DNA from: Curtanaerobium respiraculi
GTDB lineage: Bacteria; Actinomycetota; Coriobacteriia; Coriobacteriales; Eggerthellaceae
DNA length: 33,261 nucleotides
Direction of reading: 5' to 3'
Assembly: GCF_024609215.1 (NCBI RefSeq)
Contig: NZ_JANIPD030000009.1
Location: 1-33,261, forward strand
Part shown: positions 1 to 33,261 of the stretch, piece after piece
Position numbering within the stretch: the first letter of the stretch is position 1
Layout of the letters: each line of letters starts with the position of its first letter
Notes under the pieces: model-generated
Databases searched by the model: none
The model's input: only the letters and a program-made list of their open reading frames with translations
What the model was told of the DNA's origin: nothing
Position numbers and translations under genes: made by a program

Positions 1-1
1 C

Positions 2-14
2 CATGTTTCCTCCT
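2..14 (-). promoter_or_regulatory. Start codon and ribosome binding site of a divergent gene leaving the window
   Basis: Read on the minus strand, an AGGAGGA Shine-Dalgarno (complement of 8-14) is followed four bases after its GGAGG core by an ATG at 4-2. This marks the first codon of a gene running leftward out of the window, divergent from the XRE remnant. Its product cannot be seen. The shared intergenic space carries the inverted repeats at 17-86, so the divergent pair is probably co-regulated. Confidence 0.6.
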
Positions 15-16
15 AG

Positions 17-86
17 CGTTCGTTATTGAACGGTTTTGCAATTGCATGGTAATCGTTCACTTCCGAACGGTCAATACATACCGTTC
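17..86. promoter_or_regulatory. Operator array: two CGTTC-N6-GAACG inverted repeats plus further half-sites
   Basis: CGTTC (17-21) and GAACG (28-32) form an inverted repeat with a 6-bp spacer. The identical design recurs at 54-58 and 65-69, exactly 37 bp downstream. A further arm at 80-86 (ACCGTTC) makes GAACGGT-N8-ACCGTTC with 65-71, and TTGAACGGT (26-34) is the exact reverse complement of ACCGTTCAA (80-88). Repeated dyads in a divergent intergenic region suggest cooperative binding by a dimeric repressor. The regulator is unknown; the adjacent XRE remnant or the divergent gene are candidates. Confidence 0.55.
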
Positions 87-93
87 AATTTCG

Positions 94-102
94 TGCTATA
101 GT
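94..102 (+). promoter_or_regulatory. Extended -10 promoter element
   Basis: TGCTATAGT at 94-102 fits an extended -10 (TGn plus TATAGT at 97-102). No good -35 is visible, and the expected -35 position lies inside the inverted-repeat array, which fits repression by occlusion. A start about seven bases after the -10 would put the ATG at 119 only about ten bases into the transcript, so translation would be nearly leaderless; no Shine-Dalgarno precedes that ATG. Confidence 0.4.
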
Positions 103-118
103 TTCCACGCGGTCCAAG

Positions 119-403
119 ATGGTCCGCGCCGAAGCCGCCATGGAGGGGAAGTTGAAGACCGGGGAGCTCATAAAGAAGTACAGGAAGATGCGCAGGATGA
201 CGCAGAGGCAGCTCGCCGCCGCCTGCGGGCAGACAGACTCCGCCATCCGCAACTACGAGCTCTGCAACAGGACGCCGGGAGAGCGGCCCATCTCGTCCTT
301 GGCGCATGCGAGCACGAAGCCCCGGTTATTCGTGCGGACGTCATCCCCCCATGCCGAAGAGGGGATTACCACTCATCCGACGGAGGGGAATACGTGCGCG
401 TAG
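119..403 (+). pseudogene. XRE-family helix-turn-helix regulator, truncated remnant
   Basis: Residues about 8-50 read as a typical XRE/Cro HTH: LKTGELIKKYRKMRRMTQRQ, then the recognition part LAAACGQTDSAIRNYE and RTPGE. After about residue 60 (SSLAHA) the sequence stops resembling the family and runs through Pro/Thr-rich low-information residues to a stop. The usual rest of the HTH domain and any C-terminal effector domain are missing. Start ATG 119 is chosen from promoter position; ATG 140 is in frame and also possible. Probably a deletion remnant, though a short DNA-binding-only protein acting on the neighbouring dyads cannot be excluded. Confidence 0.55.
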
Positions 404-585
404 AACAGGCTGGTCTGCGCGTTGAGCGACTCCACCCTGTATTCAGCTGGTTTGGGTTATGCGTATTGCTGAGAGCCCCGAAGCCAATCGACAAAGGGAG
501 GGTGACCGGACACATCACCCGAACACGGGATTCCTCGATGGTCTCCCCGGCAGACCTGGCAGGTGGCTCAGCCGTACCTGACATA
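404..585. other. Non-coding stretch with possible degraded coding sequence
   Basis: No supported gene. The minus strand contains short stretches with coding-like composition near 380-450, but they are interrupted and match no family I recognise. It probably belongs to the same decay or deletion event that truncated the XRE gene. Confidence 0.3.
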
Positions 586-603
586 TATAATATGGTCATA
601 TTA
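586..603 (+). promoter_or_regulatory. TATAAT -10 box embedded in a palindromic operator
   Basis: A consensus TATAAT lies at 586-591. Overlapping it is a perfect dyad TAATATG-GT-CATATTA (588-594 and 597-603). The -35 is poor. The start codon at 623 lies about 20 bases downstream, so this promoter serves the hydrolase. A dyad sitting on the -10 is the classic place for a repressor; MarR, PadR or TetR proteins bind AT-rich dyads of this size, but no such regulator is encoded next to it in the window. Confidence 0.5.
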
Positions 604-622
604 CGGTATCTAGGCGAAGCGA

Positions 623-1534
623 GTGAATATGGATATCGAACTTACCTTGGAAAGGGACGGCTTTTACGGGCTGTATCATGAGGGGACAAAGTATCCCGAT
701 GTAGTGATTCTGCGCACGGCAGGCTCGGGAGCGCCGAAAGGAAACGTGATCTCCTGCAGTAAATTCCTGTTTGAAGCGGGATACAGCGTGCTGTGCATCG
801 GCTATTACATGTGGGGGACGTTAGGGGATGTCATTGACGAGATTCCCTTGGATTATGTTGAGAAAGCGATCTCCTGGGTCAGGTCATACACCGGCAATCC
901 GAACCTGCGGATCGGTATCACGGGGCTTTCGCAGGGAGCATCCTATGCTTTGGCAGCTGCGGCACGGATTCCGGACATCTCTGCCGTTGCGGCGGCATCC
1001 CCGTTCGATCACGTTATGGAGGGGAATACCAATTCCTTCCGCAGGACCGGTCATTCATCCTACACATGGCATGGCGAGCCGCTTCCGTATACGAGGTGGA
1101 AGCTGCTGGATGCGAGCCTGCCAAAGCTGCTGTTTCACATTCTGAGGGATAAGGAGTACGGTATCTCACGGATGATGCGCTATGGCTACGATAAGAACGG
1201 CATCGATCCGGTCTCGGCGATCGAGGTAGAAAACATGCATGCCGACCTATTACTGCTTGCTTCCAAAGACGATGACTGCTGGCCCTCTGATGAGGCTGTG
1301 CCTCGCATGGTAGAACGGCTTCGGGTCGCCGGATATTCCCATCATGTGGAATCCCATATCTATGAAAGGGGCTGCCACAATATGGGTGGGGATATGACGC
1401 TTACCGGCAAAACCGGGAAGAAAATGAAAAGGCTCATGCGATCCTGGGCAGACCATCCAGATGACTGTCTTGCCTGCATCGAGGACAGCAAGGAAAGGAT
1501 TCTAACTTTTTTCGAAAACGTTTTTTCGCGGTAG
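623..1534 (+). CDS. Alpha/beta hydrolase, BAAT C-terminal-like acyl hydrolase/acyltransferase
   Basis: A 303-residue protein with the BAAT (bile acid-CoA:amino acid N-acyltransferase) / acyl-CoA thioesterase C-terminal fold. The nucleophile elbow is GITGLSQGA with Ser103 in GxSxG; a candidate acid is Asp216-218 (LLASKDDDCW) and the histidine is His252 (RGCHNMGG). Mammalian BAAT uses Cys as nucleophile, whereas Ser is usual in bacterial and thioesterase members, so hydrolysis is more likely than conjugation. It lacks the N-terminal domain of the eukaryotic enzymes and has no signal peptide, so it should be cytoplasmic. Start GTG 623, or ATG 629, with a weak Shine-Dalgarno. An ATC-hydrolase-family gene follows 141 bases later in the same direction. 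Substrate unknown: acyl-CoA, ester or amide. Confidence 0.75.
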   Translation: MNMDIELTLERDGFYGLYHEGTKYPDVVILRTAGSGAPKGNVISCSKFLFEAGYSVLCIGYYMWGTLGDVIDEIPLDYVEKAISWVRSYTGNPNLRIGITGLSQGASYALAAAARIPDISAVAAASPFDHVMEGNTNSFRRTGHSSYTWHGEPLPYTRWKLLDASLPKLLFHILRDKEYGISRMMRYGYDKNGIDPVSAIEVENMHADLLLLASKDDDCWPSDEAVPRMVERLRVAGYSHHVESHIYERGCHNMGGDMTLTGKTGKKMKRLMRSWADHPDDCLACIEDSKERILTFFENVFSR

Positions 1535-1675
1535 CACTGCCCATATCGAACAATGGCCTTCATCAAGCAACAGATACTGATTGGGATAACTGGGCAGGCT
1601 CATCCAAAATGGTAAAACGAGGTCGCGCCTCTCATGGGCGATGGGGAGATGCCGTTCTGATGGCGGGGTGAGCGT

Positions 1676-2299
1676 ATGAAATATATGGGGTTGCCGCAGG
1701 GCATGTGGCTGCTATACCGTGGCTCATTTGAGGGGGGCATGGTTACGGTTCTTGGGCTTGATGCCGTAGCCGCGAAAGCGGTCATACATGACGCAAAGCC
1801 GAAGTATCGGGAGCTCATTGCAGGCTTGCCGGAATTTGAAAGGGCAGACCGTTTCAAAGTAAATATTGTAAGCTGCGCCATGCTTGCTGCGGTTATCCTG
1901 AACATGCCGAAACGGCCCGACGTGGAAACGCTGACGGAATTCTACGAAAAAGCGATGATGAACCGACTGACGCGTTGGTTTTGTCACATGAGCGGCAAGA
2001 GCAAGTTTTCAGATAAGGAAATCCACTCCATGCAAGAGACAGCTCGTCTCAAGGCTGCCGACAGGAATCCGTACTCATGGAATATGGACCTCTACCTTTA
2101 TCCGGGCGGAAGTGGATACGAAGCACGATTTACCAAGTGTGGCATCTGTACTTTGATGAAAGAGCTGGGCCTCTATGACCTTGTTCCCGCAATGTGCAGC
2201 CTTGACTATGCTATGGCAGAAGCGGGCGGCAACCGATTTGTGCGGGAATATACTTTGGCTTTGGGTGGCCCGTACTGTGACTGCGGATATAAGAAATAG
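1676..2299 (+). CDS. L-2-amino-thiazoline-4-carboxylic acid (ATC) hydrolase family protein
   Basis: A 207-residue protein recognised by its C-terminal half: FTKCGICTLMKELGLYDLVP, then MCSLDYAMAEAGG and a Cys-rich end GGPYCDCGYKK. This pattern is typical of the ATC hydrolase family (PF14196), founded on the Pseudomonas enzyme that opens ATC to S- or N-carbamoyl-cysteine in L-cysteine synthesis. Most members in gut anaerobes are uncharacterised, and many stand beside other hydrolases or regulators, so the substrate should not be assumed. It is cytoplasmic with no membrane segment. A GGCGGGGTGAG Shine-Dalgarno precedes ATG 1676. It lies behind the BAAT-like gene with no clear terminator, so the two probably share the promoter at 586. 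Confidence 0.7.
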   Translation: MKYMGLPQGMWLLYRGSFEGGMVTVLGLDAVAAKAVIHDAKPKYRELIAGLPEFERADRFKVNIVSCAMLAAVILNMPKRPDVETLTEFYEKAMMNRLTRWFCHMSGKSKFSDKEIHSMQETARLKAADRNPYSWNMDLYLYPGGSGYEARFTKCGICTLMKELGLYDLVPAMCSLDYAMAEAGGNRFVREYTLALGGPYCDCGYKK

Positions 2300-2341
2300 G
2301 TTTTTTGGAAGTCACCAGACGCGCTCACCCTCAGAACGTCC

Positions 2342-3034
2342 CTACAGCTCGCTGCCTGATGCCATGAGCTCGACGAGGTTTTGGTGCGTAGCGCCGTCGC
2401 GCTCCAGCGGCAGCGGGTCGAGCGTAAGGAGGTACTGAGGGTAGTTGTCGCGTACCAGCGAAAACGGCCGGTACTCTCGCTTCTCGGCGGCCTTTTCCGC
2501 AACCGACAGGGACACCTGTATGTAGGCGTACCCCTCGTCGGCTCTGCGTGCGATGGAGTCGACCTCCAGCTTGCCTATCTGCACGACGTTCACGCGGTAG
2601 TCCCTGGACCTCAGGTACGTGTAGACCGTGTTCTCGAGTAGGGGTCCGTAGTCCATGGTGGAGTTCACGTTGCGGGCGAAGTAGATGACCGTGTCGGCGA
2701 GGTGGTACTTCTCGCCGCCCTGCAAGGACCGCTTCGACTTCATGTCGAAGCGGTCGCATCGGTGGAGCGGCTTCGCCTTCACGAGGAGCTCGATGTAGCG
2801 TGCCTTGGCCTGGGCGTCGTCGAACTCCAGGGCCTTGGAGAAGCCGCCGTAGCGCAGGAAGTTGCGGAAGAGCTGGGCCTCGGGGGCTTGCGGCTTGCCG
2901 AGGTGTGCGCGCATCTCTAGGTACTCGGAAAACGACAGGGTGAACAGCCCTATCTCTACGTAGCGGCTCGTGAGGTTGGTCATGAGCTCGCCGGACAGCA
3001 GGTAGGAGTTCGACTTGGTGATGAACACGTCTGT
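2342..3034 (-). pseudogene. AAA ATPase / DUF4143 protein, deletion remnant
   Basis: Minus-strand coding resumes abruptly at TDVFITKSNSYLLSGE, the segment just after Walker B in the COG1373 ATPase family, and continues YVEIGLFTLSFSEYLEMR. The P-loop half is absent. A second deletion joins the ATPase part (KARYIELLVKA) directly to the DUF4143 C-terminal part (HRCDRFDMKSKRSLQGGEKY, then ENTVYTYLRSRDYRVNV and IGKLEVDSIARR), losing about 100 residues. The open frame extends upstream to 3223, but those 63 residues resemble nothing in the family and are read-through of intergenic DNA. A related intact gene lies divergently just beyond. Relict gene; no function expected. Confidence 0.8.
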
Positions 3035-3280
3035 TCGACGCTGATTCGAATTATGAGGCCGATTTTTAAGCCCCCCGCTATTACTCCCGCCGGGGTTTCG
3101 GGGAATAACAAAGTCCGAAAAGCACGTTTTCCCAGCAAAGGTGCAATTATTCTTCTCCACTCGAATCAACGATTGATTCGGGAATGATTCGGACGAGGTG
3201 GCACGAGGTGGATGATGGGACACGAGATGGGATCAGATAAGGTCAAACGGACAGCTGCAACAGTTGAGTGGGAATAGCGA
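3035..3280. other. Intergenic region with GATTCG repeats and an 8-bp inverted repeat
   Basis: No gene supported. A perfect inverted repeat CGAATCAA-CGA-TTGATTCG lies at 3162-3180. The GATTCG word also occurs near 3043 at the edge of the ATPase remnant and again near 3188, so three copies flank the lost 5' half of that gene. These could be relics of the recombination that removed it, or an operator. An imperfect dyad (ATTACTCCC / GGGGAATAA) lies near 3080-3108. Confidence 0.4.
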
Positions 3281-3305
3281 AAATTAGGAGTGAGACTCCT
3301 AATTT
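3281..3305. promoter_or_regulatory. Perfect 11-bp inverted repeat upstream of the DUF4143 ATPase
   Basis: AAATTAGGAGT (3281-3291) and ACTCCTAATTT (3295-3305) are exact reverse complements separated by GAG. The element ends 56 bases before the preferred GTG start at 3362. It could act as an operator, or as an RNA hairpin that sequesters AGGAG, a Shine-Dalgarno-like core. A start at GTG 3290 would place this DNA inside the coding region, but the encoded residues look unlike the family, so a regulatory role is preferred. Confidence 0.6.
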
Positions 3306-3361
3306 TGACTCAAAAGCGTTTACCTGAGATAACGCCTCCTGACGTTGTGTTGGGAGGCATC

Positions 3362-4576
3362 GTGTATATCGCCAGGGAAATCGAGCAGACCGTCGACGAA
3401 ATGCTCCATCAGTTCAAGGTCGTATTGGTTACGGGCGTGCGCCAGGTTGGGAAAACGACGGTGCTGCAAGAACACTTGGCAGGCCGCTTCTCCTATGTGT
3501 CGATGGAGAACCCTTCCGACTACGACCAGGCCTTGTCCGACTCGGCTCTCTTCTTCCAAATGAACGACCTGCCCCTCATCATCGACGAGGTGCAGCGTGT
3601 TCCCTCCCTGTTCCAGGCAACCAAATGGATTGTGGATCAGTCGCAGGAGAAGGGCCGAATCGTGCTTATCGGCTCGCAAACATACGAACTCATGAGGGGA
3701 GTGAGCGAATCGCTCGCGGGCCGTATCGGGATATTGGAAATATCGGGGCTTTCTCTGCGGGAGATAGTGGGCCTGCCCAGAGGGCCGAGACGTTACGTTC
3801 CCGCGAAGTTGAAGAAAGATGACATCGCCGTGCCCGATGGCTTCGATCTGTGGGCGACCATCCAACGAGGCTCCATGCCGGAGCTTATCGCCACCGACAT
3901 GCCCTGGGACCGCTTCTGGTCGAGCTATGTCCGGGCTTACCTGGAACGAGACGTACGCTCCTTGGTCAACCTGAGGGACGAGAGGAAGTTCTACAACTTC
4001 ATGATCGCTTCGGCCGCTAGGTCGGGTCAGCTCTACAACGTATCGTCCATCGCAAATGACATCGACGTGGACTACAAGACGATGCAGGCTTGGACCTCCA
4101 TCCTTCAGGCCTCCGGTATCGTCCGCCCCCTATACCCCTTCTGGCCGAACACGGGAAAACAGCTTACCAAGACCCCCAAGATATACTTCATGGACACGGG
4201 CTTGGTCTGCCATCTCACCAGATGGAACACACCGGAGCAGCTGCGCAACGGCGCTGTTGCGGGCCACGTCTTCGAGACGTTCGTCGTCTCGGAGGTGCTT
4301 AAGAGCTATATGAACGCGGGGAGGAGCCTTCGCGGCGTGTGGTTCTACCGCGATTCTAAAAAACGAAAGATCGACCTGGTCATCCAGGATGGCCGCGTGC
4401 TTCATCCCGTTGAGATAAAGACCGGCGCGACGATCAAGAAGGACGCCGTGAAGAACCTCTCCTGTCTTGAGGGCATGACCGACTACGAGGTTGGATTCGG
4501 CCATGTCATCTGTCAGACGCAGGAACCGTACCTGCTGGTGCCTAACGTCGAGGCCGTTCCCGTATGGGCCATCTAG
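3362..4576 (+). CDS. AAA-family ATPase with C-terminal DUF4143 nuclease-like domain
   Basis: A protein of about 404 residues (COG1373 type). The Walker A is VVLVTGVRQVGKTT, Walker B is LPLIIDEVQRV, and the sensor region is GRIVLIGSQTYELM followed by GLSLREIVGLP. A winged-helix linker and a restriction-nuclease-like C-terminus follow, with ETFVVSEVLKSY, WFYRDSKKRKIDLVIQDG and HPVEIKTG supplying the E/D-x-K pattern. Start GTG 3362 is chosen because GGGAGG lies at 3352-3357 and family members begin with a short YIAREIE-like segment just before the P-loop; GTG 3290 is in frame but adds 24 atypical residues. The family is abundant in gut bacteria and has no settled role; defence or DNA transactions are guesses. 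It is divergent from a decayed relative. Confidence 0.85.
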   Translation: MYIAREIEQTVDEMLHQFKVVLVTGVRQVGKTTVLQEHLAGRFSYVSMENPSDYDQALSDSALFFQMNDLPLIIDEVQRVPSLFQATKWIVDQSQEKGRIVLIGSQTYELMRGVSESLAGRIGILEISGLSLREIVGLPRGPRRYVPAKLKKDDIAVPDGFDLWATIQRGSMPELIATDMPWDRFWSSYVRAYLERDVRSLVNLRDERKFYNFMIASAARSGQLYNVSSIANDIDVDYKTMQAWTSILQASGIVRPLYPFWPNTGKQLTKTPKIYFMDTGLVCHLTRWNTPEQLRNGAVAGHVFETFVVSEVLKSYMNAGRSLRGVWFYRDSKKRKIDLVIQDGRVLHPVEIKTGATIKKDAVKNLSCLEGMTDYEVGFGHVICQTQEPYLLVPNVEAVPVWAI

Positions 4577-4660
4577 CTATCTGGTCGCGAAGTACGTGGG
4601 TGATACCCGTGAGACGTTTTTGAGGCGTATTTCCACATGTTCGGCCAGAAGGAGTACAGC

Positions 4661-4906
4661 ATGAAACGGCTGGAGGACGACGAGTTCACCATCGTCCCCG
4701 ACATGCGCACCTACAAGGCGCTGCGCGACGAGATGCGCGCCTTCTACAGCGAGCCCTCTCGCCTGCGCGACTGCTCGGACATGGATGAGCGCCTCATAGC
4801 GAAGATCGAACTGCTAAGCGACCTGTTCGCCGGCATCGCCGGCGACGCGCCACGCGGCGAGCTCGAGAAGGAAGGCAGCCTGATAGCGGATATGGAATGG
4901 GAGTAA
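4661..4906 (+). CDS. Small hypothetical protein
   Basis: An acidic protein of 81 residues (MKRLEDDEFTIVPDMRTYKA..., ending GSLIADMEWE), rich in Asp and Glu, predicted helical and soluble, with no motif I recognise. ATG 4661 is preferred because GGAG sits six bases upstream; ATG 4637 is in frame but lacks a good Shine-Dalgarno. The 84 bases before it could encode a YLVAKYVGDTRE-like stretch in another frame, perhaps a gene relic, but this is too short to assign. Same strand as the DUF4143 ATPase, 84 bases downstream. Confidence 0.55.
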   Translation: MKRLEDDEFTIVPDMRTYKALRDEMRAFYSEPSRLRDCSDMDERLIAKIELLSDLFAGIAGDAPRGELEKEGSLIADMEWE

Positions 4907-5308
4907 AGGCTGAAGCGCACGGCAATCTCAGTCGGATGCATTCGACGCCCCCAGCGCCGACCTAGGACGATATCGATTTACGGTCGGGAGCTTTCCAGCA
5001 ATCTCGTTGGACATGTTCGGCAACGCCTCAGCTGAAGGGGCGAAGACGAGACGAACACCGAACCGCCGAACGAGAAGGGGGTGAAACCTCGATCCAAAGG
5101 CAACCGCCGCGTCTCGGCAAGCAAAGCCGCAAGTCGCGAAAGACGAGAGTCCGCGCATCGTGCCGCAGCAGCCGTTGAAGAGAGATGCGCGGGAGTTCGC
5201 GCTCGGCATGGCAGAAGGAACGCATTTGGAACATGCAAGCGACGCCTCGGCACGTTTCAGGAGATAGGATTCCGATGAATTCTGTATGCAGCCGAGTGAA
5301 AGCAGACC
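4907..5308. other. Intergenic region without a supported gene
   Basis: Several overlapping open frames on both strands have arginine- and alanine-rich GC-shadow composition and match nothing. A Shine-Dalgarno (CAGGAGATAGG, about 5259-5269) precedes an ATG at 5275 that is out of frame with the regulator starting at 5309. No convincing hairpin or consensus promoter was found. Confidence 0.4.
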
Positions 5309-7066
5309 ATGGACAGCAGTATTCGCGGAGACATGCGCAGCAGCGCATGCGACGAAAAGACGGAGATGCCGATTGGAACCAGCGACTTGCACGATTCCGA
5401 GTTCCACGCCCTGATCGACGAGCGTATGCCGGGGAATCTCGTCGTACTCTCCTCTGAAAAGCACCTCCCCTGCCTTCACGCCAATCCGTCGTTCCTCGAT
5501 CTCCTTGGTTACAACAGCTTCGATGCCTTCCTGCTCGAGACGGGGGGCCTCTTCAAGAACTGCCTGCATGGAGGTGACGCTGACAAGTTCTCCTCATTCG
5601 TCAGGAGTCGCAGCGGCCCCGATAAGACCGCGGGAACGCCTACGGCGGAGTGCCGCCTGCGCAGGGAAGATGGCGGCTATATATGGACGAGAATCACCGC
5701 AAAGGCGCACGGACGATTTCCCGCGACCATTGTGTGCCTCATCGAGGACATGACCGAGGCGAAAGCCGCCGAGAAGGAGTTGAAAGATGCGATCCAAAGT
5801 CTCTCGGTGGAGAACAAGAGGCTCGGGGCTGTTCTCAACAACGTGCCGGTCGGCATATACACATGCCAGCTCTCCGAGCCCATTCGCATCGCCCGGTCCA
5901 ACGATGCCTTGTGCGCCATGACAGGCTACTCGCGCAGCGAGATGGAGACCCTGTTCGATGATGATTATAAGCTTGTGATTTGCGAGAGCGACCGCGAGGT
6001 GTACGCGGATGCTCTCAAAAGCCTCTCCGATCACCCCTGCTCTCGTACCATCGGGTACAGAATCAGGAAGAAGGATGGGAAGACCGTCGGTATCACGGAC
6101 TCCTTGAAGTCGGCACGCGACTTCTACGGCCGCATGTGGGCATGCGCGGTCGTCATGGGGGGTGACCCTGGGTCCCGATGCGTGGACGCATGCGCCAAGA
6201 TGGCAGAGCACGTCGCGCAGCCCATCGTCGGCGTGACGTGCGTCGGCGAAACGGTCTCGCTCGACTTCGCAAACATCCTCTTCCGCGCCTTGCCCATCGC
6301 GTCGCTCGGAGCATTCGGAGCGAACCCATCGGCCGGCTTGCCGATGTCGGCCGACGAAGGGGTATTGCACCATGTCAAGCAGAAGCTGAAGCCCTTGATC
6401 GACGGGCAAGATCTCATCGAGGAGGAAGTGGTCGGGCAAGGGCGGAGGCTTGGTGGAATAAGCGGCGTATCCGCAAGCGTCTACTTCCGGCAAGGAGGGA
6501 CCATCTCCGTCGCGATTGTTTTCGAAACGGAAGAGCTGAAGGGGATGGTGCAGCGGGCAACCGACTGCGTTCTCAGGACGGGTGGGCGAATCTGGCACGA
6601 TGTCCGGGTGACCACGTTCGGTTATTTCGACGTCCGCGTGGACGGTCGCCCCATCCCCTTCCGCAGCGCCAAGGCCAAGGAGCTACTGGCCTTTCTGGTC
6701 GACAGGCGGGGGGCGTTCGCATCCGCCGCCGACATCATCGCCGCGCTATGGGAGAACGAACCTGTGAACAAGGTTACGAGGGCCCGCTTGCGGAAGACGA
6801 TGATGAGGCTCGTCGACGAGCTATCGGTTTACGGCATCGAATACATAGTGGACTCTTCCCCGAAGGGCTAACGGCGCATCGTCCCCGAAAGGATCAGGTG
6901 CGACCTTTTCGACTTCCTGTCAGATGAAGACAAGTGCGCCGACTCGTTCAGGGGAGCTTACATGTCCGACTACTCTTGGGGCGAGTTCACGCTCGCCCAG
7001 CTGATGTGCAGTACCCCCAACGCCGTATCCGACAGCGAACGTCTTGCCGGGGGCGCTAACGAATGA
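5309..7066 (+). pseudogene. PAS-domain regulator with C-terminal winged helix, interrupted by in-frame TAA
   Basis: The frame runs through two PAS-like domains (residues about 35-150, with CRLRREDGGYIWTRITAKA and EDMTEAKAAEKEL; about 170-290, with YRIRKKDGKTVGITDSLKSA), a third weaker sensor-like segment (290-430), and an OmpR/SARP-type winged helix from about 430 (VTTFGYFDVRVDGRPIPFRS, AKELLAFLVDRRGAFASAAD). TAA at 6869-6871 stops it at SPKG, but the same frame continues with RRIVPERIRCDLFDFL and YMSDYSWGEFTLAQL to TGA 7064-7066, the normal end of such regulators. A Tyr codon (KG-Y-RR) is the likely ancestor, so this is a nonsense mutation in the wing of the DNA-binding domain. Full length would be 585 residues. 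It stands directly upstream of the pilus genes, so it was probably their activator. The start is uncertain because the Shine-Dalgarno at 5309 is weak. Confidence 0.75.
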
Positions 7067-7167
7067 TGTCACATGTTTGGAACGAGGACAAGACGAAGGG
7101 AAACGGCAGTTTTTTTATAAAGGAACTGAGCTGCATATCGTGTTTAGAAAATCAGGGGATTGGGGAC

Positions 7168-10100
7168 GTGGACACAAGCTGCAAGAAATATGTAGGTGCG
7201 GCGCGCAGCAGACGGAACGGTTTCTTAAGCGTACTGCTCGCGTTCTTGCTCGTCGTCTCGGCTGCGTGGCCATGCCCGCTTGCGCTGGCAGCAGGCGACG
7301 GGAACGTGACGAGCACCCAAGGTACGGAAGGTCCTGCTGAGGCAACGGCCACCGACGACGGAAAAGCGGGGGACGCAGGTGCCCCGGATTCGGGGGCGAG
7401 CTCCCCTGGTGATGATTCTGCCGTAGCCAATGACGGGCAGGGCGACGATACGAGCCTTGAAAGGCCCTCGTCTCCATCACTTTTTGCCACGGGTTCCGGG
7501 CAGGCTAATGAGGCCGATCTCACTGACAGCCTCAAGGTGAGGCTGGAATCAGATTTCGCGTCCTATGTCGCTGGGGATACGGCGGCTTTCACGCTGACCG
7601 TCATCAACAACGGTAACAAGAATATCGGAGCAGGCGAGATCACCGCCACGCCTGCCGTTCCCGATGCGACCCTGTCATCTGTCATCGCGGACCAGTTGGC
7701 AGCTCAGACCTTGGGCAAGGTCAACAAGAACGGCGGAGTTGCTACGGTCGTGTTCAGCATCACGATTCCCGAAGACCTCTTGTCCACGGACACGGATTTC
7801 GAAGCGGCGGTTTCCTATGTCGATGGCAAGACTCCTGTCGATGCGCAGGTCTCCCTGCCTTTCGAGATTTCTGCCGCGCATAAGGGGCTTGCCTGCATGA
7901 GTGCAACGGATGCGGGAACGCGGCTCTCGGGCTTTGCTGCCACATACGATGAGGACGTCCTTGCTGTACGCTATGGCCTCGTAAATTATGATGCGGCAAC
8001 CACGAGCTACACATTCGAGCTGAACGTCACAGGGCATATGGTTCCGAATGATGGAGGCGAGGATATCACCAGCGCGCTCTCCGCGCAATGGGGCCCGGCG
8101 CTGCCCGGAGCCCCTGCCGATGCGATGAGCGGATCGGGGTCGCTTGCCGGCAATTCCCCCGGCACGGGCGAAGTGAGCGTCGCCCTCGACCCTAAGGGCG
8201 ATCCTGGGGCCTTCAATGCCTACAGCGTCACCCTCACGGTAACTGACGGGAATGGCAATACGACTTCCAGGACCATCGACCTCTTGCGTGATCGTCTGGA
8301 TTTGAGCAACATCACTTGGGTCATCCGCGATGATACTAACGGGAACGGCAAGATCACCCAAAAGGGCACGGACTGGTTCAATGACCTCTACTACGACAAG
8401 GTGGCCGCCGACTCGCGTGTTCCCTTTAAGGATGCGGCGAGTTTTTGCGCCTACCTTGCCTCAGCGCCTACGGAAGAGGAAGCCCAGATGCGCTTGAACC
8501 GCTTTATCTGGGACATGTACGAGCCGCACAAAGGGATCGCAGGCGACTACGGTGATGCCAATATCCAGTGGCCGAAGGACAGCTTGTCGCCCTTCCACCA
8601 CCAACTTCAAAGCACGGTAGAGCGGATGGGCACATACACTCAGTCCGAGGCCGGCGTCACCCACGATGACGATTACTTCAGCAATCTGGTCAAGACGGCG
8701 GGTCCCGACCTGGGCGACGATAACGAGGACCGCACCTACACCATCGACCTGCACGCCGAAACCGATCCCGTCGCGACGCAGCCCGCCGTGTACGTCTTCA
8801 TGATCCCCAACCCGTGGCAGATGTTCGACGAACTTCACGCCATCACGCAGTCAGGCGGTAACACTGCCAAAGGCAGCATCCTTACAGCGGTAGACGAGAT
8901 GGCCTACCTCTACGACATCAAGAAAGCGCTCATACGCTTCACGGATTACCTGGAGTCGCAGGGCAGCAACGCCGCTATCGCTATCACCAACACCCAACAC
9001 GTTAAGAACGCCTATTCGATCGTCTCGTCAGGAGGGTACTTCACGACAGACATGGATGGCATGGCCGATGCGCTCGCTGGTTGGGATGTCTTCGGGGAGT
9101 GTGAGCATGTCCACTGGACCACGGAATCGCTCAAGAACGCCATAAACGGCCTTCCCACGGAGCTTTCGACATGGGAGGACGCAGAGGGCGTTCCTATCAA
9201 CCTGGACAACGTGACCAAGACCGTCATCGCTATCGGAGGCCCCACGGAGAACATCGACTCCGATCATGGCTACAAGGCGCCGCTCGATGACGGCAATACG
9301 AACTGGAACAACATCGACTATCTCTACGGCATTCGCACGGATACCGGCACCACGGAGGTGGCGTTGAACGGTCGCCCGTTATACTCGTGGCTCGACCGCA
9401 CCGATAACCAGGATCTCATCAAAGCGCATAACCCCTACTACACGTCCTACAACGACCCCGACAACCCGGCTTATTCGATCTGCACTTCCGAAGATGCGCT
9501 CTACAATCAATTCGTGAGCATCTACGAGAGGTCGTCGCACATCACTGGCACGACGACGTTCGGTGTTGTGGATGATGTCGTGCTCTCCGATACCGTGACC
9601 GACGAGTTCCAGGTGACGGGCGTCACTGCCACGTGGACCTCGGTCGATGGAACGACGGTAACGAGCACCTGGACTCCGCAGGGCGGAACGGCGGTTGGAA
9701 AGGGAGATCCCAACCCTGACGAGATAACCGTCACGGTGCACGGTGATGGCACGACAGGGGTATCCTGCGACTTCGGGCGCTTGACGGGTACGGGTGCGGC
9801 AGATGTTAGGATCGACGTAAGGGCAAAAGAAGATTACCTTGGCTCGAACAATGTCCTCACCAATGAGGGAACCCCTTCCATCAACTGGAGCCATACGAAC
9901 ACGCAGACGCAGGCCACTCGCGATTTCAGGGCAGACTTTACCCAGGAACCCTCTGCGAACGTTCCCCTGCTCCCCATGTCCGCTACCGGGAGAAGCAATT
10001 CCGGACGCGTTGGGACCACGTTCGATTTGGCGGATCATGCCACCTTCGATTCATTCGACTTGTTTAACGGGGCCTACGACCAACTTAATGGAACGCTAAC

Positions 10101-10851
10101 CATTTCTTGGGTTGAGATCGATACGGATGGCAACGAGGTGACCATTCCTGACGATCCCTCATATGCTTCAAGCACCTATACCGTGGTAGACGGAATGATA
10201 AGCGGCTCATTCAAGCTGCCCAGTTGCTCCGTCGTCTCCGATGTGGAGGCTACCCGCAACTTCCGCCTTAAGGTGGAATACCAGCCCGAGGACGCGACAA
10301 ACGGCATGATTCCTGTTTCCGGACGCACGGTCAATGCCGATGTGACTCTGAGCTGGATCAACGAGCTTGCCCTCTCCATCTTGAAGGTGGATGCCGATGA
10401 CAAGACACCGCTTCCGGGAGTGGGATTCGCCTTGTATGCCGATGATGGCGACGGGAAGTTCGATGCTGGCAAAGACCCGTCGGCAGATGTCTTCAAAGAT
10501 GCTGCCCTCACGGAAAAACTCACGGGCGACATCATCACGGATGCGAGCGGCAAGGCAGCCTTTTTCGGGCTCAAGCCCGGCACGTACTGGATTCAGGAAA
10601 CGAGCACGGTTGCCGGTTACCACATCCTCGATGGCGCGCTGAGGCTCCGAATCGCCGACGATGGGCGAGCCTACCTCACCCAGACGGGTGGGCAGGAGGC
10701 CGAGGTCACCGTGGAAGACGAAATACTCGCAAAAATCACCATCGAGAACCGGAAGATCCCCCCCCCTTGCCCGTATCCGGTACCGCAGGGGTCACGTTGC
10801 TCGTCATCCTCGGGGCCTCCATGCTGGCCCTGTCTGCGATTCTCCGGGTAG
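7168..10851 (+). CDS. Large secreted pilus tip/adhesin protein, anchor out of frame
   Basis: About 1227 residues from GTG 7168 (AGGGGAT upstream; ATG 7063 is in frame but adds 35 atypical residues before the signal peptide). Signal peptide FLSVLLAFLLVVSAAW with likely cleavage after ALA. Then a Ser/Asp/Gly-rich linker, a CARDB/DUF11-like beta domain (LESDFASYVAGDTAAFTLTV), a vWA-like region (VYVFMIPNPWQMFDELHAI to TVIAIGGPTEN) in which no DxSxS metal site is visible, further beta domains, and a SpaA/CnaB-type domain (ALSILKVDADDKTPLPGVGF; E-box TYWIQETSTVAGYH) able to form an isopeptide bond. The frame ends in an unnatural Cys/Pro/Ser tail because of the C9 tract at 10758; the correct LPVSG anchor is encoded in another frame. 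Followed by backbone pilin and sortases. Confidence 0.8.
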   Translation: MDTSCKKYVGAARSRRNGFLSVLLAFLLVVSAAWPCPLALAAGDGNVTSTQGTEGPAEATATDDGKAGDAGAPDSGASSPGDDSAVANDGQGDDTSLERPSSPSLFATGSGQANEADLTDSLKVRLESDFASYVAGDTAAFTLTVINNGNKNIGAGEITATPAVPDATLSSVIADQLAAQTLGKVNKNGGVATVVFSITIPEDLLSTDTDFEAAVSYVDGKTPVDAQVSLPFEISAAHKGLACMSATDAGTRLSGFAATYDEDVLAVRYGLVNYDAATTSYTFELNVTGHMVPNDGGEDITSALSAQWGPALPGAPADAMSGSGSLAGNSPGTGEVSVALDPKGDPGAFNAYSVTLTVTDGNGNTTSRTIDLLRDRLDLSNITWVIRDDTNGNGKITQKGTDWFNDLYYDKVAADSRVPFKDAASFCAYLASAPTEEEAQMRLNRFIWDMYEPHKGIAGDYGDANIQWPKDSLSPFHHQLQSTVERMGTYTQSEAGVTHDDDYFSNLVKTAGPDLGDDNEDRTYTIDLHAETDPVATQPAVYVFMIPNPWQMFDELHAITQSGGNTAKGSILTAVDEMAYLYDIKKALIRFTDYLESQGSNAAIAITNTQHVKNAYSIVSSGGYFTTDMDGMADALAGWDVFGECEHVHWTTESLKNAINGLPTELSTWEDAEGVPINLDNVTKTVIAIGGPTENIDSDHGYKAPLDDGNTNWNNIDYLYGIRTDTGTTEVALNGRPLYSWLDRTDNQDLIKAHNPYYTSYNDPDNPAYSICTSEDALYNQFVSIYERSSHITGTTTFGVVDDVVLSDTVTDEFQVTGVTATWTSVDGTTVTSTWTPQGGTAVGKGDPNPDEITVTVHGDGTTGVSCDFGRLTGTGAADVRIDVRAKEDYLGSNNVLTNEGTPSINWSHTNTQTQATRDFRADFTQEPSANVPLLPMSATGRSNSGRVGTTFDLADHATFDSFDLFNGAYDQLNGTLTISWVEIDTDGNEVTIPDDPSYASSTYTVVDGMISGSFKLPSCSVVSDVEATRNFRLKVEYQPEDATNGMIPVSGRTVNADVTLSWINELALSILKVDADDKTPLPGVGFALYADDGDGKFDAGKDPSADVFKDAALTEKLTGDIITDASGKAAFFGLKPGTYWIQETSTVAGYHILDGALRLRIADDGRAYLTQTGGQEAEVTVEDEILAKITIENRKIPPPCPYPVPQGSRCSSSSGPPCWPCLRFSG
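10758..10766 (+). repeat. C9 homopolymer switching the cell-wall anchor in and out of frame
   Basis: Nine consecutive C residues lie immediately before the anchor-coding sequence. With nine, translation ends at 10851 in a non-family tail. With ten or seven, translation continues into LPVSG and a membrane segment. With eight, it enters the third frame and stops near 10861. Long C tracts in surface-protein genes are classic slipped-strand phase-variation sites, but they are also hot spots for sequencing error. Confidence 0.7.
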
Positions 10852-10889
10852 CCAATCGTAGAAAAGGAGGAACACATTCTGTCCATTGA
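10767..10889 (+). other. Out-of-frame sortase anchor: LPVSG, membrane helix, basic tail
   Basis: Starting at TTG 10767 the alternative frame reads LPVSGTAG, a hydrophobic helix VTLLVILGASMLALSAIL, then RVANRRKGG, and stops at TGA 10887-10889. This is a complete LPXTG-type sorting signal equivalent to the LPVTG end of the next gene. It proves that the upstream gene was, or can be, cell-wall anchored. Confidence 0.8.
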
Positions 10890-10974
10890 CCCGTGAAAGG
10901 AGGATTCCTTCGCTCGTTTTGACTTGAATACACCATAAACTCCTGATGAGGGAAGCAAGAAGAAAGACAAGATC

Positions 10975-12402
10975 ATGAAAAAGAAATCATCACAGGGAAT
11001 CAGGAAGGTTCTATCGGCCCTGCTGCCCCTCGCACTGGCATTCGCCATGACGCCCGTGGCCGCATTCGCAACGCCCACGAGTGCAACGGATGTTGCCGAT
11101 AGCGAAGTGACCATCACCGGCCTGCTCGACGGCGACATGGTGAGCGCTTACTTGATCGCCGATGCCGACATCGATGCCACCAACAACCTGAGCTATACGT
11201 TCGCCACGAACGTGCCCGCCCCATACAACACGGTGGACGGCCTCACCGCCATCGCCAGCGACGGGAACTCGTTCACGCAGGGGACCGATATGCAGAACGC
11301 GGCGGCCGCCATCGCCAACGCGATTGCGACCGGTTCGGCGACAGCCTCCGCAACCGCGTCCGGTACAAGCGCCACCCTGACCCTCGGCAGCGGCTACTAC
11401 CTGGTGCGCGTCACCTCGACCAGCGGCGAGACCCGCGTCTACCAGAACATGGTCGTCGACGTGAGCCCCAAGGCCGCAGCCGGGACATACGCCCCCGCTG
11501 ACGACCAAACCCTCGACGTGAAGAAGACCGACGTCACCGTGATCAAGACCGTCGGTGCCAACTACGAGCCGAAGACCGACGCCTACAGCGTGGGCGACGT
11601 CGTCCCCTTCAAGGTCGAGACCGTCATCCCGAACTATCCCGCTGATTCGCTCAACGCGACGTTCGTCATCGGCGACAAGCCTACCGCCGGCCTCAAGATC
11701 GACACCGCTTCGATCGCCGTTGCCAGCGCTGATACGGCGGGCTATACCCTTACATCGACGACCGACGGCTACACCATCACCTTCGAAAAGGATTACATCC
11801 TCGCCCATCCCGGCGAGAGCATCACGGTGACCTACAACGCCACGCTCACTTCCGATGCGTTTTCTCACAGCGCGACCGATGTCACCGGCAACACTGCGGA
11901 GGTCACCTTCAACCCCAATCCCTACAGCAACACGACCGTCACGCCCGACAGCACCACCACCGTCCAGACCTACGGCTACGTGTTCAAGAAGGTAGATGCA
12001 GCTGGTGAGCCGCTTGCGAACGCAACATTCACCATCACCCTGGACAACGGCACCGTGCTCGCTTCCACCTCCGACGCCAATGGCTACGTTTGGTTCGAGG
12101 ACTTGGCTGCCGGCACCTATACCGCCAAGGAGACCACGGTGCCCGCGGGGCATCTGAAAGCTCCCGACCAGACCTTCACGTTGAGCTCGACCACTGCGAC
12201 GGCCGACAACCCGGCCACCACGGACGTGACCGAGAACAACTACCTCGTCGCTGCCGAGAACGTCGTCGACCCCGACCAGCCCAAGCTGCCCGTAACCGGT
12301 GGTGCCGGGACTCTGGCGCTCACGCTCGCGGGTGTGGCGCTGGTGGGCGGCTCCCTGTTCGTCATCTGCCGCCTCGCGCGCAAGAAGAACGAACAGCTGT
12401 AG
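10975..12402 (+). CDS. LPXTG-anchored major (backbone) pilin
   Basis: A 475-residue sortase-dependent pilin. Signal peptide: basic MKKKSSQGIRK, hydrophobic VLSALLPLALAFAMTPVAA, cleavage near AFA. An N-terminal domain (about 30-165) is followed by a fimbrial-isopeptide-type domain (about 175-325, beginning near DVTVIKTVGANYEPK), a CnaB/SpaA-type domain (about 330-430, YVFKKVDAAGEPLANATF and E-box YTAKETTVPAGH), the sorting motif LPVTG at 438-442, a hydrophobic helix and tail RLARKKNEQL. Lys/Asn/Glu in the CnaB domain would form internal isopeptide bonds. No canonical WxxxVxVYPK pilin motif was found, so the linking lysine is uncertain. Two class C sortases follow and should polymerise it. Confidence 0.9.
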   Translation: MKKKSSQGIRKVLSALLPLALAFAMTPVAAFATPTSATDVADSEVTITGLLDGDMVSAYLIADADIDATNNLSYTFATNVPAPYNTVDGLTAIASDGNSFTQGTDMQNAAAAIANAIATGSATASATASGTSATLTLGSGYYLVRVTSTSGETRVYQNMVVDVSPKAAAGTYAPADDQTLDVKKTDVTVIKTVGANYEPKTDAYSVGDVVPFKVETVIPNYPADSLNATFVIGDKPTAGLKIDTASIAVASADTAGYTLTSTTDGYTITFEKDYILAHPGESITVTYNATLTSDAFSHSATDVTGNTAEVTFNPNPYSNTTVTPDSTTTVQTYGYVFKKVDAAGEPLANATFTITLDNGTVLASTSDANGYVWFEDLAAGTYTAKETTVPAGHLKAPDQTFTLSSTTATADNPATTDVTENNYLVAAENVVDPDQPKLPVTGGAGTLALTLAGVALVGGSLFVICRLARKKNEQL

Positions 12403-12413
12403 TGCTCAGTCAT

Positions 12414-12443
12414 TTCGGCAGTCTGCCTAAGGAATCTGCCGAA
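12414..12443 (+). promoter_or_regulatory. Hairpin 1 between pilin and sortase genes
   Basis: TTCGGCAG (12414-12421) and CTGCCGAA (12436-12443) pair perfectly around a 14-base loop, 12 bases after the pilin stop. There is no U tract. With the next hairpin it probably stabilises the 3' end of the abundant pilin transcript or attenuates read-through into the sortases. Confidence 0.5.
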
Positions 12444-12461
12444 TAAACAATGAAGCCATGA

Positions 12462-12486
12462 GGGGGCACCCGTCCAGGGTGCCCCC
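12462..12486 (+). terminator. Hairpin 2 (attenuator-like) between pilin and sortase genes
   Basis: GGGGGCACCC (12462-12471), loop GTCCA, GGGTGCCCCC (12477-12486): a perfect ten-pair GC-rich stem ending 15 bases before the sortase ATG and just ahead of its AGGGG Shine-Dalgarno. It lacks a T run, so it is not a standard intrinsic terminator. Partial termination or an RNA-processing barrier that keeps sortase expression below pilin is the likeliest role. Confidence 0.6.
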
Positions 12487-12501
12487 AAGTGCGAGGGGAA
12501 G

Positions 12502-13374
12502 ATGAAGCGGAAGATAGCCATAGCATGCGCCACGGCGTTCCTTCTCCTCGGCGTCGCCTGCTTGAGCTACCCGGTGGTCAGCAACGCCATCATCCATGTG
12601 GCACAGGGGCAGGTCGCCAAGGAGCACGTCGAAGCGGAACGTGCGGTCGACACAACGGAGCTCGAGGCCATGCGGCGGCAGGCGTACGGGTACAACGAGA
12701 ACCTGCTGGCGGGGAAGGTCACCGTGACCGACCCGTTCGATCCCGACAGGATCACGGTCGGAGAGGCCGAGTACGACTCCACCCTGAACGTAACCGGCGA
12801 TGGCGTCATGGCCGTCATCAGGGCTCCCAAGATCGACATAACCCTCCCCATATACCACGGCGTGGGCGACAAGGTGCTCGAGCACGGCGTCGGGCACCTC
12901 CCGTCAACGTCCCTGCCAATCGGGGGCGCCTCGTCGCACTGCGTGCTGGCCGGCCACACCGGGTTGCCGTCCGTGAAGATATTCGACGAGATCGGTCGCT
13001 TGGAAGAGGGCGACTATTTTGCGATAGAGGTGCTTGGCGAAGAGCACGGCTACCGTGTCGACGCCGTCGAGGTCGTCCTTCCCGAAGACACCGACTCCCT
13101 CGCGATTGTTCCGGGAGCGGACAAGGTCACTCTCGCGACCTGCACCCCCTATGGCGTGAACAGCCACCGTCTCCTCGTCCACGCCAGCCGCTGCGAGCTG
13201 CCCGACGGGTGGGACCAAGGCGGATCTCCCGCTCTCGAAGGGACGGCGGAAGGCGTTTCCCCGTGGCCGACTGTCGCGATTCTTTTCACAGTCGCCGTGC
13301 TCGTCGCCGTGACAGCGCTCCTGCTTCGCAGGCGCGCACGGAATGCCCGTGACGTCAGATGCCCGAGGAGGTAG
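12502..13374 (+). CDS. Class C (pilin-polymerising) sortase
   Basis: A 290-residue membrane transpeptidase. N-terminal membrane helix (IAIACATAFLLLGVACLSY), then the sortase barrel with catalytic His in VLAGHTGLP, catalytic Cys in TLATCTPYG and Arg in NSHRLLVHASR. A C-terminal helix (VAILFTVAVLVAVTALLL) followed by basic RRRARNARD is typical of class C. It would cleave LPXTG-like motifs between Thr/Ser and Gly and join pilin subunits. The possible lid sequence before the core contains TDPFDPDRI, reminiscent of the DPF/W lid of pilus sortases. ATG 12502 with AGGGG upstream. The next sortase starts three bases after this stop. Confidence 0.92.
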   Translation: MKRKIAIACATAFLLLGVACLSYPVVSNAIIHVAQGQVAKEHVEAERAVDTTELEAMRRQAYGYNENLLAGKVTVTDPFDPDRITVGEAEYDSTLNVTGDGVMAVIRAPKIDITLPIYHGVGDKVLEHGVGHLPSTSLPIGGASSHCVLAGHTGLPSVKIFDEIGRLEEGDYFAIEVLGEEHGYRVDAVEVVLPEDTDSLAIVPGADKVTLATCTPYGVNSHRLLVHASRCELPDGWDQGGSPALEGTAEGVSPWPTVAILFTVAVLVAVTALLLRRRARNARDVRCPRR

Positions 13375-13377
13375 CAT

Positions 13378-14310
13378 GTGGTGATGCGTTCTACCGATGC
13401 TGGGGGAAGGACCCGCAAACGTGGCTTCGCGATGGCCCTGATGACCGTCGCACTCGCCATCGGGCTGGTCCTCATCTACTTGCCCGACATGGAAGGCGCC
13501 GTCTCCCAGCATAGGTTTGACAAGAAGATTGACGAGATCGACGCCGTAGCGGGCGAGCTGGCGTCGGGTGGATCCCGTCTGTCCGATGAGGCAGCGGCGT
13601 ATTCCGAGCTGTTTTCCGCCTGCGAGGCATACAACCGCATCCTGGCAGGAGAGGGGCAGCGGCCGAACGATCCGTTCGCGTATTCGGGCGCCGGGGAGAC
13701 GTTCTCCAACTTGGGCGCCCCCGACGGGCTCGTCGGCTATCTCTCGGTTCCCTCCATCTGCTGCGATCTCCCTCTTTATTTCGGCTCCACCTACGAGCAC
13801 ATGGCGCAGGGGGCGACCATCGTCGCCGGAACCTCGGTTCCGTTGGGGGAACTGAACTCCAACTGCGTGATCGCAGCGCACAGGGGCTGGTCGGGTGCTG
13901 CCATGTTCCGTGACATCGAGGAGCTGGAAACCGGCGATGCTGTGACCATCGCTACCCCTTGGGACACGCTGGAATACCGGGTGGAATCATTCAAGGTAGT
14001 CGAACCCGGCGACACAGAGTCGATCCTCATACAGCCGGGGCGGGACATGGTGACCCTCCTGACCTGCCATCCGTACGGCCCCAACGCCAGCAGATATCTC
14101 GTCTACTGCTCCCGCGACATAGGGAACTGGGAGCCCGCCGTGGAGGGCGGAAGCGGGGTGGCGGAAGCAGGCGGGGAAACGCGCCCCGCCACGCTTCCGG
14201 AAATCGAGAAGGGAGTCAAGAGGGCGGTCAGCGTAGTCCTGGCGCTCTCGCTTCTCACCTTTCTCGGGAGGGTGGCCGTGTCTAGGCTGCAGCGTAAATC
14301 GGGAAGGTGA
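13378..14310 (+). CDS. Second class C sortase
   Basis: A 310-residue sortase with an N-terminal helix (MALMTVALAIGLVLIYL), a lid-like segment PNDPFAYSG, catalytic His in VIAAHRGW, Cys in TLLTCHPYG and Arg in SRYLVYCSR, and a C-terminal helix with tail SRLQRKSGR. GGAGG at 13367-13371, inside the preceding gene, serves GTG 13378 or GTG 13381; ATG 13384 is in frame but further from it. An ATG at 13376 is in another frame and stops at once. Two sortases for two substrates (LPVTG backbone and LPVSG tip protein) suggest a division of labour between polymerisation and tip attachment. Confidence 0.92.
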   Translation: MVMRSTDAGGRTRKRGFAMALMTVALAIGLVLIYLPDMEGAVSQHRFDKKIDEIDAVAGELASGGSRLSDEAAAYSELFSACEAYNRILAGEGQRPNDPFAYSGAGETFSNLGAPDGLVGYLSVPSICCDLPLYFGSTYEHMAQGATIVAGTSVPLGELNSNCVIAAHRGWSGAAMFRDIEELETGDAVTIATPWDTLEYRVESFKVVEPGDTESILIQPGRDMVTLLTCHPYGPNASRYLVYCSRDIGNWEPAVEGGSGVAEAGGETRPATLPEIEKGVKRAVSVVLALSLLTFLGRVAVSRLQRKSGR

Positions 14311-14406
14311 AGTTGCCGCAGGTCATCCGCCGCCTTCCCAGCCGACATGGTCGCTTCGCATACGTACCTGATCCATATGCAGCAGCCTGCGAGGCGATCG
14401 GATAAG

Positions 14407-14440
14407 TTTTATACGATTTTTATACCTGCTTTCCTATACT
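14407..14440 (+). promoter_or_regulatory. Trk promoter with KdpE-like direct repeats
   Basis: TTTATA (14408-14413), five bases, TTTATA (14419-14424), then -10 TATACT at 14435-14440. The TTTATA-N5-TTTATA pattern matches the known E. coli KdpE recognition arrangement (TTTATA-N5-TTTACA, one helical turn apart). There is no good -35 and the repeats cover that region, as expected for an activator-dependent promoter. A KdpE-like regulator is encoded at the end of this operon. The first gene begins at 14468. Confidence 0.6.
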
Positions 14441-14467
14441 CGTCTTTTTGCAGGAAAGGGGCTCAAT

Positions 14468-14896
14468 ATGTTTGGGAAAGAGCGGGTCATCGTCATCGGC
14501 TGCGGGTTCCTCGGTTCCACGCTGGCAAGCGCCATCTCCCGGCAGCGTTTCGCCGTTGTCGTCGTCGACATGAAGGAAGCTTCCTTCGACCAGCTCGACC
14601 AAGATTACGACGGGGAGACCTTTTCCGGAGACGGGAGCCATCCTTCCGTCCTCCGCGAGGCCGGTATCCAACAAGCGAGATACGTTATCGCAGCAACGGG
14701 ATCAGACACGACGAACTTCCTGATCGCCGAGCTCTCGAGCGAGATCTTCGGCGTCGAGCGCGTGTTCGCACGCATTGAGAGCCATGCGCTCGCGCAGATG
14801 CTCGAAGACCTCGGCGTCAGCGTGATCTGCCCGCATCTCGTCTGTTCGCGTGTCGTCTATTCGCTCATGGGTCTTGGTTCGCAAGGAGATGAATAA
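14468..14896 (+). CDS. trkA: TrkA-type potassium-transport regulatory protein (RCK-N domain)
   Basis: A 142-residue single RCK-N Rossmann domain. The NAD-binding loop is VIVIGCGFLGSTLAS (GxGxxG) and the acidic end of strand 2 is VVVVDMKEASF. ATGSDTTNFLIAELS is the usual region following strand 4. It lacks the RCK-C half and the tandem repeat of E. coli TrkA. It would form the cytoplasmic gating ring of the TrkH channel-like transporter encoded two genes downstream. GGAAAGGGG precedes ATG 14468. The stop lies within the ribosome binding region of the next gene, indicating translational coupling. Confidence 0.88.
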   Translation: MFGKERVIVIGCGFLGSTLASAISRQRFAVVVVDMKEASFDQLDQDYDGETFSGDGSHPSVLREAGIQQARYVIAATGSDTTNFLIAELSSEIFGVERVFARIESHALAQMLEDLGVSVICPHLVCSRVVYSLMGLGSQGDE

Positions 14897-14897
14897 C

Positions 14898-15422
14898 GTG
14901 GATATCCTTATCGTCGGGGGACGCTCCCGAGCCGACTACCTTATCGAATCTTTCGTGAAAAAAGGCGGGCATAACAGGATCGTCGCGGTGAACAGCGACC
15001 GTTCGTATTGCGGATACCTTGCGAGCAGGCACGGTATCCGCGTGATCTGCTCCGATGGGACCTCGTACAGGGCACTTGAATCAGCCGACATCGCAGGGTT
15101 CGACGTGGTGGTCGCGCTGACGAGCATCGACGCGGACAACTTCACCATATGCCAGCTCGCGAAGCACTGCTTCGGCATCGACCGGCAGGTCTGCACGGTC
15201 GGCAATCCTGAAAACGTCGAGGCCTTCGAACGGCTCGGCATAACCGCGCCCATAAGCAGCGCCTCGACGATGGTGCGGGCCATCCAGGAGAGTCTCGAAG
15301 ATACCGATCCCATCCGCGATCGATTCGACCATTCGGGCCGGGAGCTGTCCGAGGAAAGCTCCAGAGGAGGCTCTCCGGACAAGGAAGGTACGAACTTCTG
15401 GCGACGCATAGGAAGGTTGTAG
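14898..15422 (+). CDS. Second TrkA-type RCK-N protein with unusual nucleotide loop
   Basis: About 174 residues from GTG 14898, nine bases after AAGGAG (ATG 14889 touches the Shine-Dalgarno and is less likely). The Rossmann start reads VDILIVGGRSRADYLIESF, with GGRSRA instead of GxGxxG, and strand 2 ends in AVNSD rather than the usual early acidic residue. The remainder (VVVALTSIDADNFTICQLAK, FERLGITAPISSASTMV) is typical of TrkA. A charged tail ends GTNFWRRIGRL. It probably pairs with the first TrkA protein, one subunit binding nucleotide and this one being degenerate or of different specificity. Confidence 0.82.
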   Translation: MDILIVGGRSRADYLIESFVKKGGHNRIVAVNSDRSYCGYLASRHGIRVICSDGTSYRALESADIAGFDVVVALTSIDADNFTICQLAKHCFGIDRQVCTVGNPENVEAFERLGITAPISSASTMVRAIQESLEDTDPIRDRFDHSGRELSEESSRGGSPDKEGTNFWRRIGRL

Positions 15423-15424
15423 CC

Positions 15425-16939
15425 ATGCAAGACGGGCTACCCCCGCGAGGCGATCGATACGACGGTCCTTCCTCTTCCGTGCAAGCTATCGCCAACTATG
15501 TAAGTGCATCAGCCATCATCATCGGCGCCTTCGAGATGGTCCCCCTCATCGTCCTGATCTGGAACCCCCAGGAAGTCCGCTACGCGCCCTATTTCATCGC
15601 TCCCTCGCTCATCGTGATGGTGCTGGCGTATCTGCTGCGCTTCACTCGAGCCGACAAGCGGGCTCGCACCTATCAGCTTACGGATAAGGAAGCTGCCGCT
15701 TGCACGTTCCTCATCTGGGTCATCGGCATCATCGCCTATTCTGCGCCCTTCGTACTGGCGGGCAGGCTCGGGCCCATCCAAGCTCTGTTCGAATCCACTA
15801 GCGGCCTTACCACAACGGGCCTGACCCTGATCGATCCCGATGGGTATCCGCACATCCTCCTACTGCATCGAAGCCTCATGCAATACATCGGAGGCGTAGG
15901 GCTGGTGCTCGTCCTGACGAGCGTCGTGGCCAACAACAGGAACCTGAAGGTGTACAACACCGAAGCGCATACCGACCGTCTACTTCCGGGCACCGTCGCC
16001 ACCGCCCGGGCGATATTGTGCATATACACCGCCATCGCCCTGATCGGCATCCTCGCCTATATCTTGACGGGCATGGATCCGTTCGATGCAGTGACCACGG
16101 CCTTGAGCGCCATATCGACAGGCGGTTTCTCGACGCATTCTTTTAGCATAGCCTTTTACGACAGCATCGCGGTCGAAGCAATCACCATCGTCTTGATGTT
16201 ACTCGGCTGTACGAACTTCCTTCTGCTCTTCCTCCTGCTGAGGAGGCGCTTCAGATCCGTTCTCACGCACATCGAGACACGCGCCATGTTCGGCGTAATC
16301 GTACTCTCCACGGTCGCGATAGCCTTGTTGTTCTGCCAATCGGACCAGATGACGTTCCTCCACGGATTGAGGCTGGCCTTGTTCCAAGTCATCTCCGTGC
16401 TGAGCTCATGCGGATATCAGACCATACCCAGCTTCTCCGACCTGGACTCGAGCATCATCCTCATCCTCATAGCGCTCATGTTTATCGGAGCCATGGCGGG
16501 CTCGACCGCAGGCGGCATAAAACTCTATCGCTTCATCATCGCCATGAAAGGACTGTTCTGGAATTTCCAGGAACGCTTCGGAGGATCGGACCAGGTGTAT
16601 TGCCACAGGATTGATAGGTTCGGCAAGCGCACGATCTGCACCGAGAAGGAGATCCGCGACGCGGAGGTGTACATCGTCACCTATGTCATGATATTCATGG
16701 TGGGATGCTTCATCTTCTCGCTATGCGGCGCGAGCATGCAGGAGGCGGCGTTCGACTTCGCCTCGTGCCTGGGCAATACTGGTGTTGGCAGCGGCTTCAT
16801 CGATTGCGATTCGGGCCCTGTCGAACTATGTGTAGCCAGTATCGGCATGCTGCTGGGAAGATTGGAGATCATCCCCGTTTTCGCGGGGATCGCGGTGCTG
16901 TCGGCGAACATGAGGAGGCAGGCGGGCTATGGGAAATAG
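15425..16939 (+). CDS. trkH: TrkH/KtrB-type potassium uptake membrane subunit
   Basis: A 504-residue polytopic protein. Four pore repeats carry the selectivity-filter signatures ESTSGLTTTGLT, LSAISTGGFSTH, VLSSCGYQT and LGNTGVGSG, and the C-terminal MLLGRLEIIPVF is diagnostic of TrkH. About ten membrane segments including pore helices. It forms the K+-conducting dimer, gated by the two TrkA-like proteins encoded just upstream. AGGAAGG lies seven bases before ATG 15425. Its 3' end overlaps the kinase gene by 11 bases, so K+ uptake and signalling are co-transcribed. Confidence 0.93.
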   Translation: MQDGLPPRGDRYDGPSSSVQAIANYVSASAIIIGAFEMVPLIVLIWNPQEVRYAPYFIAPSLIVMVLAYLLRFTRADKRARTYQLTDKEAAACTFLIWVIGIIAYSAPFVLAGRLGPIQALFESTSGLTTTGLTLIDPDGYPHILLLHRSLMQYIGGVGLVLVLTSVVANNRNLKVYNTEAHTDRLLPGTVATARAILCIYTAIALIGILAYILTGMDPFDAVTTALSAISTGGFSTHSFSIAFYDSIAVEAITIVLMLLGCTNFLLLFLLLRRRFRSVLTHIETRAMFGVIVLSTVAIALLFCQSDQMTFLHGLRLALFQVISVLSSCGYQTIPSFSDLDSSIILILIALMFIGAMAGSTAGGIKLYRFIIAMKGLFWNFQERFGGSDQVYCHRIDRFGKRTICTEKEIRDAEVYIVTYVMIFMVGCFIFSLCGASMQEAAFDFASCLGNTGVGSGFIDCDSGPVELCVASIGMLLGRLEIIPVFAGIAVLSANMRRQAGYGK

Positions 16940-18386
16940 CGTCAAGGGGAGGCTGCGCAACATCCTCGTCCTCATACTCATCTATCTGGCCGGGATGCTC
17001 GCCGTGTTCGGACTTTCCGTCATGGGCGTGAGCGCACTCGTCATCTTCCCCGTGTTCATACTGGGCATCCTCATCGACAGCCTCGAATTCGATTCGGGGA
17101 TATACGGAGCCGTCCTGGGAGTCCTCTACCTCCTCTCGTATGACCTGCTGTTCACCTATCCCTATTACCAGTTCAAGGTGTTCAGCAGGGACGATCTGAC
17201 GGCGCTCGTCATCTTCCTCGCGGTCGCGCTCATCATGAACGTGGTCACGCTCCGTATGAAACACCAGGTGGAGGTCGCCGAACGCAACGAGCTCGCCATA
17301 GGCCGCCTGAACAGGCTGAGCACGAGTCTCATCGATAGTACCTCCGCGGAAGGTGCATGCGAGACCTCGCAAGCGTTTCTCAGCGAGACTCTCGGACGGA
17401 CGGTGAACATCATCCTCGGGGAGCCGGGAGCGGATTCCGAGCAGGAAGCCCGCGATTGCTATTTCCTCGGACATCCGACCGGTCATGGTGAACCAGGCCA
17501 TAGCGACACCAAGGCAAGATACCTGCCATTACGCATCAAGAACACGATGTACGGCGTGGTCGCGTTGGATTGTGCTTCCGGGGGACTGGATAAAGCCGAA
17601 GAGTCGTTTTTGAGCTCGGTGCTCGCCCAGACGATGATTGCAGTCGAGCGTATCGACCTCGAAGATCAGCATCGGCAGAAGGAGATCGAAGAGGAGGGCG
17701 AACGGTTCAAGTCCCTGCTGCTGCAAAGCGTCTCCCACGATCTGCGCACGCCGTTGACCTGTATCGCCGGGAATGCGGGGATCCTTCTCACCGACACCGA
17801 TATCACTCCCGAAACCCGCAAGAAGCTGTTGCAGTCCATCCGAGATGACGCCCTGTGGCTCGATGACATGATCGAGAACCTGCTTTTCATGTCGCGCATG
17901 CAGGATGAAGGCATTACCCTTAAGAAAGGTCCCGAAATCGTGGATGATATCGTGGGTATGGCACTTGAGGAAATGGACAGACGAAAGGGCGACCATCGGA
18001 TCGATGTCTCGCTGCCTGACGGCATCGTGATCGCGGACATGAACGGTCGATTGATTACTCGCGTCCTCGTTAATCTAATCGATAACGCCATAAAGCATTC
18101 GAACCCCGGTTCTGCCATCGACGTTTCCGCATGCAGGGTTGAGAACAACGTCCGTTTCTCCATCGCCGATCATGGGGAAGGCATCTCTGAAGAGAGCATC
18201 ACCCGGCTGTTCACCCCGTTTTACACCGAGAGTTGAGAAGGCATAAGCAGGGCCGGCATGGGGCTAGGCCTAAGCATCTGCAAGGCCATCGTCGAAGCCC
18301 ACGATGGCGCCATCCGTGCATATAACAATGCATACGGTGGGGCGACTTTCGAATTCACGATACCGATGCAGGAGGAGCAAGCATGA
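16929..18386 (+). pseudogene. KdpD-like sensor histidine kinase with in-frame TGA in the ATPase domain
   Basis: It corresponds to the C-terminal half of KdpD: a DUF4118 four-helix membrane domain (about 10-110, including SYDLLFTYPYYQFKVFS), a GAF-like region (130-240), HisKA with phospho-acceptor His270 in SVSHDLRTPLT, and HATPase with N-box VLVNLIDNAIKHS and G1 IADHGEGIS. The KdpD N-terminal KdpD/USP domains are absent. TGA at 18234-18236 stops it after FTPFYTES (435 residues), but the same frame continues [20 protein letters not shown] to TGA 18384-18386, supplying the missing G2 box. The full 485-codon frame ends in an ATGA overlap with the response regulator. The truncated product should bind ATP poorly. 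CGA (Arg) is the likeliest ancestral codon. Confidence 0.85.
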
Positions 18387-19096
18387 CGCCCGCGGCAGAT
18401 ATACTGATTATCGAAGACGACGATGGCATCTGCGAGATGCTCCAGATCCTCCTTTCGTCCAATGGATACTCGGTGACTTCGGCTCATAGCGGCAGCGCCG
18501 GCATCAGATTGGCCCGCATCCACCGCCCTGGACTGATATTGCTCGATTTGAGACTTCCCGATGCCGATGGCATCGACCTCCTCGAGCGGGAGGGCATCCT
18601 AGCCCAGACTCCCGTCATCGTCGTCTCCGCAAACGGGTTAGAGGAAAAGAAGGTACGTGCGCTCGACGCGGGGGCCGACGATTTCGTGGTGAAGCCCTTC
18701 AGCAACGAAGAACTTCTGGCTCGCATACGTGCTGCCCTACGGCGAAGGGATTCGGCATCCCTGCAGGCCGCTCGTACGCTCTATCGCTGCGATGGCCTCG
18801 TGCTCGACAAGAGGACGAGGGAGATAACCCTGGACGGATCGTCGATACACCTGACGCCCCATGAATACGGTCTGCTGACGATGCTCATGGAAAGTTCCGA
18901 TGGGATCGTGACCCTCCATGCGCTGCAACGTCGGGTCTGGGGCTATCCGACGACCGATAACTACAAGACGCTCCGTGTGGCGATGTCGTCGCTACGCAGG
19001 AAATTGAAGGAGCGCTCGTCCAGTCCCCGCTTCATCAAGACGGAAGTCGGGGTCGGCTACCGTTTCCTCATGGATGTGGAGAGTCGCGATTCTTAA
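18383..19096 (+). CDS. kdpE: KdpE-like OmpR-family response regulator
   Basis: A 237-residue protein with a receiver domain (acidic pocket EDDDG, phospho-acceptor Asp55 in LLDLRLPD, Ser/Thr switch in VIVVSAN, Lys105 in DDFVVKPFS) and a C-terminal OmpR/PhoB winged helix ([20 protein letters not shown], then [13 protein letters not shown] and EVGVGYRF). It is the cognate partner of the KdpD-like kinase it overlaps by ATGA. KdpE normally activates kdpFABC in low K+; here no kdpFABC genes are visible and a KdpE-like repeat precedes the trk operon. Intact, so it may work from another phosphodonor, or constitutively unphosphorylated if its kinase is dead. Confidence 0.88.
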
Positions 19097-19188
19097 GAAC
19101 TCCAAACGTTATCCAGTTGGAGGGAAAGGATCACAGGACGCTCCTTTCCGCGTGGTAAGGAATGTGTTTTCGAGAAAGGATCGAAGTC

Positions 19189-19782
19189 ATGAACTCTACA
19201 GGAAATAAAGGCGGGATTCTCAGGGCGCTCGCTATCGATGGCACCATCATGGCCGCGCTGGCCATCGTCATGGGCATCATCTTTGTAGCAGTGCCCGTCT
19301 CGTCGGGCGTTGCCATCTGCATAGTCTCGGGCGTTCTCCTCATATGCGCCGGGGCTGCGGCCATGGCGGGCGTATTCATCTACGGGCCGATTCTCGCCGG
19401 GTACTCAATGGCCATGGGGATCGTCCTGGCCATGTGCGGTCTGCTATGCATCGTCCAACCGTCGTTGGTGATGGGCCTCCTGACGGTCATCTTCGGCATC
19501 TTCATCGTCATCGATGCAGGCACGTCTCTCGCTGACGGCATCCACTGCATCCGCCGCAAGGTCCAGGGCGGCGTGCCGCTGACGGTGTTTTCCGCCATCC
19601 TCTTGGCCCTTGGCGTTCTGATCATGCTCGGCCCGATAGAGACCGTGGTGGTGTTCCTCGGTTGGATCCTCATCATCAACGGCGTCTTCGACATCGTCAC
19701 CATGGTGGTGTTCGGCAAGCGCGTCCGTGAGGCGAAGAGGGCCTTCGGCACGGATGACATCATCGACCTGGGCGAGCAATAA
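19189..19782 (+). CDS. HdeD-family (DUF308) membrane protein
   Basis: 197 residues from ATG 19189, preceded by GAAAGGATCGAAGTC; the open frame reaches upstream to ATG 19162, but that start lacks the ribosome site. Six hydrophobic segments in three pairs (e.g. TIMAALAIVMGIIFVAVPV, AICIVSGVLLICAGAAAMAG, VVVFLGWILIINGVFDIVTM) and a charged tail (KRVREAKRAFGTDDIIDLGE) match the HdeD/DUF308 family. E. coli HdeD is linked to acid resistance, but most members have no known role. An ABC1/UbiB-like gene follows 29 bases on and is probably co-transcribed. Short imperfect dyads (CTCCAA/TTGGAG; GAAAGGA/TCCTTTC) lie upstream between 19100 and 19150. Confidence 0.8.
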   Translation: MNSTGNKGGILRALAIDGTIMAALAIVMGIIFVAVPVSSGVAICIVSGVLLICAGAAAMAGVFIYGPILAGYSMAMGIVLAMCGLLCIVQPSLVMGLLTVIFGIFIVIDAGTSLADGIHCIRRKVQGGVPLTVFSAILLALGVLIMLGPIETVVVFLGWILIINGVFDIVTMVVFGKRVREAKRAFGTDDIIDLGEQ

Positions 19783-19811
19783 GGGCGTATAGCCGAGGAA
19801 GGAGCTCGACC

Positions 19812-21441
19812 ATGGCAACGTTTGCCGAGACGATGAAGGCTGCCAGGGCGCACCACGCGACGGGAGATCCGAAGCGCGAGGGAAAGAGGTTCAGGGAGGT
19901 CCTGTCCATCCTGAGAAAACACGACCTGAAGGACGGCATCTCCCCCGAGGCGGCGGTTGCGGTTCTGCAGGAGCTGGGACCGACCTTCGTGAAGCTGGGG
20001 CAAATCGCCTCCACCCATCCCGACATGCTGCCCATGGAGTATTGCGAGGTCCTCGGATCCCTTAGGTCGAACGCATCGCCCTTGGGAATGGACGAGGTGC
20101 GCCACCAGATCGAATCCGAGCTTGAACGCCCCCCTGGAAGAGGTGTTCCCGGAGTTCGATGTAGTTGCGCTGGGCTCCGCCTCCATCGCCCAGGTGCATA
20201 AGGCGAAGCTTGCCGATGGTACCGCTGTGGCGGTCAAGGTCAGAAGGCCCGGCGTCGTGGAAACCGTCACCGAGGACTTAGCCATCATGGAACGCGTCGC
20301 CGAGCTGTACAGCTTGGTTAAGGGAGAAGGCGGACAGATATCCCTGCAGGACCTGGTCTCCGAAATGGTGAAAACGTCAACTTTGGAGCTGGACTTCCTC
20401 AACGAGGCGGACAGCATCGAACGCTTCGCGGCGAACTGCGAGGGCAGGACACACATGACGTGCCCCAAGTGCTATCGCGAGCTGTGCACGTCGGCGATAC
20501 TTGTAGAGGGTCTCGTGGAATCCCCGAGCGTCGAGCACTTAGAAGAAGTGGACGCCCAAGAGGTTGACAGGAAGACGCTCGCGTACGGGATCGCCCACAA
20601 CTACATGCAGCAGATCATGGAAGACGGGTTCTTCCACGCCGACCCACACGCAGGCAACATAGCAGTCGGCTCCGACGGCACCATAACCTGGATGGACTTC
20701 GGCATGATGGGCGAGATCACGAAGTCGCAGAGAGCGGTGCTCAAGGAGGCCGTATCGGCGCTCGGCCGTGAGGATTCCTACTCGCTCAAGCGCGCGATGC
20801 TCAAGATGGCGGTGCCAACGAAGCATGTCGACCAGTCGGATTTGCTGGTGCTCTGCGACGACCTCGTCGACAGATTCATAGATACAGACCTGGAGTCCTT
20901 CGACACCGGCGCCCTCATGGAGGCCGTGGTTTCCGGCCTCCAGGGCCGCGGCCTCAAGGTCGAACCCTACCTGAGCAACCTCTCGCGTGGCCTCGTCACC
21001 CTGGAAGGCACCATAAACCTCATATGTCCCCAGCTCAACATCATGAACGTCGTGCGGGACTACATAGTCTCCACGTTCAGCATCGAGGAGGGGGCGCGGA
21101 AGGCCCGTCGGCTTGCAGGCTGGAGCATCGAAGGCGCCGAGGCGCTTGCCGACCTGCCGGCCAAAGCGGTGGACACCCTCGACATGGTTCAGAAAGGCCA
21201 AGTAAGGCTCCAGCTGGACCTACCGCTTACCAAGTCTCTGGACAAGGAGATACGCGGCGTCGGCGCGGTGCTCGCGCTTTCCTTCATCGCAGCGGCCATC
21301 GTCGTAGGCGCCTGCATACTGGGAGCCAGCGGACGCGGGCTCTATATAGGCGGGGTGTCCCTCGAAGGCAGCTTCGGTCTAATCCTGGGAGCCGCAATGC
21401 TCGTGTTCGTGTTCGTGAAGAGTTGGAAATACCTCAAGTGA
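19812..21441 (+). pseudogene. UbiB/ABC1 atypical kinase-like protein, frameshifted
   Basis: The first frame (19812 to about 20134) holds the N-terminal KxGQ motif (FVKLGQIASTHPDMLP); it shifts at a C6 run (20129-20134) and the rest continues in another frame to 21441. The second part carries GSASIAQVHKA (Ala/Ser-rich loop), VAVKVRRPGV, ELDFLNEAD, GFFHADPHAGNIA and DFGMMG, all hallmarks of UbiB, and ends in two membrane helices (VLALSFIAAAIVVGACILG; FGLILGAAMLVFVFV). Deleting one C restores ESELERPLEEVFPEFD. Intact family members are membrane ATPases that assist quinone and lipid biology. It could be a sequencing error, a slippage site or a true pseudogene. AGGAAGGAG precedes ATG 19812. Confidence 0.82.
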
Positions 21442-21566
21442 GCAGGCAGGGACAAAAACCCGGTGAAGCTCCCGCCGATGACTTGGATTGGCGGCTTCAT
21501 CTGGGCACATGCTCGAATTGAGATCGCCGATCAGGGCGCGCCTCTAGGTTCAGATCGCTCTGTCAG

Positions 21567-21592
21567 GGACGGCAGTCCTTCGGGGTCCGTCC
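21567..21592 (+). terminator. UUCG-loop hairpin downstream of ubiB-like gene
   Basis: GGACGG (21567-21572) pairs with CCGTCC (21587-21592) around an inner CC-TTCG-GG tetraloop with a small internal bulge. It has no T run. Plausible weak terminator or 3' stabiliser for the plus-strand operon. Confidence 0.35.
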
Positions 21593-21676
21593 GTTCTTCG
21601 GATATTTCTCTCCATGAGGGGGCCGAACGTTCGCCCGTCGTTTTTCACGGCCGTGGTTCCTTGCGCTTTGTATCCG

Positions 21677-21729
21677 CCCCCTCCGCAGGCCCTGCGCGGT
21701 GAGGTGCCGCGCAGGGCCTGCGGAGGGGG
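21677..21729. repeat. Perfect 23-bp inverted repeat with 7-base loop
   Basis: Arms 21677-21699 and 21707-21729 are exact reverse complements (starting CCCCCTCCGCAGG and ending CCTGCGGAGGGGG) around TGAGGTG. It lies between convergent genes in a 446-base gene-free interval (21442-21887). It is symmetrical and has no T run on either side, so it resembles a REP-like intergenic palindrome or a bidirectional transcription barrier more than an ordinary terminator. Confidence 0.7.
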
Positions 21730-21800
21730 TCGGCGCGGATGAGTCCGATTCAATTCGATGTGCGTTTAGCTCTTCCGGCCGCGCCTGGAACCAGTTAACC

Positions 21801-21831
21801 AAAAACCCTCCCGGCCGTAGGCGGGGAGGGT
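21801..21831 (-). terminator. Intrinsic terminator of the MFS gene
   Basis: On the minus strand ACCCTCCC (21831-21824) pairs with GGGAGGGT (21812-21805), followed by TTTT and GG. It lies about 57 bases after the MFS stop codon. Confidence 0.75.
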
Positions 21832-21887
21832 CCGTTCAGACTCCCTAGAAGCGCTGATTAATTGGGCTTCCGCTAGCTCGAAGATGG

Positions 21888-23300
21888 CTACTCGTTCGCC
21901 AGCGCCTCGGCCTCCTCTTCAAGCTCCTCAAGCGACTTTTGCGCTGAGTTAATGCCGAACAGCAACGCGAACAAAGCCGGGATGAAGTACCACAGCGCGT
22001 TCACGATATTGACGCCCAGATACCCGCTGGCAAGATAGGTTGCCGGAACGGTAAGGGTTACGGGTACGGCCACAAGACGAGCAGAACCGAATACCAAGCC
22101 GGTGGCGTTGGAACGGATCTTGGTCGGGAAGCTCTCCGCCAAATACGTCCACATAAGCGTCATGGTGCCGCCAGAGAACAAAGCGCGCAGGATGCCGAGC
22201 ACAACCAGGAAGATCGTGATGAGGATAGAGCCGTTCACAGCGTAGGCATCAGCCATCGGACCAGTCACGATGCCGGTGATAACGCAGGTGACACCAGCGA
22301 TGCATGCCATGATGATGATCGGTATCCTACGACCGCCCTTATCGGAGAAGAACGAGACGGCGACATCGCCGAGGGGGGTTCCGATAACGCCGAATGCACT
22401 GATGATAAGCACGATGCTGTACGGCAGCCCCAGATCGACCATGAAGGTCACGCCATAGCTCGCCAGGTAGAAAACACCGAGCGTCGCGCCCCATGAAAGG
22501 ACTGTGACTACAATGGTCTGCTTACGCAGGGACGAGCCGAACATCATCTTGATGGTCTTGCCCATGGAAACGGTTTTCTCCTCGGTGAACCTCGAGGCCT
22601 GAACGCTCAGATCGCAGGGCTGTTCGGTGCATTCGGAAACGATCGCTTCTGCCTCGTCGACACGCCCGCGCATAACCAGCCATCGCAGAGACTCCCTCAA
22701 CCATTTGAGACCGATCGGAAGTATGATGATGCCGATGCAGCCGACGAGAAAACATGCACGCCATCCGCCATCTCCCAAAGTATCGAGCATTGCGGTCGTG
22801 AATAGGGCGCCGAACGGAATGCCCAGCGTACCACAGGAGATGGAAAGCGCCTGATATTTGCCGCGTGAAGTGGAGGGAAGCATCTCGGACATGTAGACCA
22901 TTGCTACGGTAACCATGCCGAGCGTTCCAAAACCGGTAAGGAAGCGGCACAGCATGAACACCGCAAAACTTGACGTCACGGTGTTTATGAACGAGGCGAT
23001 CGAGAACATCGTGACCAGAATGAGCAACGAGTTTTTACGGCCGAGCTTCGTACCCATCCAACCACCGAGAAAGCCACCCAGGCACATGCCCAGAAACGTC
23101 AGCGAGTTCATTTGGGCGATCTGGTCAAGCGTAAAGTTCAGTGTGGTCATAATCGCCGGAGTAATGTAGCCGAACATCTGCATGTTCATCTGATCGAAGA
23201 AGTAACACACCGCCGCAATCCACAGGAAATGCTTGTGCGGCTTGCTCAGCTTCACCATCCCGTCGAAATAATTGTTACCATTTGCTGCATTCTCTTCCAT
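21888..23300 (-). CDS. MFS transporter, sugar/aromatic-acid-type
   Basis: 470 residues from ATG 23300 (GGAGAG upstream; TTG 23315 is an unlikely extension). Twelve hydrophobic segments; the loop 2-3 motif GGWMGTKLGRKNSLLI is the classic MFS signature, repeated in the second half (SDKGGRRIP). CRFLTGFGTLGMVTVAMVYM, SEMLPSTSRGK and AESFPTKIRSNATG fit the sugar-porter/AAHS branch. A charged C-terminal tail (EELEEEAEALANE) is present. Substrate unknown. The preceding small membrane protein gene is co-oriented, and a LysR regulator is divergent, implying ligand-controlled expression. Confidence 0.88.
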   Translation of the reverse strand: MEENAANGNNYFDGMVKLSKPHKHFLWIAAVCYFFDQMNMQMFGYITPAIMTTLNFTLDQIAQMNSLTFLGMCLGGFLGGWMGTKLGRKNSLLILVTMFSIASFINTVTSSFAVFMLCRFLTGFGTLGMVTVAMVYMSEMLPSTSRGKYQALSISCGTLGIPFGALFTTAMLDTLGDGGWRACFLVGCIGIIILPIGLKWLRESLRWLVMRGRVDEAEAIVSECTEQPCDLSVQASRFTEEKTVSMGKTIKMMFGSSLRKQTIVVTVLSWGATLGVFYLASYGVTFMVDLGLPYSIVLIISAFGVIGTPLGDVAVSFFSDKGGRRIPIIIMACIAGVTCVITGIVTGPMADAYAVNGSILITIFLVVLGILRALFSGGTMTLMWTYLAESFPTKIRSNATGLVFGSARLVAVPVTLTVPATYLASGYLGVNIVNALWYFIPALFALLFGINSAQKSLEELEEEAEALANE

Positions 23301-23376
23301 AAACAATCTCTCCAATCGTCAGTCTTATCTCTGATATTTCCGCTTTCGCTTAAACAAAAACTCGTTCCATCACGCG

Positions 23377-23796
23377 CTACCACACATGCATGGCAAAGCC
23401 CTGCAGCACCAATAAGGTGGCGAACGCTATGAATAGAAAAGAGATCACAATCAAAACGGCCAACCGTTTTCGATACACCGCGCACGGATTAAACAAGCAC
23501 TTCTTGGTTTGGTCGTTATAAACAATGAGGTAATCGCGTTTTTCCCGAACTGCCGCACTTTCCTCCAGCGTTGCGTGTGCCGAACATCTTATGGGCGTGC
23601 CATTCAAGAAAAACGAGAAGAACAGCTCGTGACAATCGCCTTGTTCTACGATCTTGGTTACCGTCGCCTTCACGTGGTAGCCCTCCGGCCGCCGCACATT
23701 TTCGAGATGCTGGACGTAAAAGACCCCGCCAAGGGCGGCAGCGCCCAACAGATAGCTGATTGCGCACAATCCGATGTAAACCGACAAACAGTCCAC
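23377..23796 (-). CDS. Hypothetical membrane protein with two transmembrane helices
   Basis: About 139 residues from a tentative GTG 23796. Helix 1 GLCAISYLLGAAALGGVFYV, a soluble part of about 70 residues with VKATVTKIVEQGDCHELFFS and DYLIVYNDQTKKCLFNP, then helix 2 LAVLIVISFLFIAFATLLVL. The topology and the YNDQTKKCLFNP motif resemble DUF3592-type proteins. The strong GAGGAGG at about 23825-23831 is too far from any in-frame ATG; TTG 23787 is another option, and the longer frame to 23928 would run through the LysR promoter. The gene lies 76 bases upstream of the MFS gene, probably in the same transcript. Function unknown. Confidence 0.6.
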   Translation of the reverse strand: MDCLSVYIGLCAISYLLGAAALGGVFYVQHLENVRRPEGYHVKATVTKIVEQGDCHELFFSFFLNGTPIRCSAHATLEESAAVREKRDYLIVYNDQTKKCLFNPCAVYRKRLAVLIVISFLFIAFATLLVLQGFAMHVW

Positions 23797-23843
23797 CCCC
23801 TTCTCATCGTTTTCCCTTGAAATACCTCCTCGCTCTTGATGTA

Positions 23844-23867
23844 AAATGGAACGGATTTTTACCATTT
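23844..23867. promoter_or_regulatory. Candidate LysR operator in the divergent promoter
   Basis: AAATGG (23844-23849) and CCATTT (23862-23867) form an inverted repeat with a 12-base AT-rich centre, between the divergent LysR and small-membrane-protein/MFS genes. Position and size suit a LysR-type regulator controlling itself and the transporter. Confidence 0.4.
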
Positions 23868-23907
23868 CACTGCAGTCGGATGCATTTTCGCGAGAACCGA
23901 GCACCCC

Positions 23908-24816
23908 ATGAACGTTGAACAACTTCAATACATATGCGCTGTCGCAGAATGCGACTCCATCACCGCTGCGGCGAAAAAGCTCTACGTCACGCAGCAGACC
24001 ATCAGCAAGGCTGTTGCTAAGCTTGAGCGGGAACTCGGCGTTCAGTTGCTCAACCGAGATCGCAAAGGCATCTCGCTTACCGAAAGCGGCGAGCTGTTCG
24101 TGCTGAAGGCCAACAAGATTCTCGTCGAGCTCGAAGACCTGTACTCAATCAACCCGCTTTTATGCGACGACGAAGATTTTTGCGGCGCAGCGACGATATA
24201 CTGCTCGAACTACTTCACCTACCGCGTGGCGCCGAAGTTCATAACATATTTCTCCGATCGCTATCCCAACGTCCAATTGCATTTTGTCGAGCTCCCCGCA
24301 AAAGATGCTCTCTCCCTTTTGCTTGAAAAGGACCGCCTGGGCTTTATCACCACCATTGAAGATTTTCCATCTGTATCGCAAACGGCAGGCGGCATCGCTC
24401 AGTTCAAGACCATCACGGTCTACGACGACCAAATCATGCTGCTTTGCTGCACCAGCCATCCACTTGCTCAACAGGATCAGGTGGACCTCAAAGATCTCGC
24501 CGATTACGCCTTGCTGCTTAGCTCTAACCCCGGAATCGAGGATTTTTTCGCCAAGCAATACAAGATGAAGCTCAACGTGCTCATGTACTCAGCCAACATG
24601 CTTTCAAGTATCGAAGTCATTCGCGCCGGTTCGGGTATCGGACTGATTACCCACAGCACCATAGCCAATTCAAACCTGCCCAACGATGTGGCGATCATTC
24701 CTATCGCTCAGAAACCTTCGGCTAAGAGTCACTTCGTATACCTCAAAAACCATGAGCTCACGCCCTTGGAACGGGAAGTGGTCAAGCAATCTTCGCGCAT
24801 CCTGTCGAACTTCTGA
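23908..24816 (+). CDS. LysR-family transcriptional regulator
   Basis: 302 residues. The N-terminal winged HTH is typical (MNVEQLQYICAVAECDSITA, KKLYVTQQTISKAVAKLERE, LLNRDRKGISLTESGELF), followed by a periplasmic-binding-protein-like effector domain (FITYFSDRYPNVQLHFVE; FKTITVYDDQIMLLCCTSHP; IRAGSGIGLITHSTI). It probably controls the divergent membrane protein/MFS pair in response to the transported compound. Only 12 bases separate its stop from the convergent zinc-ribbon gene and no terminator is visible there, so its transcript should run antisense into that operon. Confidence 0.92.
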   Translation: MNVEQLQYICAVAECDSITAAAKKLYVTQQTISKAVAKLERELGVQLLNRDRKGISLTESGELFVLKANKILVELEDLYSINPLLCDDEDFCGAATIYCSNYFTYRVAPKFITYFSDRYPNVQLHFVELPAKDALSLLLEKDRLGFITTIEDFPSVSQTAGGIAQFKTITVYDDQIMLLCCTSHPLAQQDQVDLKDLADYALLLSSNPGIEDFFAKQYKMKLNVLMYSANMLSSIEVIRAGSGIGLITHSTIANSNLPNDVAIIPIAQKPSAKSHFVYLKNHELTPLEREVVKQSSRILSNF

Positions 24817-24828
24817 TCAACGCACCGT

Positions 24829-25194
24829 TTAATGCTCGTCTTGGTAATCGAAGTTGCAGACGGCTTGTTTCCTGACGCCCTCGCTATCGAGCACCTCGAG
24901 CTTGCGTAGGCACCAGCCCAACATTTCGGAGACCTTCGCAACGTTCATCTGGAAATTGCGTTCGCCCTCTTCCATCTCAGTGAAGTAATCGAACTCGACG
25001 CTTCGTACGAAATCCTTCGCCAAGCGATATACTTCAGCCTCAGCCCCGTACTCGATTCGACCGCAGGTCGGGCAGAACATCTCCACACCTTGACCGCCAT
25101 ACTTGTTATAGATGACGATCCTCGCCTCGAGCTTACCGCCGCACATCTTGCAAACGCAGTGCTCGCTTCGTTTCACGATGTCCTGTGCATCCAT
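24829..25194 (-). CDS. Zinc-ribbon protein of unknown function
   Basis: 121 residues from ATG 25194, which shares its A with the TAA stop of the ABC ATPase gene (TAATG), a sign of translational coupling; GAGGTGA is upstream. Two CxxC pairs, CVCKMCGGKL and MFCPTCGRIEYG, about 20 residues apart form a zinc ribbon. The rest is helical and acidic (EFDYFTEMEEGERNF, VAKVSEMLGWCLRKLEVL). No family name recognised. It may bind nucleic acid or serve as a regulatory partner of the ABC ATPase. Confidence 0.75.
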   Translation of the reverse strand: MDAQDIVKRSEHCVCKMCGGKLEARIVIYNKYGGQGVEMFCPTCGRIEYGAEAEVYRLAKDFVRSVEFDYFTEMEEGERNFQMNVAKVSEMLGWCLRKLEVLDSEGVRKQAVCNFDYQDEH

Positions 25195-26015
25195 TACTCG
25201 ATCACCTCGCCAAAAACCCTCTTCCCTTCTTGTTCGCAACCGAGGTCGAGACTGATGAAGAAATGATTGTCAGTCCAGACCGTCTGAGCTTTTACACCGA
25301 AGAAATCGGTGAGCACCTCATCGGTGAACACATCGTGCAAATCTCCGCTCATCACGATCTTCCCTTGCTTCATGAGCGCCACCTTGTTGAAAAACGGCAG
25401 TATCTCCTCGGTATGATGCGTCACGTACACAATCGCCACATGCCTCTGCTCGGCCATGTTCTGCACATCATGCAGGAAAGTCTCACGTCCTATGAGGTCC
25501 AATCCGCTGCACGGCTCATCGAGCAGCAAAACCTCCGGATCGCTCATCAGAGCGCGAGCTATGAGCGCGCGCTGCTGTTGGCCGCGTGAGAGCTGATCGT
25601 AGGGATAGCGCAGCTTGCGCTCAATACCCAACGAACGTCCGAGGGCCTTCATTTTTCGAACGTCCCCATCGGTTATCTCGCCATGTATGCCCAGCGTTCC
25701 GAACTTGCCGGCGAGCACGATGTCTTCGACCGACTCGGTATGAAGATAACGCCCAAAGAACGAGCTGCTCACAAATCCGATGCGCTGGCGCAGCTCAATG
25801 AAGTTCTCCTCATCAACCTCCCGATCGAACAGCGAAACCGAACCGGAATTGCCCGATTGGTAGGCGGCGAGCATACTCAGCAAAGTCGTCTTCCCACAGC
25901 CGTTCGCCCCGAAAAGAACCCAATTCTCGCCCTTTTCGATTGTCCAGTCGACGTTGTCGACAAGGTAAAAGCTGCCTTTCTTCAGGCTCAGGCATTCGGC
26001 CTTGATCAAACTCAT
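25194..26015 (-). CDS. ABC transporter ATP-binding protein, stand-alone, ModF-like
   Basis: 273 residues from ATG 26015 (GAGGTGTGCTA upstream). Walker A VLFGANGCGKTTLLS, Q-loop region GFVSSSFFGRYL, signature DQLSRGQQQRALIARAL, Walker B VLLLDEPCSGLDL and switch His in IVYVTHHTEEIL. It resembles COG1119 (ModF-like) ATPases, which lack a partner permease; none is encoded here. It starts 60 bases after the phosphodiesterase gene and is coupled to the zinc-ribbon gene. A cytoplasmic role on RNA or ribosomes, or pairing with a distant permease, is possible. Confidence 0.82.
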   Translation of the reverse strand: MSLIKAECLSLKKGSFYLVDNVDWTIEKGENWVLFGANGCGKTTLLSMLAAYQSGNSGSVSLFDREVDEENFIELRQRIGFVSSSFFGRYLHTESVEDIVLAGKFGTLGIHGEITDGDVRKMKALGRSLGIERKLRYPYDQLSRGQQQRALIARALMSDPEVLLLDEPCSGLDLIGRETFLHDVQNMAEQRHVAIVYVTHHTEEILPFFNKVALMKQGKIVMSGDLHDVFTDEVLTDFFGVKAQTVWTDNHFFISLDLGCEQEGKRVFGEVIE

Positions 26016-26032
26016 TAGCACACCTCGCTGAA

Positions 26033-26071
26033 CGGTTGGCGTGCTGGACAGCACGCCAACCGCGTTTTTTT
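26033..26071 (+). terminator. Plus-strand intrinsic terminator in a minus-strand operon
   Basis: CGGTTGGCGTGCTG (26033-26046) pairs perfectly with CAGCACGCCAACCG (26049-26062), followed on the plus strand by CG and seven Ts (26065-26071). On the minus strand there is no T run, so genes read leftward are not terminated. No plus-strand gene lies nearer than LysR, 1.2 kb upstream; the terminator would end an antisense transcript. Confidence 0.75.
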
Positions 26072-26075
26072 GCTT

Positions 26076-28130
26076 TTACTCCAAAGCCTGATAGATGATT
26101 CCGCCTTCGACCTCATGAGGCATTCGGTTGTCTGCGAGGTGGCAGAACGTTGGCACGATATCGACGTTGCGAATCGGCCGCTTGATGACCTCGCCCTTCT
26201 TGATGCCGCCGCCGGAGAGGACGCACAGGCATGCCAATGAATAGCCCTCGTTGGTCACGTACTGCAGGCTGTTGCCATGCTCCATGCCGAAATCCTTGGT
26301 AAGCTGGAAGAAGATGTCGCCGCAGTGCTCACCGCCCATGCCGATGGTTTCCATCTCCTCACGGGTCATAGCAAAGGCGACAACCCGTTTTCCGGTCTTG
26401 GGATCGCGGTAATTGTACAGATCGGAGATAATCTGCTGGACCAAGTCATCGTAGTCTTCCGGCTCCACAATACCTTCGGGATCGCGGCCTTTGAGGTTGA
26501 TGTAAATGTGGCTGGTGCGGTGGTTGATCGCACGGGTCTTTGTCCAATCGATCTGATACATGCCCTCGATGCCCGGCACTGGAAGGGTGACGGTGTAGCC
26601 AAGATCCTCCATGACGCCGGCGTTGATTCCCGAAAGCTCACCGATGCCCGGATTCTCACAGCCCTCGGAGCGCGGAATCGCCGCATGGTCGGAAACGACC
26701 GCAACGGTGGTATTCTCATCCATATACTTCAATACGGTGCCCAGGTACTTATCGTTGATCTCGTAGCACCAGTCGATCAGGTCTCGGTTGTATTCCCAGT
26801 TTTCGGGATCGCGGCCCGGAGTGGCGAACTCTATGAAGTGATGGTTGACCAAGTCGATGCTGTGCAGATGGATGTAGAACAGCTGCCAGTCGGGATTGGA
26901 GTCGAGCAGGTACTCGGTGGCACGCATATGCCAGTCGTTGATCATATCGAAGCTCTCGAGCTCCATGCGGTCGCCAAGTTCGGTGTGACGGTTGACGGTG
27001 GCAAAGTAGCACATCGGGCCAACCGCTTCCATCAACTCGGGAAGCACGCTCTTAGGCTGGCAGTACTTGTCATCTTGGGTGTTCATTACGTGGGAAATGT
27101 AGAAGTGGCCTTCGGTGCCGTCTTCATTCATATCCATGTTGCGCAGGTAGTAGGCTACACGCACATCGTTGTCGTTGATGTTGAACGTATCGAAGATGGG
27201 GGCGGACCACTCCCCGACCTTCACTTGGCCGAGCGGGCGATCGTCGCGCTTGCTGCGATACAGGGTGAGCGTGTCATAGCCCTCACCAGTGAACAGCGCG
27301 TAGCGTCGATGCAGGTTGTTGTTCATCGTAACGACAGCTTCTTTGGCGCCTTCGGGAATAGCGAAGGACCAGCCATCGGCATCCTTGATGGGCGAGAACA
27401 AACGATCGGTGGAGTCGTCGTTGACGGCTTCTTCGGCAGAAAGGCCCTTGATGACGAAACCAGGGCTTTCAAGAGGCATATCGGCAGCGAAGTGCCCTCC
27501 GGACATGGCAGCGAGCAAGTCATCTTTGCTCATTTCGGCAGGCATGTCTGCGGGCTTTGCGGTTTCCTGCTTGCTAAACTCTTCGACCTGGTCATTAAAG
27601 ACGATGCAGTCATTTGAGCTCTGGCTTACCACATGTGGGACATCTCTTACAGAAGTGTACTCGGACTTGACGTGAACGATCTTTTGGAATTGCACCGAGC
27701 TGCGCAGGAACGGAACCACGCCGGTGCCGTCAATGAAGATGTTATTGGTGTTCTCCTGGCGGGGCGGCCAAGCCTCGCAGTAGTTGAGCATGATGCACTT
27801 CTTATTCTCATCCTCGAACGCTTCCCAGATGAGCTCCGATTCGATGCGACGGGAATCCCAGTTGAGCTCGGTGATACCGAGCGACTTGCCCAACGTGTGG
27901 TTCAAAAAGCAGGTGACTCCATGGGTGCGAGGATAGTTCCCCGTTGCCAGCGTCGCCCAGTTCGGCGGGGTGATGGTGGGCAGAACGCCCATCATATCGA
28001 GGCCTTCCCGAGCCGCACCTTGCTCGATTAGCTTCGCCATGTTCGGCATGCGACCCTCGGCAACCAACCGTTTGACCACAGCGGGGTCGGCTCCGTCGAG
28101 GCCGATCAACATGACCCTCTTTTTACTCAT
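26076..28130 (-). CDS. Alkaline-phosphatase-superfamily phosphodiesterase / nucleotide pyrophosphatase-like
   Basis: 684 residues (COG3379 type). Metal and nucleophile motifs of the superfamily are all visible: VMLIGLDGADP (Asp12), the nucleophile segment LPTITPPNWATLATG (Thr54 by analogy with NPP enzymes), HLHSIDLVNHHF (Asp and His), AVVSDHAA (Asp-His) and GGEHCGD (final His). No signal peptide, so it should act in the cytoplasm on a small phosphate or sulfate ester. An inserted domain of about 250 residues (roughly 150-400) with GHFYISHVM is typical of the long members. AGGAGGAAGAAC precedes ATG 28130. The lone ABC ATPase follows. Together with the MFS transporter and LysR this suggests uptake and hydrolysis of a specific ester. 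Confidence 0.85.
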   Translation of the reverse strand: MSKKRVMLIGLDGADPAVVKRLVAEGRMPNMAKLIEQGAAREGLDMMGVLPTITPPNWATLATGNYPRTHGVTCFLNHTLGKSLGITELNWDSRRIESELIWEAFEDENKKCIMLNYCEAWPPRQENTNNIFIDGTGVVPFLRSSVQFQKIVHVKSEYTSVRDVPHVVSQSSNDCIVFNDQVEEFSKQETAKPADMPAEMSKDDLLAAMSGGHFAADMPLESPGFVIKGLSAEEAVNDDSTDRLFSPIKDADGWSFAIPEGAKEAVVTMNNNLHRRYALFTGEGYDTLTLYRSKRDDRPLGQVKVGEWSAPIFDTFNINDNDVRVAYYLRNMDMNEDGTEGHFYISHVMNTQDDKYCQPKSVLPELMEAVGPMCYFATVNRHTELGDRMELESFDMINDWHMRATEYLLDSNPDWQLFYIHLHSIDLVNHHFIEFATPGRDPENWEYNRDLIDWCYEINDKYLGTVLKYMDENTTVAVVSDHAAIPRSEGCENPGIGELSGINAGVMEDLGYTVTLPVPGIEGMYQIDWTKTRAINHRTSHIYINLKGRDPEGIVEPEDYDDLVQQIISDLYNYRDPKTGKRVVAFAMTREEMETIGMGGEHCGDIFFQLTKDFGMEHGNSLQYVTNEGYSLACLCVLSGGGIKKGEVIKRPIRNVDIVPTFCHLADNRMPHEVEGGIIYQALE

Positions 28131-28327
28131 GTTCTTCCTCCTTTTCGTCCTGAGTGAATATCGAAGTCAGATATCCATCTCTTCATCCATTATGGAAGGG
28201 GGGGTGCGAAAAGGAGAAACAACCAGGTGCACCAAAGCACAGGCACGATACAACCAATAATTGTGCATGGCAGCTTGTGCTGCCGGAATGCATATGGTAC
28301 GTGCTTTTCCAGATAGCATCTTCTGCT
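28131..28327. other. Upstream region of the phosphodiesterase gene
   Basis: No gene seen. A short perfect hairpin GGCAGC-TTGT-GCTGCC lies at 28269-28284, and a G7 run lies near 28198-28204. The minus-strand promoter must lie here, but no convincing -35/-10 pair could be identified. Confidence 0.35.
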
Positions 28328-28465
28328 CTATAGGGTCTATTCTACGGGACTTCCACCGAATGCAAAACACGATAAGGGACGAGCAACGCGTCCCTTATCG
28401 TGCATCTTGGTAGCGGGCGCACATGCGATAATCGTGCGCGGCAACCATTGTAGAATAGACGATAG
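28328..28465. other. Structured intergenic element: long-range stem enclosing two hairpins
   Basis: GTCTATTCTAC (28335-28345) and GTAGAATAGAC (28450-28460) are perfect inverted repeats 104 bases apart, extended after a small internal loop by CTAT (28328-28331) with ATAG (28462-28465). Inside lie the 14-pair hairpin at 28368-28402 and a smaller one, GCGCAC/GTGCGC (28417-28422 and 28434-28439). Both inner hairpins contain CGATAA-type words. The layout suggests a folded RNA or a MITE-like element. Confidence 0.45.
28364..28402 (-). terminator. Terminator of the pst operon
   Basis: CACGATAAGGGACG (28368-28381) and CGTCCCTTATCGTG (28389-28402) form a perfect 14-pair stem with a 7-base loop. Read on the minus strand it is followed by TTTTGC, about 110 bases after the pstB stop. 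Confidence 0.65.
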
Positions 28466-28510
28466 GAAGATCTCCTACCTCTTTGCGAGTCGTTTCTGCA
28501 ACGAACCGCC

Positions 28511-29323
28511 CTATCCGAATCGTCCCGAGACGTAATCGGCGGTTCTCTGGTCTTGCGGTTCGTTGAAAAGCTGTTTCGTCGGAGCGAATTCTATCAGCCC
28601 TCCTAAGAGGAAAAACGCCGCTTGATCGGAGACGCGCACGGCTTGCTGCATATTATGGGTAACCATCACCACCGTGTAGTTCCGCTTGAGTTCTCCCACC
28701 AGCTCTTCGATTTGGGCAGTGGAAATGGGATCGAGCGCACTGGTGGACTCGTCCATCAGCAGCACCTTAGGCTCCACGGCCAAGGCGCGGGCTATGCACA
28801 GGCGCTGCTGCTGGCCGCCGGAAAGCCCCAGCGCGCTCTTCTTCAGCCTGTCCTTCGCCTCTTCCCAAAGCGCCGCCCTGCGAAGCGATCGCTCGACGAT
28901 GATGTCGAGCTCATCGCGCTTTTTCACGCCGTGTATCCGAGGACCGTACGCGACGTTGTCGTAGATGCTCATGGGAAATGGATTGGCCTTCTGGAATACC
29001 ATGCCGACATCTTTTCGCAATGCCGTCACATCGACCTTGGGCGCGTAAATATCCAGATCGCCGAAGAGGATCTCTCCCTTGATGCGCACGGACTCAACAA
29101 GATCCTGCATCCTGTTGAGGCATTTGATGAACGTCGATTTTCCGCAACCCGAGGGCCCTATAAGCGCGGTGATCTGATTTGCCGGTATCTCCAAGCTCAC
29201 ATCATGCAGCGCTTGGTTTTTCCCATACCAGAGATTCAGGTTTCGGATGGTGAACGCATTGTTCGAAAAGTCCGACCCCTCCACCGGATTGCTTTCGTCT
29301 TCTTGCTCTGCCGAAGCGATCAT
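28511..29323 (-). CDS. pstB: Phosphate ABC transporter ATP-binding protein PstB
   Basis: 270 residues from ATG 29323, which overlaps the pstA stop (ATGA). Walker [21 protein letters not shown], signature [18 protein letters not shown], Walker [15 protein letters not shown] and switch [14 protein letters not shown] are diagnostic of PstB, as is [20 protein letters not shown]. The open frame extends further upstream only as a shadow of pstA. It energises high-affinity phosphate import. No phoU gene follows, unlike many pst operons; the operon ends at the terminator near 28364. Confidence 0.95.
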
Positions 29324-30183
29324 GAGCGGTTTCCTCTCTCTCCGAGTTTTGCAGCGCTCAGGCTTGCCGTGATGTTCAGGGTCAGAGTGAGCGCCATGAG
29401 TATCGTGGCTATGCCGAAGGCCACATTGAGTTCTCCTCGCTCGGTCGCGTACACGTAGAGCGCGACCGTAAGCGTTGCCGACGACGATTGCAAAGCGGTC
29501 ATGAAGCTGTTGAGGATAAGCCCGAAACCCGCCGTGTAGAGCAAAGCCGCAGACTCTCCGACAATGCGCCCGATCGCCAGTATGCAACCGGTCACGATGC
29601 CGTCGATCGCATTGGGGATCACCACGGTGCGCACCATATGCCATTTGCCGCTCCCCAGTGCCAGCGCGCCCTCGCGGTAGGCGTAGGGAACGGTCTTGAG
29701 ACTTTCGAGCGTGTTGGAGATGATGGTGGGCAACACCATGACGACGAGCGTCAATCCGCCGGCAAGCACACCCGCCTGAAATCCGATAAACTGGATGAAG
29801 AACAACATGCCGACCAAGCCGAAGATGACGGAGGGGATTCCCGTAAGCGTCTCCACGGCGAACCCGACGAGGCGCGTGAACCTGTGATTCGTCGCGTATT
29901 CATTAAGATAGACCGCGGCGCATACGCCGAGGGGAACGGCGATGACCATTGCGACGAGGACGATGTAGAGCGTGTTCAGGATATTCGGCAGAATGCCGAT
30001 GGTATCGTGAACGTAGCTGGACTGCGTCGTGAGGAACTCCGCCGTGACGAAGGGAACGCCACGATAGAAGATGTACCCGATGATCGCCATCAACAGCATG
30101 CAGGTCAGCGCGCCCCCGGCGTAGACCGCGATCTTCAGCGCGTTGCACCGAACGATTCTGGATCGTGACCCGTTCGTCTGCAT
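29320..30183 (-). CDS. pstA: Phosphate ABC transporter permease PstA
   Basis: A 287-residue integral membrane protein with six hydrophobic segments. The permease signature region [20 protein letters not shown] is the EAA loop contacting Pst[16 protein letters not shown] and [19 protein letters not shown] are typical of PstA. ATG 30183 follows the pstC stop with one intervening base and uses AGGAGGA within the end of pstC. Confidence 0.94.
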
Positions 30184-30184
30184 G

Positions 30185-31051
30185 CTAGTCCTCCTTCCTG
30201 CGGGTGATCACGTTAAGTAGCATGTTAACGAGGACGATGAGGACAAAGAGGACGAGGCCGATGGAAAATAGCGCTTCGCGGTGGAGACTCCCCCAACTCG
30301 CGTATGACATTTCGCTGACGATGGCCGTTGTCAGGAAGCGCACCGAACCAAGCAGCTCGGGCATGTTCGCCACGTTGCCCGCCACCATGATGATGGCCAT
30401 CGCCTCACCAACCGCACGTCCGACACCTTGAATGATTGCCGTGGCGATCCCGCTTCGAGCGGCTCGCATACTCACTTTGAAGTACGTTTCGGTCCTCGTT
30501 GCCCCAAGCGCCAGCAATCCTTCCTCGTATTCCTTGGGAACCGCATCGAGAGCCGTCGCCGACACGTTGACTATGTACGGCAATATCATCACCGCAAGCA
30601 CGACTATCGCCGCCAGCAAGGTTGCGCCGCTCGAAAGCCCGAATGCCGATTGGATCGCCGGAACAAGCACGATCATGCCGACCAAACCGTAGACTACGGA
30701 AGGTATGCCCGCGAGAAGCTCTACGGCGCTTCGTATGATGTATCCGCTTCTACACCCTGCGTATTTGCTCAAGAATACGGCGGTGCAAATACCTAAAGGC
30801 AAGCTCACCAGCAAGGCTCCCAGGGTTCCGTATAAACTCGTGATGATAAAGGGCAAGATGCCGAGCTGCCCCTTGCCCGGAATCCAAATCTGGCCGAGCA
30901 AAAAGTCAATCGGGCCGATCTCGAAGATCGCGGGCATGCCGGATGCAATCAGATACGCGGTGATGCCAACAACGAAAACCACGGAAAGCATCCCGCAAGC
31001 GAAGAAGATAGCGTGAAAGAACTTGTCCACGGGGCTCTTGGAAGTTTTCAT
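30185..31051 (-). CDS. pstC: Phosphate ABC transporter permease PstC
   Basis: 288 residues from ATG 31051 (AAAGGAATTGC upstream; the open frame reaches 31114 but without a ribosome site). Six membrane segments; LLAGIPSVVYGLVGMIVLVP and the EAA loop ATALDAVPKEYEEGLLALGA are characteristic. It partners PstA to form the channel. Confidence 0.94.
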   Translation of the reverse strand: MKTSKSPVDKFFHAIFFACGMLSVVFVVGITAYLIASGMPAIFEIGPIDFLLGQIWIPGKGQLGILPFIITSLYGTLGALLVSLPLGICTAVFLSKYAGCRSGYIIRSAVELLAGIPSVVYGLVGMIVLVPAIQSAFGLSSGATLLAAIVVLAVMILPYIVNVSATALDAVPKEYEEGLLALGATRTETYFKVSMRAARSGIATAIIQGVGRAVGEAMAIIMVAGNVANMPELLGSVRFLTTAIVSEMSYASWGSLHREALFSIGLVLFVLIVLVNMLLNVITRRKED

Positions 31052-31076
31052 GCAATTCCTTTCGGGTGAAAACATG

Positions 31077-31109
31077 CGCATGCGCCCGCATTGAAGCGAG
31101 GCGCATGCG
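31077..31109 (-). promoter_or_regulatory. Hairpin between pstS and pstC
   Basis: CGCATGCGCC (31077-31086) and GGCGCATGCG (31100-31109) pair perfectly around a 13-base loop. On the minus strand TTTT follows a few bases later. It lies between the binding-protein and permease genes, where partial termination commonly keeps pstS mRNA in excess. Confidence 0.5.
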
Positions 31110-31123
31110 TCCACTAGACCGTT

Positions 31124-31984
31124 TTAGAACAGGGGAACCGCGCCGGCTTCGCGGATGAGATCAGCCGTTTCGGGACTCGTAGCGAAGTCAACGAAAGCCT
31201 GGGCCTGAGGAGACAGCTGAGCGCCTTCCTTGAGGACGAGGATGAAGGGACGCTGGATAGCGTACGATCCGTCTTTGACCGTGCTCTCGGAGCACGCGAC
31301 GCCGTTGACGGTAAGCGCGGTTACGCCTTTTTTGCCTTCAACCGACGAGAGAGATGCGTAGCCGATGGCGTTCTTCGAGCTGGATACCGCGGTGATCACG
31401 GCACCCGTGGACGTGAGCTCCTGGTCGAGCTTGCAAGCATCCTTGGTTCCCGTGATGGACTCGAACCCGTCGCGCGTACCGGAGCCGCTCTCGCGACCGA
31501 TGCAGCTGATCTCAATGTCATTGCCGCCGACCTGGCTGAAGTTGGTGATCTTGCCGGAGAAGATATCGCTCACTTGCTCTAAGGTCAGATCCTCCACGCC
31601 GCTTTCCGGGTTCACGATGACGGCAATGCCGTCAAGCGCTACTTTGACAGAGGTGAGCCCGGTCTCCCCGTCCTTCAGGCTGCGGGAAGCCAGCCCGATG
31701 TCTGCTGAGCCATTCCCCGCACACTCGATTCCCGTGCCCGAGCCCGTCGCATCATATGAAACGGTAACCCCGGGGTTTTCCTGCATGAGCGCCTCGGCAA
31801 GGGAGCCGATCACTTTCTCCATCGACGTCGACCCGTTCATGGACACGGTGCCGGAAAGAGCCGACCCGCTTGACGGGCTGTCGTTGCCCGAATCTCCGGA
31901 GCCGCCGCATCCTACAAGCGCGAACGCGAGAACGGCAACGGCAACCATGGAGATCAATGCCTTAAACGTCCTTGAGCCTTTCAT
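31124..31984 (-). CDS. pstS: Phosphate-binding lipoprotein PstS
   Basis: 286 residues from ATG 31984 (AAAGGAAG upstream). Lipoprotein signal with lipobox FALVGC (Cys26) and a GGSGDSGND linker. Phosphate-binding motifs: SMNGSTSMEKVIGSLAEA, YDATGSGTGIECAG and CIGRESGSGTRDGFESI, followed by SSKNAIGYASLSSV. It captures phosphate outside the membrane and delivers it to PstCA. The upstream kinase and regulator genes are broken, so normal phosphate control is doubtful. Confidence 0.95.
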   Translation of the reverse strand: MKGSRTFKALISMVAVAVLAFALVGCGGSGDSGNDSPSSGSALSGTVSMNGSTSMEKVIGSLAEALMQENPGVTVSYDATGSGTGIECAGNGSADIGLASRSLKDGETGLTSVKVALDGIAVIVNPESGVEDLTLEQVSDIFSGKITNFSQVGGNDIEISCIGRESGSGTRDGFESITGTKDACKLDQELTSTGAVITAVSSSKNAIGYASLSSVEGKKGVTALTVNGVACSESTVKDGSYAIQRPFILVLKEGAQLSPQAQAFVDFATSPETADLIREAGAVPLF

Positions 31985-32109
31985 TAAACTTCCTTTCAGA
32001 TGATCTGTTCGATTTGCGACGGACCCCATCGAGACCGCACAATGGTATTGAACAGCCGGTATGAAAAGGAAGCGAAAAGCGCGGGAAAGGAAACCGACAT
32101 GATTCTGTC

Positions 32110-32350
32110 AGGATCTTGCAAAGCGGAGGCGACCCTTTTGAGCCTGCGGCATTGCGCAAGTCGGCGCCCGTCGCTGGAATCTTCCAGAGACGTGGAAAGC
32201 TCCGAGGCTTGGAGCAAGAGGAACCCTTCAGCCTCGTGCTCGTAGGCAAGGAAGCCCACCGCGGCGGCGATCACGGAAGCGAGCGGCTACCAGGCTCAGC
32301 GAGAAAACAAGCGCGAACGTCCTGCCCGCGAGCGTTCTCGTCCCGCTCAT
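32110..32350 (-). pseudogene. PhoR-like sensor kinase, N-terminal remnant with frameshift
   Basis: ATG 32350 overlaps the response regulator stop (ATGA). The frame reads MSGTRTLAGRTFALVFSLSL, then shifts by one base near 32274 into VIAAAVGFLAYEHEAEGF and ASELSTSLEDSSDGRRLAQC. This is the first membrane helix and the start of an extracellular sensor domain. It ends within about 90 residues; HAMP, HisKA and ATPase domains are entirely missing and the sequence runs directly into the pstS leader. Both a frameshift and a large deletion are present, so no kinase can be made. Confidence 0.75.
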
Positions 32351-32955
32351 CCATGCTCCTCGCACTTTACGCGATACCCGACGCCGCGAACCGTCTTCAC
32401 GATGTCGCCAGAGCCAGGGCAGGCATCGTTGAGCTTGTGGCGTAATGTCTGGATATGGGTGTCAACCGTACGCGTCTCGCCCACGTAGGTAATATCCCAT
32501 ATGTCTTCGAGGAGCTGGGCGCGCGTGAAGGCGCGCCCTTGATCTTTCATCAACTTGAGCAAAAGCTCGAACTCCTTCAAGGTCAGCTCCACGCCGACGT
32601 TTCCAACCGATGCTTCTCGGGTAAGCGGGTTGATCGAAATCGGCCCGCACGTGTAAACGGCGTCTTCCGAACTCGAGACACCGTCGCGGTGAGATGCCCT
32701 GCGCAGCAATGCGTTGCAACGGCTCACGAGCTCCATCATCCCGAAGGGCTTTGCAAGGTAGTCGTCCGCTCCGGCATCGAGCCCGATCACCTTGTCGTAC
32801 TCCGTCCCTTTCGCCGTAAGCATCATCACCGGTACATCGCGCGTTTTGGCGTCCTCACAGATACGCGCGAGCACCGTCAGTCCGTCGGTGCCGGGCAGCA
32901 TGATGTCGAGCAAGACGAGGTCTGGCACACGCTGGGCAAGTGCCGCGAAAAACGG
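32347..32955 (-). pseudogene. PhoB/PhoP-like response regulator, 5' end cut off by an IS element
   Basis: Recognisable from AALAQRVPDLVLLDIMLPGT (phospho-acceptor Asp in LLDIMLPG), with VMMLTAKGTEYDKVIGLDAG, DDYLAKPFG, and a full OmpR/PhoB winged helix (GVELTLKEFELLLKLM, TVDTHIQTLRHKLND, VRGVGYRVKCEEHG). The first roughly 45 receiver residues, including the acidic pair, are absent: beyond about 32955 the DNA is an insertion sequence end. An internal GTG at 32928 could start a product lacking the acidic pocket but keeping DNA binding. Followed directly by the kinase remnant and pstSCAB. Confidence 0.82.
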
Positions 32956-33006
32956 GCAATGTCATTAACTTAAGCGAGTGACATGCAAGCCGGCATCGCT
33001 TAGAAC

Positions 33007-33044
33007 AAGCCCCCGCGGCGGTTGATTCGCCGCGGGGGCTTTTT
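33007..33044 (+). terminator. Intrinsic terminator inside the IS end
   Basis: AAGCCCCCGCGGCG (33007-33020), loop GTTGATT, CGCCGCGGGGGCTT (33028-33041), with a T5 run at 33040-33044 on the plus strand. On the minus strand only TTGTTCT follows, so it may work weakly for the transposase transcript too. Terminators at IS ends often block outside transcription from entering the transposase gene. Confidence 0.8.
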
Positions 33045-33123
33045 CTGTTCGCCCGGTTTTCGTCCGCTGGGGGCGGTGGGTGTTTTTGCCATGGCTCCGC
33101 CGCGGATTGCCGTGCGGCTGCAC

Positions 33124-33261
33124 TCAGAAGACCCGTTTGTGCGTGTTGCTGTAGCGATTCGCGTAGTTGTGATCCACCCCGTCGCGGGGATAGGCCCTCT
33201 CGCGGCGGATCGGGACGAGGCAGGCGCTCAGCTCCTCCACGATCCGCGCCATGATGGCGTC
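33124..33261 (-). CDS. Transposase, C-terminal fragment (partial at window edge)
   Basis: Last 45 codons of a minus-strand gene: DAIMARIVEELSACLVPIRR, then ERAYPRDGVDHNYANRYSNT and HKRVF, stop at 33126-33124. The basic, Arg/Tyr-rich tail (VPIRR...YPR...) is typical of IS4-like DDE transposase C-termini, and its place inside an IS end supports this. The catalytic region is outside the window, so the family assignment is tentative. Confidence 0.55.
   Translation of the reverse strand, partial: DAIMARIVEELSACLVPIRRERAYPRDGVDHNYANRYSNTHKRVF

What the first reader, a model, noticed from the sequence alone, without database searches (positions are those of the whole stretch)
10758..10889. C9 tract as a possible phase switch between secreted and wall-anchored pilus tip protein
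The large surface protein ends in a non-family Cys/Pro/Ser tail, while another frame directly after nine Cs encodes a perfect sorting signal (LPVSG, hydrophobic helix, basic tail, stop at 10889). Ten or seven Cs restore it; nine or eight do not. The rest of the protein (about 1215 codons) is open. Slippage here would not turn the protein off but switch it between released and covalently displayed, an unusual form of phase variation.
Basis: partly seen in the sequence, partly recalled or inferred. Interest (0 to 1): 0.75.

Follow-up and report, generated by a model that had tools for sequence, protein, structure and literature searches.

The report
Possible anchoring switch in pilus protein
A run of nine Cs sits exactly where a bacterial pilus protein gains its wall-anchoring tail, so a small change in its length could decide whether the protein stays on the cell or is released; the layout is real but the switching itself is unproven.

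Summary
C9 lies at 10758-10766. The 1,262-aa frame from 7063 runs through it into a Cys/Pro/Ser tail ending at 10851; another frame, starting on the base after the tract, encodes LPVSG, a hydrophobic helix, a basic tail and a stop at 10889. The gene heads a sortase-pilus operon (backbone pilin, two class C sortases). The two closest homologues, both in one related genome, carry such a tail in frame without a homopolymer, so the tail is very probably an authentic sorting signal. C9 alone is not beyond chance; its position is.

Best reading (0.5): a slippage-prone tract that toggles a pilus tip between anchorable and released forms, leaving backbone and sortases untouched. Support: MutS_I not detected, a probable excess of long C/G runs, and a G11 run that likewise splits a response-regulator gene beside a large surface protein. 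Against: no length variation could be observed, the tract is not conserved, and no second C-tract/sorting-signal pair appeared in 396 class genomes. Assembly error, one-off damage and -1 frameshifting remain open.

Homopolymer switching of a sortase pilus is published for Bifidobacterium breve, there upstream in the gene and polar; the 3' anchoring position is the new variant.

The parts
10758..10766 (+). C9 homopolymer at the junction of the long frame and the sorting-signal frame
7063..10851 (+). Long surface-protein frame as assembled (probable pilus tip or ancillary pilin), ending in an unanchored Cys/Pro/Ser tail; a GTG at 7168 is a possible later start
   Evidence: SpaA domain PF17802 at residues 1104-1204, 55.4 bits; C-terminal part matches solved pilins and surface proteins by sequence
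10767..10889 (+). Sorting-signal tail in another frame: LPVSG, hydrophobic helix, basic end, stop
   Evidence: Pfam anchor 16.7 bits, under the cut-off
10975..12402 (+). Backbone pilin with in-frame LPVTG signal
   Evidence: Pfam GramPos_pilinBB 41.3, SpaA 54.6 and Gram_pos_anchor 25.7 bits, over cut-offs; NCBIfam TIGR04226 60.9 over cut-off, NF033902 major pilin 76.4 under its cut-off of 95
12502..13374 (+). Class C sortase
   Evidence: NCBIfam NF033745 238.8 bits, cut-off 160
13378..14310 (+). Class C sortase
   Evidence: NCBIfam NF033745 172.9 bits, cut-off 160
10761..10767 (+). Heptamer C CCC CCT in 0-frame phase, the possible -1 frameshift site of a rival explanation
   Evidence: one of four folded stretches stands out from shuffles

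Best explanation
The C9 tract is a slippage-prone junction at the 3' end of a pilus tip gene. Slippage during replication moves the last 40 codons in or out of frame. In one state the protein ends in a sorting signal and can be joined to the pilus or wall by the operon's class C sortases; in the assembled state it ends in a short Cys/Pro/Ser tail and would be exported but not anchored. Both stops lie before the backbone gene, so backbone and sortases should be made in either state: the switch would change pilus composition (tipped or untipped, plus released protein), not pilus production. Shown: tract, frames, tail, operon, in-frame tails in homologues, no MutS_I detected. Inferred: that the length varies, that it varies reversibly, that the unanchored form is released and works, that the protein is the tip.
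For: Position and frames. Filter hits 0 of 6,535 frames elsewhere against this tail. In-frame sorting signals at the same place in both G042 homologues and in further SpaA-domain hits. Long frame otherwise open and tail undamaged up to its own stop, so no other visible decay. MutS_I in 0 of 60 genomes including this one, 11 of 14 controls positive. Eight C/G runs of 9 or more against about 0.6-1.2 expected from the steeper decline ratios. A G11 run splits a response regulator in the same way: receiver domain before, LytTR domain after in another frame, and its G029 homologue (47% identical) is continuous there. Precedent: replication slippage at G tracts in two B. breve sortase-pilus genes (PMC9187656).
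Against: No length variation was seen, since no reads or second strain were available. The tract is absent from the two closest homologues and from the last 300 nt of 14 of 14 further hits with a readable end. No second C-tract plus sorting signal was found in 396 class genomes, none with G. With the shallowest decline ratio the excess of long runs is not significant (4.9 expected, P 0.12), and 127 of 138 family genomes have runs of 9 or more, many of them far more than this one. Nine is short for a C tract; in P. acnes tract lengths followed clades, which its authors read as slow accumulation rather than active modification (PMC4746626, passages).
Confidence: 0.5

Rival explanations
1. Assembly or sequencing error in the tract length: the real gene is in frame and the protein is always anchored.
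For: The genome is a 44-contig draft of unknown sequencing method; homopolymers are where such errors fall, and database tract lengths can differ from the real ones (PMC9187656, Discussion). The homologues are in frame. The two clear frame breaks at long runs in this genome (this one and the G11 at C6) could share one technical cause.
Against: Other long runs lie in open frames (an AraC-type gene at C2). A C9 that is really nine, ten or another number remains a long tract at this junction, so an error in length would not remove its potential to slip.
Confidence: 0.2
2. One-off frameshift that has simply lost the anchor in this strain; a gene on the way to decay, with no switching.
For: The tract is particular to this lineage and the same genome has other damaged genes: an in-frame stop in the regulator-like gene upstream and in the C27 LPxTG gene.
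Against: No second lesion in the roughly 1,200 codons before the tract or in the tail. The lesion lies in the one tract of nine in the window (region list).
Confidence: 0.2
3. Programmed -1 ribosomal frameshifting (or transcriptional slippage) at the C run: both forms are made from one sequence in a fixed ratio, without any change of DNA.
For: The tail is in the -1 frame and the 0-frame codons contain a heptamer of the X XXY YYZ form, C CCC CCT, at 10761. GGAAG lies 5 nt upstream, a spacing that I recall from dnaX. RNA 10772-10860 folds better than most shuffles (z -2.06; 6 of 200 as good).
Against: The other three stretches folded are unremarkable (z -0.96, -0.13, -0.56). Any C9 in this phase gives the heptamer. 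Proline heptamers are, from recall, poor -1 sites. No such site in the two homologues.
Confidence: 0.1

Closest known systems
Bifidobacterium breve UCC2003 sortase-pilus genes bbr_0113 and bbr_1889 (PMC9187656: abstract, three sections in full, passages)
   Same: Homopolymer G/C tract in the first gene of a sortase-pilus cluster of a gut actinobacterium; signal peptide and LPXTG are in different frames as annotated; mixed tract lengths measured in a population.
   Different: There the tract lies in the upstream part (for bbr_1889 after a 65-aa ORF), so the wrong frame gives a short peptide and is polar on the later genes: pilus ON or OFF. Here the tract is at the 3' end and only the anchor is affected. 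Variation was measured there, not here.
Streptococcus pneumoniae TIGR4 NanA (PMC8049478, passages)
   Same: Frameshift before the LPxTG region gives a secreted instead of a wall-bound protein.
   Different: Described as an anomaly of that strain, not as a switch; the passages read mention no homopolymer; an enzyme, not a pilin.
Homopolymer tracts of Gardnerella spp. (PMC11287997, passages) and Propionibacterium acnes (PMC3224659 and PMC4746626, passages)
   Same: G/C tracts in or before surface-protein genes of Actinomycetota, variable between strains or in culture.
   Different: In the cases seen the tracts lie in promoters or near the 5' end, or simply truncate the protein; no switch of anchoring is described in the passages read.
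5' homopolymer switches such as Listeria inlA (PMC2831843, passages)
   Same: Slippage in a coding homopolymer toggles a sortase-anchored surface protein.
   Different: Poly(A) at the 5' end; the out-of-frame product is an 8-aa peptide.

Membership tests
Sortase-assembled (SpaA-type) pilus operon | Dedicated class C sortase in the cluster | tested here: met
   Two, 238.8 and 172.9 bits against a cut-off of 160
Sortase-assembled (SpaA-type) pilus operon | Backbone pilin with isopeptide domains and in-frame LPXTG signal | tested here: met
   TIGR04226, GramPos_pilinBB and Gram_pos_anchor over cut-off; NF033902 under its cut-off
Sortase-assembled (SpaA-type) pilus operon | Tip or ancillary pilin with its own sorting signal | tested here: inconclusive
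   SpaA domain present, signal present but in another frame as assembled
Homopolymer contingency (phase-variable) locus | Long homopolymer in the coding region, with the frames after it giving different products | tested here: met
   C9; tail in frame offset 2, the assembled frame stops at 10851
Homopolymer contingency (phase-variable) locus | Tract length varies between cells or strains | not testable with these tools
   No reads; one genome per species is held; pattern search in viral contigs found no other copy
Homopolymer contingency (phase-variable) locus | Tract kept at the same place in relatives | tested here: not met
   Absent in both G042 homologues and in the last 300 nt of 14 of 14 further readable hits. 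Recurrence is usual but not strictly required of such loci
Programmed -1 ribosomal frameshift site | X XXY YYZ heptamer in the 0 frame with a downstream stimulatory structure | tested here: inconclusive
   Heptamer present; one of four folded stretches has z -2.06, the others do not stand out
Programmed -1 ribosomal frameshift site | Site conserved in homologues | tested here: not met
   Both G042 homologues are in frame with no such site

The most novel reading that the evidence does not exclude
A contingency locus whose output is anchoring, not expression: a 3' C tract reversibly swaps a pilus tip between a sortase substrate and a released protein, giving tipped and untipped pili in one clone, in a genome where other long G/C runs sit inside a response regulator and in front of another LPxTG protein.
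Probability: 0.35. Interest if true: 0.72.

Novelty: new variant of a known kind. Interest (0 to 1): 0.5.

Why it matters
If real, it is phase variation of where a protein ends up: the pilus tip is alternately displayed and shed while the rest of the pilus is made as before. That differs from the ON/OFF pilus switch of B. breve and could be tested directly by counting tract lengths in reads. It would also add a Coriobacteriia genome to the Actinomycetota for which homopolymer switching of surface proteins is proposed.

Tried and rejected
Rejected: that the tail is a chance frame (and the homologues). Rejected for the patterns used: that C-tract plus sorting signal recurs in the class. 10 of 396 genomes matched, one being this genome; all 9 other places were read (the G142 place was fetched) and, judged by eye, none has a sorting-signal tail. 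The nearest is L114, with a short hydrophobic stretch and RRGR, but its frame opens only 11 residues before the run. The patterns fix codon shapes and would miss other forms; the G version matched 0 of 396.

Led nowhere: genome contigs with the protein alone (no relative) and with the two-row alignment (one locus, letter for letter the G042 contig); viral contigs (none); plasmids (none); PDB by sequence, where 12 of 13 listed matches are to the C-terminal third of the profile and one, at E 0.57, is elsewhere. Structure prediction did not run: machine busy. The G038 stretch L068 was fetched and not analysed. Promoter and terminator scan: no more sites than in shuffles.

Literature: ten searches of the open-licence library listed no paper that I recognised as describing homopolymer switching of a sorting signal at the 3' end; the claim goes no further than these searches. 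'Eggerthella' with 'phase variation' and 'homopolymer' gave 0 papers.

Full report
What was checked. The long frame passes ATC CCC CCC CCT TGC and stops at 10851. The tail frame begins at 10767, the base after the tract, and reads LPVSGTAGVTLLVILGASMLALSAILRVANRRKGGTHSVH, stop at 10889. The third frame also stops early and holds no such signal. I do not list tract lengths that would bring the tail into frame.

Is it chance? The run alone is not striking: 34 of 100 shuffles of the window had at least two C8 matches, and 67 of 300 Markov resamples had a C/G run of 9 or more. The tail is striking: a sorting-signal filter hit 0 of 6,535 stop-terminated frames in 400 kb of the same genome, and in the window it hit only this tail and the backbone pilin. 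The filter is strict: it found nothing in the C4, C2 and C27 stretches where Pfam's anchor model matches. Pfam scores the tail at 16.7 bits, under its cut-off of 20. A rough, after-the-fact estimate that one of eight long runs falls within 15 nt of one of eight sorting signals is 4e-4 (the eight signals are an assumption).

Context. The gene is followed by a backbone pilin with in-frame LPVTG (10975-12402) and two class C sortases. The long protein has a SpaA domain before the tract (residues 1104-1204), and by sequence that part matches solved pilins and surface proteins. Being the first and largest gene of the cluster, it is probably the tip or an ancillary pilin; that is inference. The two stops lie 123 and 85 nt before the backbone start, so the backbone should be translated in either state (inference from coordinates).

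Relatives. Among 138 genomes of the family, two matched at E 1e-25 or better: this one and G042, whose full-length homologue is 50% identical. The G042 contig is letter for letter JAUNCQ010000062.1, a MAG titled Coriobacteriia bacterium S22M_St_35; that is how the class is known, and the species is not. That gene ends ...IVVENTHAPDLPLAG, helix, RRRRR, in frame and without a homopolymer. G042 has a second, partial homologue on contig C20, which sits before a backbone pilin and ends ...VTVDNYKVEPLPRAG, helix, basic end, also in frame and without a homopolymer; what follows the backbone looks like the start of a sortase. The other hits (23 of 100 genomes matched at E 0.001, most over the SpaA part only) were checked at the end: of 24 places given to the script, C20 included, 14 had a readable C-terminus (two of these, L035 and L036, look like a wrong strand choice), 10 ran off the stretch; 0 of the 14 had a C/G run of 7 or more in the last 300 nt, and 7, C20 included, end by eye in an in-frame sorting-type tail within 80 residues of the match. 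So intact tails at this place are usual and the tract is particular to this lineage. One genome per species is held; the one other genome of the genus, G001, has no match.

How singular is it? In 396 class genomes the pattern C8, 0-9 bases, then codons shaped like LPx[TSA]G matched in 10. The 9 places outside this genome were all read, and none looks like a sorting signal. The G version matched in 0 of 396.

The genome's other runs. C/G runs of exactly 7, exactly 8, and 9 or more number 49, 7 and 8 (counted). A 400-kb sample has 2,656 runs of 4, 719 of 5, 103 of 6 and 11 of 7. The declines from 5 to 6 and 6 to 7 predict 1.2 and 0.6 runs of 9 or more; the decline from 4 to 5 predicts 4.9, and then the excess is not significant (P 0.12). 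The eight are: this one; a G11 at C6 inside a response regulator, receiver domain before and LytTR domain after in another frame, beside a GHKL kinase and a 2,305-aa FctA/VWA protein that ends in MPLTG and a helix; a G10 at C27, 76 nt before a possible start of a Cna_B and collagen-binding gene; a C9 within an AraC-type gene, in an open frame; a G9 at the end of an N6-methylase gene, next to what looks by eye like a specificity-subunit remnant; a C9 in front of a FAD-binding protein, between divergent frames; a C9 in the leader of a gene that I take by eye for a peptidase; and a C9 abutting a G7. It reads like a list of contingency loci, but it was described after the fact and without a control list. 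Against a special status of this genome, 127 of 138 family genomes have runs of 9 or more and many have far more; and the G029 homologue of the regulator, 47% identical, has no such run.

Repair. MutS_I, the mismatch-binding domain of MutS, was found in 0 of 60 genomes, this one included; 11 of 14 controls were positive. That lack of MutS raises slippage in homopolymers is recalled knowledge.

Mechanism. Replication slippage fits the tract, the otherwise undamaged frames, the missing MutS_I and the B. breve precedent, where Maximum Depth Sequencing showed mixed lengths at pilus loci (PMC9187656). The effect differs: in B. breve the wrong frame ends the protein early and is polar, hence ON/OFF; here the protein lacks only its anchor. 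By the general scheme of sortase pili (recalled), a tip without a sorting signal cannot be joined to the backbone and would leave the cell. -1 frameshifting is possible on paper, but nothing shows that it is used. In a 44-contig draft a wrong tract length cannot be excluded.

Verdict. Ordinary in its ingredients, unusual in where they meet.

Noticed in passing
L067:4049-4832 (G000:C6), run at L067:4574-4584: A G11 run splits a LytTR-type response-regulator gene: receiver domain before it, LytTR domain after it in another frame; a GHKL kinase and a 2,305-aa FctA/VWA surface protein follow. The G029 homologue is continuous without a G run.
   Followed up: partly
L060:2287-2296 and L060:4341-4343 (G000:C27): G10 run 76 nt before a possible start of a Cna_B/collagen-binding gene, which is cut by an in-frame TGA, with Cna_B and an anchor-like end after it in the same frame.
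   Followed up: partly
window 5309-7066: A PAS-domain, regulator-like gene just before the pilus gene has an in-frame stop ending at 6871; the same frame stays open after it to 7066.
   Followed up: no
L066 (G000:C5:116000-125878): Three sorting-signal hits in about 10 kb, on frames of 591, 1,178 and 118 aa: perhaps a second pilus locus.
   Followed up: no
L062 around 10850, - strand (G042:C20): The partial pilus-gene homologue has an open frame of only 517 aa, and by eye its coding continues upstream in another frame.
   Followed up: no
G000:C11:60240-60247 (L022): G8 (on the coding strand) directly before the start region of a lipoprotein-like gene, where a ribosome-binding site would lie.
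   Followed up: no
138 family genomes: C/G runs of 9 or more vary from 0 to 610 nine-base matches per genome, also between species of one genus; 127 of 138 genomes have at least one.
   Followed up: no
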